A stretch of DNA of 64,000 nt from Bdellovibrio sp. SKB1291214 (GTDB lineage Bacteria; Bdellovibrionota; Bdellovibrionia; Bdellovibrionales; Bdellovibrionaceae). The DNA is taken from assembly GCF_002209355.2 (NCBI RefSeq), contig NZ_CP106855.1, positions 3,472,001 to 3,536,000 of the forward strand, given 5' to 3'. A model generated the notes under the pieces. It did not search any database. It saw only the letters and a list, made by a program, of their open reading frames with translations, and was not told the DNA's origin. Both the position numbers and the translations under genes were made by a program. Positions 1 to 64,000 of this stretch are shown here, one piece after another; the first letter of the stretch is position 1; each line of letters begins with the position of its first letter.

Positions 1-975
1 ACTTGCAAGGCTGATAAGGTCAAGTTGGGCTTTTTTCTCGTTTTTCGTTACAATGTCGAGAGGTACTTCGATCAACTTTTCACCGTCAGTGCCGATCATG
101 ATGTCGCAATGACCTTTTAGCAATGAATCCACGGCGGCAGCACCCATGCGGCTTGCAAGGATACGGTCTGCTGCAGTTGGGGATCCACCACGCTGTTGGT
201 GACCCAAGATGCAAACTTTTGCATCCCAGCCAGTTTTCTTACGAATGGCATCGGCCAAATCGTAAGCGCGTCCCGGTTTTTGTCCCTCTGCCGTTACAAG
301 GATAGAGCTTGTTTTACCACGAGCGATGCCGTCTTTGATGCGATCAACAGCTTTATCCACTGTTGTTGAAGATTCAGGGGCGAAGATTTCTTCAGCACCG
401 CCAGCAAGGCCCACGTAAGAAGCGATGAAGCCAGAATTGCGACCCATCACTTCAACGATGAACAGACGATCATGAGAAGCCGCTGTATCACGGATTCTGT
501 CAATCGCTTCCAAAGCCGTGTTCACAGCCGTATCAAAGCCGATGGTTTTATCAGAACCAAAGATGTCGTTATCGATTGTGCCCGGCACTCCCACGATCGG
601 AATTTGATGTTCTTCCCAAAGAGCATGAGCCCCGCGGAAGGAACCATCACCACCGATACATACAAGGGCGTCGATGCTGTGAGCTTTCAAGTTAGCAGCG
701 GCTTTTGCGCGGCCTTCGGGCTTTGTGAATTCAGTCGAGCGACCTGTTTTAATAACAGTACCGCCACGCTGAATGATGTTGGCAACATAACGTTGGTCGA
801 TAGATTCAATGTGATTTTCGATCATGCCGACATAGCCTTGCATAACACCGAACACATCGAGTTTGTTTGCGATCGCCGCACGAACTACTGCGCGAAGAGC
901 TGCATTCATTCCCGGAGCATCGCCACCGCTTGTATAAACACCTAATCTTTGGATTTTTTTACTGAAAGTCGCCAT
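1..975 (-). CDS. pfkA: ATP-dependent 6-phosphofructokinase (3' end cut by window edge)
   Basis: Cytosolic glycolytic enzyme phosphorylating fructose 6-phosphate to the 1,6-bisphosphate. Read from the ATG at 975 the protein starts MATFSKKIQR and shows SGGDAPGMN (about residues 16-24), the nucleotide motif GGDGS (108-112), the catalytic loop PGTIDND (131-137, base Asp135) and MGRNSGF for sugar-phosphate binding. Gly after GGD and Gly in PGT are the residues that mark ATP users as opposed to pyrophosphate users. All 325 codons in the window are open and the stop lies beyond the left edge; family members are about 320-345 residues, so little is missing. There is no visible Shine-Dalgarno, and a long inverted repeat begins about 9 bases upstream of the start, which is unusual for a highly expressed enzyme. 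Confidence 0.95.
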   Translation of the reverse strand, partial: MATFSKKIQRLGVYTSGGDAPGMNAALRAVVRAAIANKLDVFGVMQGYVGMIENHIESIDQRYVANIIQRGGTVIKTGRSTEFTKPEGRAKAAANLKAHSIDALVCIGGDGSFRGAHALWEEHQIPIVGVPGTIDNDIFGSDKTIGFDTAVNTALEAIDRIRDTAASHDRLFIVEVMGRNSGFIASYVGLAGGAEEIFAPESSTTVDKAVDRIKDGIARGKTSSILVTAEGQKPGRAYDLADAIRKKTGWDAKVCILGHQQRGGSPTAADRILASRMGAAAVDSLLKGHCDIMIGTDGEKLIEVPLDIVTKNEKKAQLDLISLAS

Positions 976-983
976 TGCGAAAG

Positions 984-1163
984 ATTAGCTCTGTGCGCCG
1001 GAAATTTCAAAGGGAATCCCCGTGCTCTACGCATTCCGCGACACGCCATCCGGGCTCAGCCGTGGCTCGCCTTCGGCGAGTGCGCGCCATCCGGGCGCCC
1101 ACGGAGGTCGCTGCATGCGCAGAGCACGGGGATTCACTTTGAAATTTCCTGTTCAGTGCTAAT
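984..1163. repeat. Large imperfect inverted repeat directly upstream of pfkA
   Basis: The inner arms 1001-1033 and 1116-1148 are 33 bases each and match in reverse complement at 31 positions (left arm begins GAAATTTCAAAG, right arm ends CTTTGAAATTTC). Weaker outer arms (ATTAGC at 984, GCTAAT ending 1163) extend it. The interior holds a small hairpin CTCGCC-TTC-GGCGAG (1066-1080) and two copies of CGCCATCCGGGC. Richer in G+C than its surroundings. It resembles a REP/MITE-type non-coding element or a very large leader hairpin; it encodes nothing I recognise. Confidence 0.75.
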
Positions 1164-1344
1164 TAACGGTGGGGATCTTTAGAAAATGTATCGCATGAAG
1201 CGGAGTGTTGTATCCTGCGCTGGTGGTAGATCCAGTGGTGTCGCGGGTTGCGTACGTTTTGGTGGGGATTGTGTAACTGGATGTTTATGGGTTTCTTGGG
1301 GCGTAGGATGAAATGGTGGAGAGTGAGTAAGTGTTTTGGGAAAT
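1164..1344. other. Gene-free stretch with strong strand asymmetry
   Basis: No gene is supported between the inverted repeat and the HU terminator. The plus strand is conspicuously G- and T-rich and C-poor, so any RNA made in the HU-to-pfkA direction would be C-rich and G-poor, the composition typical of Rho loading sites. It may hold the pfkA promoter or be a Rho-sensitive leader; no clear promoter hexamers stand out. Confidence 0.4.
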
Positions 1345-1376
1345 AAAAAAGGCGCTCCCGGGGGAACGCCTTTTAA
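1345..1376 (-). terminator. Rho-independent terminator of the HU gene
   Basis: GGCG (1351-1354) and TCCC pair with GGG and CGCC (1367-1370). On the minus strand the stem is followed by a T-run (complement of the A-run 1345-1350), 24 bases past the HU stop. The A/T tracts on both sides would let it act in both directions. Confidence 0.85.
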
Positions 1377-1399
1377 TGATTTTAATTAGTGTTAACTAA

Positions 1400-1672
1400 T
1401 TACTTAACCATTGATTTGAATTCAGCGCCAGCGCGGAATTTTGGAGCCCATGCAGCTGGGATTTTGATTGCTTTACCAGTTTGTGGGTTGCGACCAGTGC
1501 GAGCTTTACGTTTAGCTTTAGTGAAAGTACCGAAGCCTACTAGTTTAACATCGTCACCTTTTTTAACTGCTTTTTTGATGTTCTCTACTGCGCAGTCAAG
1601 GATAGTTTCTGCTTGAGCTTTAGAAACTTTAGTTTCGCCAGCGATTTTTTCGATCAATTGAGCCTTGTTCAT
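1400..1672 (-). CDS. hup: HU-type nucleoid protein
   Basis: Small basic DNA-bending protein of the HU/IHF family, 90 residues, expected to act as a dimer on the nucleoid. Seen: N-terminal helices starting MNKAQLIEKIAGETKVSKAQ, the VGFGTF turn and the basic DNA-gripping arm with RKARTGRNPQTG followed by IP, where the tip Pro intercalates in DNA. The ATG at 1672 is preceded by AAAGAGGAG at ideal distance; an in-frame GTG 21 bases upstream would add a non-family leader and is rejected. Monocistronic, with its own promoter and terminator. Confidence 0.95.
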   Translation of the reverse strand: MNKAQLIEKIAGETKVSKAQAETILDCAVENIKKAVKKGDDVKLVGFGTFTKAKRKARTGRNPQTGKAIKIPAAWAPKFRAGAEFKSMVK

Positions 1673-1688
1673 GTGAACTCCTCTTTGT

Positions 1689-1704
1689 GACACATTTGTG
1701 TGTC
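1689..1704. promoter_or_regulatory. Dyad in the HU leader
   Basis: GACACA-TTTG-TGTGTC, a perfect 6-bp dyad with 4-base loop, lies just upstream of the HU Shine-Dalgarno. It could be a protein site or a small leader hairpin affecting HU translation. Function is inferred from position only. Confidence 0.35.
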
Positions 1705-1756
1705 CCCGTTGTTAATACATCCTGATGATAAATTCTCGTCTTCCAATGACTTTCAA

Positions 1757-1785
1757 ATAACAAATTAAAAATGCTTGTTCGTCAA
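1757..1785 (-). promoter_or_regulatory. Candidate sigma-70 promoter of the HU gene
   Basis: On the minus strand TTGACG (1785-1780) and TGTTAT (1762-1757) are separated by 17 bases. The -35 matches consensus at five of six and the -10 at four of six positions. It is about 85 bases upstream of the HU start in an A/T-rich region. Confidence 0.5.
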
Positions 1786-1843
1786 TAGCATTTTGCGAAA
1801 AAGGCTCGCACAGCCAATTTCGCGTGCATGTAATTAACGTTGA

Positions 1844-2089
1844 TTAATGTTTGTGACTGCTTCCATCTTCATCATCGTCGTAAGCATCATCGATGGAAGT
1901 TAAAGAATCACTTGAAGATTGATTGCTCACGGGAATGCGATATCCCTCGGAAGCCCATTCACCAAGATCAATCAGACGGCAACGTTCCGAACAGAATGGT
2001 CGCGCAGGATTTTCCGGTGAGTACAAAGCGGGCTTGCCACATTGTGGACACTTAACCATTTTTGGTTGGGGTTTTTCAGATTCGCTCAT
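1844..2089 (-). CDS. yacG: YacG-like zinc-binding protein (DNA gyrase inhibitor family)
   Basis: 81-residue protein. The core [20 protein letters not shown] followed by [12 protein letters not shown] is the YacG signature: four Cys in CxxC...CxxxC arrangement bind zinc, and the RLIDLGxW segment follows. In E. coli YacG binds GyrB and inhibits DNA binding by gyrase; the role here is inferred from family membership. The start [10 protein letters not shown] at 2089 places the zinc motif at the usual distance; a longer frame begins at 2164 but its extra N-terminus has no family resemblance. The C-terminal tail is unusually acidic ([10 protein letters not shown]) and ends HKH. Confidence 0.85.
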
Positions 2090-2158
2090 GAAGTAAATAT
2101 TTGCGCAGAGTTGAAACGAGATCAACCGATTGTGCGGCTTTGCCATGCGAAAAGAAAA

Positions 2159-2188
2159 AACCACTTGAGGGGGGAACTCAAGTGGTTT
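2159..2188 (-). terminator. Rho-independent terminator of the 2212-2943 lipoprotein gene
   Basis: CCACTTGAG (2161-2169) pairs perfectly with CTCAAGTGG (2177-2185). On the minus strand the stem is preceded by AAA and followed by a T-rich run, 24 bases past the lipoprotein stop. Confidence 0.85.
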
Positions 2189-2211
2189 GAAAAGTTAGAT
2201 TGATTTTTGAA

Positions 2212-2943
2212 CTAGTAACGAGTCAGTACACCTGTCGCGAACACTGTACCCTTACCGTTGCTGTCAGGATAAGCAAGTTGGTAAGTGATATTAGCGTCGT
2301 TGATCGAACCAGTTGGGACCTGGATTTGGATCAAGTGCAAACCGCCTGCATTCGTTGCAGCACCATTCGAACGAATTTCAAAACCTTTGCTGGAGTTGAT
2401 CAAGTTGTAAGTTACGTTTTGAATCAACGCGAGTGGGTTGTACGCCATGCCGCCGCCATCGATACCGTAGCTGAAGCTAAAATATTGTTGTGAAGGAATC
2501 GCAGTAAAGTAGATGGATGGAGCCATTGTGTTGCTCATATCAAGTTGGAACATCAATGAACCATTTGTCCAAGCATCACAACTTGCATACCCATAGTTAC
2601 CGCCCCAGATGTTGCGGTCACATACTGCCATCGCTTCTTTCAAGAACTTCTTGTAGACAGAAGAGTTTGTGATCTGAAGTGATTTGCGTGCGTTTGGTTG
2701 AACCGCCACTGGCATTTTTGTGTAATAGTCCACTTGGAACCAGTACGTGTAGTCGTAAAAGCGCATAGTCGTTACGCCGGGGCTTACGATTGTGCCGTTG
2801 TTGTTAACACAGTATTGACCATTCCATGTGGAGTTCACACAGTTTGGAACAACGGTGCCACCACCGCCGCTATCATTGTTGCTACAGCCAACGAAAGTCG
2901 CTAGCGATGCAGCCGTGACTACTAGTAGGATGAGCTTTTTCAT
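2212..2943 (-). CDS. Predicted lipoprotein of unknown function
   Basis: 243 residues. A type II signal peptide is clear: MKKLILLVVTAASLATFVGC, with lipobox FVGC and Cys20 as the lipidated residue, followed by a Ser/Asn/Gly linker. Asp is not at +2 (SerAsnAsn follows), so outer-membrane sorting would be expected by the Gram-negative rule. The body contains four more Cys and many Tyr/Asn residues; I recognise no domain. The ATG at 2943 has GAGAGAGG just upstream; a frame opening 42 bases earlier lacks that support. It has its own terminator, and a GTCTCA dyad lies about 160 bases upstream. Confidence 0.75.
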   Translation of the reverse strand: MKKLILLVVTAASLATFVGCSNNDSGGGGTVVPNCVNSTWNGQYCVNNNGTIVSPGVTTMRFYDYTYWFQVDYYTKMPVAVQPNARKSLQITNSSVYKKFLKEAMAVCDRNIWGGNYGYASCDAWTNGSLMFQLDMSNTMAPSIYFTAIPSQQYFSFSYGIDGGGMAYNPLALIQNVTYNLINSSKGFEIRSNGAATNAGGLHLIQIQVPTGSINDANITYQLAYPDSNGKGTVFATGVLTRY

Positions 2944-3101
2944 AAGTACCTCTCTCTTAAATATTCTTCTTCGATACTTATGCAATACACGGGACGTGCC
3001 ACGGGCAACTCTGCGTACGGATTCGTTATTTGCGATTTGAAGGGTGATGAAGTGTTGAACTCTTTAGACACTTCGCCAATTTGTGTCACCTTTTGTCGAA
3101 A

Positions 3102-3116
3102 GTCTCAACATGAGAC
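3102..3116. promoter_or_regulatory. GTCTCA-N3-TGAGAC dyad, copy 1
   Basis: Perfect inverted repeat GTCTCA-ACA-TGAGAC between the 3' end of lgt and the lipoprotein gene that starts at 2943. The same 6-3-6 layout recurs at 37320-37334 and 49108-49122, again upstream of envelope protein genes. Candidate operator. Confidence 0.45.
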
Positions 3117-3119
3117 ACT

Positions 3120-3881
3120 TTAACCATTGGAATCTAGAGGCTTTTTCCAAAGCAGCAAAAGTCCCAAGATAATAAGACCCCAGCTGATCCATGAAGAGAT
3201 GGAAAAGCCCACGGTAGGACCTCTAAAGTCGTCGCGGAAAGACTCCATAATCAGGCGGCCCACACCGTGAAAGATCATCCACGTATAAAAGATGCGCCCT
3301 GGCGCCATAATAAGTTTGATTTCGGAACGTGCTTTTTCCAGTCCTATTAGTGTTAGGACAACACCTAGTTCCCAAAGAACAGCATAAAGTTGAGCGGGGT
3401 GTTTGCCTGATACAGCCCAAGGTAAATCGCAGGCTCTGCCATAGCAGCAACCAGCTAAGAAGCACGCGATGCGACCCAATCCATATCCAAGAGCCAGCAC
3501 TGGAGCCAGGAGATCCAGATATTTTTCCATCTGATCATGGGCTTTGAAATACAGATATCCAATACCTACCGCGCCCGACAATAAGGCTCCGCCATAAAAA
3601 ACAAAACCGCCGTCCCAGAAATATAAAATACGCAGATAGTTTTCTTGGTAGTAATTGAGGTTTTCATAAAAGACGTGAAACAAGCGTCCACCAATGAAAC
3701 CAAACACCATGATCAAAAGACTTAGGTCGAGTGTGAGTGTGGCGTTCAAGTTTTTTTGACGACTTCTTCTAACAATCCATAGAAGGCAAAGTGCAACCAC
3801 GACACATATTACAAGGTAATATGTGGGAACATGGATTTCAGAAGAGATTTGGATCGTAGGAAGCAAGCTAACTCCTAACAC
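3120..3881 (-). CDS. lgt: Prolipoprotein diacylglyceryl transferase
   Basis: Inner-membrane enzyme that transfers diacylglycerol from phosphatidylglycerol to the lipobox Cys of prolipoproteins, the first step of lipoprotein maturation. 253 residues with about seven membrane segments. Family marks: GFIGGRLFHV near residue 60, GRIACFLAGCCYGR (the Lgt signature) in the middle, HPAQLYAVLWE, and a C-terminal ESFRDDFRGP motif with the conserved Glu and Arg. It has many likely substrates in this window, and lspA, the next enzyme of the pathway, is at 10745. Divergent from the CNBD fusion gene, with 87 bases between the two starts. Confidence 0.93.
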   Translation of the reverse strand: MLGVSLLPTIQISSEIHVPTYYLVICVVVALCLLWIVRRSRQKNLNATLTLDLSLLIMVFGFIGGRLFHVFYENLNYYQENYLRILYFWDGGFVFYGGALLSGAVGIGYLYFKAHDQMEKYLDLLAPVLALGYGLGRIACFLAGCCYGRACDLPWAVSGKHPAQLYAVLWELGVVLTLIGLEKARSEIKLIMAPGRIFYTWMIFHGVGRLIMESFRDDFRGPTVGFSISSWISWGLIILGLLLLWKKPLDSNG

Positions 3882-3951
3882 CGACGATGGACTTAATTTT
3901 TGAAAAATTCCGAAGAATTATCAAGCTAAACTACCATATACAGATGTCTGA

Positions 3952-3965
3952 CTACATAATTGTAG
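3952..3965 (+). promoter_or_regulatory. CTACA-TAAT-TGTAG dyad containing a -10-like CATAAT
   Basis: Perfect 5-bp dyad with loop TAAT ending 3 bases before the ATG at 3969. It occupies the place where a Shine-Dalgarno should be, and CATAAT (3955-3960) sits 8 bases before the ATG, compatible with a leaderless transcript. Confidence 0.35.
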
Positions 3966-3968
3966 CAT

Positions 3969-5399
3969 ATGAAAATGCACCCAGCAGATATAGTTCAGGA
4001 AATTAAGGGCTATTCCTTTTTTAAATCATTCAGCACCGACTTGTTATTGCAAGTAGCAGCCATGATGCACAATGAAGTGTTCCCTGCTGGGACGGTGGTT
4101 CTGAAAGAAGGCCAAACCAATCGCAATCTTTACTTTTTAAGATCAGGAAAATTGGAAATATCTTTGGCAGGTGAAGTGCTGGCCTCTTTCGATACACCTG
4201 GAGAGGTGTGGGGAGAGATGAGTGTGATCACTACAAATCCTGCATCCACATCTGTAAAAGCTGTGACTGAAACTAGCTGCTACGTGATTAAAGACGAAGA
4301 TTTTGCTCACGTTCATCCTAAAGATAAAGATCGCTTCCAAGCTTTGCTTTATCAAATCTATTGCATGATTTTGACAGAGCGTTTGATTAAGACCAATGAA
4401 AAGGCTCGTCTGTTTGAAATTTTGAACCGCGAATTGCACGAAGCTCAAAATGCTTTGCAACGTGGAGCTGGTGGTCGTGTTTTGTTGATCGAACCTGATA
4501 AGAAACAGCAAGTTCCCCTAAAAATGGCATTGGGTTCCACGGGTGTTCAATTGGATATCGCGGCGGATGCAGCTCAAGCCCAAGAGCTTTTAAAAGAAAA
4601 TAAATACGACGTCGTCGTCGGTGGGGACATCAGCGTTGATGTTCTTCGCCAAGTCGAAGAAAAGAAACTAAGCCCTAACGTGATCTTGCTGACAAGCTAT
4701 GACGTGCAAGGGAATTTGGGTGTTCTTTTAAACAATCGCTTCGTAAAGAATATTATATCCCGCGATGCTGAAGACAAAAATGCGACAATTCGCTTTGTAT
4801 TAACAGCTTTGGGTAAACTTTTGAATAAAGATCTTTTTGGCATCGACAAATACCTTACGTGGGGTGTGGATGTACAAAAGAAAGTGGTAACCCATTCAGG
4901 TCAACGCGAGCAGCTTCGCGATGATATGTGTGGTTACCTGAAAAAAGCAGGTGTTCGTAGCTCTGTCATTGATCGTGTAAATACGGTCGCTGAAGAGATG
5001 TTGATGAACGCGATCTATGATGCTCCAGTGGATTCCCAGGGTAAGGCCTTATTCAATCACGTCAGCCGTAAGCAAGAAGTTCAATTAGAGACGCATCAGC
5101 AATCTGTTTTTAGATATGCGACGGATGGTGTGTTGGCTGCTGTTGCAGTGGTGGACCCATTTGGCGCTTTGCAAAGAGATGTAATTATAGATTATTTGCA
5201 AACTTGCTATAACGGAACAGCGGGCAGCTTAAATACCTCTAAAGGGGGAGCCGGTCGCGGATTGCATCAGATTATTGAAAATTCAGATTTGACGATTTTC
5301 AATGTGAAGCCGGGTGTGCGCACAGAAGTTATTTGTCTGTTCAATTTGGACGGCCAAAAGCGCATGGCTCAACCGTCTTTCCACTATTTCTTTGCGTAA
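3969..5399 (+). CDS. Cyclic nucleotide-binding domain / receiver-like / RsbW-type ATPase fusion
   Basis: 476-residue cytoplasmic regulator with three parts. Residues about 10-145: CNBD/CAP effector fold (EGQTNRNLYFLRSGKLEIS, then GEVWGEMSVI in the phosphate-binding-cassette position). About 170-280: a receiver-like fold (VLLIEPDKKQQ opening, YDVVVGGD where YDLVLLD is expected), in which the phospho-acceptor position is Gly with Asp shifted by one, so phosphorylation is doubtful. About 320-460: a GHKL/HATPase_c_2 domain with N-box EEMLMNAIYD, DPFGAL and GGAGRGLHQ, as in RsbW/SpoIIAB kinases. The likely theme is cyclic nucleotide or other effector input to a Ser-kinase or anti-sigma output; this is inferred. 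Its 3' end overlaps the convergent permease gene by 16 bases. Confidence 0.8.
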   Translation: MKMHPADIVQEIKGYSFFKSFSTDLLLQVAAMMHNEVFPAGTVVLKEGQTNRNLYFLRSGKLEISLAGEVLASFDTPGEVWGEMSVITTNPASTSVKAVTETSCYVIKDEDFAHVHPKDKDRFQALLYQIYCMILTERLIKTNEKARLFEILNRELHEAQNALQRGAGGRVLLIEPDKKQQVPLKMALGSTGVQLDIAADAAQAQELLKENKYDVVVGGDISVDVLRQVEEKKLSPNVILLTSYDVQGNLGVLLNNRFVKNIISRDAEDKNATIRFVLTALGKLLNKDLFGIDKYLTWGVDVQKKVVTHSGQREQLRDDMCGYLKKAGVRSSVIDRVNTVAEEMLMNAIYDAPVDSQGKALFNHVSRKQEVQLETHQQSVFRYATDGVLAAVAVVDPFGALQRDVIIDYLQTCYNGTAGSLNTSKGGAGRGLHQIIENSDLTIFNVKPGVRTEVICLFNLDGQKRMAQPSFHYFFA

Positions 5400-6196
5400 G
5401 AGATCATTCCCACCAGAATCTGTCCCAGCATCACACAAGGAACTGTGGGCAGATTCGTTGATAATAAAGAAATCATAAATCCCAGCAGACAACCTAAAAC
5501 TGAAATAATCAGCACTCGCTGTGTGTAACTGTTTAAATTGCGGCTGCGCTGAGAGGCAAAGCTGGTTGCGATGAACAAAGAACCCATCGTGAACAGATAG
5601 CCCATACTTTGAATTGCTAATGTCGTAATTATTAACGTACCAATATCAAAGATTCGATTTTTCCAGTCTCGGTGAATCCAGCTTTGGTTGACCAATTGAA
5701 AGCTGATCTGAGTCAGTGCCCGCCAGCTTGAAAGCATAAATACGATAAAGGCGATCGCTGCAATCATAGAAATGATCGCGGCATTGTCACTCATTACCGC
5801 GAGATCACCGAAATAAGCAGCAGCCATATGGCTTTCCAAAGACGGCGTCAGGGAAGTCATCAAATAAGTCAGAGACAAGAATAAAACGAACAATGTTAGA
5901 TAAATATGATTGCGATCTGATTTTCTTTGAATCATTAAATCGGATAATGCCAGAGTGATTGCGCCCACACCCAGGCCGCCTGCAAGACTTAACCAGTGAA
6001 AATCTGTTCCCATTAAAATGTTCAGAACCAATCCCAGAACAATACCCAATGAGGAGCCCTGGCCTAAAACAAAGATCTGCGAGCTTTTTTCACGAGCCGT
6101 CCATTGCGCTCCAATCAAACAAAGCGCTCCGGCCATAATGGTGCTGGCCGGAAGAGACCACTTATAAATCGCAAGCAGTGATACAAACTCCTTCAT
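5384..6196 (-). CDS. ABC-3 family metal transporter permease (ZnuB-like)
   Basis: 270-residue inner-membrane protein with about eight hydrophobic segments. The layout and the GQGSSLGIVLGLV segment near residue 45 (the GxxxHxxxxG-type region of ZnuB/MntB permeases, here without His) point to the ABC-3 family, which imports zinc or manganese. Last gene of a four-gene operon after the barrel, the binding protein and the ATPase; its ATG overlaps the ATPase stop by four bases, so the two are probably translationally coupled. More divergent than the rest of the operon, and assigned largely from context. Confidence 0.75.
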   Translation of the reverse strand: MKEFVSLLAIYKWSLPASTIMAGALCLIGAQWTAREKSSQIFVLGQGSSLGIVLGLVLNILMGTDFHWLSLAGGLGVGAITLALSDLMIQRKSDRNHIYLTLFVLFLSLTYLMTSLTPSLESHMAAAYFGDLAVMSDNAAIISMIAAIAFIVFMLSSWRALTQISFQLVNQSWIHRDWKNRIFDIGTLIITTLAIQSMGYLFTMGSLFIATSFASQRSRNLNSYTQRVLIISVLGCLLGFMISLLSTNLPTVPCVMLGQILVGMISYAKK

Positions 6197-6759
6197 TGAA
6201 TCTCCAAGAAACGCATGCGCGGATCATTGTTAGTCAACGTACGATGGGATACCAATATCAGAGCACTGTCTGGATTTTGATTAAGGAATTGTATCAACCC
6301 TTGTTCAAGTAGATGGCCTGCGTCTTTGTCTACGTGATTGAAGGGCTCATCCAAGATCAAGACTTTCGGTTTTTTAGCAAGAGCAGCTGAAAACAAAATC
6401 TTTTGGCGTTCGCCACCGCTGGCCGTATTCCACTTTTTATTCAAATCAAGACCTGCAAGCAGGGGTGAATGAGTTTGGGCACCTAACATATCTCCCAAAG
6501 TCAGAGGCAAATGAAAGTTTAAATTACCTAGCTGGGGCAGGTACTCGATCTCTTGATTTTTAACGGCGAATTCAAATTTGCCAGAGTAATATCCGTGAAG
6601 CTTTAAGAGCGTTTTTAGGATCGTACTTTTTCCGGCACCGTTTTCACCGCGCAGAAAAAGAATTTCCCCTGAGTGAAGGTCAAAGTTCACTGCAGGGGAC
6701 AATTTTGTGCCCGATTTGCTCAGGGCTTGAAGATTTGAAACGCTCAAAAGCTTTTTCAT
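6193..6759 (-). CDS. ABC transporter ATPase of the metal-uptake operon (ZnuC-like)
   Basis: 188 residues, cytoplasmic motor subunit. Walker A GENGAGKST near residue 40, Q-loop QLGN, ABC signature ASGGERQ, Walker B VLILDEP and the switch His in VSHRT are all present, so it should be catalytically competent. It is short for the family (ZnuC and MntA proteins run about 230-250 residues): the C-terminus ends soon after the H-loop. Overlaps the binding-protein gene upstream and the permease downstream by four bases each. Confidence 0.88.
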   Translation of the reverse strand: MKKLLSVSNLQALSKSGTKLSPAVNFDLHSGEILFLRGENGAGKSTILKTLLKLHGYYSGKFEFAVKNQEIEYLPQLGNLNFHLPLTLGDMLGAQTHSPLLAGLDLNKKWNTASGGERQKILFSAALAKKPKVLILDEPFNHVDKDAGHLLEQGLIQFLNQNPDSALILVSHRTLTNNDPRMRFLEIQ

Positions 6760-7631
6760 GGAATAGATTTTACCAACAGGTTTTGCAAAGCTTCAATCGA
6801 CTTTGCGTCACCTGATGATTGAACATAGGAAGGCACAGTGACAACAGGAATTCCTGATAGCTCCGTGAATCTTTCCAATGTTTGGTGCGGAGCAGATGCT
6901 GTAGCAAACAAAACTTGAACTTTATTAGCTTGAGCCGTTTTTGCCACTTGAGCAATACGAGTCGCCGAAGGTGGCATTCCCGGTTTTTCCTCTAAAGATC
7001 CGGCAGATTCAAGACCGTATGAATTAAAGAAGTAAGTGAATTCTTTGTGATACTCCATCACTTTGACTTTTTTAACTTTGGCTTTCATTTGTGCATGCAG
7101 ATTTTCCATCTGTTTTTTGAATGCATCATAATTTTTCTGGTAAACCCCTGCATTGGCTTCGTCCGCCGCAGTCAGCACACGCACAACCTCAGCTCCGCTC
7201 TCCGCCACTTTCAAAGGGTCCAACGTGAAATGAGGATTGCCATGAGGATGCACATCCCCCAAGGAGCGATTGATGACGCCCGTTGGAATCTCTAAAGGTT
7301 TGATGGCTTTACCTAATTCGCAGAAGCCCGGGCCCCCGGATTGAACTTTAGCATTGGCTGCTTTTTCCATAACTTTTGGCAACCAACCGATTTCCAAATC
7401 CAATCCGACCGCGCAAACGACGTCTGCGCGATTTACTTTCAAAATATAATCGGGGCGAGCATCAGCAAAATGCGGATCAGTTCCACCACTTAGCAAAGTG
7501 GACACTTCCACTTTATCTTGTCCAATGGCTTTCACTATTTCAGCGATATCTGGCAAAGTCGTGACAACTTTTACTTTAGCAAACGCATTGATGGAAAAAA
7601 GAACTAGAAACAAAGATAAAATATTTTTCAT
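6756..7631 (-). CDS. Periplasmic metal-binding protein (cluster A-I, ZnuA-like)
   Basis: High-affinity zinc or manganese receptor of the ABC importer. A signal peptide MKNILSLFLVLFSINAFA leads to KVKVVTTLPDIAEIVKAIG, the standard start of mature A-I proteins. Metal-ligand candidates are His in GGTDPHF, in GNPHFTLDP and in MEYHKEF; a short His-containing loop VHPHGNPH precedes the second. There is no long His-rich acidic loop as in E. coli ZnuA, so zinc versus manganese cannot be settled from sequence. Two adjacent ATGs exist (7634 and 7631); the second sits six bases from AGAGG and is preferred. Confidence 0.88.
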   Translation of the reverse strand: MKNILSLFLVLFSINAFAKVKVVTTLPDIAEIVKAIGQDKVEVSTLLSGGTDPHFADARPDYILKVNRADVVCAVGLDLEIGWLPKVMEKAANAKVQSGGPGFCELGKAIKPLEIPTGVINRSLGDVHPHGNPHFTLDPLKVAESGAEVVRVLTAADEANAGVYQKNYDAFKKQMENLHAQMKAKVKKVKVMEYHKEFTYFFNSYGLESAGSLEEKPGMPPSATRIAQVAKTAQANKVQVLFATASAPHQTLERFTELSGIPVVTVPSYVQSSGDAKSIEALQNLLVKSIP

Positions 7632-7640
7632 CATACACCT

Positions 7641-8723
7641 CTAGAATGCATGCGCAGGATGCGCACCCAAGATCGCGATAAATTGAAGTTCAATCACGCG
7701 ATTGATTTGATCGGCTTCCATGGCAACATTATTCACTTCGTGAGTGTAGGCTAAGCGCCAAGTTACAAATTCGGAGTTTTTATAGCTAACAGTTGGAACA
7801 AAGGCGTAATCCAAATTGTCACGCTTTTCACCGTCGTCAAATTTAAGACTCATATCCGTGAAAGCATCCACGCGAAGTCCGGCAAACCAGCGAGCATTAA
7901 AACCATATTCTGGATAGAAATAAGCGCCGATTTGGTTCGAACGCTCCGTCGTATCGCTGTTCTGAACACGATTCCAGATTTCAGATTGGAACAACCAACG
8001 GTTGTAGTTTCCTTCTTTTTTCTTATAGACGAAATCAAGACCGCTCAGTTGAGTTTGCAAACCATGAGCATCTGTTTGGCCGAAATAATTCAAACCAATT
8101 TGTAAGCCACTGTTGTCACCCAAATCGATGAACGTCGAGGGGCGAATATAGTGGATGGGAGCATTGGGTCTTTCAGTGACGGCATGTGAATGATCGCCGT
8201 GATCTTCTTCGCCCATTTGATAGCCGTCAGTTACTCCGAACGTAATGTCCCAGTAAGAATCCGTCGGAAGTATATATGTAAATTCAAGGCCAGTGTCATG
8301 AATACCTTCATCACCGAAAAACTCTGCTTGAACTTTTGGCGCCGTGATAAAAGGCCAATCATGTTGATGGAATTGGTTCAGACGGCCCACACCTAGGAAA
8401 AACATACCCAGCTTAAAGCGCAGATTCGGAATCAATTTCGAAGAAGAGATGTAACCTTCATGAACTTCTGCGTGATACTCGCCATCTTCATTATGAGCGG
8501 CAAAGTTGATCATGGCTTCGAAAGTCGTGTCGACGGGAGCATAAAGCATGAACTCTGCAGAGCGAATTCCTAATTTATTATTCGAGTAATCATCTAAGCC
8601 GATGGGGGCGGTGACATCCAATGCAGCAGAAAAATTCAAGTTTTGAACTAAGGGTGGCGCATTTTGCGCGTGCGCTGCAGTGCCAGCCAAGCACAGAGCT
8701 AAAAGCAAAAGAGACTTCATCAT
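7641..8723 (-). CDS. Outer-membrane beta-barrel of the metal-uptake operon
   Basis: 360 residues: signal peptide MMKSLLLLALCLAGTAAHA, then alternating hydrophobic strands, ending in Phe as barrel proteins do. It resembles phosphate- or zinc-regulated porins more than TonB receptors; no plug or TonB box is visible. A His/acid-rich loop GEEDHGDHSHA near residue 180 is a plausible metal-capture loop. It is the first gene of the operon, nine bases ahead of the binding protein, which argues for an outer-membrane route for the same metal. Start supported by GGAGG six bases upstream. Confidence 0.75.
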   Translation of the reverse strand: MMKSLLLLALCLAGTAAHAQNAPPLVQNLNFSAALDVTAPIGLDDYSNNKLGIRSAEFMLYAPVDTTFEAMINFAAHNEDGEYHAEVHEGYISSSKLIPNLRFKLGMFFLGVGRLNQFHQHDWPFITAPKVQAEFFGDEGIHDTGLEFTYILPTDSYWDITFGVTDGYQMGEEDHGDHSHAVTERPNAPIHYIRPSTFIDLGDNSGLQIGLNYFGQTDAHGLQTQLSGLDFVYKKKEGNYNRWLFQSEIWNRVQNSDTTERSNQIGAYFYPEYGFNARWFAGLRVDAFTDMSLKFDDGEKRDNLDYAFVPTVSYKNSEFVTWRLAYTHEVNNVAMEADQINRVIELQFIAILGAHPAHAF

Positions 8724-8767
8724 TCGTTTCCTCCGACGTTAGCATCTATCGCGGGGAATTATTAAAC

Positions 8768-8780
8768 GCAAGTAATTTGC
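8768..8780. promoter_or_regulatory. GCAA-GTAAT-TTGC dyad upstream of the metal operon
   Basis: Short inverted repeat in an A/T-rich stretch 45 bases upstream of the barrel start, in the place where a Zur or other metal regulator would bind. Its sequence does not match the enterobacterial Zur box, so the assignment is positional only. Confidence 0.3.
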
Positions 8781-8883
8781 AATTAGAAAACCAAATGAAA
8801 TGCGTCACTGCGTCAGCGCAGCGGATGGTTGCAGAGTGTGGCTTGTGCTTGCTGTGGCTGTCGCTCTGGACTATGAACAGCCC

Positions 8884-10155
8884 ATGTCTTCCTCGCTGAT
8901 AAAGTCATTTTGGCCTGACTCTTCGTCACTGCTTCAAGGGATCGTCCGGTTCCGTTGGATTGCTATCATATTTATGATGGTGGGCACGGTACCTCTGCTG
9001 CAGGCGGGATATCTTTTAAGAGAGCAGCTTTTTTACTTTATGGCTGTGATTGCTTTGTTGGCCGTATTCAATGGTATGACCCAAGGTATTTGGAGCAAAA
9101 CAAGCTCCGCTAAGGAGCAGTCCTTACTGTTTGTTCAGCTGTTGGTCGATTTGTTGGCAGTGACTGGTTTGTTGTTCGTAAGTGGATCTGCAGCAAATCC
9201 ATTTATTTTTATTCTGACTTTGCACGCATTTCTGGGTGGCATGCTTTTAAGAACCAAGCGCAGTTATGTGTTTGCTGCCGTCATTCTGGGACTGCTAGCC
9301 ATTTTGCAAACGGAAACAAATAAAGACTTGGCCGTGACCATCAACGTGAATCGCAGTGAAATGTATTTCCAATTCCTATTTCAGTGGGTGGTGGTAATTG
9401 GTGCATGGTTCGTTGCACATTTGTTTTCGGGTTTACTGGAAAAACAAGAAGAGCGAATTCGCAGTTTGCAAAATCGCCAGCATCGCGCTGATCGCTTGAA
9501 ATCTTTGGGAGCATTAGCCGCTGGATTTTCCCACGAGATGGCGACTCCGTTAAACTCTTTAAAGCTGCGTCTGGATCGCGGCGTTCGTAAACTGGGTGAC
9601 CCCGTTGCAGCCCACAGCGAGATTCAGCAAGCTCAGATGTCGTTGGATGAATGCATTTCAATCTTTCAAAAGATGGCAGGTGTTTTCACTTCCTCTGCCA
9701 CGGATGGGGAATTGCAAAAACTCAACATTCATTCCGTGTTAAAAGATATTGTCCATTCTTGGGAGATCGATAACAAGGTGACTCTACATAAAGAGTGGAC
9801 GGCTTCCCAAGTTTACTGTCGCTTGCAACCTTTGTCGTTTGCACAGGCCGTGTTGGATCTTTTGGATAATGCAAAAGAAGCTTCGCCCACAGCTTCAGAA
9901 ATCTCTTTACGAGTTTTTGAAAACGACCAAGAGGTTGTCATCGAGATTGTCGATGCTGGTTCCGGAGTTTCCCCTGAAATCATTGAACGTCTGGGGGAGC
10001 CTTTTAATACAAATAAACAAAACGGCAATGGTTTGGGAGTCTATTCCGCGATGATGACCGCTCAATCCATGGGTGGCGAATTCAGCCTTAGTAACAATAC
10101 CTCGGGCAAAGGGGCCACGGCTCGCTTGTCCATTCCCTATGAGGAGTCGGTATGA
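8884..10155 (+). CDS. regB: RegB/PrrB-type redox sensor histidine kinase
   Basis: 423-residue inner-membrane kinase with about six membrane segments in the first 190 residues. The heptapeptide GSAANPF (residues 101-107) corresponds to the ubiquinone-binding GGxxNPF of RegB. The H-box LGALAAGFSHEMATPLNSL gives phospho-acceptor His217, and a Cys lies exactly 40 residues later (Cys257 in SLDECISIF), the same spacing as His225 and redox-active Cys265 in Rhodobacter RegB. N-box LLDNAKEAS and G-boxes DAGSGV and NGNGLGVY follow. Known members sense quinone pool and redox state. Start at 8884 is chosen because the 28 extra residues of a longer frame (from 8800) look non-native; no strong Shine-Dalgarno precedes either. 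Confidence 0.88.
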   Translation: MSSSLIKSFWPDSSSLLQGIVRFRWIAIIFMMVGTVPLLQAGYLLREQLFYFMAVIALLAVFNGMTQGIWSKTSSAKEQSLLFVQLLVDLLAVTGLLFVSGSAANPFIFILTLHAFLGGMLLRTKRSYVFAAVILGLLAILQTETNKDLAVTINVNRSEMYFQFLFQWVVVIGAWFVAHLFSGLLEKQEERIRSLQNRQHRADRLKSLGALAAGFSHEMATPLNSLKLRLDRGVRKLGDPVAAHSEIQQAQMSLDECISIFQKMAGVFTSSATDGELQKLNIHSVLKDIVHSWEIDNKVTLHKEWTASQVYCRLQPLSFAQAVLDLLDNAKEASPTASEISLRVFENDQEVVIEIVDAGSGVSPEIIERLGEPFNTNKQNGNGLGVYSAMMTAQSMGGEFSLSNNTSGKGATARLSIPYEESV

Positions 10156-10688
10156 AAAAGCGTGTGAAAAATATTTTGATGATCGAAGACGACACCCGCC
10201 TGCGCGAGGTTTTGCATCAAGAACTGGAAGAACGCGATTTCGCTGTACAAAGCTTTGCAGAGCTTCCGGATTTAGAAAGAGTCCATCCACCAGATGGAAT
10301 CTTGTTGGATTTACGCGTCGGCAACGATAACGGCTTGGACTTTATCAATTTGTTAAACGCGAAATTCCCGGGTGTGCGCATTGTGATGATGAGCGGGTTT
10401 GGATCGGTCGCCTCTGCAGTAAAATCAATGCAATTGGGTGCGGAAAACTTTCTGGCGAAGCCCGTAACGCCTGATATGATCGTTAGAGCCTTTGCAGAGG
10501 AAGACGCTGCTGCCGCAGCGACGGTCCCCAAAGATGAGGCAGAGATTTCTTTGGCGCGAATGGAGAGAGAGTATATCGATTACGTATTGAATACTTCCAA
10601 TGGGAACATCACTCAGGCCGCTAAAAAGCTGGGGCTTCATCGTCAGAGCTTGCAGCGCAAGCTTCGTAAGAACATTCCGAACAAATAG
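10152..10688 (+). CDS. regA: RegA/PrrA/ActR-type response regulator
   Basis: 178 residues, partner of the RegB kinase, whose stop overlaps this ATG (ATGA). Receiver domain: acidic pair in MIEDDTR, acceptor Asp in ILLDLRV, Thr/Ser in MSGFG and Lys in LAKPVTP. An Ala/Pro-containing linker leads to a Fis-type helix-turn-helix, NITQAAKKLGLHRQSLQRKL, the compact DNA-binding domain typical of RegA, which binds DNA without sigma-54 ATPase. Regulates energy-metabolism genes in known species; targets here are unknown. Confidence 0.9.
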   Translation: MKKRVKNILMIEDDTRLREVLHQELEERDFAVQSFAELPDLERVHPPDGILLDLRVGNDNGLDFINLLNAKFPGVRIVMMSGFGSVASAVKSMQLGAENFLAKPVTPDMIVRAFAEEDAAAAATVPKDEAEISLARMEREYIDYVLNTSNGNITQAAKKLGLHRQSLQRKLRKNIPNK

Positions 10689-10730
10689 TCGTGCTGACTT
10701 TCAACCAAGACCATCGGCGCAGTTACAAAT

Positions 10731-10758
10731 AAAAAAGGCGCCTGTTAAGCGCCTTTTT
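10731..10758. terminator. Bidirectional terminator between regA and lspA
   Basis: A-run, GGCGC (10737-10741), loop, GCGCC (10749-10753) and T-run. It lies 45 bases past the regA stop and the lspA stop codon falls inside the loop, so both convergent genes share it. Confidence 0.85.
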
Positions 10759-11251
10759 CTTGTTCTTTCTTTTTGCTGTTCTCAATGAACATCAACAGAA
10801 GCAGAAGCCCCACTCCGCCAACGATGGCCATGTCGGCAACGTTGAATGCGGGCCAGCTCCACTTGCCATAAAGGTGGAAATCCAAAAAGTCGATCACATA
10901 ACGGAAACGGATACGATCGATATAGTTTCCAATCGCGCCACCAAAGATACTAGAAAGAGCAATGATCTGTTTCGTATCGTCGTCTTTAACTCCGCGAAGG
11001 ATGCCCAAGATAATGATCAAAGCGATCGGCGGCATGCTCAGGAAGAACAATTCGCGGAACGAAGGATGGCTTTCAGCCAGAAATCCAAAGGCCGCACCAA
11101 AGTTTCTTACGTAAGTTAGATTAAAGAAGTTAGGGATCACGACCACGGATTCACCCAAGTGAAAGTGTGTGTGAACGTAAAGCTTGATAACTTGATCTAA
11201 AGCAATCAAGAACCCAGCAATCGCAGCAAGCCAGATGTATTTTTTCTTCAT
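10745..11251 (-). CDS. lspA: Lipoprotein signal peptidase (signal peptidase II)
   Basis: 168-residue inner-membrane aspartic protease that cleaves prolipoprotein signal peptides after Lgt has lipidated the Cys. Four membrane segments; conserved patches LDQVIK near residue 18, NFGAAFGF, GGAIGNYIDRIRFRYVIDFLDF and FNVADMAI. The catalytic Asp pair is in NYIDR-VIDF context and in FNVAD. C-terminal tail is Lys/Glu-rich. Lies 18 bases downstream of the Gln/Pro-rich protein gene and is probably co-transcribed with it. Confidence 0.93.
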   Translation of the reverse strand: MKKKYIWLAAIAGFLIALDQVIKLYVHTHFHLGESVVVIPNFFNLTYVRNFGAAFGFLAESHPSFRELFFLSMPPIALIIILGILRGVKDDDTKQIIALSSIFGGAIGNYIDRIRFRYVIDFLDFHLYGKWSWPAFNVADMAIVGGVGLLLLLMFIENSKKKEQEKGA

Positions 11252-11269
11252 GTAGGGGCCTCGTTCTTA

Positions 11270-11881
11270 TTACTTTAACATGCCTTTAGACTTCACATAA
11301 CCGATTTTTATCAGCATGCGCAAGGCTTCTAGTTCAGAACTCAAATTGAACTCGTCTTTGACTTCGTGAATCATAGATTTAGTGCCGCAATCAAACAACT
11401 CCATCACGTCTGTGGTGTAAGAAACCGGGTGAGATTGTGCAGGCATCGCAGGCGCCGCCATAACGGGCGAGTTTGCAGCCGGAGCTGAGTGCATGACTTG
11501 AGTCTGCACGACAGTTTGTACCGGTGGCGGTTGTTGGTAAGCCGGTTGTTGTGGAGGTTGGACAGGCAAAACTTGTTGAGCCGGCGGTTGCTGGTGGTAA
11601 GTAGCACCCACGGCATGAGTTTGCTGCTGCTGCTGCTGCTGAGGACGGTCCAATTCACCCATCAATCCAGCCAGGTTTTTCAACTCAGATTTGAAATTCT
11701 TGATGCTTGGGCGTTCCAAAGCACTGTCGCCATCGCGCATCGACTTTAAATAGAGGCTTACAAGCATATCAGGAGTCGTTGCGATCTCCTTGATATTCGA
11801 GTTTTGCGACATCAGCCATTGATAGGCTTTCAGCAGCGTCTCTTTTGTGTAAGCCTGCGGTGGCAACGGGTTCATAGTCAT
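11270..11881 (-). CDS. Protein with Gln/Pro-rich linker, unknown function
   Basis: 203 residues with no signal peptide. An N-terminal helical region (about 1-75) is followed by seven consecutive Gln and a long Pro/Gln/Val linker (about 80-150), then a C-terminal helical region including DVMELFDCGTKSMIHEVKDE. I recognise no family. The layout, two small domains joined by a flexible linker, suggests a scaffold or regulatory protein. It precedes lspA by 18 bases. GGAGA lies upstream of the first ATG; a second ATG is two codons on. Confidence 0.7.
   Translation of the reverse strand: MTMNPLPPQAYTKETLLKAYQWLMSQNSNIKEIATTPDMLVSLYLKSMRDGDSALERPSIKNFKSELKNLAGLMGELDRPQQQQQQQTHAVGATYHQQPPAQQVLPVQPPQQPAYQQPPPVQTVVQTQVMHSAPAANSPVMAAPAMPAQSHPVSYTTDVMELFDCGTKSMIHEVKDEFNLSSELEALRMLIKIGYVKSKGMLK
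11622..11641. repeat. CTG/CAG trinucleotide run coding for polyglutamine
   Basis: More than six tandem triplet units inside the 11270-11881 gene. Being triplets, length changes would alter the Gln count without shifting the frame. Confidence 0.85.
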
Positions 11882-12074
11882 GTAAAAGAATTTCTCCGGG
11901 TCGAAGGGCTGAAGTTACAAACTTCATAACTTCGAGTCAATGTGTCGTAGCCATTAATCACAAACAAATTGTGCTGAAATATTGTGCAATACTAGATCTG
12001 GGCGTTCATAGACGAAGAATTAACTAGAGGCGATGCAGAAACCGATTTTTTCTTTTTAAGTTTCTCTTGCAAAT

Positions 12075-12104
12075 AAAAAAAGGCCCTCCGCTGGGAAGGC
12101 CTTC
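12075..12104 (-). terminator. Terminator of the radical SAM/CHASE2/NtrC operon
   Basis: AAGGCC (12080-12085) pairs with GGCCTT (12098-12103), with further TCC/GG pairing inside; on the minus strand a run of T follows (complement of the A-run before 12081). It lies 55 bases past the regulator stop. Confidence 0.85.
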
Positions 12105-12158
12105 TGTTGTGCTTTTTGCGGCGCCACTGCTCGATTTGACAAGCCTTGTTGCTGCGTC

Positions 12159-13682
12159 TTAGTTGGCGTAATCTTTCGCAACGATGCCGTATTTTTCGAT
12201 TTTACGAAGCAACGTCTTTTTAGGAATGTTCGCATGCAGTGCTGTCTGATTGATGCGACCACGGAAAGTTTTAAGAGCCTTAATGATGAACTCTTTCTCG
12301 AACGCTTCTTTCTGGGCGTTAAAGTCCAAATTTTCACCAGAGTATGGAACGATCTCTTCACCTTCAAGGTCTTGAGAGTCGATATCACTGCCAGACGTTT
12401 CATCGTCATCGCCCAGGTTCGGGTGAGCTGCCGCGGCTTTGACAATACCTGCGGAAGCCACGCTTTGCGCTTGTTCAAACGGTGAAAGGTCGATCAAATT
12501 TGTGCCTGTCGCAATCAACAAAGCTTCGGGCAATGAAGCCAATGTGATCAGGTTGCTCGTTTCCAAAACGAAAGCGTGTTCGATCACGTTTTCAAGTTCA
12601 CGGATGTTCCCTGGCCAAGAATGCTTTTTCAAAACCGCCATCGCGTCGGGAGTGATTCCATTGATGCGTTTGCCTTGGGCCTGATTGAACTTCTTAATAA
12701 AGATGTTGATCATGTGCTCAAGGTCATCTTTGCGCTCTTGAAGCGCAGGTAAGAATATTGGCACTACGTTCAAGCGATAGAACAAATCTTCACGGAATGA
12801 TCCGGCTTTGATCATGTCCTCAAGAGGTCTATTAGTTGCAGCAATGATGCGCACATTCGTTGGGAACTCGCGGTTGGAACCCACGGGCGTGAATAGTTTT
12901 TCTTGAAGGACGCGCAAGATTTTAACTTGCATCAACTGAGGCATGTCACCGACTTCGTCCAAGAACAAAGTGCCGCCCTCAGCGAATTGGAATTTCCCGA
13001 TTTTACGTTGATCTGCACCCGTGAAAGAACCTTTTTCGTGACCGAAAAGTTCGGACTCGAACAAGTTTTCTGGAATCGCAGAACAGTTAATCGCAACGAA
13101 CTTTTCGTCTTTGCGAGCAGAGTTAAAGTGGATGGCTTTAGCCACCAGCTCTTTGCCGGTACCAGATGCACCACGGATTAATACCGGCGTATCAACTTTA
13201 GCCAGACGGTGGATGATGTTAAATACTTTCTGCATTTGGCTGGTGTGACCGATGATCTTGCGACCTTCCTCAACCATCACTGGTGCAGAGAATGCGATAT
13301 TAGAAATCAAGTTGTGAGCGTTCACAGCTTTGTCGATCAAGGCAAGCAACTCATCGCTGGCAACTGGTTTAGAAAGATAGTTGTAAGCACCATCTTTAAC
13401 AGCTTGAACTGCATCGTTTAAAGTCGCGTGAGCCGTCATCACCATCACGATGATGCCTGGATCGATTTCTTTGATTTGACGAAGAGTCTCAAGGCCATTC
13501 AAGCGAGGCATATCGACATCAAGCAGAACAAGATCGTACTTAGTCGTACCGGCTTTGATTTTTTCCATGGCGTTGATGCCATCGAATGCTTCATCGATTT
13601 CAAATCGTTGGGTGGCAGCAAGGGCCGTCTTAACGGACAGTCTCAAACCTTGATCGTCGTCTACTACCAACACCTTAAGCAT
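12159..13682 (-). CDS. NtrC-family sigma-54-dependent response regulator
   Basis: 507 residues. Receiver domain (about 1-120): VVDDDQG, acceptor in LVLLDVDMP, MTAHA, YLSKPVA. AAA+ domain (about 145-385): Walker A GASGTGKE, the sigma-54 contact loop as GSFTGA (a natural variant of GAFTGA), Walker B GGTLFLDEVGD and WPGNIRELENV. C-terminal Fis-type helix-turn-helix INQTALHANIPKKTLLRKI. It therefore should activate a sigma-54 promoter after phosphorylation. Its start overlaps the end of the CHASE2 kinase gene by eight bases, making the kinase its obvious partner. Targets unknown. Confidence 0.92.
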   Translation of the reverse strand: MLKVLVVDDDQGLRLSVKTALAATQRFEIDEAFDGINAMEKIKAGTTKYDLVLLDVDMPRLNGLETLRQIKEIDPGIIVMVMTAHATLNDAVQAVKDGAYNYLSKPVASDELLALIDKAVNAHNLISNIAFSAPVMVEEGRKIIGHTSQMQKVFNIIHRLAKVDTPVLIRGASGTGKELVAKAIHFNSARKDEKFVAINCSAIPENLFESELFGHEKGSFTGADQRKIGKFQFAEGGTLFLDEVGDMPQLMQVKILRVLQEKLFTPVGSNREFPTNVRIIAATNRPLEDMIKAGSFREDLFYRLNVVPIFLPALQERKDDLEHMINIFIKKFNQAQGKRINGITPDAMAVLKKHSWPGNIRELENVIEHAFVLETSNLITLASLPEALLIATGTNLIDLSPFEQAQSVASAGIVKAAAAHPNLGDDDETSGSDIDSQDLEGEEIVPYSGENLDFNAQKEAFEKEFIIKALKTFRGRINQTALHANIPKKTLLRKIEKYGIVAKDYAN

Positions 13683-15555
13683 TCGTGCCCCCTTGTTCCA
13701 TCGGCAGTTCTACCGTAAATGTGGAACCTTTTCCATCTTTTGACTCCACAAAGATGCGTCCCTTGTGCAGTTCTGTAAAATATTTAGCCAAGTAAAGGCC
13801 CAACCCCGAACCTTTGATCTGTGTGCTCTTGACGTTTTTGCTTCTAAAAAACTTTGTGAAAATGTTGTTAAGTTCATCTTCGGGAATTCCCGGTCCCTGA
13901 TCGGCGACCTGAATGACCACAAAGTTATCTTTTTCCTCACTCGTCACCAGGATTTTCGTGTCATCTGGGCTGTACTTGATCGCGTTTTCCACCAAATTAG
14001 ATAGGACCTGCCTCATAAGATCTGGGTCCATAGGAATAGGGAACAGCGGCTCCAGCTCAGAAACGATTTGAATGCGTTTAACTTTTGCCAAAAACTCGTG
14101 TTTACGAATGACTTCTTGAAGAATGCTATTGATGTCTTTGGACTGCATGTGCAGTTCCACACCCTCGCTTTGAATTTTACCGTAGTTCAAGATCGAACTG
14201 ATGAACTTTAGCAAATCATCTGAGGAGTGTTTAATCGTATCAACTGCTTCGCGCTGCTGAGAACTCAAAGTAACCTGATCTGATAAAATCACATCGGTCA
14301 TCCCTTGGATGCGGGCGATCGGTGTTTTTAAATCATGGGACATCATCGAAATGAAGTTCGTTTTAAGCTCCTCAACTTGGCTTAAAATCTTATTTTTTTG
14401 ATAGTACTCCCAGCTGCGACGATTTTCGATAATCAGTCGGTACGGGATAAAGAAGTAATAAACCAAGAACCCTGCTAGTAAGGGAGCGGCCATGGTAATC
14501 CACCATCCGAATAACCAAAACAAGGTGAACGAGATGATAGAGAAGCTTAAAAGAGTTCCCACTAAAATCATCAAACCCATTGCGGGGCTCATACTTAAAA
14601 CAATTTGAATTGCCAAAATGGAAATCAACGTCAGCAAAATCCAGTTCACATAGTGAGGCATGCGCAACGGACTGGAGTTGCGAATCAAAGTATCGATGAT
14701 ATTTGCCTGCATTTCGATGCGGGTCATTGCAGAAGGAATGCGGCTGTAAGGTGTCAGGATGTAATCGGACTCGCTAATGTTCAGGTCTGTACCGATGATA
14801 ACGATTTTATCTTCAAACTTTGCCCAGTCCGTTTTGCCATTGGCAAGATCATCGAATGTGGATGATGGAAACGAACCAGGTTTACGGAAGTCGATAAAGG
14901 ATTGTCTTGTATCGTAAAAATCAAAATAACCACGGACATTTGTGATGTCTAAGACGTCAGGGTTGTAAAGCCCTGCTAGCTGCACCGGCAGCATGACGGT
15001 ATCTTGGTAAGACAAAAGCATACGCCGTGTAACACGGTCTTTGGCAAAGTTGATGGTGTCCGAGGTTTTCGGAGCGGGAACTCTGCGGATATGATCGAAC
15101 GGAAGCGGCAAATACAGGCTTCTTTCCTCGCCTTTAAGTGGTGTTTCTGGAGTTGCCACGTACACATTTGTACTTTGCACGATAAGGTTTGCCCACTCCT
15201 GTTTGTCTTCCTCGCTGCCCTGAGCCTCATCGATCGCAAAGTCATAAACAACCGCGCGCGGATGAGCCGCCAGCAGATTCATCAGAATGGCAGTTTGGTC
15301 TTTGGCGTTCGGTTGTCCTTTGAATGCCTGAACAGTGGACGGTTTGATATAGACCAATTCAATTTTGTTTGACGTGCGGTCGAATAAGCGGGAGCGAATG
15401 CGGAAGTCGTAAAGCCAAGACTCAAGATAGTCCAAATTGATCTGCGCAATAAGAAACGCCATGATCATAGCTAAAATAGCTCTGATCGCGTAAACGCGGT
15501 ATTGCACTGGTTTCGAGGAGTTTGTGGTTTCCTCGAATGGACTTGGCAGTTTCAT
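13675..15555 (-). CDS. CHASE2-domain sensor histidine kinase
   Basis: 626 residues. A membrane segment near residue 30 is followed by a large periplasmic CHASE2 domain (about 45-300, including VVYDFAIDE and EDKIVIIGTDL), then three membrane segments (about 305-385) and a cytoplasmic kinase core: H-box SMMSHDLKTPIARI, N-box LVENAIKYS, DQGPGIPEDE and GSGLGLYLAKYF. CHASE2 is an extracytoplasmic sensing domain whose ligands are mostly unknown. The gene lies 20 bases after the 35-residue peptide gene and overlaps the sigma-54 activator gene, so a processed form of the peptide is a plausible ligand; this is inference. Confidence 0.9.
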   Translation of the reverse strand: MKLPSPFEETTNSSKPVQYRVYAIRAILAMIMAFLIAQINLDYLESWLYDFRIRSRLFDRTSNKIELVYIKPSTVQAFKGQPNAKDQTAILMNLLAAHPRAVVYDFAIDEAQGSEEDKQEWANLIVQSTNVYVATPETPLKGEERSLYLPLPFDHIRRVPAPKTSDTINFAKDRVTRRMLLSYQDTVMLPVQLAGLYNPDVLDITNVRGYFDFYDTRQSFIDFRKPGSFPSSTFDDLANGKTDWAKFEDKIVIIGTDLNISESDYILTPYSRIPSAMTRIEMQANIIDTLIRNSSPLRMPHYVNWILLTLISILAIQIVLSMSPAMGLMILVGTLLSFSIISFTLFWLFGWWITMAAPLLAGFLVYYFFIPYRLIIENRRSWEYYQKNKILSQVEELKTNFISMMSHDLKTPIARIQGMTDVILSDQVTLSSQQREAVDTIKHSSDDLLKFISSILNYGKIQSEGVELHMQSKDINSILQEVIRKHEFLAKVKRIQIVSELEPLFPIPMDPDLMRQVLSNLVENAIKYSPDDTKILVTSEEKDNFVVIQVADQGPGIPEDELNNIFTKFFRSKNVKSTQIKGSGLGLYLAKYFTELHKGRIFVESKDGKGSTFTVELPMEQGGTNA

Positions 15556-15575
15556 TAAATGGTGTTTTCTCCGAG

Positions 15576-15683
15576 CTATTTAACAGGGATGCAGCCGTCT
15601 TCGGCAGTTTGCATAGTTGAAAGTACGTTGCCGCGAGGCTTTACTTTCTTGATGTGTGTAGAAGTTTTTTTAGTGTTTTCCAT
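15576..15683 (-). CDS. 35-residue peptide, candidate precursor for the radical SAM/SPASM enzyme
   Basis: Short gene starting MENTKKTSTHIKKVK and ending TAEDGCIPVK. AAGAGGA lies eight bases before its ATG, a better Shine-Dalgarno than that of most genes here. Its first 14 bases overlap the end of the radical SAM gene and its stop is 20 bases before the CHASE2 kinase. The N-terminal half is basic and polar, suiting a leader; the C-terminal third has the only Cys (position 31) beside Glu/Asp/Gly, suiting a modified core. Such a gene next to a SPASM enzyme is the usual arrangement of ribosomally made, post-translationally modified peptides. No known precursor family is recognised; the C-terminus faintly recalls mycofactocin precursors (DGMC), which I regard as weak. 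Confidence 0.7.
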   Translation of the reverse strand: MENTKKTSTHIKKVKPRGNVLSTMQTAEDGCIPVK

Positions 15684-16977
15684 ATTCACTGTCCTCTTGA
15701 TTATCAGTCTGTCGACTTTTTTTAAAGTATAAAATTGCAGTAGCGGCCAAGCTGCGCTGTCTTTGGCAGAATTGACCGTTTTTTTGGTTCTTAGAGCCTG
15801 TAGCCTCTTTGTGAACGAACATACAGCCACCGCCGCACAGGAAACGAGCCCAGCAGGTCTGACAGTTGTTTTGTTCAATCAAGTTTTGGGAGTATTTATC
15901 CAGAGACTGTGGTGAAACCTCAGTGCCTTGGCCGACCTTTTCAGCGCTGTTGCCCACGTCCCATGGGCACGTGAATAGGTTATTGCGGGCATCCACCACT
16001 AACAGTGATTTTCCAGCACCACAGAAGTTTTCTGTACGACGTTGTTCATCCAACGCTTGAAAGACGCGATTAAAAAAGCTGATTTTGCGTAAAGCGGCCT
16101 CTCCACCAGCATTGTAAGCCATCGCTGCGATCAGGGTCATCTCGCGTGTGAAAAGATCGCTGGCTTCCTGATTCATATCCGAAACGCTGTAGGTGAATTC
16201 GTAGGCATCCGCCGGGAATTGGCAGTAAAATTTGTAAGCCTCAACGACGTTCCTGTTGCTGGCAGTGAATACACCGTGCAAAGTGATCGATCCCAGTTTT
16301 TCTTTGCGAGCAAAAAGTTTGTGCAAGCCTTCGATCACAACAGCAGTGCTTCCTTGGCCGTTTTTCATTGGACGAGCGACATCGTTTCGTTCAGCGGCCC
16401 CATCGATACTGACAGAGACATTGCATTTGATTTCTTCCAGCAATGCGATGTTTTCATCTGTAAGCAAAGTTCCATTCGTCACGATGGAGAATCGGGTCGT
16501 CAGATTGCGACCTGCCGTCATCAGTTTTACGTAGTTTGCAATCGCACGAATGCCTTCTGGGTAAAGCAGGGGCTCCCCACCGATAAAGCTAATGCGGAAA
16601 ATTCCGGTATCGGGCAAACGATCCAAAAAGAATTTTAACTGCGGCAATGTTTTTTCAATGTTGATTTTTGTTTGTGGCGAACCATATGTACCGTCACCAC
16701 CAGCGGCGCAATAAGTACATTTCAAGTTGCAGATTTGAGTAACGTTGATAGTGAGCGAACGGATTTCGCGAGCAACTTGAGTCGTCGTAACATCGGGATT
16801 AATCTCGTCATTCCAGTCAATCAAGACGGACTGAAGGGAGTCATCGGACGGGGAGTTCATCTCACCCCACAGCTCTTCGGAGATATCTGCGACCTCAAGA
16901 TTTCGCGCGTGGAAAGCTACGGGGGATTCCCCCGGCGCACGAAAAGCAATGATGTCATTTTGTCTCCGAATTTCCAT
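15670..16977 (-). CDS. Radical SAM/SPASM peptide maturase
   Basis: 435 residues. The radical SAM cluster motif CNLKCTYC has Cys83, Cys87 and Cys90; GGEP follows near 133-136. The C-terminal SPASM domain has Cys319, 337, 372, 375, 381, 385 and 404, matching the CX2CX5CX3C core for auxiliary 4Fe-4S clusters. SPASM enzymes commonly modify peptides by forming thioether or carbon-carbon links. About 70 residues precede the core and might be a peptide-recognition region; I cannot show that. It overlaps the 35-residue peptide gene by 14 bases. The start is the first ATG after an in-frame stop; no good ribosome site precedes it. First gene of the four-gene operon. Confidence 0.9.
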   Translation of the reverse strand: MEIRRQNDIIAFRAPGESPVAFHARNLEVADISEELWGEMNSPSDDSLQSVLIDWNDEINPDVTTTQVAREIRSLTINVTQICNLKCTYCAAGGDGTYGSPQTKINIEKTLPQLKFFLDRLPDTGIFRISFIGGEPLLYPEGIRAIANYVKLMTAGRNLTTRFSIVTNGTLLTDENIALLEEIKCNVSVSIDGAAERNDVARPMKNGQGSTAVVIEGLHKLFARKEKLGSITLHGVFTASNRNVVEAYKFYCQFPADAYEFTYSVSDMNQEASDLFTREMTLIAAMAYNAGGEAALRKISFFNRVFQALDEQRRTENFCGAGKSLLVVDARNNLFTCPWDVGNSAEKVGQGTEVSPQSLDKYSQNLIEQNNCQTCWARFLCGGGCMFVHKEATGSKNQKNGQFCQRQRSLAATAILYFKKSRQTDNQEDSEYGKH

Positions 16978-17247
16978 ATGGCAGAACTAAGCAATAGACG
17001 TACCACTTTCAGAAGTTTCTGGTGGAAATTTTTGCGAGTGATTTCATACACTTAGGTTTGGTAATTTGGGTGCGATGTGTTGCAAGTGGGTGCAAAAGGA
17101 ACCGCCATTCGAGTAATCCTTACTAGACGGGTGCGCCACACCTTTGAATGGAAGTGCTTTTAAGAGGGGAAAACCTCACTACCTAGGTCGGTCGTTCCGC
17201 AAAATATTAATTTGTTTCGTGTTTATTCTGAGGCATCCTAAACGGGT

Positions 17248-18231
17248 ATGTCATTCTCCATAAAATTCTGGGGCGTTCGCGGCTCATTGCCGTCGTCTCC
17301 ACCACCTACAGTTTGGGCGCAACACATCGAAGGGGTTCTTCAGAACTTTTTTTCGAGTGGTCATCATGGTGCCCACCAAGTGTCTTCGTACATTCGGGGG
17401 CAGGAAGTTCCTGTTGTGGGTGGTTACGGTTCAGCCACAACTTGTGTTGAACTTAATTATGGAAATGATCAAATTATCATCGATGGTGGAAGTGGAATTC
17501 GGTCGATCAGTGAAAGAATTCTTAAAGGCACCGCGCCTCGCAAAAAAGGTCCTTACCACATTTTCATGACTCATTTTCATTGGGATCATGTCATCGGTTT
17601 GCCATTCTTTGTTCCGCATTTTATTCCGGGTGAAGAAATTCATTACTATGCTGTGCAACCAGAACTGGAATCTTTGATTCGCGGTTTATTTAAAAAACCG
17701 TACTTCCCAGTTCCGTTCGAGGCTTTGCAGGCGAAAATTCACTTCCATGTCTTGGAGCCTCGTAAGCCTATTCACGTGGGTGAATTTAAAGTGACACCTT
17801 ATCAGCTCGATCATCCAGATCCATGTTGGGGATTTAAAGTTGAAGCCGGCGGGAAATCATACGCCCACTGTGTGGATACTGAAGGCACGCGTGTAACCCA
17901 AGAAGATCTGGGCGCTGATCTGCCGTTATATCAAGATATCGATGTGATGTATTTCGACGCTCAATACACATTGCCTGAGCTTGCCGAGAAAGCAAACTGG
18001 GGTCATAGTGCTGCACAAGTTGGTTTGGAGATCGCCTTCCGGGAAGGCATTAAGCGTGTTTTATTTGCGCATCATGATCCCGGCGCACGCACTGATCATG
18101 TCTTAGAACTACGTCGTCAAACACGAGAGTACTATGAATCAGTGGCTCGCGCCTTGGCATCTAATAATGAACAAATCCCAACAGTCGAGTGGGATTTCGC
18201 CCACGAAGGTTTAGAAATCGTACTTAGGTAA
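17248..18231 (+). CDS. MBL-fold metallo-hydrolase
   Basis: 327 residues. The metallo-beta-lactamase metal motif appears as THFHWDH near residue 110, with further ligands likely at His/Asp in YAHCVDTEG and AHHDPG near the C-terminus; IIDGGSG comes before. The overall form, opening SIKFWGVRGSLP, fits the PhnP/class II phosphodiesterase-like branch that cleaves phosphodiester or cyclic nucleotide substrates, but the substrate cannot be assigned. Transcribed away from the radical SAM operon. The stop codon lies within a 60-base palindrome. Confidence 0.88.
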   Translation: MSFSIKFWGVRGSLPSSPPPTVWAQHIEGVLQNFFSSGHHGAHQVSSYIRGQEVPVVGGYGSATTCVELNYGNDQIIIDGGSGIRSISERILKGTAPRKKGPYHIFMTHFHWDHVIGLPFFVPHFIPGEEIHYYAVQPELESLIRGLFKKPYFPVPFEALQAKIHFHVLEPRKPIHVGEFKVTPYQLDHPDPCWGFKVEAGGKSYAHCVDTEGTRVTQEDLGADLPLYQDIDVMYFDAQYTLPELAEKANWGHSAAQVGLEIAFREGIKRVLFAHHDPGARTDHVLELRRQTREYYESVARALASNNEQIPTVEWDFAHEGLEIVLR

Positions 18232-18286
18232 CAGTTCCCTTTTTTAGGATCGCGCAGACGCGCTCCTAAAAAAGGGAACTGTTACC
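18227..18286. terminator. 60-base near-perfect palindrome between convergent genes
   Basis: The arms GGTAACAGTTCCCTTTTTT and its complement flank AGGATCGCG/CGCGCTCCT; only one pair in each 28-base arm is mismatched. It contains the stop codon of the MBL-fold gene and ends seven bases before the stop of the PBP gene. The internal T/A runs would let it terminate both genes, but the G/C arm outside the T-run is more than a terminator needs. Confidence 0.7.
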
Positions 18287-18292
18287 TGGGGC

Positions 18293-20608
18293 TTAAGGTT
18301 CGGTGCCTTTTCTGAAAATCAATTCTACAGAGGTTGGATCAAAGGGTGCTTGAACTGCGTTCAGTGCTTTCAAAGTATCTTCGTCCAAAGTCACTTTCAC
18401 GGTTCCTTCTGGCCATGCGAAATCATCGGCAGGATAACGGCTGCCGATTTTCTTCATAAAGTCTGTCCAAACGGGAACACCACCGCTTGCGCCGGTTAGT
18501 TTATGTTGAAGATTGTTATCGTAACCCACCCAAACAATTGTCGTTAAGTAAGGTGTAAAGCCACTGAACCAGGCATCTTTGTTATCGTTTGTTGTTCCAG
18601 TTTTACCAGCCGCGGGGTTTGTAAATCCGTTTAAAGGAATCGCGCGACCCGAGCCAGAAATGATGACTTGTTTCATCATGCTGATCAGGCTTGCAACGGT
18701 TGCCGGGTCTTCGACTTGGCGATCATTCGGGTTGAAAGTGTACACTTCTTTGCCGTCAGCGTTTAGTGCTTTGCGAACAAAGGAAATATCTTTACGAAGT
18801 CCCATGTTGGCGATGGTCATATAGCTTTGTAAGACCTCCCGCGGATACATTTCAAATGCACCCAGAGTCAGAGATGGAAAAGCTTTTAATTCTGAATCCA
18901 CGCCGAATTTATGAGCGATATCGACGATGTTACCAAGACCCACTTGCATGCCTAGGTTTACCGTCGCCGCATTCATGGAATTTTTTAGTGCGTAAAACAT
19001 CGGAACTTGGCCGTAATATTTTTTGCCATAATTTTCCGGCGCCCATGTTTGACCTTCATACTTGATGGACTGTTTTTCATCGTTCAAAAGCGTGATCGGG
19101 GAGAATGGTTTTCCCTCTGGGGTTTCGTTCATTAATGCTGTTAGATAAACGAATGGTTTCATCGTGGATCCGACCTGACGATGACCATCGATGGCGCGAT
19201 TAAACTGAGTCATTCTGTAATTTCGACCGCCGACCACAACATTGACTAAGCCAGAGCGATTGTCGCCGACAAGAACGATGCCCTCAAGGCTACTGCCTTT
19301 TTCCTTTAGTCCCTTGATGTGCTTATTGGATTTTTCAAGATTGTCTAAGTGATTGCGCAAAGATTCTTGAGCAGCTTGTTGAGCTTCCAAATCCAACGCT
19401 GTGTAAATACGCAAACCTTCAACAGGAATTTTTAAAGAGTCCAATTGCTTACGAACGGCATCTAAATAGTAGGGAGCTGTTTCGGTCGCTAATGTCACCG
19501 GAGCTGACGGAAGTGAAGCTTTCGCGGCCTCTGCCATCTGCGATTCCGTGATAAAGTCCAAGCCCTTCATTTTATCCAAAACCAAACGACGACGGCGTTC
19601 TGCATTTGCAGGTTTTTTGAAAGGATTGTAAAGACCCGGACTGTTTACGATTGCAGCTAACAAAGAACACTCATGAAGTTCCAGATCGCTCAGTTCCTTA
19701 TTAAAGTAGTAACGAGCGGCTGCACCGTAACCGCGAACTTGGAAGGGGCCGTTTTGTCCCATATAGATCACGTTCAGATAGGTCTCAAGAATTTCATCTT
19801 TGTTAAAGCGCGATTCCAACAGGATCGACATGATGAATTCATTGTATTTTCTTTTGAACGTTCGTTCGCTGGTTAAAAAATAATTCTTAACCAACTGCTG
19901 AGTAATGGTGCTGCCACCCTCTTTGCGACCCGTAGTGATGTTTTTTACGATCGCACGCATGATGCCTTTTATGCTAATCCCGCCGTGTTCTAGAAACTGG
20001 GCGTCTTCAATGGCCATGATCGCGTTGGAGCAAGTCGGTGGTACTTCACCCAATGTCACGGTTTTTTGCATTAAAGGTTCGTTACCAATGTACTGCGCCA
20101 AAAGAGGTGCTTCGCCGAAAGCGGAGGGAACTTCCTGGAAAGGTGCGCCAAGCAGGATTTTCGAGATAGTGTTGTCGTTCTGAAAAACCAAAACCTGAAT
20201 AGAACTATCGACTTTGTCAGTTTCAACATCTTTGTTCACCCAGGCAAAACAGCCGACTTGGTTTTCATCAAGTTGCAATTGCAGGCGCGCGCTGCATTGC
20301 TCACGGGTCGCAAGAAAGTAATCTCCCTGTAAAAGACGTTGATCATAGTCGCGCCGACGGAAGTTTTGCTTTAAGAACGCGTTTTCCACAATCTCAGAGT
20401 TGGAACTATTGCGAACGCTGAACACCCGCGGACCTGCATAGTATTCTGTGGGCACAATGAAGCGTTTGGATTCAAGCTTCTGTGACATCTCTTTTTCGAG
20501 AGAGAAATAGGAATAAACACCAACCCCAAGACCCGCGATGATTGCGAGCGTCACAAGGATTGTAAATCGAATTAAAATAGTCTTTAATCTTGGTCGCAAC
20601 ATGCACAT
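18293..20608 (-). CDS. mrcB: Class A penicillin-binding protein, PBP1b type
   Basis: 771 residues; bifunctional peptidoglycan glycosyltransferase and transpeptidase, anchored by one N-terminal membrane segment (about residues 12-35) with the body in the periplasm. A UB2H-like region precedes the glycosyltransferase domain, which shows the catalytic EDAQFLEHGGI and GRKEGGSTITQQLVKN. The transpeptidase domain has SxxK as STMKPF, SxN as SMNAAT and KTG as KTGTTN. The UB2H region and motif spacing favour PBP1b over PBP1a. ATGs exist at 20608 and 20602; an in-frame GTG at 20632 is also possible, and none has a strong ribosome site. Confidence 0.9.
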   Translation of the reverse strand: MCMLRPRLKTILIRFTILVTLAIIAGLGVGVYSYFSLEKEMSQKLESKRFIVPTEYYAGPRVFSVRNSSNSEIVENAFLKQNFRRRDYDQRLLQGDYFLATREQCSARLQLQLDENQVGCFAWVNKDVETDKVDSSIQVLVFQNDNTISKILLGAPFQEVPSAFGEAPLLAQYIGNEPLMQKTVTLGEVPPTCSNAIMAIEDAQFLEHGGISIKGIMRAIVKNITTGRKEGGSTITQQLVKNYFLTSERTFKRKYNEFIMSILLESRFNKDEILETYLNVIYMGQNGPFQVRGYGAAARYYFNKELSDLELHECSLLAAIVNSPGLYNPFKKPANAERRRRLVLDKMKGLDFITESQMAEAAKASLPSAPVTLATETAPYYLDAVRKQLDSLKIPVEGLRIYTALDLEAQQAAQESLRNHLDNLEKSNKHIKGLKEKGSSLEGIVLVGDNRSGLVNVVVGGRNYRMTQFNRAIDGHRQVGSTMKPFVYLTALMNETPEGKPFSPITLLNDEKQSIKYEGQTWAPENYGKKYYGQVPMFYALKNSMNAATVNLGMQVGLGNIVDIAHKFGVDSELKAFPSLTLGAFEMYPREVLQSYMTIANMGLRKDISFVRKALNADGKEVYTFNPNDRQVEDPATVASLISMMKQVIISGSGRAIPLNGFTNPAAGKTGTTNDNKDAWFSGFTPYLTTIVWVGYDNNLQHKLTGASGGVPVWTDFMKKIGSRYPADDFAWPEGTVKVTLDEDTLKALNAVQAPFDPTSVELIFRKGTEP

Positions 20609-20665
20609 AAGAGTAGTACGAAATATAGACACTGTTGAAGTGTTTTTTCGTGAAAGGGATAAGTT

Positions 20666-21271
20666 GTGGCTAAGAAGAAATCTTCTGCAAAGAAAGCCGT
20701 AAAAAAAGTCGTTAAAAAAGTCGCGAAAAAAGTTTCCAAAAAAACGCCGGCAAAGAAAACTTCTGCAAAAAAACCTGTAGTTAAAAAGTCTCCTACAAAG
20801 AAGGCAGCTCCTAAGGCTGCAAAGAAATCTGCGCCGAAAAAGGCCGTTGCGAAAAAGGCAGCGTCACCTAAAAAAACTGTCAAAGCACCTGTTAAAAAGG
20901 CATCTGAAGCAGTAAAACCTTCGGCATCACATTTAGTGACAAAGCCAGCTGCCAAAAAGTTGGTGGATTTAAAGAATTTTGTATCTCCGTTGGATGATCG
21001 CTTGATCGTGCAAACTGCAGATTCCGAACGTATGACGGCTGGTGGACTTTATATTCCTGATACAGTCGCAGATGTTTCCGGCAACTTGCATGGAACTGTG
21101 GTGGCTGTGGGACGTGGTCATGTAAATAAAAAAGGCCATCTTCGTCCGATGGAACTAAAAGTGGGGGACAAGGTTGTGTTCTCACAATACTCTGGTTCAA
21201 AAATCAATCTTCAAAATGAAGACCTAATCATCCTTCGCGAAACTGAAGTGATGGGTGTGGTAGAAAAGTAA
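20666..21271 (+). CDS. GroES-type co-chaperonin domain with histone H1-like Lys/Ala N-terminal tail
   Basis: 201 residues from a GTG start. Residues 1 to about 105 are a low-complexity Lys/Ala/Pro/Ser region (units such as AKKVSKKTPAKK) like histone H1 or AlgP tails. Residues about 105-201 are a GroES/Cpn10 fold: SPLDDRLIV, the mobile loop region with AGGLYIPD, GTVVAVGRG, KVGDKVVFS and a final LRETEVMGVVE. Canonical GroES is about 95 residues and precedes groEL; no groEL follows here. The tail would bind nucleic acid or polyanions, so this may be a chaperonin cap tied to the nucleoid or simply a divergent paralogue. The A-rich codons of the tail are a natural spot for slippage, but the frame is intact. 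Confidence 0.85.
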   Translation: MAKKKSSAKKAVKKVVKKVAKKVSKKTPAKKTSAKKPVVKKSPTKKAAPKAAKKSAPKKAVAKKAASPKKTVKAPVKKASEAVKPSASHLVTKPAAKKLVDLKNFVSPLDDRLIVQTADSERMTAGGLYIPDTVADVSGNLHGTVVAVGRGHVNKKGHLRPMELKVGDKVVFSQYSGSKINLQNEDLIILRETEVMGVVEK

Positions 21272-21281
21272 AGGAATGCGA

Positions 21282-21815
21282 ATGTTGAAAACACATTTTC
21301 TAAAAGTGTTGGGTCTTTCTATCGTTTTGACGTCCACAGTGGCGCAAGCGATGTCATTGGATTGGTCGGGCGGCTATCGTGCAGAATGGATCGAAGTAGA
21401 CAGACCTTCTTTGGGTAATCCTTCTCAACGTAAAGCGTACGGTCTTAATTACTTGTATTTAAATCCAAAAATTATCGCGGCGGACGGTATCAACATCATA
21501 TCTCGCGTTGATATCTTCAACAGCGATATCTATCCAGGTTCACAATTGGGTGGTATTTGGGGTTCGAACAACTCTGCGAGCACTGCCACTTCCGGAACTC
21601 AAGGTTTTGGTAACGTGACGGCAAGCCAGCTCTATTTGAATGTGAATCAAGAATTTGGTTCCTTAGAGTTGGGACGCGTACCCTTCGATTTCGGTATGGG
21701 TATGATGTACTCAGGTGGAAAAGGCCCCTTCGATCACTGGTTGAACACTCGTGATATGGTTGCTTACAAAATTATCGTGGGCGACTGGTTCTTGAAACCG
21801 ATGTTGGGTCGTTAA
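21282..21815 (+). CDS. N-terminal part of an outer-membrane protein, apparently truncated
   Basis: Signal peptide MLKTHFLKVLGLSIVLTSTVAQA, then barrel-like strands (SLDWSGGYRAEW, QLYLNVNQEFGSLELGRVPFDFG) reminiscent of porins or alginate-export-type barrels. It ends abruptly at residue 178 (WFLKPMLGR) with no terminal aromatic strand, two bases before the aconitase fragment begins in another frame. Most likely the 5' part of a longer gene joined to an aconitase gene by deletion or misassembly. Start at 21282 is chosen because AAAGGA is six bases upstream; the ATG at 21276 abuts that site. Confidence 0.65.
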   Translation: MLKTHFLKVLGLSIVLTSTVAQAMSLDWSGGYRAEWIEVDRPSLGNPSQRKAYGLNYLYLNPKIIAADGINIISRVDIFNSDIYPGSQLGGIWGSNNSASTATSGTQGFGNVTASQLYLNVNQEFGSLELGRVPFDFGMGMMYSGGKGPFDHWLNTRDMVAYKIIVGDWFLKPMLGR

Positions 21816-21817
21816 GC

Positions 21818-23770
21818 ATGTTGATTCCTGAAGTGATTGGCTTCCGTTTGGAAGGTAAACTTAAAGAGGGCACGACGGCTACAGACTTGGTTCTAACAGT
21901 TACTCAAATGCTTCGTAAAAAAGGCGTGGTCGGTAAATTCGTTGAGTTCTATGGCCCAGGTTTAGAGGGTCTCTCTTTGGCGGATCGTGCAACCATCGCA
22001 AACATGGCTCCTGAGTATGGTGCGACTTGCGGTTTCTTCCCTATTGATGAAGAAACTATGAAGTACCTAAGACTCTCTGGTCGTGACAAAGAAACGGTCG
22101 ATCTTGTTGAGGCTTATGCCAAAGAAACAGGAATGTGGCGTACAAGTGATGATGAGCATTTCTTTTTCCATGATACGTTGAAATTGAATATGAGCGACGT
22201 GGTACCTTCTATTGCAGGTCCTAAACGTCCTCAAGATCGCGTGCTTTTGGATAAAGCCGCAAGCGATTTCACGGCAACGCTTTCTTCAGGATTTAGTGTG
22301 GCTGCAGATCATGCACCTAAAGCTAAATACAATACACCCGTTGAGGGCTCTAACTATCAGTTAGGCCACGGTGACGTCGTGATCGCTGCGATCACAAGCT
22401 GTACAAATACTTCGAATCCTTCTGTGATGATGGGGGCGGGGTTAGTTGCTAAGAAAGCCGTTGAAAAAGGTTTGAAAGTAAAACCTTGGGTGAAAACTTC
22501 TTTGGCTCCGGGATCACAAGTCGTCACTGATTATCTTGAAAATTCAGGTTTGCAAAAATATCTGGATCATTTGGGATTTAATCTGGTGGGTTATGGATGC
22601 ACTACATGTATCGGTAACTCGGGTCCATTGCCAGAACCGATTTCCCATGCGGTGGAAAAAGGCAATCTTGTCGTAGCTTCTGTTTTATCAGGGAATCGCA
22701 ACTTTGAAGGTCGTATTAATCCAAATGTGAAAGCAAACTACTTGGCATCGCCGATGTTGGTTGTGGCTTATGCGCTGGCGGGCTCCATGCAAATGGATAT
22801 TACTAAAGATCCGATCGGCGAAGATTCCCAAGGTAAGCCTGTTTTCTTAGACGATATTTGGCCAACAAATAAAGAAATCTATGACGTCGTTAATAAAACG
22901 GTTGAAACGAAAATGTTCGACAATCGTTATGGCAATGTATTTGAAGGTACTGAAGATTGGAAAAAAATCCAGACGACGACATCACAAACATATTCTTGGG
23001 ATGACAGCACGTACATCAAAAATCCTCCATACTTTAAAGGTATGCAGCGTGCTCCGGGGGCATTGGCAGGCGTAACAGGCGCACGTATTCTTGCGATTTT
23101 AGGTGATTCCATCACGACAGACCATATCTCTCCAGCGGGCAGTATCAAAAAAGATTCTCCTGCCGGCAAATTTTTGATGAGCAAGGGTGTGCAACCGGTG
23201 GATTTCAACTCCTATGGTTCCCGTCGTGGTAACGACGATGTGATGGTGCGCGGTACTTTCGCCAACATCCGCATTAAGAACGAAATGCTTAATGGTGTTG
23301 AAGGTGGGATGACGAAGTATGTTCCAACAGGGGAACAGATGTCGATCTTTGATGCTTCAGTGAAATACCAAGCAGACAAAACGCCTTTGATAGTTGTAGC
23401 GGGTAAGGAGTACGGTACGGGGTCTTCTCGTGACTGGGCTGCTAAAGGAACAACGTTGTTGGGCATTCGCGCAGTCATCGCTGAAAGCTTTGAGCGTATT
23501 CACAGATCTAACCTTGTTGGTATGGGTGTCCTGCCTTTGCAATTCCATGTGGGCATGGATCGCAAAACATTGGGATTAGACGGCACGGAAGTGTTGGATA
23601 TTGTGGGTATTGAGACGATGAAACCGCAACAGGATATTACGGTCCGAATCACTCGCTCTAACGGTAAAACCGAAGAGATTAAAGTGAAGTCCCGTGTCGA
23701 TACGGCGGTTGAATTGGAATACCTAAAAAATGGCGGTATTTTGCACTATGTTCTTAGAAAGCTAATGTAA
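21818..23770 (+). CDS. acnA: Aconitase A, lacking about 240 N-terminal residues
   Basis: 650 residues matching the AcnA/IRP1 family (full length about 890): it opens at MLIPEVIGFRLEGKL, an internal segment of the family, and runs to the natural C-terminus. The 4Fe-4S ligands remain (Cys195 in SCTNTSNPS; Cys261 and Cys264 in GYGCTTCIG), as does the swivel domain with GTGSSRDWAAKG. Comparison with E. coli AcnA cysteines 435, 501 and 504 gives a constant offset of 240. The missing part carries several active-site residues, so catalysis is doubtful. No ribosome site precedes the ATG. Normally a TCA-cycle enzyme (citrate to isocitrate). Confidence 0.88.
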   Translation: MLIPEVIGFRLEGKLKEGTTATDLVLTVTQMLRKKGVVGKFVEFYGPGLEGLSLADRATIANMAPEYGATCGFFPIDEETMKYLRLSGRDKETVDLVEAYAKETGMWRTSDDEHFFFHDTLKLNMSDVVPSIAGPKRPQDRVLLDKAASDFTATLSSGFSVAADHAPKAKYNTPVEGSNYQLGHGDVVIAAITSCTNTSNPSVMMGAGLVAKKAVEKGLKVKPWVKTSLAPGSQVVTDYLENSGLQKYLDHLGFNLVGYGCTTCIGNSGPLPEPISHAVEKGNLVVASVLSGNRNFEGRINPNVKANYLASPMLVVAYALAGSMQMDITKDPIGEDSQGKPVFLDDIWPTNKEIYDVVNKTVETKMFDNRYGNVFEGTEDWKKIQTTTSQTYSWDDSTYIKNPPYFKGMQRAPGALAGVTGARILAILGDSITTDHISPAGSIKKDSPAGKFLMSKGVQPVDFNSYGSRRGNDDVMVRGTFANIRIKNEMLNGVEGGMTKYVPTGEQMSIFDASVKYQADKTPLIVVAGKEYGTGSSRDWAAKGTTLLGIRAVIAESFERIHRSNLVGMGVLPLQFHVGMDRKTLGLDGTEVLDIVGIETMKPQQDITVRITRSNGKTEEIKVKSRVDTAVELEYLKNGGILHYVLRKLM

Positions 23771-23791
23771 GTTAAATATTTCGTAAAAATT

Positions 23792-23832
23792 CTGGACAGG
23801 CGTTTAATTTTTTTAAACTCCTGTCCAGTTTT
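23792..23832 (+). terminator. Terminator after the aconitase gene
   Basis: CTGGACAGG (23792-23800) pairs with CCTGTCCAG (23820-23828), with an inner GTTTAA/TTAAAC stem, then TTTT. It begins 21 bases past the stop. Confidence 0.9.
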
Positions 23833-23893
23833 CATTTTGTGAGCCCATGGTTTATCGATGACAATAGAGTTGTTACGTAAACGGAGTTACAAC

Positions 23894-24367
23894 TTGAAAG
23901 CATTATCGATCTTCATAAGTACATTCGTTCTATCCTTGACTGCCCAAGCGAAAATGCCTGTGCGAGAATTAGATAGCCTGAAGCAAATCATCATCGTCAC
24001 CCGAGTTGCTATTAACGATCCCAGCAATCCCATCATCAAAAAATGCAACATAAAAATTGAAGGCTTGGAAGAGAGACTTCAACACGCCAAAGACAATGCT
24101 AAGAAAAGTTGGAGCAAACAAACTGTCGACAAAGCGGATTTACCATTGCTCAGTAAAGCGATTCACAATTGTTCTTCGCGCTTATCATGTGAAGTTTATG
24201 ATAGTTACATCACCTCCGTTATGGTTCCGGAGAATCTTGAAAAACAGGTTGAGCCGCTTAAAATTGTTCTAGATACAAATCTGCAAGTTTTAAAACCAGA
24301 AGCTTATAAAGCGGGTGTAAAGACAGTGAAAAATCCCTGCACACTTTTAAAGGCGATCATTAAATAA
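23894..24367 (+). CDS. Secreted protein of unknown function (TTG start)
   Basis: 157 residues. The signal peptide MKALSIFISTFVLSLTAQA is cleaved before KMPVRELD. The TTG at 23894 has CGGAG seven bases upstream and puts the signal peptide exactly at the N-terminus; the in-frame ATG at 23858 lacks a ribosome site and adds 12 unlikely residues. The mature protein is basic with four Cys (KKCN, HNCSS, LSCE, NPCT), perhaps two disulfides. No family recognised. Confidence 0.65.
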   Translation: MKALSIFISTFVLSLTAQAKMPVRELDSLKQIIIVTRVAINDPSNPIIKKCNIKIEGLEERLQHAKDNAKKSWSKQTVDKADLPLLSKAIHNCSSRLSCEVYDSYITSVMVPENLEKQVEPLKIVLDTNLQVLKPEAYKAGVKTVKNPCTLLKAIIK

Positions 24368-24411
24368 ATACAGGTAAACCATTTGATGTTTCTGGCAATT
24401 TGATTTCCCTG

Positions 24412-24417
24412 TATAAT
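24412..24417 (+). promoter_or_regulatory. Consensus TATAAT six bases before an ATG
   Basis: TATAAT at 24412-24417, six bases (AGGGGA) and then the ATG at 24424, so transcription would begin at or very near the start codon. No good -35 is visible 17 bases upstream (TTTCTG). Confidence 0.4.
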
Positions 24418-24423
24418 AGGGGA

Positions 24424-24678
24424 ATGTATATCGTACCTCCACCTCATCCATTGCTGCCGTCAACACCTAAGCAGGACAAACGGAAACGCCAATTGGTTCG
24501 CTTATTTCTTGTTCTTACGATTTTGTTCCTGGGACTTTTTATTTATGAAACAGTGAATGGCTTCGGACTGATCGCTGCTGTCTATGCTGCCGGCGTGATT
24601 ATTTCGCTCGTGCTATCGGATATGTTTAGACCACCAGTCCGTTCCTTATCGTATATTGAAGTTCCAATTATTAACTAA
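24424..24678 (+). CDS. Small membrane protein, unknown
   Basis: 84 residues: a Pro-rich, basic N-terminus (MYIVPPPHPLLP) and two hydrophobic segments (about 26-44 and 52-68), the second containing AAGVIISLVLSD. It resembles the next gene in layout and in the second hydrophobic segment (IGVMISSYIG), so the two may be diverged paralogues. A TTG start at 24400 is possible but the ATG follows a TATAAT box directly. AGGGGA lies too close to the ATG to be a normal Shine-Dalgarno. Confidence 0.55.
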   Translation: MYIVPPPHPLLPSTPKQDKRKRQLVRLFLVLTILFLGLFIYETVNGFGLIAAVYAAGVIISLVLSDMFRPPVRSLSYIEVPIIN

Positions 24679-24731
24679 ACAAAAGGTCCTGCCTAAACAG
24701 TTCAGTGTTTTAAAACATTGCGTATTTGAGT

Positions 24732-24737
24732 TATACT
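24732..24737 (+). promoter_or_regulatory. TATACT six bases before an ATG
   Basis: TATACT at 24732-24737 followed by CAAAAT and the ATG at 24744. Same geometry as the box at 24412; no Shine-Dalgarno is present, so a leaderless transcript is likely. Confidence 0.4.
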
Positions 24738-24743
24738 CAAAAT

Positions 24744-24941
24744 ATGCCGCCACGTAAAAAGCCCAGCCAAGTCGAAGTTTGGATTATGACCAGCGCGTTT
24801 GTATCCAGTTGTTTTTGCGGTTTCATGTTTTTTTGGAGCGTGATTGACCAATTTGATTCGACGGCAACTATGTATGGGATTGGAGTCATGATTTCGTCCT
24901 ATATCGGAGTTAAAGTTGCTGGTCCGAAAAGACCTGCGTAA
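24744..24941 (+). CDS. Small membrane protein, unknown
   Basis: 65 residues: basic start MPPRKKPSQ, two hydrophobic segments (about 11-33 and 40-58) and a basic tail GPKRPA. No family recognised. Possible paralogue of the preceding small membrane protein. A TTG at 24726 in frame is less likely because it would lie within the -35/-10 region. Confidence 0.5.
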   Translation: MPPRKKPSQVEVWIMTSAFVSSCFCGFMFFWSVIDQFDSTATMYGIGVMISSYIGVKVAGPKRPA

Positions 24942-24950
24942 AGTAAATCT

Positions 24951-25250
24951 ATGCAAACAAACCGTCAGATTTTAGTGCGTGAAATTATTTGGACATTCGT
25001 TCTTGTTATATTGAATCCCTTTAACTTGATTGCTTTGTATAGCTATAAGACGGGAAAAGTTTTTGTAGGTATGGAACACGCACAAAGCCCCGACATGCTA
25101 AAGGCCTTTGTCTTTCCAACAATTGTATATGCGATCGTGTGGTTGATTCTTAAAAAATGGAAGCGTTGGAGCTATTGGAATCTTTATTTCTTTTCATTCC
25201 TGGGCGCCATCGCTATCTACTACGTGCTGTTCAAGTACGCATTAAGCTAA
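24951..25250 (+). CDS. Small membrane protein, unknown
   Basis: 99 residues with three hydrophobic segments (about 9-30, 52-66, 74-96) separated by basic loops, including LKKWKRWSYWN. Begins nine bases after the previous stop, so probably in the same transcript. It is unlike the two preceding proteins apart from size and membrane character. No family recognised. Confidence 0.6.
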   Translation: MQTNRQILVREIIWTFVLVILNPFNLIALYSYKTGKVFVGMEHAQSPDMLKAFVFPTIVYAIVWLILKKWKRWSYWNLYFFSFLGAIAIYYVLFKYALS

Positions 25251-25258
25251 TTTTCAGC

Positions 25259-25278
25259 CCGGGCCCTGTCCCGCCCGG
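25259..25278. terminator. GC-rich hairpin between convergent genes
   Basis: CCGGGC (25259-25264) pairs with GCCCGG (25273-25278) around an eight-base loop, between the stops at 25250 and 25294. There is no T-run, so it is at best a weak or Rho-assisted terminator. Confidence 0.4.
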
Positions 25279-25293
25279 ATGAGCGATGCCGAC

Positions 25294-25737
25294 TTACTGA
25301 AGCGTCGCCAGCATATTCGCCAATTGAGTCATACGCGCCGACGTCGAGTTTTTAAGACCAATGCACGAAGCCTGTACGAATTTGTTTCCCTGATACAGTT
25401 GAATATTCGCACGAGGGCAACTTTGTACGTTGTTGCCTTTCAAGGAGGCGATCTCGCGGCTTTGTGTATTAAAGAATGAAAAATTCGTGTCCGTCAAAGT
25501 GCCGATCGTAGGTTGTCCACCTTTACTAACTGCATAGAATTTTCCACGTTGATCTTGCCACACCGTAAAGTGTGATTTCTGCTGACCAAATACGACGGTG
25601 ACACGAAAACCATTAAATGATGTCGACTTTTTAGGGGAGGCCTTTGGAGCGGAGGCTCTTCGTTGAACACCTTGTTTTTGAGGTGCCGACCACGCAAGGG
25701 CAGGGACTAAGATCAGAAGAGTTAGAAGGTATTTCAT
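25294..25737 (-). CDS. Secreted protein of unknown function
   Basis: 147 residues. Signal peptide MKYLLTLLILVPALAWS followed by a Lys/Ala/Pro/Ser-rich segment (about 20-40), then a beta-rich body with two Cys (SCPRAN, ASCIG) that could form a disulfide. No family recognised. Its ATG overlaps the preceding gene's stop by one base, so it is co-translated with the 25737-26753 protein. Confidence 0.7.
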   Translation of the reverse strand: MKYLLTLLILVPALAWSAPQKQGVQRRASAPKASPKKSTSFNGFRVTVVFGQQKSHFTVWQDQRGKFYAVSKGGQPTIGTLTDTNFSFFNTQSREIASLKGNNVQSCPRANIQLYQGNKFVQASCIGLKNSTSARMTQLANMLATLQ

Positions 25738-26753
25738 TATTTAACTCCTCCTTGAGAATTTGCTGGGGTTGTCGTACCGCCACCGGAACCCGCTGCTTTC
25801 GGTTGTCCTATAACTTTAGCCATTGCATCGGGATTACTTCCATCGCAATAAGCATAGGCAGCTTTGTTATAGCATCCTAACTTATTTCTTAATGTTGGAT
25901 TTGTTCCTACGATTGAGTTCATACGACGTTGAAAACTAAGATCTTCGGAGAACCCATCGTCAGGTCTGTCGAAAGAACACTCGCTGTTATAGGAGTTCGC
26001 AATTCCTTGACGCCATTGAGAGGCAGTCAGATTTTCTTTATTGTTTTCATGAGAATCGTACTTCTGAGAAATATAATCGGTCACAACTTCTGTGGTAAGC
26101 CAGTCCGAGACTGAGCGAGTGACCTGATCGTCTGTGCAGAATTTCGTTTCTTTGAAAGCTTTACTGCCATCGCGTTTGGCACCCGCAGTGTTTTCCGAGC
26201 GCAAGCAAGAGATAAGTCCTTTGATAGGATACTCCTTTTCGCTTTGCTCTAAAGATTCATTCTTTTCACGGGGGCGCGGAATTATATTATTTATGCCGCA
26301 AGGATTGATCATCTCAGACAATTCCGATGCAATCATTTTTGCGACAACAAACTCAGACATTCCCGGTTTTGCTTTGCACAGATAAAATACATTGTCTGAG
26401 TGAGTGTAAAAGGAATTCGGCCACAGGGATTCATCAAGCCTGTTGCTGAGCTGTTCGCATTCCGTCGAAAATTTCATCTTCGAGATCTTAGCCAAAATAG
26501 TGGTGCGAGCAGTTTCTTCTAACGGCAGTGAAGAGATCTTTTTAATGAAAGCTTTTTGAACTGCGGGAAATGTTTCTGTTTTCAGTGTTTCCGTGAATTC
26601 GGATTTACTAGCTTTAACACTGCCTACTGAAGTCCCATCACTGGCCACCACCGCGTTGCAAGTGAATGCGGCGATGTCACTGCAGCTGTTATCGTTTTGC
26701 GCGTGTGCTTGAAAAGCAAGGATCAAACTGAGAGTTAGAAACGTCTTATTCAT
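25737..26753 (-). CDS. Secreted Cys-containing protein of unknown function
   Basis: 338 residues. Signal peptide MNKTFLTLSLILAFQAHA; the mature part has about ten Cys (for example NSCSD, FTCN, INPCG, LGCYN, AYCDG), which suggests disulfide bonding in the periplasm or outside, and ends in a Gly/Thr-rich tail. I see no protease or hydrolase motif. The first of a two-gene unit with 25294-25737. Confidence 0.7.
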   Translation of the reverse strand: MNKTFLTLSLILAFQAHAQNDNSCSDIAAFTCNAVVASDGTSVGSVKASKSEFTETLKTETFPAVQKAFIKKISSLPLEETARTTILAKISKMKFSTECEQLSNRLDESLWPNSFYTHSDNVFYLCKAKPGMSEFVVAKMIASELSEMINPCGINNIIPRPREKNESLEQSEKEYPIKGLISCLRSENTAGAKRDGSKAFKETKFCTDDQVTRSVSDWLTTEVVTDYISQKYDSHENNKENLTASQWRQGIANSYNSECSFDRPDDGFSEDLSFQRRMNSIVGTNPTLRNKLGCYNKAAYAYCDGSNPDAMAKVIGQPKAAGSGGGTTTPANSQGGVK

Positions 26754-26796
26754 AACTCTCAGTTTAAGTTTTAATGGAAATTTCGTCTATTAAAGT

Positions 26797-26822
26797 GGTC
26801 TGGAAGGGGTGAATTCCAGACC
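26797..26822 (-). terminator. Nine-bp stem after the oligopeptidase B gene
   Basis: GGTCTGGAA (26797-26805) pairs perfectly with TTCCAGACC (26814-26822), seven bases past the stop at 26829. On the minus strand ACTTTAAT follows, a poor T-tract. It also sits 44 bases upstream of the next gene's start, so it could be an operator instead. Confidence 0.55.
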
Positions 26823-26828
26823 AGGAAA

Positions 26829-28919
26829 TTACTTCCTACCTTCCATTTGCAGAATGAAGGCGAATTCAGTCGCGGTGTCCTTAAGGGCGTCAAAGCGTCC
26901 AGATGCTCCACCGTGTCCCGCATCCATATCGGTTTTAAGCAAGATGACGGAGTCACCTTGGTTATGATCACGCAATTTAGCTACCCATTTTGCTGGTTCC
27001 CAGTACTGGACCTGGGAATCATGCAAACCTGTGGTTACCAAAACATTTGGATATTTTTGATCCTTTACATTGTCATACGGTGAATACGCACGGATGTAAT
27101 TGTAGGCTTCTTGTTCGTTGGGGTTGCCCCACTCGTCGTACTCGCCTGTTGTTAATGGAATTGTTTCGTCCAGCATTGTCGTGATCACGTCTACAAAGGG
27201 AACTTGCGCGACAACACCATGATACAGGTCAGGACGTAAATTCATCACTGCACCCACTAACAAACCACCAGCACTGCCACCCATCGCATAGACGTGGCCT
27301 TTTTTTGCGTACTGCTGTTTTAAAAGACCTTCAGTCACATCGATGAAATCAAAAAATGTGTTCATTTTCTTTTTGGTACGACCCGTGTCATACCATTCAC
27401 GACCCATTTCAGAACCGCCGCGAATGTGTGCTTTTGCAAACACGAAACCGCGATCAATCAAGCTAAAAAAGGAAGAGCTAAACCAAGGGTCCATGTTAGC
27501 GCCATAAGAACCATATCCGTAAACCAACATCGGCGCTGAACCATCCGCATGGAAATCTTTTTTCATCAATAATGACACGGGAACTTTCACGCCGTCTCGG
27601 GCTGTGATGAAAACTCGTTCGGTGCGGTACTTATTCGGATCAAATCCTGGCACCTCGCGAGTTTTACGCAGGTGTTGTTCATGCGATTTCATGTTGATGT
27701 CGTAAACGCTTGGGGGTAGGCGCATGGATTCATATTCAAAACGCAGCCACTCGGTATCGAATTCACGATTATCGCCAACTCCAGCCATAAAGCTCTGGTC
27801 AGAAAACGGGATCACATAGGGATTGTTACCGTGGATGTCGCGAATTTCAATCTCAGTCAAACCATTGCGACGTATATCCAAAACCAAGTTATTTTTAAAG
27901 ACTGTGATATCGGAAATATAAGTATCGTTGCGGTGTGGAATCAGCTCTTTCCAATCAGCGACGTTGGTGTGACCGGGTTTTGCAGTCATTACGCGATAAT
28001 TCTTAGCTTCTTTATTTGTCGTAATATAAAACTGATTTCCGTCATCGTTTACCGCATATTCAAGTTCTCTATGGCGGGGAGCAAAAAGCTTGAACGTATC
28101 GTGGGGTTTATCAGAAGGCAGATAATAAACCTCGCTGGTCAAAGTCGCTTGGGATGTGATGTAGATAAACTTACGGCTTAATGATTTTAAAACATAGCAG
28201 CTAAAAGTTTCGTCTTTTTCGTGATAAACGAGATCTTTCTTTTGTGTTTTAATATTGTAGCGATAGATTTTTTCCGAACGAAGAGTCTCGGGATTTTGTT
28301 GAGCATAAAAAACAGTTTCGTTGTCGTCAGCCCACACCAAATTTCCTGTAGCCTTTTCAATCACGTTCGGCAACAGTTTGCCAGTCTTCAAATCTTTGAA
28401 GCGGATATCATAAAAACGGCGACCCACGGTATCTTCACCATAAGCCATCATCATCTGATTGGGACTGATGCGTGGCCCTGTCGAATCGTAATAGCTATGG
28501 CCTTTGGCTAATTCAGGTTCATTGATCAGAATCTCTTCAGCGTCACCCTGAAGCCCCGTACGAACGAATAAGGGGTATTGCTGACCGGTTTGATAACGAG
28601 TCGAATACAAGTAATCGCCCATTTTAGCTGGATAACTCGAGTCATCCTCCTTGATACGACCTTTCATTTCTTGAAAAATCTTTTCTTGAAGATCTTTGCT
28701 CGGCGCCATGATTTTTTCTGTGAATTGGTTTTCTTGAGTCAGATAATCGATGACTTTGGGATTTTCGCGATCACGCAACCAGAAATAATTGTCGACACGA
28801 GTATCGCCAAACTTTTCCATTGTATGAGGTGTTTTCGTGGCTTTCGGATAATCTTGAGGAAATTTGTGCATGCAGGAAACTCCAAACAATACCAATAGGG
28901 GATAAAGAAACATCTTCAT
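26829..28919 (-). CDS. ptrB: Oligopeptidase B (prolyl oligopeptidase family), predicted lipoprotein
   Basis: Serine peptidase of family S9A, 696 residues. An N-terminal propeller region is followed by the alpha/beta-hydrolase domain with YGYGSYGANMDPWFSS, AHIRGGSEMGREWYD, nucleophile GGSAGG and the His in DAGHGG. Oligopeptidase B cleaves short peptides after Lys/Arg. Unlike the usual cytosolic enzyme this one has a lipoprotein signal, MFLYPLLVLFGVSC, so it should be anchored in the envelope. The ATG at 28919 is followed two codons later by another (28913) that sits six bases from AGG; either may be used. It begins four bases after the HELGH protease gene. Confidence 0.9.
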   Translation of the reverse strand: MKMFLYPLLVLFGVSCMHKFPQDYPKATKTPHTMEKFGDTRVDNYFWLRDRENPKVIDYLTQENQFTEKIMAPSKDLQEKIFQEMKGRIKEDDSSYPAKMGDYLYSTRYQTGQQYPLFVRTGLQGDAEEILINEPELAKGHSYYDSTGPRISPNQMMMAYGEDTVGRRFYDIRFKDLKTGKLLPNVIEKATGNLVWADDNETVFYAQQNPETLRSEKIYRYNIKTQKKDLVYHEKDETFSCYVLKSLSRKFIYITSQATLTSEVYYLPSDKPHDTFKLFAPRHRELEYAVNDDGNQFYITTNKEAKNYRVMTAKPGHTNVADWKELIPHRNDTYISDITVFKNNLVLDIRRNGLTEIEIRDIHGNNPYVIPFSDQSFMAGVGDNREFDTEWLRFEYESMRLPPSVYDINMKSHEQHLRKTREVPGFDPNKYRTERVFITARDGVKVPVSLLMKKDFHADGSAPMLVYGYGSYGANMDPWFSSSFFSLIDRGFVFAKAHIRGGSEMGREWYDTGRTKKKMNTFFDFIDVTEGLLKQQYAKKGHVYAMGGSAGGLLVGAVMNLRPDLYHGVVAQVPFVDVITTMLDETIPLTTGEYDEWGNPNEQEAYNYIRAYSPYDNVKDQKYPNVLVTTGLHDSQVQYWEPAKWVAKLRDHNQGDSVILLKTDMDAGHGGASGRFDALKDTATEFAFILQMEGRK

Positions 28920-28923
28920 CCTG

Positions 28924-30465
28924 TTATGGTAAGTTTTGAAGAATTCCTAAATCAAGTCGTCCTGCGTTTTGACGAACGGACCGGCAAGCACGCTCAAAGA
29001 AAGCACTCATGCCTTCTCGGCGTTGGTTTTTATAGAAATACATTCGGTCGCCACCAGCAAGTTTGGACAGCATAGGAGTGGCAGTGAACAGCATTTGAGC
29101 GTCTTTGGCCCACGATGAGCAGGAAGTGCGGTTCATTGAATCACGGAAATCAGAATTTATGCTTTTTGCAGCTTCGTTTGAAAATTTGGTGCGCACACGT
29201 TTGCTAAAATCGACTTCAGTGTCACCTTTGAACGCGATCGCGTTCAATTGCTGGTCACTCAGCAAAGAGCCATCAAGCTTTTTCCCTTTGCTATACTTTT
29301 CAAGTTGCAGACGTTGTAAAGCGCGGCTGGTGCAATTGCTGGCAGTCCCGGCTTCACCCATCATTACTTTCACCAGTGTTTCTAGGCAAATCTCTTGAGC
29401 TTGTGCGATGAACTTACTATCCAAGTTGTTCGCATTTTTTCGGGCCTTAGCTAATGCCCCTGCATAAGCGACATCGTTTGCTTCCCTCTTAACTTCCGTG
29501 CGAGATTTCGAAGTCAGACATGCTTGGGAGGAAAGATACTCTTTACCGTCGAAGACACGTTGCTTGAGGAAATCGTATTTCTCAGAGTGAGAGGATTTCA
29601 TCATGGCTCCACCAAAACGGTAAGCAGTCACACTTTCCGCAAAGTCTTCACGTGGATTGGTTTTACCATAGGATGAAACAGCTTTAGAAGGGTCGACTAA
29701 AACAAAGTCCTGTACAGGACGGCCATTTCTGTCCGTGCGATTTCGCGCCCGCCAGCCGGCGACCTTTAACCATGGAGCTGACTCATCCACATTATCTTTA
29801 CGGGCTACAACGTGTCCCAGTTCGTGCAAAAGCGTTTGTTGGCGCTCTGCCTGGGAAAGCTCGTTCCACATGTCGTAAATTTCCATGGTGGAGTTTGCGA
29901 CGCTTTCACCCACCGGCAACCGCATGCGATCCCCACGTTTAACGTGAACCAATTTACGGTTATAATCCAGTGGATAAAGTTCGATAGGGTAATCAGAAAG
30001 AGCCGTCAGCACGTCGTCCAACTCGTCGGATCTCCACAAAGACGCCTTGGCTGTGCGCAAATGAGAGCCATTGAAACCATAGCGTTTCAGCATGAACAAA
30101 ATTTGAACCCCTACGCGCGGCCCATAGATAGCCTGAACTGAACAAAGAACCTTGTCACAGTTAGACTTTAAAACCAGGGGCTGAGCCCCCTTCATGCTGA
30201 TATCGTAGGAATGCAGATCGCGGAAAAGCTGTAACAATTCGGGGTCTTCATCTTTGAATGAAATTCCATATAAAGTTTCGGATTTTTTATTCAGACTGGA
30301 GGGCTGCAAGAAGTTCAGCATCTCAGCATCCGTAGGAGGACGGTGATTCTTACAAGGGGCACCAGCTACCTGTTCTGGGGACACAGCCCACCATCCAGTC
30401 GGTTCCGTGGCAAAGCTCAGCGATGAGCACAACAAAATGCAAATAAAACCGAGCCACGTCGTCAT
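28924..30465 (-). CDS. Secreted zinc metallopeptidase (HELGH)
   Basis: 513 residues. Signal peptide MTTWLGFICILLCSSLSFA. The zinc site HELGH lies near residue 220 within QTLLHELGHVVARKDN; about 50 residues downstream NPREDFAES supplies a likely third ligand Glu, a gluzincin-like pattern. The remaining C-terminal half has several Cys (SQACL, SNCTS, RTSCSS, ERACR). No precise family is assigned. Exported proteases are expected in predators that digest prey, and it is paired in an operon with envelope-anchored oligopeptidase B. The start codon and ribosome site lie in a hairpin. Confidence 0.75.
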   Translation of the reverse strand: MTTWLGFICILLCSSLSFATEPTGWWAVSPEQVAGAPCKNHRPPTDAEMLNFLQPSSLNKKSETLYGISFKDEDPELLQLFRDLHSYDISMKGAQPLVLKSNCDKVLCSVQAIYGPRVGVQILFMLKRYGFNGSHLRTAKASLWRSDELDDVLTALSDYPIELYPLDYNRKLVHVKRGDRMRLPVGESVANSTMEIYDMWNELSQAERQQTLLHELGHVVARKDNVDESAPWLKVAGWRARNRTDRNGRPVQDFVLVDPSKAVSSYGKTNPREDFAESVTAYRFGGAMMKSSHSEKYDFLKQRVFDGKEYLSSQACLTSKSRTEVKREANDVAYAGALAKARKNANNLDSKFIAQAQEICLETLVKVMMGEAGTASNCTSRALQRLQLEKYSKGKKLDGSLLSDQQLNAIAFKGDTEVDFSKRVRTKFSNEAAKSINSDFRDSMNRTSCSSWAKDAQMLFTATPMLSKLAGGDRMYFYKNQRREGMSAFFERACRSVRQNAGRLDLGILQNLP

Positions 30466-30502
30466 TCAAAACCTTGTCAGAGATTGGACAAGGTTCTGAA
30501 TG
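30463..30502 (-). promoter_or_regulatory. Hairpin covering the start codon of the HELGH protease
   Basis: CATTCAAAACCTTGTC (30463-30478) and GACAAGGTTCTGAATG (30487-30502) pair at 15 of 16 positions around an eight-base loop. On the mRNA the 3' arm contains AAGG and the ATG, so folding would hide both. Confidence 0.55.
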
Positions 30503-30550
30503 AAAACGAATTGGAAATCAACACAATAAAAGAGTCAAATTCATTAAAAA

Positions 30551-31489
30551 CTAGGGGTGAGCCTCAAATGAACTTGAACTCGAACGTCGTGCATTTTGGG
30601 CTGTTAAGGCCTGGTTATAGGCATCCAAAAAGGTGGTGCGAGCGAACTTTTCAATGGATGTTACCGTGGAATTATTTTTATCGCGGGCATAACTGGACGC
30701 TAACAGGCCATTTCCTGCAGCATGATCCAATTCTATCATTGCGTCAGCCATGCTTTCTGACATCCCCGACCCCACCAGATAGTTACGAAGCTCTGTATCA
30801 GGAACCTCGGCATACTCGAGAGTAGGTTTGCCGATGGTTTGCCCTAAAACGCGAGCAATTTCGCGGTAACTTAAAGTGCGCTCCCCCAGGACGTATTCCA
30901 CGTTATGCGAGCGGAAAGTGGGATTCGCTAATAGGAAAGCGGCACGAGCCGCGACATCTTTGGTTGCCACTAAATCGACCGGTGCATCCTCTGGAATAAT
31001 TCCAAAGATTTTATCCATCGCCATTATCGTAGGGATTTCTGCAGTCAGGTTTTCCATGTAATAAGCGGGCCGCAAATGGACAATATTTAATCCCGAAATA
31101 TTATTAAGTCGTTGTTCTTGATCGTGAAGAGCCAACACGGGACCTGTTCCACTTTCCAGATCTGCCCCCGCACTGCTTAAATTTACGATATGCTTGATGC
31201 CTGATTCCTCAATGGCTTCGGCGATCACCTCACCCACTTTGTTGGCACTAAAACGCTGTTCCAGGGCTTTGTAATCGGGAGGAATCATGACGAAGGCGGC
31301 AGAGCATTCTCGCAAAGCATGCATCATCGTATCGACGCTGTTCGCATCTCCGACGATGATGTCAGCGCCTGCGAATTTTTCTGGTTCTGAAAAGTGTCGC
31401 GCTAAAACGCGGACTTCGTGGCCTTGAGAAAGCAGTTCGGTTGCAACCTTAGAACCCACATGACCAGTGGCACCCATCACGAGAATCAT
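30551..31489 (-). CDS. NmrA-like NAD(P)-binding protein
   Basis: 312 residues, atypical short-chain dehydrogenase fold. N-terminal dinucleotide motif GATGHVGSKVA and VLARHF with Arg at the end of the second strand, suited to NADP(H). MIPPDY, NLSSAGADLESGTG and LRPAYYMENL follow the NmrA/azoreductase-like pattern in which the catalytic Tyr of classical SDRs is absent. Such proteins are quinone or azo reductases or redox sensors; no substrate can be named. Ends in a Ser-rich tail. Monocistronic as far as visible. Confidence 0.85.
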   Translation of the reverse strand: MILVMGATGHVGSKVATELLSQGHEVRVLARHFSEPEKFAGADIIVGDANSVDTMMHALRECSAAFVMIPPDYKALEQRFSANKVGEVIAEAIEESGIKHIVNLSSAGADLESGTGPVLALHDQEQRLNNISGLNIVHLRPAYYMENLTAEIPTIMAMDKIFGIIPEDAPVDLVATKDVAARAAFLLANPTFRSHNVEYVLGERTLSYREIARVLGQTIGKPTLEYAEVPDTELRNYLVGSGMSESMADAMIELDHAAGNGLLASSYARDKNNSTVTSIEKFARTTFLDAYNQALTAQNARRSSSSSFEAHP

Positions 31490-31590
31490 ATCAAGCCTCC
31501 CATTTGTAATATTTAAATTCTAAGGGGAGGCGACAACATTGGGGAGGTTTTGAAAGCTTGTATATTCACATGGTCGTGCAAAGTACGGAC

Positions 31591-31631
31591 ACACTTTCTC
31601 CATCCAGCTTGGCTGTTCATGGAGAAAGTGT
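31591..31631. other. 13-bp perfect inverted repeat between recN and the NmrA-like gene
   Basis: ACACTTTCTCCAT (31591-31603) and ATGGAGAAAGTGT (31619-31631) around a 15-base loop. It lies 12 bases past the recN stop without a T-run. It may be a Rho-type or stability hairpin for the recN mRNA, or an operator for the gene starting at 31489. Confidence 0.5.
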
Positions 31632-31643
31632 TTCTGATGCGAA

Positions 31644-33338
31644 CTACTTGGCCTCGACCAAGAGTTGTTCGGCGTGAGCAACGGAAGTTTTTGAAATCTT
31701 CTCACCAGAGATCAGGCGGGCAATTTCTTGAACGCGATCTTTTTGTTTAAGCTCAGACACCAACATCGCCACAGATTCTTTCTGAGGAGATTTTTGGATA
31801 AAGAAGTGTGTATCGCCAAACGCTGCGACCTGTGGCAAATGAGTGACACAGATAACTTGCTGGCCTTTTGCAATTGTTTTCAGTTTACGGCCGACTTTTT
31901 CTGCCGTTTCGCCAGACACGCCCGTATCGACCTCATCGAACAGGTAAGTGCGAGGCTGATTGCTAGAGCCCACAACACGTTTTAGCGAAAGCAAGATACG
32001 AGAAAGCTCGCCGCCCGAGGCAAACTTTGCCAAAGGACGTTTTACGTCTTTCGCAGATGTTTGACTGAGGAATTCAACATCACTGATGCCCGTAGAGCTG
32101 AGTTCTGACATTTTTTCGATTTGAACGTGGAAGGTGACACCTTTCATATTCAGATCCAAAAGTTCCGCATTCACGCTTTCTGCCAAAAGGTCTGCACCCT
32201 TGGCGCGGCGTTTGTGAAGATCTTGTCCCAAAGTTTCAAGCTCTTTAAGTAGTACCGCCGCCTCTTTGCGCAGAGATTCAATTTTGACATCCGAGTTTTG
32301 CAAGTTAGAGATTTCAATTTCCATCTCCATCAAGGCTTTTAAGATATCGTTGACGGAAGCACCGTATTTCTTCTGCAACTTACGAAGATCGCTTAAGCGG
32401 CCTTCAGTTTCTTCAAGACGTTGAGGATCAGCGTCGATTTTATTCGCGTAATTGCGAAGCTCGAAAACACTTTCGTCGATCAATGCTTGGGCTTGCTCCA
32501 ATAGTTCAAGCTTGGCGCCGATTTGAGGATCCAGGCTTGCAAGCTCCAATCCTTTTTTCATCACCATTTTCAATCGGCTGATGGCAGAATCATCGTCCGT
32601 GTAAAGAGCTGACTCTGCCTGGTCCACAAACGAACCAATGCGATTGGCGTTCTTAAGTTTTTTAACTTCAGTTTCAAGTTCAATATCTTCACCTGGAGAA
32701 AGATCCAAGTTCGCGATCTCGTCACGTTGATAGATCAAAAAATCCAAACGCTGAGCTTTCTGTTTAGCATCGCTTTCAAGCTTTTTGATCTCTTCAAAGA
32801 TTCCGTAGTAACGATTGTACTTTTCGGTGAATAAAAGGCGCTTGTCCCAAGTCCCCGCATACTGATCCAGCAAATCCAAATGATAAGCCTTGGACATTAA
32901 GTTGCGGTTTTCATGTTGGCCCGTCATTTCGATCAGCGGCGCAGAATGACCAGCCAGCTCCACGAGTGGAGCAACAATGTCACGAAGGCTGTTCAGCGTG
33001 CTTAAAGAACCATTCAGGTAAACTTTAGATTTATCGCCATTGCTTAGAACGCGACGAACAATCAAGATGTCTTCGTCAGCGTCGATACCCATGTCTTTTA
33101 GGTTATTTAAAATATCAGGACGTTTGCTGATATCAAAAGAACCCTCGATCGTGGCTTGGTTTGAGCCCGTGCGGATTGTATCACTGGAGCCTTTGCCACC
33201 CATCAATAAGGAGAGGCTTTTTAACAGAACCGATTTACCCGCACCGGTTTCACCAGACAAAATGTTAAGTCCGTCTTTGAATACGATATGAAGATTTTCG
33301 ATGATCGCAAAATTTGAAACTTTAAGCTCTAAAAGCAT
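31644..33338 (-). CDS. recN: DNA repair protein RecN
   Basis: 564-residue SMC-like ATPase of double-strand break repair. Walker A GETGAGKS near residue 33, a central coiled coil (about 150-370), ABC signature ASGGELSRI, Walker B YLFDEVDTG and the late His in VTHLPQVA. Follows nadK after two bases in the prlC-nadK-recN operon, an arrangement in which nadK-recN adjacency is common among bacteria. I see no LexA-type site immediately upstream because it is internal to the operon. Confidence 0.95.
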   Translation of the reverse strand: MLLELKVSNFAIIENLHIVFKDGLNILSGETGAGKSVLLKSLSLLMGGKGSSDTIRTGSNQATIEGSFDISKRPDILNNLKDMGIDADEDILIVRRVLSNGDKSKVYLNGSLSTLNSLRDIVAPLVELAGHSAPLIEMTGQHENRNLMSKAYHLDLLDQYAGTWDKRLLFTEKYNRYYGIFEEIKKLESDAKQKAQRLDFLIYQRDEIANLDLSPGEDIELETEVKKLKNANRIGSFVDQAESALYTDDDSAISRLKMVMKKGLELASLDPQIGAKLELLEQAQALIDESVFELRNYANKIDADPQRLEETEGRLSDLRKLQKKYGASVNDILKALMEMEIEISNLQNSDVKIESLRKEAAVLLKELETLGQDLHKRRAKGADLLAESVNAELLDLNMKGVTFHVQIEKMSELSSTGISDVEFLSQTSAKDVKRPLAKFASGGELSRILLSLKRVVGSSNQPRTYLFDEVDTGVSGETAEKVGRKLKTIAKGQQVICVTHLPQVAAFGDTHFFIQKSPQKESVAMLVSELKQKDRVQEIARLISGEKISKTSVAHAEQLLVEAK

Positions 33339-33340
33339 AA

Positions 33341-34246
33341 TTAAGTCCGATCTCCAAATTTAAGTTTTTCACGAAGCAAGTTGAAATAGTTGTGATCAGG
33401 ATGTCTGACCATCCAATGATCATAGTGAGAGCGAGTCAGGACAACCGTGTCGTCAGCGTTTAACTCTGAAACTTTTTGTCCATCGACGATGAAGTGGGCC
33501 GTCTGGGTTTTTCCATCAAGCTTAAAAGACAATTCGTTTTTGTCAGGAACAATCAGGGGGCGAGACGTTAAACTGTGCGGAGCCACCGGTGTAACCACCA
33601 GGACCTGTGCTTCAGGATGCAGAATGGGACCGCCAGCAGCTAAGTTATAGGCTGTGGAACCCGAAGGACTAGCTACGATAAAACCATCGGCCTTTACTTC
33701 GCTCACCAAGTGTTTGTCAGAATAAATCGCCGTATTGATCAATTGGGAGTGAGAACCCCTTTCGATCACCACGTCATTCAGCGCATGAAATTCCGCACGA
33801 AGTTTACCTTTGCGTTTGATTTTTGTATGGATCATGGAGCGGGGACGGAGTTCCATCTGTCCACTTAAAGTGTCTTGAATCACTTCAAGCGCTGAATCCG
33901 CATTATGCGCTGTCAGAAATCCCAGGTTCCCCATGTTGAAACCCAAGATAGGAACATCCCGGCCCTCAAGCAGGCGAACAGCACGAAGATATGTTCCGTC
34001 ACCGCCAAGAACGATAACCAACGACAATGAATCGAGTTGTTTTTTAGTTGTAGCTGTTCTGGTTCCAGCCACCACTTTTTGTTTGGGAGCTGTGAACACT
34101 TGGTGACCTTGTTTCTTTAGAAACTCGGCCACCTTTTTCGCCAAGGCCACTGCCTTTGCAGTTTCAAGGCGATACACCAAAGCGATATTGCTTTGGCTTG
34201 GAATCACTAACTGACTTTTCGATCTCATCATCGCGGTCTTTTTCAT
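33341..34246 (-). CDS. nadK: NAD kinase
   Basis: 301-residue cytosolic enzyme forming NADP from NAD and ATP or polyphosphate. The signature GGDGTYLRAVR is near residue 80, the NE/D motif appears as LNDVVIERG, and GSTAYNLAAGGPI forms the substrate loop. The first ATG overlaps the prlC stop by one base; ATGs at codons 6 and 7 are alternatives, and the basic leader MKKTAMMRSKSQ is not conserved in the family. Followed after two bases by recN. Confidence 0.94.
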   Translation of the reverse strand: MKKTAMMRSKSQLVIPSQSNIALVYRLETAKAVALAKKVAEFLKKQGHQVFTAPKQKVVAGTRTATTKKQLDSLSLVIVLGGDGTYLRAVRLLEGRDVPILGFNMGNLGFLTAHNADSALEVIQDTLSGQMELRPRSMIHTKIKRKGKLRAEFHALNDVVIERGSHSQLINTAIYSDKHLVSEVKADGFIVASPSGSTAYNLAAGGPILHPEAQVLVVTPVAPHSLTSRPLIVPDKNELSFKLDGKTQTAHFIVDGQKVSELNADDTVVLTRSHYDHWMVRHPDHNYFNLLREKLKFGDRT

Positions 34247-36276
34247 TAAATCAATCCGTCACGTCTTAGCAATGCATTTGGATCTGGTTCGCGGCCACGG
34301 AATTTTTTGTAAAGTTCCATTGGATGCTCAGTTCCACCTTTGCTCAAGATAAATTCTTTGAACCTACGAGCCACTTCCGGAGAGAACAAGCCCTCCTCTT
34401 TGAAGTATTCAAATGCGTCCGCATCCAAAACCTCAGCCCATTTGTAAGAGTAGTATCCTGCAGAGTATCCGCCTGCAAAGATGTGGCTGAAGCTGCAAGA
34501 GCTATTCGTGCCAGGCACCTTAGGGAACAAACGAGTTTCGGCCGTTGCTTGCTCTTCGAAGGTATCCACATCTTTGATCAATGAAGGATCCGCTGTATGC
34601 CAAGCCATATCCATCATGCCGAACTGCAATTGGCGGCATGAAGCGTAACCTGCTTGGAATTTTTGAGAAGCTTTAAGCTTGTTGATCAATTCAACCGGCA
34701 TTGGTTCGTTTGTTTCATAGTGACGAGCAAACAAATCCAAACCTTCTTTTTCACCAGCCCAGTTTTCCATGATTTGTGAAGGAAGCTCCACGAAATCCCA
34801 GTAAACATTTGGACCGCTCAAAGATTGGTAAGTCACATCAGACAACATTCCGTGCAAAGCATGACCGAACTCATGGAATAAAGTGCGAACTTCGTCGTAA
34901 GTCAGAAGTGAAGGTTTTGTTGGAGTTGGTTTCGTAAAGTTACAAACGATGGAAACGTGTGGACGTACTAACTTGCCACCCATTAAACCTTGTCCACGGA
35001 ACTGAGTCATCCATGCGCCACCTTTTTTAGTCTCGCGTGGGAAAAAGTCCGTATAGAACAAGCCCATATAGTTATTTTTATCATCGTAAATTTCGTAAGC
35101 TTTTACCTCGGGATGATAAACCGGGATGTCTTTGTTTTCTTTGAACGTCAATCCGTAAAGCTGTTTCGCGTGTGCAAATACACCCTCGACAACATTTTCA
35201 AGTTTGAAGTAAGGACGCAGGTCTTCTTCGTTGAAAGCGTATTTTTCCTCTTTCAATTTTTCAGAGTAGTAACCGAAATCCCACGGCATCAATTCAGGAA
35301 TTGCATCCAGTTGGGCTGCGAATGCCGCCACTTCAGAAACGTCACGTTGCCCAGCCGCTTTGGAAGCATCCAAAAGTTTGTGCAAGAAAGCGCCAACTGT
35401 TTTTGGATCTTTCGCCATACGCTCTGCCAATACGAATTCAGCGTGAGTTTTGAAACCTAGAAGGTTCGCGCGTTTAGAGCGAAGAGTAACGATTTTTTTA
35501 ACGATTTCTTGGTTGTCGAATTCGCCACCGAAAGCACGTGAAGCATAGGCCTTAGACATTTTTTCGCGCAAAGCACGGTTGTTGGCGTATGTCATGAACG
35601 GAAGGTACGAAGGGATTTGCAGATTGAACAACCAACCTTTTTTACCTTTCGCTTGAGCGGCCGCTGCGGCTCCCTCAAGGATGCCCTCTGGAATACCTGC
35701 AACATCTTTGTGATCCTCTAAGACCATTTCGAAAGAGTTCGTCGCTTTAAGAACGTTCTCAGAATATTTTGGTCCAAGGACAGACATCTCTTGGTCGATT
35801 TGACGAAGGGTCTCTTTGTCTTTATCTGAAAGCAGAGCGCCGTTACGTGCGAAAGACAAATAAGTTTTTTCAAGCAGACGGTTTTGCTCAGGCGTTAGTT
35901 TTAGGTTCGCGCGATTGTCGTAAACCGCTTTGACTTTTTTAAAGATCACTTCGTCCAATGAGATATCAGAAGATAGTGCTGTTAATTTTGGATAGATTTC
36001 TTTTGCTAATGCTTGGAAAGCTTCATCAGAGTGAGCAGATTCCAAGTTACCATAGATACCAGCAATACGGTCAGCAAGTTCTGAAGCCGTTTCCAGCGCC
36101 ACGATCGTGTTTTCAAAATCGGGTGTGGCTGTGTTAGCTTTGATTTTTTCGATATTTGATTTCGTAACTTTTACGGCCTCATCCAAAGCGGGCAAGTAGT
36201 GCTCAACTTTGATTTGGTCAAAAGGTACCGCTTGGTCTTTTGCCGTGAACGGCATCAAAAGAGGATTGTTCGACAT
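34246..36276 (-). CDS. prlC: Oligopeptidase A (M3 family metallopeptidase)
   Basis: 676-residue cytosolic zinc oligopeptidase. Catalytic LFHEFGHALHG (HExxH) in the C-terminal half with the third ligand Glu in the following helix; YASCRQLQFGMMDMAWH and GTNSSCSFSHIFAGGYSAGYYSY are typical M3 stretches forming the substrate channel. It degrades short peptides, including released signal peptides, in E. coli. GGAG lies eight bases before the ATG. First gene of an operon with nadK and recN. Confidence 0.94.
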   Translation of the reverse strand: MSNNPLLMPFTAKDQAVPFDQIKVEHYLPALDEAVKVTKSNIEKIKANTATPDFENTIVALETASELADRIAGIYGNLESAHSDEAFQALAKEIYPKLTALSSDISLDEVIFKKVKAVYDNRANLKLTPEQNRLLEKTYLSFARNGALLSDKDKETLRQIDQEMSVLGPKYSENVLKATNSFEMVLEDHKDVAGIPEGILEGAAAAAQAKGKKGWLFNLQIPSYLPFMTYANNRALREKMSKAYASRAFGGEFDNQEIVKKIVTLRSKRANLLGFKTHAEFVLAERMAKDPKTVGAFLHKLLDASKAAGQRDVSEVAAFAAQLDAIPELMPWDFGYYSEKLKEEKYAFNEEDLRPYFKLENVVEGVFAHAKQLYGLTFKENKDIPVYHPEVKAYEIYDDKNNYMGLFYTDFFPRETKKGGAWMTQFRGQGLMGGKLVRPHVSIVCNFTKPTPTKPSLLTYDEVRTLFHEFGHALHGMLSDVTYQSLSGPNVYWDFVELPSQIMENWAGEKEGLDLFARHYETNEPMPVELINKLKASQKFQAGYASCRQLQFGMMDMAWHTADPSLIKDVDTFEEQATAETRLFPKVPGTNSSCSFSHIFAGGYSAGYYSYKWAEVLDADAFEYFKEEGLFSPEVARRFKEFILSKGGTEHPMELYKKFRGREPDPNALLRRDGLI

Positions 36277-36440
36277 ATAAGGGACTCCTGTGTGAGAGCT
36301 AATAAAACGCCTCTGGTTATCCCTTGAGAATAGCGCAAAATAAAGGAAAAAAGCCCGTGTTAACGGCTGTGTTTTTTGATTAAAAATAGGGTGCTTTTTA
36401 GTGATACTCGGAGACGCACATGCTGCGCCCCAATATGAAA

Positions 36441-36472
36441 GGGCTCTTAGAGGTGATTCCCGCTAAGAGCCC
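36441..36472. other. Hairpin with GGGCTCTTA arms
   Basis: GGGCTCTTA (36441-36449) pairs with TAAGAGCCC (36464-36472). On the minus strand TTTC follows. It lies in the 269-base spacer between prlC and the Tyr/Gly-rich lipoprotein gene and could be a secondary terminator for the latter or an operator for prlC. Confidence 0.45.
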
Positions 36473-36508
36473 ATGAATGTTGCGGCATATAAACCGGTCA
36501 AAACCGGC

Positions 36509-36535
36509 GAGGAGCGCCGCACTCCTCTTATTTAC
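36509..36535 (-). terminator. Terminator of the Tyr/Gly-rich lipoprotein gene
   Basis: GAGGAG (36509-36514) pairs with CTCCTC (36522-36527); on the minus strand GCCGGTTTT follows the stem. It lies about 20 bases past the stop. Confidence 0.55.
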
Positions 36536-36545
36536 TATTCAAAAA

Positions 36546-37256
36546 TTAGTAACGGTAACCGAAGCCAACACCTACGCCGACGCTAATACCCGCGCCCACA
36601 CCGTAACCGTAGCCAGGGTAGCCATAACCCGTGTTGTAGCCATAACCATAACCTGGGTAGTAACCAGTGTTATAGTTGTAGCCTGTGTTGTAACCGTAGC
36701 CATAACCACTCACGCAAACACCCAAGTTGCCAGACCCGATCGATTGGCAAGTCGCGCCCGTAGTACCGCAAGAATTTGCTTGGTCGATCAAACAGCTCGT
36801 AGCAATACGACCTGTACAGTTCGCACCGTTCCCGTTAGGCATCGCAGAAACCTGTTGGAAATTGTAACCAGATTGAGGTGCATACCCATATGCATTCGCA
36901 TTGTAGGTATTGTAAGTGAACGAATAGAGCAAATTCCAATTGAAGCCCGCTTGAATACGGTAACAACCCATACCCATGACCGAGTTATATGCTGGTGCGA
37001 AACCTACTGGGCATCCACAAGCTCCATACTGTTGAAAGTATGTTTGATAGTTATAGTTCGTTCCACCATAGGGGAACGTATAGGGCTGCCAGCCCGGATA
37101 GTTTCCATAAACTGTGTTATTGCAAAGAGTACTTGAAGTAATACAACGAGCATCACCTTGCACCGGAGTCGTCGCCGTGTCGGTACCACCGCCTCCGCCG
37201 CCATCTCCGCAAGCTACTACAACCAACGTCATTAAAAACACAAAGAGCCTTTTCAT
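36546..37256 (-). CDS. Tyr/Gly/Asn-rich predicted lipoprotein
   Basis: 236 residues. Lipoprotein signal MKRLFVFLMTLVVVAC, with Cys16 followed by GDGGGGGGTD. The middle has about ten Cys, the C-terminal third is a low-complexity array of Tyr-Gly-Tyr-Asn units (for example GYNYNTGYYPGYGYGYN) and the end is GVGVGFGYRY. Such repeats occur in adhesive or structural surface proteins; no catalytic motif is visible. AGGAG precedes the ATG by five bases. A GTCTCA dyad lies 64 bases upstream. Confidence 0.75.
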   Translation of the reverse strand: MKRLFVFLMTLVVVACGDGGGGGGTDTATTPVQGDARCITSSTLCNNTVYGNYPGWQPYTFPYGGTNYNYQTYFQQYGACGCPVGFAPAYNSVMGMGCYRIQAGFNWNLLYSFTYNTYNANAYGYAPQSGYNFQQVSAMPNGNGANCTGRIATSCLIDQANSCGTTGATCQSIGSGNLGVCVSGYGYGYNTGYNYNTGYYPGYGYGYNTGYGYPGYGYGVGAGISVGVGVGFGYRY

Positions 37257-37319
37257 AGGTACTCCTAAAAAAGTAAAATCATCATCATTGCCCTGTAATT
37301 CAAGAGGCGTGCCCTGAGT

Positions 37320-37334
37320 GTCTCATCTTGAAAC
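37320..37334. promoter_or_regulatory. GTCTCA-N3-TGAAAC dyad, copy 2
   Basis: GTCTCA-TCT-TGAAAC, one mismatch from the perfect dyad at 3102-3116. It lies 64 bases upstream of the lipoprotein gene that starts at 37256 on the minus strand. Confidence 0.45.
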
Positions 37335-37493
37335 CCTCTTATATTCGAGCTGAATAGCAGAAATTGCAGGGGTGATGCCGCTTTTGGGCACCTTGCGCCG
37401 CAAAAGAGTAGGCAGGCGGGATTTTGGATGGCAGCATTAAAGAGTGGTGGCTCCGATGGAATTGGAGCTTAGACCGATCGAAAGGAATCGATT

Positions 37494-38003
37494 ATGAAAT
37501 ACATGGGATGTTTATTCTCTCTTTTGTTGGCACTTCCGGTAAGTGCAGCAATTCCTAAAAAAACAAATACGGCGGCCCCAAAAATTCTGTCTGGTAAAGG
37601 TGAGCTTTACGGTGGATTGGCGGGTTCTGGATTCACTCTTTTGGATGTCAGAAAAACAGCTGCAAAGGGCAAAAAATTAGAGCGCCTGGTTTTCGACGTG
37701 GGCGATCAGGCTGGTGGAAAAATGAAGGGCTGGCCTGGATACTTCCACGCAGAGCTAAAAAACAAACCGCAACGTTTGGTTTTGTCTTTTGCGCAAATGC
37801 CGAACTCGTTAGTGAACGAGGTTGCTTTGAATCACCGACTTAGAAACTCTGTCGCCATTAAAAATACAGCGATGAACTTGGATCCGGTTGATAACTCTTT
37901 GAATCTGACGATGGATTTGAAACAAAATACCAAAGTGCGCGTGTATCAAGTGGCAGGTAAAAAAACGACTTCCAAGGTCGTCGTGGATTTGTTGGCGGAA
38001 TAA
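37494..38003 (+). CDS. Secreted protein, possibly AMIN-like
   Basis: 169 residues: signal peptide MKYMGCLFSLLLALPVSA, then a basic, beta-rich domain ending KTTSKVVVDLLAE. The closing pattern of hydrophobic strands and VVVDLL recalls AMIN-type periplasmic domains that bind peptidoglycan or secretin complexes, but the match is weak. AAGGA lies seven bases before the ATG. Followed after six bases by an outer-membrane barrel gene, so the two probably form a unit. Confidence 0.65.
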   Translation: MKYMGCLFSLLLALPVSAAIPKKTNTAAPKILSGKGELYGGLAGSGFTLLDVRKTAAKGKKLERLVFDVGDQAGGKMKGWPGYFHAELKNKPQRLVLSFAQMPNSLVNEVALNHRLRNSVAIKNTAMNLDPVDNSLNLTMDLKQNTKVRVYQVAGKKTTSKVVVDLLAE

Positions 38004-38009
38004 TCCCCT

Positions 38010-38753
38010 ATGAGGTTGCTGACAAGTTTGGTCCTTTTATTTTCAGGTGGTGTTGCGGAGGCGCGACTCTTTGATATTAACAAAGAATCCGTGGCCCCGT
38101 ATTTCACTCTGATGGGAGGGCCTTCAGGCGTTGGTAAATCTGGTTACGAAAATGAAGCCAGCAACATCACTGTTTCTGGGGATTCCAAGTACGTCTATGG
38201 CGGGGAGTTTGGTGCCGTTGTTTCGACAAGACCTATGAATCTTACATTTGGAATCGAGTTTTTAAAACCTAATTCTGTTGCGGGATTTTCAGGAGTCGAT
38301 ACAGGCGGTACCCAAGTTTATTCAGGCGACAGTGATATCTTAGGATACGCACCTAAGGTTGGAATTGAACTCAATCTTCACGGCGATAATGAGTCCCGAT
38401 CTTTTGTGTCAGCAAGTCTTGGATATGTCAGTGTGACCTTAAAAAATTCCTATACCCTCACAGCGGCTGGAACTGCAGCATATCCTGGTGTTGCCACCAT
38501 GATTGAATCTAAGGGGACGGCCACCGAAATAACCGCAGGTTTGGGGTACGAGGGAGTTTTGTCCGAGCAAACTACTTATGTGTTTCAGTTTGGTTACCGC
38601 CAACTGCGTTTCGATAATTTAAAGTACTCTCACGACTACAATACTTTTAATGGTGCGGTTTCTAGCGGCGACACCGTGAAGAATGGCGCATCGAATCGCG
38701 AACTGAATCTTTCAGGCGGCTACCTTTCTTTAGGCTTTCGTTTCTATATGTAA
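38010..38753 (+). CDS. Outer-membrane beta-barrel protein, unknown
   Basis: 247 residues: signal peptide MRLLTSLVLLFSGGVAEA, then about eight to ten amphipathic strands (YVYGGEFGAVVS, VGIELNLHG, ITAGLGYEGVLS) ending GYLSLGFRFYM. Size and strand pattern fit small OmpW/opacity-type barrels. No specific family assigned. Six bases downstream of the secreted protein gene 37494-38003. Confidence 0.7.
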   Translation: MRLLTSLVLLFSGGVAEARLFDINKESVAPYFTLMGGPSGVGKSGYENEASNITVSGDSKYVYGGEFGAVVSTRPMNLTFGIEFLKPNSVAGFSGVDTGGTQVYSGDSDILGYAPKVGIELNLHGDNESRSFVSASLGYVSVTLKNSYTLTAAGTAAYPGVATMIESKGTATEITAGLGYEGVLSEQTTYVFQFGYRQLRFDNLKYSHDYNTFNGAVSSGDTVKNGASNRELNLSGGYLSLGFRFYM

Positions 38754-38774
38754 TTGCTGAATCAACCGAAAAAT

Positions 38775-38807
38775 AAGGGCCTTAGATTGCAAAATTCTAA
38801 GGACCTT
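38775..38807 (+). terminator. Stem-loop after the 38010-38753 barrel gene
   Basis: AAGGGCCTTAGA (38775-38786) pairs with TCTAAGGACCTT (38796-38807) with one mismatch. The T-tract (CATCTTTGG) is poor. Confidence 0.55.
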
Positions 38808-38861
38808 CATCTTTGGCAACATGCTATAGCCTGTGCTCCTTTTAGAAATGGAGCCAAAGCT

Positions 38862-40070
38862 ATGTTCAAAAAATGGATTTATTCTTTATTGTCTCTGGGG
38901 CTTGTTCTGGCAGTTCAAAATGCCTCTGCATATATCGTGGCAACAGAGCCTTCACGCATCGATCCCAATGTCCCAACGGATGTTTTCATTGCGGGTTTTG
39001 GCGGGGATCAAGGCAATCAATTTACTCATTCTGCAGTTTTGGCGGCAAAAATTTCTCGAGATCGCTTTCCACAAAGACAGCGCGTGATCATCGCGGCGGT
39101 AAACAGCAGCGCGGGTTATGAAGGCAGCCTGCTGGAAAAGGGCGGATTGACTCTTCGTCGTGCTGATAAGGATCATTTAACGGGGGATCGTTTGGTTGCA
39201 ACACTTCAGAGTCTTGAGGTGCGCGCAAGTTCCATGCAGTTTTATGGTCATGCCAATACATACAACGGCTTCCGTTTGCAAACGAAGTATAAACGTTTAG
39301 ATCATGACGATGCGGCGTTTGCCCAGTTGGGTCGCTTTATCAGATCCGATGGTTTCGCAGTGATTCACTCTTGCAATTCTGCTTGGTTCTTAGCACCGAC
39401 GGCCGCTCGTTTGTGGAATCGTCCTGTATTTGGTTCTTTCGCAGGATCTAATTTCCAAAATTTGAAAAACGATGGGCACTGGTACTATAACGATCCGGGT
39501 TTCTATCCCTCCAATATGTCATGGAAGGACAGCACATCTCAGTTGACGAAAAATACGGTCAGCTGTGCAGATGGTCGTTGTGTGCGCTTAAAGCCCGTAA
39601 ATATCACTTATCACGATTCATTTGGTAACTTCAGTCGCGGTCTTGGATTCTATAAAGTGTTTGCACCAGACTCTTCAATGATTCCAAGAGCACTGGTTCA
39701 TTTAACCATGCTTTACCCAACGAGTACTCCGGCCACGCCAACATCTTCACGCGAGGAATTTGTAAAAGCTTTGGCAGATTGGATGTGTCCTTCTGATAGA
39801 TCTTTAAGCAAATACAACGCTTGTAAAGCAGCCATCGCTAACGAAGAGTTCCGCTCTAAACCTTACTTGAGTTTCTTTGAGGGAACTTCAATTGCGTGCA
39901 ACAACTCAAGCTGCAACACCAAAGTAAAATGTAAGGCCTTTAAGGTTGTGTTCTCTGTTCCCTGCAGAACATATGATGTGGCAGAGGGACGCTCGACAGT
40001 TTTCAGTGACACTTTGAAACAAGCCTTTGCTGGTTTCGATCAGCTGCAAAGTGGCGCCATCAGATTTTAA
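38862..40070 (+). CDS. Secreted protein with a possible clan CD (caspase-fold) His-Cys dyad
   Basis: 402 residues from the ATG at 38862, which follows TGGAG; signal peptide MFKKWIYSLLSLGLVLAVQNASA. The pattern FYGHANTYNGF (His130) followed about 40 residues later by FAVIHSCNSAW (Cys171) matches the order of catalytic His and Cys in caspase-fold proteases (CHAT, gingipain, C80), where His-Gly and Ser-Cys ends of adjacent strands form the dyad. The C-terminal half adds eight Cys, likely disulfides. An exported cysteine protease is inferred, not shown. A longer frame begins at 38754 but would run through the preceding hairpin. Confidence 0.65.
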   Translation: MFKKWIYSLLSLGLVLAVQNASAYIVATEPSRIDPNVPTDVFIAGFGGDQGNQFTHSAVLAAKISRDRFPQRQRVIIAAVNSSAGYEGSLLEKGGLTLRRADKDHLTGDRLVATLQSLEVRASSMQFYGHANTYNGFRLQTKYKRLDHDDAAFAQLGRFIRSDGFAVIHSCNSAWFLAPTAARLWNRPVFGSFAGSNFQNLKNDGHWYYNDPGFYPSNMSWKDSTSQLTKNTVSCADGRCVRLKPVNITYHDSFGNFSRGLGFYKVFAPDSSMIPRALVHLTMLYPTSTPATPTSSREEFVKALADWMCPSDRSLSKYNACKAAIANEEFRSKPYLSFFEGTSIACNNSSCNTKVKCKAFKVVFSVPCRTYDVAEGRSTVFSDTLKQAFAGFDQLQSGAIRF

Positions 40071-40150
40071 TCTAAGGATTTGTTAACTTTTTGGGACCGC
40101 AAATATTTCAATTTATCTTTTGAAAATTGAGTACACAGCAAAGTCGAACA

Positions 40151-40181
40151 ATAAAAGCCTCCTTAACTTGGAGGCTTTTAT
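40151..40181 (+). promoter_or_regulatory. Perfect 12-bp hairpin hiding a Shine-Dalgarno (also terminator-like)
   Basis: ATAAAAGCCTCC (40151-40162), loop TTAACTT, GGAGGCTTTTAT (40170-40181). The right arm contains the GGAGG ribosome site and the first two bases of the ATG at 40180. The stem with its TTTT also looks like a terminator for the upstream gene that ends at 40070. Confidence 0.65.
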
Positions 40182-40518
40182 GTTTAGAACTCAATTCGCA
40201 GTTATTGCTGCTCTTACTATTTCTTCCGTTTCTGTATTAGCACTTGATAATCAAGATGCAACTCGTGCTGGATTTGCTGCCACTACGATGGCCCCACTTT
40301 GGACTATCGTGGGCCCTTTTATAACGACGAAAAATGCAATCTCACCAGAACAATACAAGATGATCCTTGCAGCAAAAGATGATGCAGCTGTCTTCGTTGG
40401 CACTGGCGGTGAAATTCGCAATGTTCGTTTGCAACGTGCTTTAGAACTTGTTCGCCAAGCGGCTCCGTCAGCTCCTGCTTCAGATTTGGAAATCGCTGAA
40501 GCTATCGTAGCTCTTTAA
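40180..40518 (+). CDS. Small secreted protein, unknown
   Basis: 112 residues: signal peptide MFRTQFAVIAALTISSVSVLA, mature part with PLWTIVGPFITTKNA and a helical C-terminus. It recalls small Bdellovibrio-type DUF proteins but no family is recognised. The ATG at 40180 has GGAGG five bases upstream, inside a perfect hairpin. A start 60 bases earlier would give a non-secretory leader and is rejected. Confidence 0.65.
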   Translation: MFRTQFAVIAALTISSVSVLALDNQDATRAGFAATTMAPLWTIVGPFITTKNAISPEQYKMILAAKDDAAVFVGTGGEIRNVRLQRALELVRQAAPSAPASDLEIAEAIVAL

Positions 40519-40644
40519 TTGTTATTGTGGTGTCAGGGGTGGAGTTGTTTTCTGTTCCATGGACTGATCAATCCTTTTGATTCGGACTCAATTGGTTGAT
40601 AGCTGTTTAGTTCCTGAAAATAATTTTCGTGAAAAGGGACTCTC

Positions 40645-41133
40645 ATGAAAACTTTGATTCTGTTCGCTATGACAGCTTTTCCTTTGTCAGCCTTTTGTGC
40701 TCCGAAAGTGGGGGATACTGCTGTTTATAGGTATTCTATGCAGAATGGCCAGGACAAGTCCGATGGAAGTGAAACTTGGACCATCACTTCGATCGATACG
40801 GAACAAAAGATGGCAACCGTAAACACGCTTCGTGACATTAACGGCGAGCAAACAACACAAACTCAAGTCCTTGATTTAGTGGCTCTGCAAAAAGATAAGT
40901 TTTTTGAAGAGTGCATGGATACAAAATCGGGCTATGAACACGAGACGGTGAATGTTGCCGCAGGGACTTTCGACACTTGCATCAGTGGCGACGGAGCGAT
41001 GATGCCAAGATCTTGGTATGCTGCTAAGGTGACTGTTTTTGGCATGGTGAAAAGCCAACAAACTGCAAATGGCAAAGTTGAGAAGTTTGAACTGAAATCA
41101 TTCTGTTCTGCTTGCTCTCCGCAAATTAAGTAG
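40645..41133 (+). CDS. Secreted protein, unknown
   Basis: 162 residues. Signal peptide MKTLILFAMTAFPLSAFC, with Cys at the end; the following APKVGDTAVYRYSM starts a beta-rich domain like those of small periplasmic proteins. Four Cys in the mature part (EECMD, DTCIS, SFCSACSP) include a C-terminal CSAC. No lipobox consensus, so ordinary secretion is favoured. AAGGGA precedes the ATG. Ends at a shared terminator. Confidence 0.65.
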   Translation: MKTLILFAMTAFPLSAFCAPKVGDTAVYRYSMQNGQDKSDGSETWTITSIDTEQKMATVNTLRDINGEQTTQTQVLDLVALQKDKFFEECMDTKSGYEHETVNVAAGTFDTCISGDGAMMPRSWYAAKVTVFGMVKSQQTANGKVEKFELKSFCSACSPQIK

Positions 41134-41187
41134 CTAGCGCCATAAATATTGCGCTCTATTGCAGCAGCCTATGCCATCATTAAAAAC

Positions 41188-41218
41188 GAAAAGCCCGGTC
41201 AGAACCGGGCTTTTTTTT
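41188..41218. terminator. Bidirectional terminator
   Basis: AAGCCCGGT (41191-41199) pairs with ACCGGGCTT (41204-41212), flanked by A-run and eight T. Serves the secreted protein gene ending at 41133 and the acyl-CoA ligase ending at 41217. Confidence 0.92.
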
Positions 41219-43001
41219 ATGCATACATTTTTTCGATTTCGGTGCTGAACTTTTGATCCAGCTTTTTGCGTTTTAGTTTCATGGAAGGAGTTAATTCTCC
41301 GTTTTCCACTGTCAGCTCGTTGCGCATGATAATATGTTTTTTGATGCTCTCGTAGCTTGCAAGCTGCGAGTTTGCGTCAGCGACTGCATTACGGATCAAT
41401 TCTTCAACGAACGGACTTGTCACCAATTCATCCCAAGAACCGAATTTGATACCTTTTTCTTTCGCAAGCATCGTCACAGCTGCTTGATCTGGGAAGATCA
41501 ATGCCACGATGTATTTCTTTTGATCGCCATGGATCAAGGCATGGGAAATATAAGGGGAGAGGACCAACAAAGTTTCCAAGCGTTGAGGTGCCACGTATTT
41601 TCCACCTGCTGTTTTAATCAAATCCTTTTTGCGATCTGTGATACGCAAATCACCGCTTGGCATGATCTCGCCGATGTCGCCCGTGTGGAACCATCCATCA
41701 GTGAAAGCTTCCTTCGTAGCATCTGGATTTTGATAGTATTCGCGCATGACTTTCGATGATTTCACAAGGATCTCACCATCCGCTGCGACTTTCAATTCAA
41801 CGTCACCGATAGGTCGACCTACGCTGCCAAAGCGATAATTGAATGGCGTGTTGACAGTGATAGCTGCAGTGGTTTCTGTCAGGCCGTAACCTTCCAAAAT
41901 CAAAATACCCGCCGAGTGAAAAAACATAGCGATCTCTTTAGAAATCGGAGCACCACCGCTGATAGCAAAACGCAAACGACCACCAAAGGCCTCTGTGATC
42001 TTCCCAAGAACCAGTTTTTTAGCCAGTTCGTATTTAGCCAATAAGCCGATAGGCAGAATTTGACCCGAAAGTTTATATTCACCCACCTCGCGACCCACTT
42101 CAACCGCCCAATTGAAAAGTTTCAGTTTCAAGGGCTGAGTTTGGACTTGAGCTAAGATAGCGCTGTGGATTTTTTCAAAGATACGTGGAACTGATACCAG
42201 AATGGTCGGGCGTACATCCGCTAAGTTATTGCGAACTTTTTCCAGGGATTCAGCATAGGCCATCGTAAAGCCAATAAACATGTGGCCCCAATGTTCGATA
42301 CGACCCAAGATGTGCGCGTAAGGCAAGAATGTTAAAGATACGTCTGAAGGAACAGCACCCGCAAACGGGAAAGCTTCGCTGACTTCGTTGAATGCTTGAA
42401 GGTGAGTCAAAACCACGCCTTTAGGTAAACCCGTTGTGCCTGACGTATACAGAATCGTCGCCATATCATCTGTTTTCAAGGTTGCGCAAAGATCTCTATA
42501 GCATGTGGGATTTTTCGCCAAGTACTCTTGACCGATTTTCATCAGTTGATTCCAAGGCAGGTTTTCGCTCGGAGTGTGAGAAGTATCCATTAAAAGGATT
42601 TTCTCCACGTGCGGGCATTTAGACTGAATGGATTCAAAAGTTTTCAAAGGGCCACGGCTTTCACAAATCAAAAAGCGGGCTTTAGAATTATTTAGGATGT
42701 ATTCAACGTCTTCTGCAATGTTATTTTGGTAGATTGGCACTGTGATGGCTTTGATGCCAAAGATCGCGTAATCGCTGACAGACCATTCGTAACGAGTGTT
42801 GGCCATGATGGCTACGCGGTCACCGGGTTTAATACCCAAAGACAAAAGGGCGGCGCCCATTGTTTCGATATCTTGATAGTATTCTTTCCAGGATTTTTCG
42901 GTCCACTTGTTGCCGGCTTTAAATTTAATAGCCACGTGTTTGGGATCGCGTGACGTCATTGTCAGAATAGAATGACCAAGGGTCAGAGAATTCGTCTTCA
43001 T
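41217..43001 (-). CDS. Long-chain fatty acid-CoA ligase (FadD15/FAA1-like)
   Basis: 594-residue AMP-forming acyl-CoA synthetase that activates fatty acids through an acyl-adenylate. P-loop YTSGTTGLPKGV near residue 190, GYGLTETTA, TGDIGE and DRKKDLIKTAGGKYVAP with the catalytic Lys region toward the C-terminus. Length and motifs fit the FAA1/FadD15 branch used for long-chain substrates, likely prey-derived lipids in a predator. Ends in the shared terminator; starts 40 bases downstream of the Ser/Thr kinase gene stop. Confidence 0.92.
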   Translation of the reverse strand: MKTNSLTLGHSILTMTSRDPKHVAIKFKAGNKWTEKSWKEYYQDIETMGAALLSLGIKPGDRVAIMANTRYEWSVSDYAIFGIKAITVPIYQNNIAEDVEYILNNSKARFLICESRGPLKTFESIQSKCPHVEKILLMDTSHTPSENLPWNQLMKIGQEYLAKNPTCYRDLCATLKTDDMATILYTSGTTGLPKGVVLTHLQAFNEVSEAFPFAGAVPSDVSLTFLPYAHILGRIEHWGHMFIGFTMAYAESLEKVRNNLADVRPTILVSVPRIFEKIHSAILAQVQTQPLKLKLFNWAVEVGREVGEYKLSGQILPIGLLAKYELAKKLVLGKITEAFGGRLRFAISGGAPISKEIAMFFHSAGILILEGYGLTETTAAITVNTPFNYRFGSVGRPIGDVELKVAADGEILVKSSKVMREYYQNPDATKEAFTDGWFHTGDIGEIMPSGDLRITDRKKDLIKTAGGKYVAPQRLETLLVLSPYISHALIHGDQKKYIVALIFPDQAAVTMLAKEKGIKFGSWDELVTSPFVEELIRNAVADANSQLASYESIKKHIIMRNELTVENGELTPSMKLKRKKLDQKFSTEIEKMYA

Positions 43002-43041
43002 GATGAAATACTCCTGGTTGCTTTAATGTCAGTGCTGCGAA

Positions 43042-44955
43042 TTATTTCAGGAAAAGCTCAACGGTTTGTTTTTGATTGGCTGGAATTTGCACAGTTCTTT
43101 CTGCTGAAAGACCTGTCACTTTATTGTAAGCCTGAATCTTAACACCGACTTCTGCCTGAATAGTGTAACCTTCGCCTGTAGGGCGGATAGCTACTGGAAC
43201 TCCAGCGATTCTTAATTCCGAGTTCGCACCACCGTTTACGATATTAATGTAAACTGATGCCACTCTTGAAAGCGCTTGTAAAGTACCAGTAAATGAATAC
43301 GCCTCGTAAGTTGGGGTTACGGTTGTTACTAAATCTGTATAGCCCTCTTTCACCAAGCGCAGACTGAAAGGGGTATTAGCCTTTCTTTGCATGCTGTGCG
43401 GAGTGAATTCACCCGTGTCAACGCCATCGATTACAATGCGTGATTTTGGTGGATTGCTGTAAATCGACACTGTGTAGTTGGCCGTCGAAGCATCTTCACG
43501 AGTTTGAGTTGTCGTGGTTGCGATAGCTTGGACTGCTGGTGAAGGCGCCGGTGGAGGAGTCGTTGGTTTTAAGCCAACTTGCTCGTGGAAGTTATTCTTG
43601 GGAGCAAAGTTTTGGAAAGCATAAACGCCACCAACCACTGCGGCGATCGCAATTGCACCACGCAATGCCCAGGTCGTTAGATTCGAAGATTTTCTAAAAT
43701 GAATTGATGAGTTCGTACCGGCGCGAACTGCTCCAAGCGATGTTGGGTTGCGGGTCATCGTGCCTGTGCGACCTTGAGTATTTGTATAACCACTTAAAGT
43801 GTTTGGCTTTGGTGGCGTTTTCAAATCTTTAAGGTCAACACGGATATCTGTCGAAGTGTCGATATCCAAGTTTCCAGAATCGTCCACTGCAGCAGATGCT
43901 GTTGGAGGAGTAGGAACGCTTTGTGGTGGAATACGTGTATCTGTTTGCGTAACTACTGTTTTATCTTCAGTAGGTTGCGCTTGAACTTTTGCAAACTCAA
44001 CTTGTTTGCGACGTTGTTCAAGGAATGCAGCAGAGAACGCATTTTTCATGAATACGGAGAAATCCTGAGGAGAAAACTCGGGATATTGTGTATTTAGGAA
44101 TCTGTTCAAATCACGGTGAAAAGAAGCTGCAGTCTGGTAACGAAGGCTGCGATCTTTAGCCAATGCTTTGTTAACAATTCTTTCTAATTCTGGAGGAACA
44201 GAAGGATTGATTTTGCGGATGCTAGGGATTTGGCACTCGCGGATTTTGCGCAAGATCGCTGCTTCACTGTTTGAAGTGAATAAGCGGTCGTTAGCCAAAA
44301 GCTCCCACAATACGATACCCATAGAGAAAATATCTGTACGTGGGTCGATGTTTTGACCGTCCGCTTGCTCAGGGCTCATGTAGCCATATTTACCTTTAAG
44401 AGTACCAGCTTTAGTTGCTTCAATTTGGGTTTCCGCTTTAGCGATACCGAAGTCGATAATTTTAACTTCGCCTTCAAAGCTGACCATGATGTTTTGTGGA
44501 CTCATATCGCGGTGAACGATATTTAAAGGGCGACCTGTTGTACCGTCAATGCAACGGTGAGCGTGGTCAAGACCTGCAGCCACTTCCTTCATCATGTAAA
44601 CGATTTGCTCAATGGTGAAGGATGTCGTAGTTTTCTTAAGTTCATTTAGAATCTGGCGAAGGTTACGACCTTCAACGAATTCCATTACGAGGAAGAATTG
44701 GTTTCTCTCGACACCGAAGTCATAAATTGAGACAACGTTACCATGGTTCAAGTTGACAGCGATTTTCGCCTCTTCTTTGAACATCTCGATGAATTCTTGG
44801 TGATCAGAGTACTGAGGCAGGATACGTTTGATAGCTACAAACTTATTTACACCTACAGCGCCTGTAGACTTAGAAAGATACACCTCGGCCATACCGCCGG
44901 CGGCAACTCTCTCTAACAGAATGTATTTACCGAATTGTTCTACAGCTTGAGACAT
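43042..44955 (-). CDS. Hanks-type Ser/Thr protein kinase with PEGA domain
   Basis: 637 residues. Cytoplasmic kinase domain (about 8-275): G-loop GGMAEVYLSK, VAIKRIL, catalytic HRDMSPQN, DFGIAKA and GYMSPEQ. A Thr/Pro-rich linker (about 320-425) with Asp-rich segments leads to one membrane segment (about 430-450), then a periplasmic part with a PEGA repeat, VSIYSNPPKSRIVIDGVDTG, which resembles surface or carbohydrate-contact domains. The layout suits sensing at the envelope with cytoplasmic phosphorylation output. It is divergent from coaE; the spacer is 65 bases. Confidence 0.92.
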   Translation of the reverse strand: MSQAVEQFGKYILLERVAAGGMAEVYLSKSTGAVGVNKFVAIKRILPQYSDHQEFIEMFKEEAKIAVNLNHGNVVSIYDFGVERNQFFLVMEFVEGRNLRQILNELKKTTTSFTIEQIVYMMKEVAAGLDHAHRCIDGTTGRPLNIVHRDMSPQNIMVSFEGEVKIIDFGIAKAETQIEATKAGTLKGKYGYMSPEQADGQNIDPRTDIFSMGIVLWELLANDRLFTSNSEAAILRKIRECQIPSIRKINPSVPPELERIVNKALAKDRSLRYQTAASFHRDLNRFLNTQYPEFSPQDFSVFMKNAFSAAFLEQRRKQVEFAKVQAQPTEDKTVVTQTDTRIPPQSVPTPPTASAAVDDSGNLDIDTSTDIRVDLKDLKTPPKPNTLSGYTNTQGRTGTMTRNPTSLGAVRAGTNSSIHFRKSSNLTTWALRGAIAIAAVVGGVYAFQNFAPKNNFHEQVGLKPTTPPPAPSPAVQAIATTTTQTREDASTANYTVSIYSNPPKSRIVIDGVDTGEFTPHSMQRKANTPFSLRLVKEGYTDLVTTVTPTYEAYSFTGTLQALSRVASVYINIVNGGANSELRIAGVPVAIRPTGEGYTIQAEVGVKIQAYNKVTGLSAERTVQIPANQKQTVELFLK

Positions 44956-45020
44956 GAAATCATGTTCCCCTTTGATTGGAGTATCGGTAAAATAAATAGT
45001 CAGCTAAAGGAGTTTTGGTT

Positions 45021-45620
45021 ATGAAATGGATAGGACTGACCGGAGGTATAGCTTGTGGCAAGAGCACGGTTAGTCGTATGCTGCGCGATCGAGGCTATAG
45101 TCTGGTTGACGCGGACGAAGTCGCTCGCGAAGTTGTCAGAGCAGGTACACCTGGACTTAAGGCGGTTGTAAAAGAATTCGGGGAAGGTGTTCTTTTACCC
45201 GATGGCTCTTTAGACCGCAGAAAGCTTGGAAGTCTTGTATTTGGAAATCCGGATCGCCTTCATGTTTTAGAATCCATCACTCATCCCTTAATTCGTAAGG
45301 AAATTGCTCGCCGCCGTCAAAACCTCGAAGACATGCGCACCACTTTAGCGATTTATGATATTCCACTTTTATTTGAAACCCATGCCCAAGAAAATTTTGA
45401 TGCGATCATCGTCGTGTCGTGTACTAAGAGCCAACAAAAGGAGCGGTTGATGCGCAGAAATCAGCTGACTGAGGCTGAAATCGACATGCGCATCGCTTCG
45501 CAAATTCCCATTGCAAGCAAAGAAGCTGAAGCAGATTTTGTTTTGCAGAATAACCGCGACGAGCAACACCTTCTGAAAGAAGTCGAGCGGTTGGATCAGT
45601 GGCTGAAGGAATTAAAATGA
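45021..45620 (+). CDS. coaE: Dephospho-CoA kinase
   Basis: 199 residues, last step of CoA synthesis (3'-OH phosphorylation of dephospho-CoA). P-loop GLTGGIACGKSTV at the N-terminus, DADEVAREV, HPLIRKEI and DIPLLFE are CoaE signatures. The ATG at 45021 has AGGAG eight bases upstream; an in-frame TTG six bases earlier is too close to it. Single gene, convergent with the next. Confidence 0.95.
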   Translation: MKWIGLTGGIACGKSTVSRMLRDRGYSLVDADEVAREVVRAGTPGLKAVVKEFGEGVLLPDGSLDRRKLGSLVFGNPDRLHVLESITHPLIRKEIARRRQNLEDMRTTLAIYDIPLLFETHAQENFDAIIVVSCTKSQQKERLMRRNQLTEAEIDMRIASQIPIASKEAEADFVLQNNRDEQHLLKEVERLDQWLKELK

Positions 45621-45648
45621 AAAAGGGAGATCATCGATCTCCCTTTTT
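45621..45648. terminator. Bidirectional terminator after coaE
   Basis: GGGAGATC (45625-45632) and GATCTCCC (45636-45643) with flanking A- and T-runs. The stop codon of the minus-strand gene ending at 45648 falls in the T-run. Confidence 0.92.
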
Positions 45649-46307
45649 TATTTTAGAATCACGTTTAAGTCTGTCGTGGATCCCAATTTAGTTTTGAAGC
45701 TTGTTCCAGGGCATCCGCCGCGGCCCGCTTTGCTTCCCCAAGCCAATTGATCTTCGCTTGTAGAACGTTGTACTTTCCATGTGCGATCTTCAAGTTGCTT
45801 GATTTTGTAGGTCACAACTTTGATCAACTCCACGTTATTTTTGCGAACAACAGGAACACAACGATGTGGATTTCTTGGGTCTGGGAAATTACCACCATTT
45901 TCTGGGGAACCTGGCATTGGAGGGAATCCTCCGCCGAACTCATACTCTGTCATCGTTCCTTTGATCAAGCGAGATGATTTCTCGCTGACTTGGAACGTGC
46001 CATCCGCAAGGACCTGACCTTTTACTTTGCCTTTTTCATCAACCAACTTGTTGCCTTTGACATAGTAAGTTCCAAAAAAATCATTTGTTGCTAAACATTC
46101 GATAGCTGCGAAATCCATTGTTAATGAAGTTGCTGAACGTTTTAGGTTCATCGAGATTCTGCAGTTCTCGTATTTGCGAACTGTCTTTTTTCCGTTGAAT
46201 TGGTCATAGGAAGCAGTCACTGTTCCGATGCCACGAAGCTCGCCTAAAGAGGAAGCGTTAACTGTTAAACCGAATGCGATTGTTAAAGCAAAAATAGTGT
46301 TTTTCAT
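45648..46307 (-). CDS. Secreted protein, unknown
   Basis: 219 residues. Signal peptide MKNTIFALTIAFGLTVNA. Body beta-rich with Gly/Pro segment GGGFPPMPGSPENGGNFPDP near residue 125 and five Cys. No family recognised. The ATG at 46307 is in the palindrome CATGGGCCCATG; a TTG start 66 bases upstream would couple it to the previous gene but would remove the signal peptide from the N-terminus. It lies 62 bases downstream of the 46370-46930 gene. Confidence 0.65.
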   Translation of the reverse strand: MKNTIFALTIAFGLTVNASSLGELRGIGTVTASYDQFNGKKTVRKYENCRISMNLKRSATSLTMDFAAIECLATNDFFGTYYVKGNKLVDEKGKVKGQVLADGTFQVSEKSSRLIKGTMTEYEFGGGFPPMPGSPENGGNFPDPRNPHRCVPVVRKNNVELIKVVTYKIKQLEDRTWKVQRSTSEDQLAWGSKAGRGGCPGTSFKTKLGSTTDLNVILK

Positions 46308-46369
46308 GGGCCCATGAGTACCAATGGACCGGGTAGGTGGCAATGAAGACCTGCCTATGAAGCAAGCAG

Positions 46370-46930
46370 TCAAAACCTAAATCCGTAGCCTAAAAGCGCA
46401 TATAGATCGGGGCCCGCAACAGCTAGGCCAAAACCGAATTCGAAGAAGAGCTTTTCCCCTAAACCCACGCCAGCACGGGCTCTAAAGCGTTTAATTTCCA
46501 CCAGATTTGCGAGCTCCGCCTCGGGATCCAAATAAGTTCCCAAAGCAAGGCGCACGTAAGGGATGAACTTGTCTTCTTCGAGAAACCAGCGACGAGCCCC
46601 GAAAATTCCGACCACATTGTCCTTTTCGAAAGACAACTGAAGATCCCATTTAGGTTTTTCGTGTTCAAGATTGGCAAAGCGCAATCCAAAATTAGGTCCC
46701 TGCGGCCATTCACCCCGTTCCAAATAATTTCCGCCACCAAATCCGCCAGTCAATTCCAACTGCCATGTGGGAGCGGGCGTGCGCAACACGGCAGCTTTGT
46801 CAGAGAGATAAGCATCGCTCTCGCCGCTCAGTGGAGTTGTCTCTAATGTGGTCGTCGCAGTAGGAGCCGCGAGACTCACTTTTGACAACACGACCAAGGT
46901 CAAAAAAAGGGAAACTACAAAAACACGCAT
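46370..46930 (-). CDS. Small outer-membrane barrel-like protein
   Basis: 186 residues: signal peptide MRVFVVSLFLTLVVLSKVSLA, then amphipathic strands (WQLELTGGFGG, WDLQLSFEKD, FIPYVRLALGTYL, FFEFGFGLAVAG) and a C-terminal GYGFRF ending in Phe. Typical of small 8-strand barrels; no named family. Its ATG lies seven bases after a TATACT box with no Shine-Dalgarno. Divergent from the FadL-like gene at 46987. Confidence 0.7.
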   Translation of the reverse strand: MRVFVVSLFLTLVVLSKVSLAAPTATTTLETTPLSGESDAYLSDKAAVLRTPAPTWQLELTGGFGGGNYLERGEWPQGPNFGLRFANLEHEKPKWDLQLSFEKDNVVGIFGARRWFLEEDKFIPYVRLALGTYLDPEAELANLVEIKRFRARAGVGLGEKLFFEFGFGLAVAGPDLYALLGYGFRF

Positions 46931-46937
46931 AAGAAAA

Positions 46938-46945
46938 AGTATAAT
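46938..46945. promoter_or_regulatory. Overlapping divergent -10 boxes (AGTATAAT)
   Basis: On the plus strand TATAAT (46940-46945) lies 41 bases before the ATG at 46987. On the minus strand TATACT (46943-46938) lies seven bases before the ATG at 46930. The two hexamers share four bases, so the divergent genes should compete for polymerase. The -35 regions are weak. Confidence 0.4.
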
Positions 46946-46986
46946 TTACGTCTACAATCTTTGTAAAAGTAAATTGGAGACAATCT

Positions 46987-48207
46987 ATGTTTTTAAAAAG
47001 AGGATCGCTTCTCCTCGCTGCAAGCTTCGGCTCGTTTTTTTCACTAACTACCGCGCGCGCCGACATGGTTGAGTCGGTCAGTACCACGATTCACCACTCC
47101 TACCAATCCCATCGTGCACTCGGTATGGGGGATGCGTTTGTTGCAGTTGCAGATGACTACTCTTCGATATTCTACAATCCGGCAGGATTAGCTCGCCGAG
47201 AATCCGGGCAAGTGAATTTGTCGCTGGGACTGGAAGGAACACCAGGAGCCAAAGACTTCTATGACGAATATCAAGAGATCGAAGAATCGAATCAAACCGA
47301 TCAGCAAAAACAGCAAGCCTATTTGGAAATGATCGAGCGTCACTATGGCGACGTCTATTCGTTACGTTTGACGCCTCTTGAAGGCGTGTGGGTTCGTCCT
47401 AAATGGGGTATCGCCTTTATTCCTGCCGATGTTTCCGTTGAGATTCAAAATCATAAGACTGTGGGTCCAAGTATGTATACGACAGTTTATGCTGATACAA
47501 CGTTGGCTTTGTCGTATGGTGACGATATTCGAGCTGTCGATCATGGCAGACTGTCTTGGGGTATCACTGGTAAATTCGTGAATCGTGGCTTCTACAGTAA
47601 AATTCTAAGTGCCGTGGATCTTGCGGCTAGTGACGAAATCGTTAAAAAAGAAGATATGTTAGAAGGCTACACGATTGACGCAGATTTGGGCCTTTTGTGG
47701 ACTCCGGAAGTTCCAGCGACGGGTTTTTTATCGTTCTTCCAATACCTGCGACCTACAATTGGTTTAGTTGCTAGAAATATCGCTGAAACAGGCTTCAATA
47801 ATTCTTTGAAACTAATCAAAAAAGATGAAAATGCCACGGTGGATGAAAAGAAAATCTATGGAACTCCTGAAAAGAACTATCGTGTTCTTGACGTGGGTTC
47901 GAGATTTGAATTTCCGCGCGCGTGGATCTTTGGTGGTCGTTTTGTGATGGACGTTCGCGATATCGGACATCCCTCTTGGTCTCTTGTGAAGGGCTCTCAT
48001 GCTGGTGTAGAGTTCGATTGGACTGTGTATTCCTGGTGGAAAGGTCATTACCGCGCTGGTTTTAGCCAAGGTTTTTGGACAGCAGGGCTTTCAGCAGAGC
48101 TTGGTATCTTCAATCTGGATGTTGTCAGTTATGCGAATAACGTAGGGACAATTAATACACCTATCGAGAGTCGTGTTTACGCGACTCGCTTAAATCTTGA
48201 TTTTTAA
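46987..48207 (+). CDS. FadL/PorV-type outer-membrane protein (paralogue 1)
   Basis: 406 residues with signal peptide ending TTARA, then the family signature ALGMGDAFVAVADDYSS followed by FYNPAGL, which marks the OmpP1/FadL/TodX-like and PorV-like barrels. C-terminal end ATRLNLDF finishes in Phe. The family forms 14-strand barrels for hydrophobic compounds or acts in surface export. GGAGA precedes the ATG. Two relatives lie at 49193 and 51289. Confidence 0.8.
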   Translation: MFLKRGSLLLAASFGSFFSLTTARADMVESVSTTIHHSYQSHRALGMGDAFVAVADDYSSIFYNPAGLARRESGQVNLSLGLEGTPGAKDFYDEYQEIEESNQTDQQKQQAYLEMIERHYGDVYSLRLTPLEGVWVRPKWGIAFIPADVSVEIQNHKTVGPSMYTTVYADTTLALSYGDDIRAVDHGRLSWGITGKFVNRGFYSKILSAVDLAASDEIVKKEDMLEGYTIDADLGLLWTPEVPATGFLSFFQYLRPTIGLVARNIAETGFNNSLKLIKKDENATVDEKKIYGTPEKNYRVLDVGSRFEFPRAWIFGGRFVMDVRDIGHPSWSLVKGSHAGVEFDWTVYSWWKGHYRAGFSQGFWTAGLSAELGIFNLDVVSYANNVGTINTPIESRVYATRLNLDF

Positions 48208-48220
48208 AATCGATTGAATA

Positions 48221-48250
48221 AAAAAAAAGCCCGGGAGACCGGGCTTTTTT
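48221..48250. terminator. Bidirectional terminator
   Basis: AGCCCGG (48228-48234) pairs with CCGGGCT (48239-48245), with eight A before and six T after. Between convergent genes ending at 48207 and 48254. Confidence 0.92.
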
Positions 48251-48253
48251 CGT

Positions 48254-49003
48254 TTATGGCTTCCATTGAGCTAGAAGTTCTTTTCCTAGAGCTACAAGAT
48301 CCAGATTTGGATCCGTAATATCGACACCGGCATCTGCGATCGCCGTTTTAATAGGATCGCAAATATCCTGGTTTGCCCCCGTAGTCCCGCATGTTGTCGT
48401 ATAAACTGTTTGAATCGAGCTAGCGATTGCTTCCACCGCAGCTGTTGCATCTGCCAAACTCATCGTGGCACTAGGATCACTGTTAATTGTTTTTTGAATT
48501 TCAGTGATAGTGTCTTCAATTTGAGAAGTGTCACACTGTGAGAGATCAGTACTGCAAGAACCTAGGCCCAATGAGGAAGCTGCACTAGCAATAGAAGTAG
48601 CACTTTTAGCCATTGCTCCTAAAAGAGAGAAGCCAACCTGGCCGGATTTTGCGCAGTATTCAGCGGTATTGTTCGCCAACGAAACACTTCCCATATTCAA
48701 CGCAGAAAGCAAAGCTGTCGAAGAGTTGCTGTTATTCGAGATAGAATCCAATGCCTGAGAAAGATTTGCAGGAGAAGTTACGCCGCTTTCAATAAAGCCC
48801 GCGGCACACTGCAGAGCATAGCTCTGGGAAGTCTGCATATAAGCGATGGATGATACGCAGGACTGTGCTGTGGCCGCTGTCGATTCATCAAGGCAGAATT
48901 GAGCTTCCATTAACTTATCTTTGTCGGATTGAGCACTACACGCTGACAGCGTAGCCAGAAATCCTAGACCAGCCAATACGGCTGTAAACTTTGAATGAAC
49001 CAT
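48254..49003 (-). CDS. Ser/Ala-rich predicted lipoprotein
   Basis: 249 residues. Lipoprotein signal MVHSKFTAVLAGLGFLATLSAC (lipobox LSAC). The mature part is rich in Ser, Ala and Thr with nine Cys and helical character. It resembles the 50293-51288 lipoprotein in composition and placement next to FadL-type barrels, perhaps as an accessory. GAGGAG precedes the ATG. No catalytic motif. Confidence 0.7.
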   Translation of the reverse strand: MVHSKFTAVLAGLGFLATLSACSAQSDKDKLMEAQFCLDESTAATAQSCVSSIAYMQTSQSYALQCAAGFIESGVTSPANLSQALDSISNNSNSSTALLSALNMGSVSLANNTAEYCAKSGQVGFSLLGAMAKSATSIASAASSLGLGSCSTDLSQCDTSQIEDTITEIQKTINSDPSATMSLADATAAVEAIASSIQTVYTTTCGTTGANQDICDPIKTAIADAGVDITDPNLDLVALGKELLAQWKP

Positions 49004-49107
49004 CGCAAAACTCCTCGGACGTGAACTGATATATTTGCTTTATGATTACTTATCGGACTTTCAGCGGGGGGCTTAACACCGGACTTTGTACCGTATTTAT
49101 TTAAGAC

Positions 49108-49122
49108 GTCTCAATGTGAGGC
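49108..49122. promoter_or_regulatory. GTCTCA-N3-TGAGGC dyad, copy 3
   Basis: GTCTCA-ATG-TGAGGC in the 189-base divergent spacer, 71 bases upstream of the barrel gene starting at 49193 and 105 bases upstream of the lipoprotein gene starting at 49003. One mismatch from copy 1. Confidence 0.45.
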
Positions 49123-49192
49123 TGATCTCGACCGATAAGTCTTTAGACGAAAAATAGGAAATTTTTCGCGAAACCCTGGAACGGATGGAACT

Positions 49193-50284
49193 ATGAAACG
49201 GATTTTATGGATCACCATCATTCAAATATTTCTGATGATTGCGTTTGCATTCGATGTGAACGCGGCGGAACGACGTGGTTTTTATTCCAGTGTTCGTTGT
49301 GAAGCAATGGGCGGAGCTTGTCTGGCGGTTGTGAACGATGAAACAGCATTGATTGTAAATCCATCGGCACTGGGTAAACTTCGTGATTTTTACGGAACGA
49401 TCATAGACCCCGAAGTGGAAATGAATCAGGCGGCGTTAAGCGCCTTTTCTGCAAACAACTATACAAATCCTTTCAATTTGTCGGGTGTAAAAGACTATTT
49501 AAATCAAAATCGGGATCAATATTATCACGCCAAAGGACAGATTTTTCCCTCACTTGTGATGAGAAACTTCGGTATCGGTCTTTATAATAATTATTTGCTT
49601 GATGCACAGATGAGCTCTGATGGCTCGACGATTGATACATACTATCGCAGTGATTTAGCGTTGGTACTGGGCTTTAACTTCCGTCTGTTTGATGGACGCG
49701 TGAAAATCGGATTCAATTCTAAACTGATCGATCGTATTGAAACTGATAACAGAACACTGAGCAGCGTCGGATCAATGGAATACAGTCAAATCGCGAATTC
49801 TGGAGTTGGTTTATCGAATGACTTAGCATTGATGTTGTCAGCTCCATGGACTTATCTGCCAACATTGACGGCAGTTCTGCATGACGTAGGTGGAACAAGC
49901 TTTAATCAGATGGATTCTTTCCGTCAGTCTTCTGCAACATCCAATCGTCCCAATTTGGTAAAGCAAGATCTCGATGTGGGAGCAGCGTTGTTTCCAATAC
50001 ACACAAATTACTTACGTTCTGCATGGACGGTTGAATACCGTGGCTTATTAACATCAGGTGATGAAGAAGATAAAGCCAAATTGATCCATGGTGGATTTGA
50101 AATGAACTTCGGCGATGTGTTCTTTGTTCGTGCAGGTTATAATCAAAGGTATTGGACCGCAGGTCTTGAGATCGCATCAGAGCGTTGGCAGTGGCAGTTC
50201 GCAAGCTATGGCGAAGAAATCGGCACCAGTACCGCACCTAAAGAAGATCGCAGATACAACACAAAGTTCTCGTTTAGATTCTAG
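49193..50284 (+). CDS. FadL/PorV-type outer-membrane protein (paralogue 2)
   Basis: 363 residues. Signal peptide ending DVNA; signature SVRCEAMGGACLAVVNDETA then VNPSAL, more divergent than paralogue 1; C-terminus NTKFSFRF ends in Phe. First of three tightly spaced genes (barrel, lipoprotein, barrel). A GTCTCA dyad is upstream. Function beyond outer-membrane barrel is not known. Confidence 0.75.
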   Translation: MKRILWITIIQIFLMIAFAFDVNAAERRGFYSSVRCEAMGGACLAVVNDETALIVNPSALGKLRDFYGTIIDPEVEMNQAALSAFSANNYTNPFNLSGVKDYLNQNRDQYYHAKGQIFPSLVMRNFGIGLYNNYLLDAQMSSDGSTIDTYYRSDLALVLGFNFRLFDGRVKIGFNSKLIDRIETDNRTLSSVGSMEYSQIANSGVGLSNDLALMLSAPWTYLPTLTAVLHDVGGTSFNQMDSFRQSSATSNRPNLVKQDLDVGAALFPIHTNYLRSAWTVEYRGLLTSGDEEDKAKLIHGGFEMNFGDVFFVRAGYNQRYWTAGLEIASERWQWQFASYGEEIGTSTAPKEDRRYNTKFSFRF

Positions 50285-50292
50285 GGATGGTG

Positions 50293-51288
50293 ATGGAATT
50301 GATGAAACGCGCCTTCATTCTCATAATGACTCTTTCGGTGACTACTTCGTGTGGTACCGAAAATGTCTTATCAGAAGTCTCTAATAAAGAGACAGACGAA
50401 GCGTATTACATCGATGCCAAGAAAAACCTGGATAACATGGAGTGGGATTCGACCGCTTCAATCATCACAACCAAAATGTCGGCGAACTATCAAGCACGGC
50501 GCGATGTGAAAATGATGCTGGCATCAGCTTACGCTGGTAAATGCGGCTTGATTTTTATCGACCTTATTCAAGGGATGACCAACAATACTGCGACAGAAAT
50601 GTTTAAGTACTTTATGGGTATCTGGGGTGGAAAAACCGTTGATCCAGATTCTTGTGAGCTTGCCATCGGTGTACTGCAAGGAATTGGAACGGCGGCACAA
50701 AGAACAACGAATGAAAATTTGTTCTTGGCTCTCTTAGGCGTCGCCCGAATGGGAACCAATCTTTCGGCCAAGCTGGATGCGGTCGACAAGAACGGCGCAA
50801 TCGATGGAGTGGCGACCGTATGTCATCAAGACGGTTCGGGCTCGCTGACCAAATGGGGTTCACCTTATGATATGAAATTCCCGGCGCCGCCTCCCGGCAA
50901 AACCGCGTATATGTCCTCAACGGACATAAAACGGGTGGCTTCTGGTTTGGGCTTAATTCTTGAAAATATCGCATCTCTTACGGACGCCTTAGGCGGTGGA
51001 ACGACCATTGGCGCTATTGGTGATTTAAGTGAAAGTTGTGATGATGCACTTTCAGCAGTGTCTGGTGCTTCCACGACGTGTGCGACCATGACCACGCCGG
51101 CGGCAGTCAGCGATGAAATGGTATATGCAATGCGCTTTATGATGGACTCGACAGAGTTTGGGTTTGGTACGTGCAGTATCACGAATTCAATAACCTTTAT
51201 TTCCAACATCGGCTCATTCGATCCGGTGACAGATTCCGTGCCCGCTGATTTATGCTGTCCTTCGACCGCGATACCGGGAGCTCCCTAA
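50293..51288 (+). CDS. Predicted lipoprotein between two FadL-type barrels
   Basis: 331 residues. Lipoprotein signal MELMKRAFILIMTLSVTTSC (lipobox TTSC). The mature region has helical repeats, perhaps TPR-like (SANYQARRDVKMMLASAYA), and eleven Cys including a C-terminal CC. Begins eight bases after the upstream barrel stop; AGGG lies six bases before the ATG at 50293, which is preferred over ATGs at 50287 and 50302. Its stop abuts the start of the next barrel gene. Probably a partner of the barrels. Confidence 0.7.
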   Translation: MELMKRAFILIMTLSVTTSCGTENVLSEVSNKETDEAYYIDAKKNLDNMEWDSTASIITTKMSANYQARRDVKMMLASAYAGKCGLIFIDLIQGMTNNTATEMFKYFMGIWGGKTVDPDSCELAIGVLQGIGTAAQRTTNENLFLALLGVARMGTNLSAKLDAVDKNGAIDGVATVCHQDGSGSLTKWGSPYDMKFPAPPPGKTAYMSSTDIKRVASGLGLILENIASLTDALGGGTTIGAIGDLSESCDDALSAVSGASTTCATMTTPAAVSDEMVYAMRFMMDSTEFGFGTCSITNSITFISNIGSFDPVTDSVPADLCCPSTAIPGAP

Positions 51289-52410
51289 ATGTTGCGCTCC
51301 TTATTCCTGGTCACGATTTTGTTTGCTTCCACCAACGCCGTTGCGCAATCACTTTCGGAATTCGCTCGAAATGCCCGCGCATTGGGAATGGGTGGTACCT
51401 ACATTCCCTTTGTGAATGGTGCCGATGCAGTTTTTTATAATCCCGCTGCTCTTGGGAAAGTCGAAGGCCTTGATATTAAAGCGGCGGAAGTCGGTGTGAG
51501 TTTAAATTCTTTGTCTAAAGAAGACATTGATGAGTTGCAAAACTTTGATCCGAATGATCCAAATACTTACAGCGGTCTTTACGGAAAACGCGTCTGGCTT
51601 CAGGCGACCGGTAAAACGGCTATCGCAGTTGGAAATTTTGCTATCGGTTATTTGAACGACAATGAAGTATCTTTAGAACTTCACAATCCCACTTATCCTC
51701 AGTTCGAAACCTATTTCCGCCAGGATGTGGGATATTATTTGGGTTATGCTTTTAACGTCGCTCCCGGAACTTATATGGGTGTTGCTGCAAAACGCGTGGA
51801 TCGTTGGGGTGGGATTAAACAAGAACTCAGTCTGACAGATGTTTCCAACGCCTCGAGCATGAGCGATATCGGCGACAGATTTGATGATAAAGGTCAAGCT
51901 TACGGTATTGATATGGCGATTGCGACAACGGTGGACTTGCCATTGTTGAAGCCCACGATTGCCTTGGTATGGCAAGATGTGGGAAACACCGCATTTAGAA
52001 AAACTGCGGGAGATGATGCTCCTCCTCACATTACCCAGGATTTGAGTTTCGGCGCGGGAGTCAATTTGGATTTGCCCGGTTTGGATGTGGCATTCGGCGG
52101 CGAAGTTCGCCACCTGATGGAATCCGATATTGAAACTGGTAAAAAGCTCCACCTTGGCGCTGAGGTTTCTTTGCCCGTATTTGATTTGCGTGCGGGTTAC
52201 AGTCAGGGCTATTTGAGTTATGGGGTCGGTGTAAATCTATTTATTCTTCACATTGATGCTGTAAGTTACACCGAAGAGCTTGGGGCGTATCCCGGGCAAA
52301 CCGCAGATAATCGTTATATGATCAGCCTTGGCATTGATTTAAGCTTTGATGCCGACTTTAAATTCACAGATAATCAGGGTAAAAGAAGGAAACTTAAACA
52401 ACGCCGGTAA
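51289..52410 (+). CDS. FadL/PorV-type outer-membrane protein (paralogue 3)
   Basis: 373 residues. Signal peptide MLRSLFLVTILFASTNAVA; signature ARALGMGGTYIPFVNGADA then FYNPAAL; ends in a basic tail FTDNQGKRRKLKQRR past the last strand, unlike the other two paralogues. Begins directly after the lipoprotein stop, with GGAG upstream inside that gene. Six bases before addB, so transcription may continue into it. Confidence 0.78.
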   Translation: MLRSLFLVTILFASTNAVAQSLSEFARNARALGMGGTYIPFVNGADAVFYNPAALGKVEGLDIKAAEVGVSLNSLSKEDIDELQNFDPNDPNTYSGLYGKRVWLQATGKTAIAVGNFAIGYLNDNEVSLELHNPTYPQFETYFRQDVGYYLGYAFNVAPGTYMGVAAKRVDRWGGIKQELSLTDVSNASSMSDIGDRFDDKGQAYGIDMAIATTVDLPLLKPTIALVWQDVGNTAFRKTAGDDAPPHITQDLSFGAGVNLDLPGLDVAFGGEVRHLMESDIETGKKLHLGAEVSLPVFDLRAGYSQGYLSYGVGVNLFILHIDAVSYTEELGAYPGQTADNRYMISLGIDLSFDADFKFTDNQGKRRKLKQRR

Positions 52411-52416
52411 CCCCTG

Positions 52417-55146
52417 ATGCTACAAATTGTCCCCATTGAAAATCGCTCGCAAATCAACGAGCTATTTAGCAACTACAATCCGCGAGAACAGTCTTGGCTG
52501 GTTTCGGATTTGCGTACCAAATTCGAACTCCAGCAAAAGATTCTTGCACGCGACGGCCAGTACGTGGACGAGTCAGTTCTGCGCGCGTCGGATCTGTGGA
52601 AGTTGTTGCTGAAGCGTTTGGAGCCTCGCCTGCGTTTAGTCAGTGATCCTTTTGCTAGATCCATTCTACGTACAATTTTGGATGAAAACGCCGAGGCGCT
52701 TGGTGTGAACTCTTCCGCGGAAGACACCGTGTTTTCATACATCGATCAGATGGCAGCGGTGATCTTTCATCCAGATGGTACTCAAAAACTGAATGAATGG
52801 TTCACTGAACATCCGGAAGCCAAAAATCGCTGGGGAGACTGGTACCTACGCGCGCGCTTTTGCGCCATTCAGCTTTTAGAGAAATATAACATTATCACTT
52901 CCGACTGGATTACTCCTTATCTGCAGTCCTTCAATGAACTTGAACGCGTCTGGGATATTCCGCTGATTGTAGATTTAAGTGGCGAGATTTCCCGTGTCGA
53001 GGCCGAGATTCTGCGAACGCTATCCCGGTCAATTGATGTGATAGTATTAGAGCCCACACCAGTGTGGCGTGACGAGTTCAAATATTTGCTAAAGCCTTAT
53101 GAAGATTTACGCGCGCAAAGTTCATCGATCATGAAACTGCAACCAGCTGCTGCGACTTCAAAGAAAAAGGAAATCCTTCGTTTTTCAGGAATGCTTGCTG
53201 AGATTAAAAACTCTGTGGGTCAGGTTCGTAAATGGCTTGAGGAGGGAATCCCTGCTGATAATATTGCAGTGATTGCGCCCGACATCGAACAATACTGGCC
53301 CGTATTGCAAGCCTTCCTAAAAGAAGAAGGCATCCCGGTCCAAAAAGACATCACCCACAAGGTGCAAAGTCTGCCATCCGTTACAAGATGGTTGGCCACT
53401 TTGCGCGCGAAAAGTGGACGTTTATCATCCTCGGATCTTGAGATTTCATTTTTTGAAAAACATGAATCTCAAGCACTTCGCTACGAAGACTTTAAAGCCT
53501 TGTTTAAAAGTCTGTACGTAAATGAAGATCTTGCACGCAACGAATTGATACATAAAATTTATTTCGAGCAAATCGATTTAACGGGGCCTGTGGTTCGTGA
53601 TGAGTTTGTAGGTAAGGCGTTAAGCTTCTGGAGTTCCAATGACACGGAAGTTGTGCAAATCGTTCTGCGCGAGCTTCTGCAGAATGCAACTGCTAGCACC
53701 AAACTGATTTGGAAAGAATGGCTGAGCTATCTTGAAAGTATCGTTGCGGCTAAAGAATACACTTTGGAAAAAGGTGAAGCCAGCGGGGTGCTGGTCACGA
53801 AACTGATGTCAGCCTATAGCGAAAAAGCACGCCATCGTATTTTCGTGGGTCTAACAGACGAAGCCCTAAGAGCTCGTAACAAAACCCAACTTTCAGGAAC
53901 AGATTATTTCGATCTTGCTAAAGACATTGGTTTTTACCTGGATAATCCGGATCAAAGCGATCTGGCGTTTGAGTTAAAGCTTTTGGCCGAAGCCGACTCT
54001 GTTCACGACATCTATTGTTTCGGTGGGACTGATCTTTCCGGGACTTTGTGTTCGCCAGCGACATTCTGGATGTGTCTTAACGAAGGACACACCCATGAAA
54101 CATTGACCGTGCCTTTGGAAACTCGCTGGGATGAAATTCAGTATTCTCGTGAAGGTGCCAAAAGGAATTGGATCGATGGACGTGCGGCTGAAATTGAGCA
54201 CAAGATTCAGTTGGATTTAGGTAAAGCTGATTTGCCACTAGTAGAACTTAAAAAATTACCAAGTATTTCTGCTTCGGCCATTGAAACTTATTTGGAATGT
54301 CCCTTTATCTTCGCAGCCCAAAGATATTTCAAATTGAAAGATATTCCGGAAGTAGATCTGGATGTCGATCATCGCACCCGTGGACAGCTGGCCCATGCCC
54401 TATTTGAAAAGCTAACTCAAGAACCTATGCGTTTTGACTGGCAGGTCACAGAACTTGAAGAAATTCTTGATTCTGTTCGTAAAGATAAATCGATGTTGTT
54501 TGCCGATGAACGTCTGTGGTTGCCACTGCGAAAAAAACACGTGCAATTGGCACAACGATTCCTGGATTTTGAAAAAACCTGGCGCCAAGAATACAACCGC
54601 ACGAAAACCTTGGCCCGAGAAAAACGTTTTGAATTTTATCTGGATCCAAAAAGTGAAACATTAAGCAAAGACGCCAGTGATGGTTCGTTTCGTATTTCTG
54701 GCTCTATCGACCGTGTTGATACAGATCAAGACGGTCATCTGGTCCTTTTGGATTACAAGAGCTCGGCAGGCGGTATTTCAGCGCATGGCTCTTGGCTTAA
54801 AAATTCAGAGCTGCAACTTTTGTTTTACATGTGGGTGATTGAAAAATCCTTAATGGAAGACCTCAAAGGCGAAGTCATTGGTTTGTTCTATTATATATTC
54901 CGTACTTTTGATCGCAAAGGCTTTCGTGTAAACGATAAAGCGGGCCGCTTGTATCCAGCTACGCGCACCAAAGACAAAAACGCCACTTTGGAGGCGAAGG
55001 AACTTTACTTAACAGAGTTTTCGAAAATTTTGATGGCGACCTTAGAGCGCATTCGTCTGGGAGAGATTCGCCCGGTTCCAGTAGATACGCAAATTTGTAC
55101 TTCGTGTGAATGGAGAAGACAGTGTCGAGCACCGCACCTCAATTAA
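52417..55146 (+). CDS. addB: AddB-like helicase/nuclease subunit
   Basis: 909 residues, B subunit of the AddAB (RexAB-type) double-strand break resection complex. The C-terminal nuclease shows the PD-(D/E)XK core LVLLDYKSS, and the 4Fe-4S ligands are visible: Cys in YLECPF plus CTSCEWRRQC, a CX2CX5C pattern as in B. subtilis AddB. The N-terminal half is a degenerate helicase fold without a clear Walker A; it is about 250 residues shorter than B. subtilis AddB. Overlaps addA. Confidence 0.85.
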   Translation: MLQIVPIENRSQINELFSNYNPREQSWLVSDLRTKFELQQKILARDGQYVDESVLRASDLWKLLLKRLEPRLRLVSDPFARSILRTILDENAEALGVNSSAEDTVFSYIDQMAAVIFHPDGTQKLNEWFTEHPEAKNRWGDWYLRARFCAIQLLEKYNIITSDWITPYLQSFNELERVWDIPLIVDLSGEISRVEAEILRTLSRSIDVIVLEPTPVWRDEFKYLLKPYEDLRAQSSSIMKLQPAAATSKKKEILRFSGMLAEIKNSVGQVRKWLEEGIPADNIAVIAPDIEQYWPVLQAFLKEEGIPVQKDITHKVQSLPSVTRWLATLRAKSGRLSSSDLEISFFEKHESQALRYEDFKALFKSLYVNEDLARNELIHKIYFEQIDLTGPVVRDEFVGKALSFWSSNDTEVVQIVLRELLQNATASTKLIWKEWLSYLESIVAAKEYTLEKGEASGVLVTKLMSAYSEKARHRIFVGLTDEALRARNKTQLSGTDYFDLAKDIGFYLDNPDQSDLAFELKLLAEADSVHDIYCFGGTDLSGTLCSPATFWMCLNEGHTHETLTVPLETRWDEIQYSREGAKRNWIDGRAAEIEHKIQLDLGKADLPLVELKKLPSISASAIETYLECPFIFAAQRYFKLKDIPEVDLDVDHRTRGQLAHALFEKLTQEPMRFDWQVTELEEILDSVRKDKSMLFADERLWLPLRKKHVQLAQRFLDFEKTWRQEYNRTKTLAREKRFEFYLDPKSETLSKDASDGSFRISGSIDRVDTDQDGHLVLLDYKSSAGGISAHGSWLKNSELQLLFYMWVIEKSLMEDLKGEVIGLFYYIFRTFDRKGFRVNDKAGRLYPATRTKDKNATLEAKELYLTEFSKILMATLERIRLGEIRPVPVDTQICTSCEWRRQCRAPHLN

Positions 55147-58100
55147 AAAACACCATTCTGCGCGCAGGTGCTGGTGCTGGTAAGACGACGACATTGACTC
55201 GTTTGTTCTTAGACTTTGCAAGTGACTTTCAAAAAGCTCACGGCAAATTTCCTCGCATCGTTGTCACGACTTTCACGCGTAAAGCAACCCAAGAGTTGAA
55301 AGAGCGTTTATCAGCCAAAGCTCTGGAAGAAAAACGTGAAGACCTTTTTCAATTTGTGAACTCTCGGTCGCAGGTACAAATTTCTACGATCCATGGTGTA
55401 TTAAGTTTATTCTTGTCTCGCTATGGTTCTGCCATCGGATTAACACCTGATTACAAAATCATGAGTGACAGCGAAATTCGTAAGGGTGCACGCAAGATCA
55501 TGCGAAAGCACATTCTGGAAATTCCCGCCTTGCAGGAATTGTTGGAAGAATACGAATTCAGCGTTATTGAAAGTGCTTTGCTGCAATATTTCTCGGAGCG
55601 TGTGGTTTTCCCCCAGGCGCAATTCATTACCGCCAGCGAACAAGAAAACGAAACAAAGAAATTGATCAAAGATATTGGCAGCCGTTTAAAACGTGTCTGC
55701 CTTGAGATCGATCAGGAAACTGATAATGAGAAATGGAAAGAGTACGTAGCGGCTCTGTGGTCCTTTAATTGGGATGCTCAAGATCTCGAGCAATTCTTTG
55801 CTTTGCTTCAGGGGATGTGGGATGGCTTGACGAAGCCTCAATATCGTAAAGCTTCTCCGCCATTTAGTGCGAGCCTCAATGAGGAGCTCGAAGAGTTGCG
55901 TGATCGAATTGACAAATTGTTAGAATCCGCTCGTTATCGTCCAACTTTTTGGGCAAAACATCAGCACAACTGTGAACTTTTCGAACAATTGGCAAAACTG
56001 TTCTGTCAGGATCTATTGCAACAAAAGTTGGAAAACGGTTTGTTGTCGATGTCCGACCTTGAAACATTAAGTTATAAAATCATTAAGGAATCACCAGAAT
56101 CCGCGCGTAATTTTTCAATGGAATGGGATTTCTGGATGGTCGACGAATATCAAGATACCAGCCCCATCCAGGTTGAGATTCTAAATAGCCTTGTAGGTGA
56201 AAAACCGATCTTTGTGGTCGGAGACCCGCAACAAAGTATTTATTTGTTCCGGGGGGCTCGTTCTGAAGTCTTCCAAGAAAAAGTAGCAGAAATTGAAGCT
56301 CAAGACGGTGACGTGCAAGTGAAACTCGTAAACTATCGTTCAACTCCTGAAGTGTTGGAGTTCTTCAATCACTATTTCACACGCTTAGATCGGGATCAGT
56401 TTGCATCGATGACCCCAGATCCAAAGAAAGAAAAAAAGGGTTCCAGTGATCCCGTCGTTCAAGTTCTAGTCACCGAAACAAGTGCTGAAGATGAAACATC
56501 TAAAGAGTACTTGGGCACGGTTTCCCGTATTCAAGAGTTGCTAGCGTCGGGTGTAAGTCCTGAACAGATTTGTATCTTATCCAGAACCCACAAGGTTCTG
56601 TCAGACATTGCTAAGGTCGCACAAGATTATGGGGTTCCCTTGCAACTTCATAGCGGCAGCGGCTTTTATGAACGTCGCGAAGTGTTGGACGCTCTTTCTA
56701 TTTTAAAATTTATCGTGAATCCCCATGACAATGCGAACTTTGTGGCGCTATTGCGTTCACCATGGCTTGCGATGTCTGATTCTGAAATCATGGAGCTTTG
56801 TCACAGCTTTAAGCATTCCTTCTGGAGAGAGGCTTTAAAGACGTTGGAATCAAGATCAGTGACTCATCCAATAAGCATTCTAAAAACACTGTTAGATACG
56901 GCCGAGGAAAAGGGTCTCTCTTTTACGCTAAAAAGTGCGTTGATTGATTTGGGATTATTTGATTATTCCGCAAGAATTGATTCTACCGGACGTCGCGAGG
57001 CGAACTTGTGGAAAGTGGTTTCCTTACTTAGCGAAGAAGAGCGCCGACCAGGATTTAACTTCCTGGATTTCTTAGATTCTAGTTTGGATTCTTTATCAAC
57101 TGATGAGGGGGGCGAGGATTCTGATGCCACTCCGGTGATTGAACCAAAGCGCGTGAACTTCATGACCGTGCATGCTTCTAAAGGTTTGCAGTTTGAACAT
57201 GTGATCTTGCCGGGGATGGGAAAAGATCCACGGGCCAGTTTTGCGCCGGTTATTTCTTTCCACGAAAAAACAGGTCAATGGACTTTGAAAGTTCGTGACG
57301 AAGAAACGCAAATGCTTGCTGGCAGCATTTTAGCGGATCAGATTATGGAAGAACTTCGTCGTCGTGAAGGTGACGAGTTTCACAGGGTCTTATACGTGGC
57401 CTTAACCCGTGCGAAATCCGGCGTGACATTGCAATGGGATGTGCAAAAGGTTGGAAAAAAGTCTTGGGCTGCACGATGTCCTCTGAACATCGAAGAAGGA
57501 TTGCACGAAGAAGCTGATTTTTCATACGTGGTTCGTCGTGAAAATCCGCATCCAGTGAAAATGGCTGACCAGGAGTTGGCGCTCAAGACTTTGCGGGCTC
57601 CGTGGATGGTTAACACGGTTCAGGAAAAACGTAAGTACATTTCCGTGACGGAACTTGTGGCTCCTGAATCTGTTAAAGGTTCGGAATACACGCAAACCGT
57701 GGCCCAATTGGCTCCGGGCTTGGCAAGGGCACAACAAGGAACGATGGCTCATAGATTGTTTGAAGCTTTGAAGTTTACTTCTTATGAAGATCTTTTAAAA
57801 ATTTCCGATGAAGATTTAAAAGCGCCGTTGACATTCCTGGCTGAAACCGAACAACTGCCTTTGCTTGAAATTATCAACAAGGGTTATGTCGAGTGGGGTT
57901 TTGCACTGATGGAGCAAAATGCCTTGATGCAAGGTCAGATCGATTTGTGGGGGATTGTCGGTGATACCGCTTGGCTCGTGGATTATAAAACGGGTTCACA
58001 ACGTTACTCAGAGACTGCATTTAAACAACTGGAAGCTTATACATGGGCACTTTATCGCATGAAATATTTGGATAAGGTTAAGACTGTAAAGCTTGCTGTC

Positions 58101-58205
58101 GTTTATCCAATGGACGAAATCGTTAAGATCAAGGAAATTCCGCAACTCACAGAGCTGAATGCTCGTATGAAGTCGCAGATTACGGATTATATTACGCAGG
58201 GTTGA
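55122..58205 (+). CDS. addA: AddA-like UvrD-family helicase/nuclease
   Basis: 1027 residues. Walker A RAGAGAGKTTTL at the N-terminus, DEYQDTSPIQ (motif II), GDPQQSIYLFRGA (III), LVNYRS (IV), MTVHASKGLQF (V) and ALTRAK (VI), then a C-terminal PD-(D/E)XK nuclease with LVDYKTGS. Together with AddB it unwinds and trims double-strand ends for RecA loading. The GTG at 55122 has GGAG six bases upstream; an ATG at 55110 has none. The gene starts inside addB. Confidence 0.9.
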   Translation: MSSTAPQLKNTILRAGAGAGKTTTLTRLFLDFASDFQKAHGKFPRIVVTTFTRKATQELKERLSAKALEEKREDLFQFVNSRSQVQISTIHGVLSLFLSRYGSAIGLTPDYKIMSDSEIRKGARKIMRKHILEIPALQELLEEYEFSVIESALLQYFSERVVFPQAQFITASEQENETKKLIKDIGSRLKRVCLEIDQETDNEKWKEYVAALWSFNWDAQDLEQFFALLQGMWDGLTKPQYRKASPPFSASLNEELEELRDRIDKLLESARYRPTFWAKHQHNCELFEQLAKLFCQDLLQQKLENGLLSMSDLETLSYKIIKESPESARNFSMEWDFWMVDEYQDTSPIQVEILNSLVGEKPIFVVGDPQQSIYLFRGARSEVFQEKVAEIEAQDGDVQVKLVNYRSTPEVLEFFNHYFTRLDRDQFASMTPDPKKEKKGSSDPVVQVLVTETSAEDETSKEYLGTVSRIQELLASGVSPEQICILSRTHKVLSDIAKVAQDYGVPLQLHSGSGFYERREVLDALSILKFIVNPHDNANFVALLRSPWLAMSDSEIMELCHSFKHSFWREALKTLESRSVTHPISILKTLLDTAEEKGLSFTLKSALIDLGLFDYSARIDSTGRREANLWKVVSLLSEEERRPGFNFLDFLDSSLDSLSTDEGGEDSDATPVIEPKRVNFMTVHASKGLQFEHVILPGMGKDPRASFAPVISFHEKTGQWTLKVRDEETQMLAGSILADQIMEELRRREGDEFHRVLYVALTRAKSGVTLQWDVQKVGKKSWAARCPLNIEEGLHEEADFSYVVRRENPHPVKMADQELALKTLRAPWMVNTVQEKRKYISVTELVAPESVKGSEYTQTVAQLAPGLARAQQGTMAHRLFEALKFTSYEDLLKISDEDLKAPLTFLAETEQLPLLEIINKGYVEWGFALMEQNALMQGQIDLWGIVGDTAWLVDYKTGSQRYSETAFKQLEAYTWALYRMKYLDKVKTVKLAVVYPMDEIVKIKEIPQLTELNARMKSQITDYITQG

Positions 58206-58990
58206 TTGACTCCCTGACCTTCGATCGTCACGATCAAGTTGTGAAAAACAGTCGCGGTTATATCCAAATTTTTTCTGATGGTGCATGTTCTGGAAATCCC
58301 GGTCCTGGTGGCTGGGCCTCTGTCGTTTTGCTTCCCAATGATTCAGTTATTGAATTAGGCGGTGGTGATCCAGCGACAACGAACAATCGCATGGAGATGT
58401 CAGCGACAGTGGAGGCTTTAAAGTACGTGGCCGAAATTCCTGGGCCTGTGCATTTCTACACAGACTCTACCTACGTTATTCGCGGTATCACACAATGGAT
58501 TTGGGGTTGGAAAAAACGTGGCTGGAAAACTGCCGAGGGCGCCGACGTTTCAAATCGTGATTTGTGGGAGGAGCTAGGCAAAGTCGTCCAAGCTCGAGGC
58601 GCCAGTAATAAAGTTGATTGGCGATATAGCCGTGGACACGTAGGTATTCCAGGAAATGAACGCTGCGATCAAATCGCTGTCGCATTTTCGAAAAATGATT
58701 ACGTGAATTTGTATTCTGGAAGCTTGGAAAATTATCCCGTCAATATTCTGGAAGTTCCCGCAGATTATTCTTTGCCAGAGATGCGGTCTCCGACGGAAAA
58801 AAAGGCTGCTCACAGTTACTTAAGTAATATCGGTGGCCTGGTTTATCGTCACAAAGATTGGCCTGCTTGCCAAAGACGCGTGAATGGTAAGTCCGGTGCG
58901 AAATTCAAAAAATCAACCTCGGCGTCGGATGAACTTGAAATTTTGAAATCGTGGGGACTTCCGATTAGTACGACAATCAAGGAAGGATAA
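58202..58990 (+). CDS. rnhA: Ribonuclease HI with C-terminal hybrid-binding-like domain
   Basis: 262 residues. RNase HI domain (about 18-165): catalytic acids in FSDGACSGNPGPGGW, NRMEMSAT and YTDSTYV, and GHVGIPGNERCDQ with the late His and Asp; IWGWKKRGWKTAEG is the basic handle. Family length is about 155, so about 90 residues are extra: their end, VYRHKDWPACQRRVNGKSGA plus KFKK, resembles the hybrid-binding (viroplasmin-like) domain usually found at the N-terminus of eukaryotic RNase H1. TTG start overlaps the addA stop; a GTG at 58241 would also keep the catalytic core. Confidence 0.88.
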   Translation: MIDSLTFDRHDQVVKNSRGYIQIFSDGACSGNPGPGGWASVVLLPNDSVIELGGGDPATTNNRMEMSATVEALKYVAEIPGPVHFYTDSTYVIRGITQWIWGWKKRGWKTAEGADVSNRDLWEELGKVVQARGASNKVDWRYSRGHVGIPGNERCDQIAVAFSKNDYVNLYSGSLENYPVNILEVPADYSLPEMRSPTEKKAAHSYLSNIGGLVYRHKDWPACQRRVNGKSGAKFKKSTSASDELEILKSWGLPISTTIKEG

Positions 58991-58993
58991 TCG

Positions 58994-59770
58994 ATGGAAA
59001 TAACAGGCCGTCATATTCTGATTACTGGTGCAAACCGTGGTATCGGTCGCGCCTTTGCAAAAATTTGCGCCGAAGATAAAGCAAACTTACATCTCGTGGT
59101 AAGAAACGAGGATGCAGAGCTTGTGAAAGAGTTAAGCACATTGGGTGCTAAATCCGTCACAGTTTGGAATGCTGATCTTTCTGATCGCAGTGCTGTGACA
59201 GCATTGGTGCAAAAGCTTAAAGGTGTACAAATCGATATTCTTTTCAACAACGCCGGTCAATTGACGGGCGGATTGTTGGAAACGCAATCTATGAATGAAG
59301 TCAGTGAAATGTTGCAAGTGAATGTGAACAGTTTGATTGAACTGACTCACGGAATTTTACCAGGGATGCTCGAGCGCAAACGCGGTAAAATCATCAATAA
59401 CGCAAGTATCGCCGCTTACATGTATTTCCCTTCGAATTCTACCTATGCTGCCTCTAAAGCGGCTGTGGTGGCTTTTACTCAATGTCTAAGTTTGGAACTG
59501 AAGGACACAGGAGTTTCGACGTTATTGCTGATCACGCCATCAATCAAAACTCGGATGTTGGATAAAGTCATAGACATCTTTAGCAAACATATTGAAGTTC
59601 CGGATGAAGCAATGTCACCATCCCAATATGTTAAAATGATCCGTGAAGCGATTCTGCATGATCTTGAAGTAGTGGAACCATCAGGATTAACGGGCTGGGC
59701 TTTGAAAGCCGCAAAGTTCGCGAAGCCTTTGTTTGATTTTGAAATAAAACGTCGTTTTCACCGATCATAA
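58994..59770 (+). CDS. Short-chain dehydrogenase/reductase
   Basis: 258 residues, classical SDR. TGANRGIGRA (cofactor glycine motif, NAD(P)), NNAG, Ser in NNASIAAY and YAASK catalytic pair. The C-terminus FDFEIKRRFHRS and the preceding TGWALKAAKFAK segment suggest membrane-lipid or acyl substrates, as in DltE-like SDRs, but this is uncertain. GGAAGGA lies six bases before the ATG. Three bases after rnhA. Confidence 0.88.
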   Translation: MEITGRHILITGANRGIGRAFAKICAEDKANLHLVVRNEDAELVKELSTLGAKSVTVWNADLSDRSAVTALVQKLKGVQIDILFNNAGQLTGGLLETQSMNEVSEMLQVNVNSLIELTHGILPGMLERKRGKIINNASIAAYMYFPSNSTYAASKAAVVAFTQCLSLELKDTGVSTLLLITPSIKTRMLDKVIDIFSKHIEVPDEAMSPSQYVKMIREAILHDLEVVEPSGLTGWALKAAKFAKPLFDFEIKRRFHRS

Positions 59771-59799
59771 AAAAAGGGGACTTAAGGTCCCCTTTTTTT
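59771..59799. terminator. Bidirectional terminator
   Basis: GGGGAC (59776-59781), loop TTAAG, GTCCCC (59787-59792) with flanking A- and T-runs, between convergent genes ending at 59770 and 59798. Confidence 0.92.
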
Positions 59800-60388
59800 A
59801 TTTTTTATTGAAATGCAGTGTTCCTGATCCAACCGGTCCTGTCACCGTGATCGTCATCTCTTTTCCTTCGATGGATTTCACCGGTAGAGGGAAAATCAAT
59901 TGGTAAGCGGTAAAAAATCGATTGTGAGTAGGGTAAAGACTTACCAGCTCCGCCAAAGAGGACTTAATCCTTGTGACTTTACCCTGGTAACGTTTTCCAT
60001 CGACATCAAGGAATGTTCTCCAAAGGCTTGTATCCTTTTGCAGATCATCGTTTTTTCTTTCCGGTGTGTAGAAGCTAAGGAAGAACTCTGTTTCAGAACT
60101 CAGCTTTGTTTCGCGCTTACTTTTTTCCTGTTGGAATTTAGCATCGTCCCACAAATAGAAACGTGTCAGCTGATCCAATTGGGCTTCCGTGACTTCGGAA
60201 TTTAGCAGCGTCGCTTGCATTTCCAGCAGGTTGTAAAGGCCTGAATACTTTGTCGTACGATCAGAATTCTTTTCGACGATTTCAAAATATTGATTTTCAG
60301 TGCGTAAAGCACGGCCTGTTGGCGTCACTTCGTAAGAAGCACAGCCAGACAACAAAAATAGTAGAACGAGAGCGGAAATATATTTCAT
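59798..60388 (-). CDS. Predicted lipoprotein, unknown
   Basis: 196 residues. Lipoprotein signal MKYISALVLLFLLSGC (lipobox LSGC), followed by ASYEVTPTGRALRTENQYFE. The body is charged and helical with later beta strands (MTITVTGPVGSG). No domain recognised. The ATG overlaps the upstream hydrolase stop by four bases, so the two are coupled. Confidence 0.8.
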   Translation of the reverse strand: MKYISALVLLFLLSGCASYEVTPTGRALRTENQYFEIVEKNSDRTTKYSGLYNLLEMQATLLNSEVTEAQLDQLTRFYLWDDAKFQQEKSKRETKLSSETEFFLSFYTPERKNDDLQKDTSLWRTFLDVDGKRYQGKVTRIKSSLAELVSLYPTHNRFFTAYQLIFPLPVKSIEGKEMTITVTGPVGSGTLHFNKK

Positions 60389-61239
60389 GAACGAGACTCC
60401 AAAATACTATCCAGAAATCTTTTAATATCAGCAAAAGCTGTGTTACGCATTACATCGTTGATGATTTCATGCTTAGCATTAGGATAAATCTTTAATTCTT
60501 TGCGTTTACTGCCCAGGCGATCATAGAAACTCATCGCTTCTGCTGTACTACAAACAGGATCTTTTTCGGGAAGAATAAATAACGTCGGCTTCTTAATTTC
60601 ACCAGCACGAGGTCTGCAATACTCCCAGCTTTCCAACATGCCAACGAAAACACCGGGTGACATTTTTACGTGGCGTAGAGAATCGTTTTCGTATTCACGA
60701 ATAACTTCAGGATCACTTGTAAGGGATTTGTTATTGATCTCATTTCCTAATGTTAATTGCGGAACCAGTTTGTTCAGCAAAAACGCAGCAGAAGATTTGA
60801 CCAAAGGCACTTCCATTGAAAGTCCCAGCAAGGGTGCGCTAACCACTAAAGCGTCATGGGGCAAGTCCGAATTGTGCATCAAAGTTTTTAACTCAATCAA
60901 GCCGCCCATCGAGTGGCTGAATAAAATCACGGGGCCCTTTTTTACTTTTTCAATCGAAAGTACTTTTTCGACAAAGATTTTGTGGTCTTTGCAATAATCG
61001 TCAAAATGAGTCGCGTAGCCTCTGCGACCTTCGGAGCGACCATGGCCTCGCAGATCCCATGCATAGAAAGACCACTGGTCATCTTTGAAAGCTTCAAATA
61101 GACGGTGATAGCATTCGGAGTGCTCGCCATGTCCATGGGTTACGATGATTGTACCTTTGGCGTTTGGATTGTCCCAAACTTGAAAGAACAAATTGGTGTT
61201 GTCGAAACCTTTGAAAAAGCCTTCTTCTCTCTTAAGCAT
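60385..61239 (-). CDS. Alpha/beta hydrolase, monoacylglycerol lipase-like
   Basis: 284 residues, no signal peptide. Oxyanion motif THGHGEHSECYHR, AWDLRGHGRS, nucleophile elbow FSHSMGG, catalytic Asp in EKDPVC and His in AKHEIIND. This pattern is that of the monoglyceride lipase/lysophospholipase (YtpA, PldB-like) group acting on lipid monoesters. It is followed by a coupled lipoprotein gene, and lies 49 bases after the nadB stop. Confidence 0.9.
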   Translation of the reverse strand: MLKREEGFFKGFDNTNLFFQVWDNPNAKGTIIVTHGHGEHSECYHRLFEAFKDDQWSFYAWDLRGHGRSEGRRGYATHFDDYCKDHKIFVEKVLSIEKVKKGPVILFSHSMGGLIELKTLMHNSDLPHDALVVSAPLLGLSMEVPLVKSSAAFLLNKLVPQLTLGNEINNKSLTSDPEVIREYENDSLRHVKMSPGVFVGMLESWEYCRPRAGEIKKPTLFILPEKDPVCSTAEAMSFYDRLGSKRKELKIYPNAKHEIINDVMRNTAFADIKRFLDSILESRS

Positions 61240-61253
61240 ATAAAATTAGATTG

Positions 61254-61285
61254 CCGCTTGCCCCAAATGAAAACAAGCGGTTTTT
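61254..61285. terminator. Stem-loop downstream of nadB
   Basis: CCGCTTG (61254-61260) pairs with CAAGCGG (61274-61280). A TTTTT run follows on the plus strand, where no gene needs it; on the minus strand CAATCTAATTTT follows. Probably a weak nadB terminator. Confidence 0.4.
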
Positions 61286-61288
61286 GGT

Positions 61289-62902
61289 CTAGATCAGTCC
61301 GCGGACCACTATGGTATCGCGAGGAGGCTCTTTAAGTTCTGGATAGTCGATATTGTAATGGATTCCGCGGCTTTCTTCGCGGCGGAGAGCACACTCGACC
61401 GAAAGATTTGCAACTGTTGCAATATTACGAAGTTCCAAAATGTCAGAGTGAATCTTCATGTTAGAATAATACCCTTTAATTTCGGACATAATATTTTCTA
61501 AACGATGTTGGGCACGTTCTAAGCGTTTATTAGAGCGAACGATCCCCATATAGTTCCACATCAAGCGACGAATTTCTTCCCACATGTGGGTGATTACGAT
61601 CATCTCGTCATCGTTTGATTCTTGAGGATGTGTCCAGGCTTTAGGTTCCAACGGAAAAAATTTAGAATCTTTGGCGTGAGCCTTCAATTGTTCAGAGCAG
61701 TTATGAGATGTCGTTAGGCACTCCAGCAGGGAATTGGAGGCTAAACGATTTGCACCATGCAGACCTGTACATGCAGTCTCTCCAATGGCCCACAATCCTG
61801 GGATGTCGGTGCGCCCAGCTTCGTCAGTCAAAACTCCGCCACATAAATAGTGAGCAGCAGGAACCACTGGAATAGGTTGAGTTGTCATGTCGATTCCCAG
61901 TTCCATGCATTTCGCATAGATGGTCGGGAATCTTTGTTTCAAAAATTCCGCATCAAGTTTCGTCATGTCCAAATAAACACATTCGGCGCCCGTGCGTTTC
62001 ATTTCTTTATCGATCGAGCGAGCCACAACATCACGAGGAGCAAGCGATGCCAACTTGTGATATTTTTGCATGAACGGTTCGCCCTTGGCGTCGATCAGAA
62101 CTCCGCCTTCGCCGCGCAAAGCTTCCGAAATCAAAAAGTTGCGAGAACTTGGATGGAAAAGACATGTCGGATGGAATTGCATGAACTCTAGATTTGCAAT
62201 CCGCGCACCCACTCGGTAAGCCATAGCGATCCCATCGCCCGTGGCACCGCTCCAGTTTGAAGTGTAGAGATAAACTTTGCCAGCGCCGCCTGTGGCAAGA
62301 ACTGTGTTTTTTGCTACAAAAGTGTGCACTTCGCCGGAGTTTTTATCCAACGCATACGCTCCGATGCACGTGACCGGGTTCATGTCGTTGGGATCAACTT
62401 CTTTGTTCACGATCAGGTCGATGGCATTAAAACGTTCCATCAAAGCGATGTTCGAATTTTCACGAACGCGCGCTAAAAGAGTGCGATGAATTTCTAAACC
62501 TGTTTGATCTTCGAAATGCAAAATGCGTCGAAAACTGTGTCCGCCTTCACGCGTCAAATCAATTTCATCAGTTTCTTCTCCGCCTTTTTTGCGAAGGTCG
62601 AAATGAACGCCCCAGTTTAGTAAATCTTCAATGCGATCAGGGGCTTGATGAACATAGTTAGAAACTACAGTTTCCTTGCAAAGTCCTGCTCCGGCCACCA
62701 AAGTATCCTGAATGTGGGCTTCGAAGCTGTCTTCGCCCGACATAACGGCGGCGATCCCACCTTGTGCCATGGAGGAGTTGGTATCGGTCATTTTTTCTTT
62801 GGCTAAGACGATAACTTTACCTTGAGAAGCCATTTTCAGAGCTAAAGCAAGGCCGGCAGAGCCAGAGCCGATAATCAAAACTTCACTGCTGTGAGTACTC
62901 AT
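61289..62902 (-). CDS. nadB: L-aspartate oxidase
   Basis: 537-residue FAD enzyme converting L-aspartate to iminoaspartate, the first step of de novo NAD synthesis. FAD motif GSGSAGLALALKMA at the N-terminus, SSMAQGGIAAV, TREGGHSFRRILH in the active site, VLATGGAGKVYLYTSN and GLHGANRLASNSLLE, with the helical C-terminal domain of the succinate dehydrogenase flavoprotein family. SSMAQGGIAA and REGGHSFRR distinguish NadB from fumarate reductase flavoproteins. nadA and nadC are not in the window. Confidence 0.95.
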   Translation of the reverse strand: MSTHSSEVLIIGSGSAGLALALKMASQGKVIVLAKEKMTDTNSSMAQGGIAAVMSGEDSFEAHIQDTLVAGAGLCKETVVSNYVHQAPDRIEDLLNWGVHFDLRKKGGEETDEIDLTREGGHSFRRILHFEDQTGLEIHRTLLARVRENSNIALMERFNAIDLIVNKEVDPNDMNPVTCIGAYALDKNSGEVHTFVAKNTVLATGGAGKVYLYTSNWSGATGDGIAMAYRVGARIANLEFMQFHPTCLFHPSSRNFLISEALRGEGGVLIDAKGEPFMQKYHKLASLAPRDVVARSIDKEMKRTGAECVYLDMTKLDAEFLKQRFPTIYAKCMELGIDMTTQPIPVVPAAHYLCGGVLTDEAGRTDIPGLWAIGETACTGLHGANRLASNSLLECLTTSHNCSEQLKAHAKDSKFFPLEPKAWTHPQESNDDEMIVITHMWEEIRRLMWNYMGIVRSNKRLERAQHRLENIMSEIKGYYSNMKIHSDILELRNIATVANLSVECALRREESRGIHYNIDYPELKEPPRDTIVVRGLI

Positions 62903-63017
62903 AATGCTGCCTTTCTAGTGCCTTTTAGTGGCTTTGGCAAAGGAGTCTTGCTTGATTCTTACCAAATTCTAAAACTACAATGAAAAAGATATCTTAGGCA
63001 TGTTTGGAGGGGCGTCA

Positions 63018-64000
63018 GTGAAAGTGAAACTACTAGTCGTGTTGATCGCAGTGGCGGCGCTATTTATCGGTGCGGTCTTGTGGCGCACAGATAGCTTCGT
63101 GTATGGCGATCGCATGAGTTGGGTTGAAGCTCAAACCCGAACTCAAGTAAGTTCAATTTCTCGTTCCTTGGGTGGCGAACTAAAATCTTTGCAAAGAGTC
63201 GTGGCGACTTTCAACGCCGATAACTTCCAAAAAAATAAAATCAACTGGTCAACGATCGCGCCGTATTATGCGGTGGTTTCATTGACGGTGAATGGCTCAA
63301 CTCTTGAGCCACAGGTTTTGATCACCAAAGATAATTCCAAAGCTTCGAACTGGAACAACGCTTTCGTAAAAGCGGCAATTGGGAATATCGAAAATCGTAC
63401 CAATGATTTGAAATTTTTCGTAAAGCCTTTTCAAGATACCAATCGTGGCAGATACGTCGCGGTGGTTTTACTTGAAGGTACTCGCGGTTATGCATTGTTC
63501 AGCTCAGGAGAGATTTTCCAATCGCAAATTGATTCCGAGCGAGGGGGGCTGAGTTCTTTCTCGATCGTGACGACAAATGGTCTGACAGTGGGCCACACGA
63601 TTCCCGAGTACTTGGGAACGGTGATGCGCGACGATCCAATGTTTAAGGAGATCGCGAAAAGCGGAGCTACTCACGGTGGGGGAGTTGTCAATGCGAACGC
63701 CAACCAAAAACTTTATGGAATGTACGAGCAAATTCCACAAACCAATCTTTGGGTTCTTAGCTCTGCACCAGTAAATGAAGCCTTGAAGGGTCGTACTGGT
63801 TTGTGGTGGCAGTTCTTGTTAATGGGTATGGGCTTGGTGCTGGTCGGTATTGCCGCCGTTCTATGGGTTGTTACTCCTGCTGAAAGCAAAATTGAAAAAC
63901 TTGAAATTGATTTAGTCGAAGCCCAAAAGAAAGCTTCTGCGGCCCCGCCAGTTGAAAAAACCGTGGTGGCGGATCCCGAAACAGCACAAAACGAAAAGGT
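63018..64000 (+). CDS. Membrane protein with periplasmic sensor-like domain (3' end cut)
   Basis: At least 327 residues, open at the right edge. GTG start with GGAGG seven bases upstream; an in-frame ATG at 63000 lies before that site and is rejected. Membrane segment about 4-20, a periplasmic domain of about 230 residues of Cache-like character (long first helix, YYAVVSLTVNGS, GYALFSSGEIF), a second membrane segment about 263-283, then a charged coiled stretch (ESKIEKLEIDLVEAQKK). This is the layout of membrane sensors or chemoreceptor-like proteins; the output domain is beyond the window. Confidence 0.7.
   Translation, partial: MKVKLLVVLIAVAALFIGAVLWRTDSFVYGDRMSWVEAQTRTQVSSISRSLGGELKSLQRVVATFNADNFQKNKINWSTIAPYYAVVSLTVNGSTLEPQVLITKDNSKASNWNNAFVKAAIGNIENRTNDLKFFVKPFQDTNRGRYVAVVLLEGTRGYALFSSGEIFQSQIDSERGGLSSFSIVTTNGLTVGHTIPEYLGTVMRDDPMFKEIAKSGATHGGGVVNANANQKLYGMYEQIPQTNLWVLSSAPVNEALKGRTGLWWQFLLMGMGLVLVGIAAVLWVVTPAESKIEKLEIDLVEAQKKASAAPPVEKTVVADPETAQNEK

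Follow-up and report, generated by a model that had tools for sequence, protein, structure and literature searches.

A second GroES with a conserved polycationic tail in the Bdellovibrionales, a candidate alternative lid for a single GroEL

The window analysed here, a stretch of 64,000 nucleotides from the genome of Bdellovibrio sp. SKB1291214, contains a gene in which a GroES domain follows about 105 residues rich in lysine, alanine and proline. The locus raises two questions: is this fusion a real protein or an error of annotation and, if it is real, what could a polycationic extension contribute to a chaperonin lid? The window genome (complete, 3.68 Mb) was compared with 23 relatives of the same genus, and a profile search was run over 369 genomes of the phylum, with tailed copies counted from its listing. 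The gene and its parts are as follows.

20666-21271, + strand: groES2 (bd3349 orthologue), a tailed GroES of 201 aa with a GTG start, stop codon included
20652-20659, + strand: Shine-Dalgarno site GAAAGGGA, six bases 5' of the GTG, with GAAAGG in 24 of 24 same-genus genomes
20666-20980, + strand: polycationic Lys/Ala/Pro/Ser/Thr/Val tail, residues 1-105, predicted to be disordered (pLDDT mostly about 50)
20981-21262, + strand: Cpn10/GroES domain, residues 106-199
21041-21055, + strand: mobile-loop tip GGLYI, residues 126-130, the GroEL-binding hydrophobic tripeptide
21128-21136, + strand: roof-loop KKG, residues 155-157, basic in GroES2 and acidic (E/D-D) in GroES1

Positions 20666-21271 form a single uninterrupted frame, tail first and then a complete Cpn10 domain, so the fusion described in the first-pass annotation is borne out: Pfam Cpn10 (PF00166) matched residues 106-199 with an E-value of 6.7e-27 (93.8 bits against a cut-off of 21.1). 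The AlphaFold monomer has a pLDDT of mostly about 90 in this domain, lower in the mobile loop, and a disordered tail. Foldseek searches with the predicted model returned GroES/Hsp10 structures as best matches (1AON, 5OPX and 1WNR, E about 1e-8), consistent with a GroES-like beta-barrel fold. The tail contains 38 lysines in 106 residues (36%), 20% alanine and two acidic residues, for a net charge of +36. The whole protein has a pI of 10.4, compared to 5.9 for the ordinary GroES of the same genome (GroES1), and seven copies of the tail would together have a mass of about 78 kDa and a charge of about +250.

The tail had also been called histone H1-like, a description that holds for its composition and fails as a family assignment. 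It shares Lys/Ala/Pro low complexity with the H1-like proteins of Hc2 (PF07382) and NF038053; however, it scores far below the cut-offs of these families (20.5 bits for residues 2-101 against 40 for Hc2) and is joined to a chaperonin lid. We rejected true homology to Hc2 on that score and, because the match is sub-threshold, use 'H1-like' as a label of composition. Searches across the whole window genome found no member of the Hc2 family, and no other protein with a similar tail at E 0.01.

Whether the tail is translated depends on the start site. Locus L020, in a genome (G006) that we take to be that of HD100, encodes 224 aa from its fourth codon and has an internal Met at nt 322, from which the product is 117 aa. 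Since the same figures (a 224-aa frame with an internal Met at nt 322) are published for bd3349, the groES2 of B. bacteriovorus HD100 (Lambert et al. 2012, PMC3464611), we assign both L020 and the window gene to the bd3349 groES2 family. The two are alike in being a second groES apart from groEL with the same neighbours. They were read differently: Lambert et al. discarded the repetitive N-terminus as an annotation error, given its repetitive sequence and homology confined to the Cpn10 domain, and shifted the start to the internal Met (PMC3464611), whereas here the tail is conserved coding sequence.

If the published start were correct, the tail would go unmade and the product would be a plain 117-aa GroES2 lid. 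The genus-wide comparison makes this highly improbable. In each of the 24 same-genus genomes the tail opens with GTG-GCT/GCA, and GAAAGG lies shortly upstream. An internal Met of the HD100 type (MPTAHL), by contrast, occurs in just 3 of 24 same-genus orthologues and lacks a Shine-Dalgarno sequence in each of the three, while in 17 of the 24, including the window species, the 25 residues that lead up to the Cpn10 domain contain no Met. The tail also evolves like coding sequence, with pairwise dN/dS of 0.06-0.19 (0.00-0.08 in the Cpn10 domain) and substitutions concentrated at third codon positions. A frameshift or false start that would split tail from domain, an error that the first-pass annotation named as refuting its reading, was looked for and rejected, given one open frame, the Shine-Dalgarno and GTG pair in 24/24 genomes and this third-position bias. 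We likewise rejected a chance low-complexity frame, on the grounds of purifying selection and conservation across the order.

These comparisons give good support to a tail that is real and maintained by selection. Among 30 orthologues its net charge stays between +18 and +54 and its lysine content between 28 and 39%, even as its sequence diverges and its length changes (67 to 159 residues in the measured set); a disordered segment under selection for charge would be expected to behave in this way. The published start-site call is thereby corrected: the 117-aa tail-less form is probably not the natural protein, and a groES2 construct built from the internal Met would miss the part that distinguishes it.

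The genome encodes exactly one GroEL, directly after an ordinary 100-aa GroES1, in a conventional groES-groEL pair elsewhere on the chromosome (the pair, with the sole GroEL, at G000:C1:1539946-1541826). This agrees with the earlier remark that no groEL follows the tailed gene, and it settles the accompanying question of a separate operon. Because the one GroEL is already paired with GroES1, the tailed gene is a second groES, located away from groEL. In a tree of the Cpn10 domain (96 columns, with poorly resolved inner branching), GroES1 and GroES2 fall on opposite sides of one branch with support of 100/98.

Tailed GroES2 is present in about 100 copies among the 369 genomes, all within the order of the window species and spread across seven of its families. 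The fusion is therefore conserved in related predators across the whole order, and the possibility that close relatives lack the tail is countered by its presence in 24/24 genomes of the genus. Three outgroup genomes of the same class have a single untailed GroES each. Beyond the order we found no tailed GroES in the phylum genomes: second matches were either GroES without a tail or Lys-rich frames lacking coverage of the Cpn10 domain. Named matches are Bdellovibrionota MAGs or isolates throughout, except for one filed as 'Proteobacteria'. An apparent tail-less copy in G081 was rejected since its contig ends inside the domain. None of the 26 tblastn records covers most of the query. Phage origin was also rejected: the listed tblastn phage matches cover the Cpn10 domain alone, with identity of at most about 42%, and among the 15 phage records listed none has the tail, alignments beginning at about residue 101. 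T4 gp31 and other phage GroES-like lids resemble GroES2 as alternative lids for the host GroEL, but differ in role and, in the listed phage records, in having no tail.

GroES2 shares with canonical GroES (that of E. coli, and GroES1 here) the Cpn10 fold and a hydrophobic mobile-loop tip. The hydrophobic triad by which the loop binds GroEL is kept in 42 of 42 aligned GroES2 sequences, and the tip reads GGLYI in GroES2 and GGLFI in GroES1, with close variants in both groups. The differences from canonical GroES are the polycationic tail of about 105 residues, a gene that is not beside groEL, two additional residues following the mobile loop in most members of the GroES2 family, and a roof loop that is basic rather than acidic. 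At E. coli positions 50-51, 21 of 21 GroES1 sequences are acidic; GroES2 has Lys in 40/42 and 42/42, respectively, and mostly Arg or Lys at position 55. This replacement of acidic residues by Lys means that the GroES2 lid has turned basic at its top and, since the two domains are similar in overall charge, the change is local. Against the NCBIfam GroES models the protein reached at best 95.2 bits where 120 is required, falling below the cut-off in 15 of 15 comparisons; judged by sequence, groES2 encodes a divergent paralogue distinct from the housekeeping GroES equivalog. Three close relatives (L005, L006 and L007) have a mobile loop that is one residue longer (ASGLLYIPD or ASGLLFIPD compared to AGGLYIPD).

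The genes on either side of groES2 are conserved as well.

18293-20632, - strand: divergent class A penicillin-binding protein (PBP1), a conserved neighbour
21276-21815, + strand: N-terminal part of an outer-membrane-type protein, the conserved downstream gene, TIGR04551-like under the cut-off and shortened by rearrangement

An outer-membrane-type gene, with a product of about 480 aa in relatives, follows groES2 in all 49 distinct loci read at the sequence level. PBP1 lies divergently upstream in 46 of these; at two of the remaining three loci the contig ends, and at L089 the stretch read contains no PBP1. Because only a few bases separate groES2 from the downstream gene in the window, the two are likely to be co-transcribed. 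The gap between PBP1 and groES2 is also very short and includes a genus-conserved block, AGAGTAGTACGAAA (window 20602-20666), which represents PBP1 coding sequence or else divergent promoters that overlap. Eight loci from distant relatives (L039, L040, L042, L043, L046, L047, L049 and L083) have a similar leader upstream of the groES2 start, roughly NGxFxIxSTxKRR in translation, that is probably a conserved promoter and ribosome-binding region and not protein. At L059 (about 9283-9290) the match to PBP1 is split into two overlapping parts that lie in different frames, which suggests a frameshift or a sequencing error.

Both the groES2 gene and the idea of two alternative GroEL lids are already known, the latter having been put forward by Lambert et al. 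2012 (PMC3464611). The openly accessible literature searched apparently describes neither the tail and its retention across the order nor the charge reversal in the roof loop and the conserved arrangement of neighbouring genes. In HD100, very little groES2 RNA is present during attack phase, and the gene is induced 2-4 h into predation (RT-PCR, one strain; PMC3464611), the period of septation and preparation for prey lysis (PMC3464611), and groES2 is de-repressed in a bd0743 mutant (PMC3464611).

On balance we lean towards groES2 as an alternative lid for the sole GroEL, with seven tails outside the cage serving as a polyanion tether to the ribosome or nucleoid; a polyanion-associated chaperonin cap is our best guess. 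Seven GroES2 subunits, alone or mixed with GroES1, would form the GroES dome and cap GroEL through the kept hydrophobic tripeptide. The GroEL/ES chamber has a limit of about 70 kDa (PMC12615815) and would be overfilled by 78 kDa, so the tails are placed outside the cage, where they would form a corona that binds polyanions non-specifically, with the basic roof loop perhaps contributing charge at the dome top. During the construction of progeny cells late in the cycle, this would position some GroEL-GroES complexes at ribosomes or polysomes or on the surface of the nucleoid. The literature searched yielded no account of the direction in which the GroES N-terminus points.

The ribosome is one plausible target by analogy with E. 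coli, in which ribosome-bound nascent chains can be enclosed by GroEL/ES (PMC12615815) and the outer surfaces of GroEL/ES form crosslinks with L7/L12 of the ribosomal stalk (PMC12615815). The other possible target is the nucleoid, because groES2 is expressed at the time of septation, when the chromosome becomes compact again (PMC10627809, PMC11318664). A point against this lid-and-tether reading is that the genes kept beside groES2 belong to the cell envelope, and a tether to nucleic acid does not account for them. More tentatively, and at somewhat less than an even chance, the order as a whole may possess a nucleic-acid-tethered chaperonin, in which a dedicated lid recruits GroEL cages, at one defined stage of the predatory cycle, to the nucleoid or to polysomes. 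GroEL/ES is usually regarded as a freely diffusing machine; if the proposal is true, this would be a localised form of it, overlooked since annotation trimmed the tail. The presence throughout an order of a lid with seven conserved polycationic tails, alongside the ordinary GroES and just one GroEL, suggests that some bacteria determine where the cage works through their choice of lid.

The same tail could instead make GroES2 a nucleoid protein, its GroES ring providing a seven-fold scaffold for H1-like tails that compact the chromosome at septation without GroEL. The Hc2-like composition of the tail fits this proposal, as does HD100 expression at the time of nucleoid re-compaction, and mycobacterial GroEL1, a chaperonin component, is listed as a nucleoid protein (PMC3724605); the resemblance is in idea only, GroEL1 being a GroEL rather than a GroES and unrelated in sequence. 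We nevertheless consider it unlikely, given that the GroEL-docking triad and the domain are constrained like those of a working lid, that the Hc2 score is under the cut-off, and that the paper on the nucleoid proteome of attack-phase cells, in its main text, names Bd0055 (a histone), HU, Dps and Bd1238 but not GroES2 (PMC10627809). The strictly kept GroEL-binding loop and the same paper count against nucleoid compaction, which the first-pass annotation had offered, as the primary role, although the re-compaction of nucleoids at septation leaves some room for a part in it; a mainly attack-phase or dormant setting is at odds with the timing of groES2 RNA in HD100.

Two further readings retain GroEL and give the tails other work. 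They might act on the chaperonin itself, by binding acidic surfaces of GroEL or its clients or by part-filling the chamber, so that GroES2 alters or brakes the cycle. The basic roof loop and the excess of seven tails over the capacity of the chamber favour such an effect, but tail lengths that range so widely are hard to reconcile with a fitted chamber fill, and we judge it distinctly unlikely. Alternatively, GroES2 might be an envelope-linked factor for the folding of cell-wall and outer-membrane biogenesis proteins, tethered by its tail to anionic membrane or polyphosphate. This would suit the order PBP1-groES2-outer-membrane protein, which is conserved throughout the taxonomic order, and the support that Caulobacter GroESL gives to division and peptidoglycan precursor supply (PMC8262945). 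Gene order by itself gives no function, however, and the window genome has a broken downstream gene yet an intact groES2, leaving this reading improbable.

The break in the downstream gene lies at a rearrangement breakpoint near window 21812, where the outer-membrane-type gene ends after about 179 aa; its remainder is at G000:C1:266723-267553(-). Beyond the breakpoint, window 21818-23770 encodes an aconitase without its N-terminal part, which is found near C1:1024000(-), and TTAAGCA flanks the aconitase break on both sides, a pattern that an insertion or a join made during assembly would leave. Another aconitase, at C1:2103727, appears to be intact. At L061 (about 1.3-1.5 kb, minus strand), runs of short CTCA and TGATTTCTAATTTC repeats precede the C-terminal half of the outer-membrane-type gene in its displaced position, and these simple repeats may show where the rearrangement had its second end.
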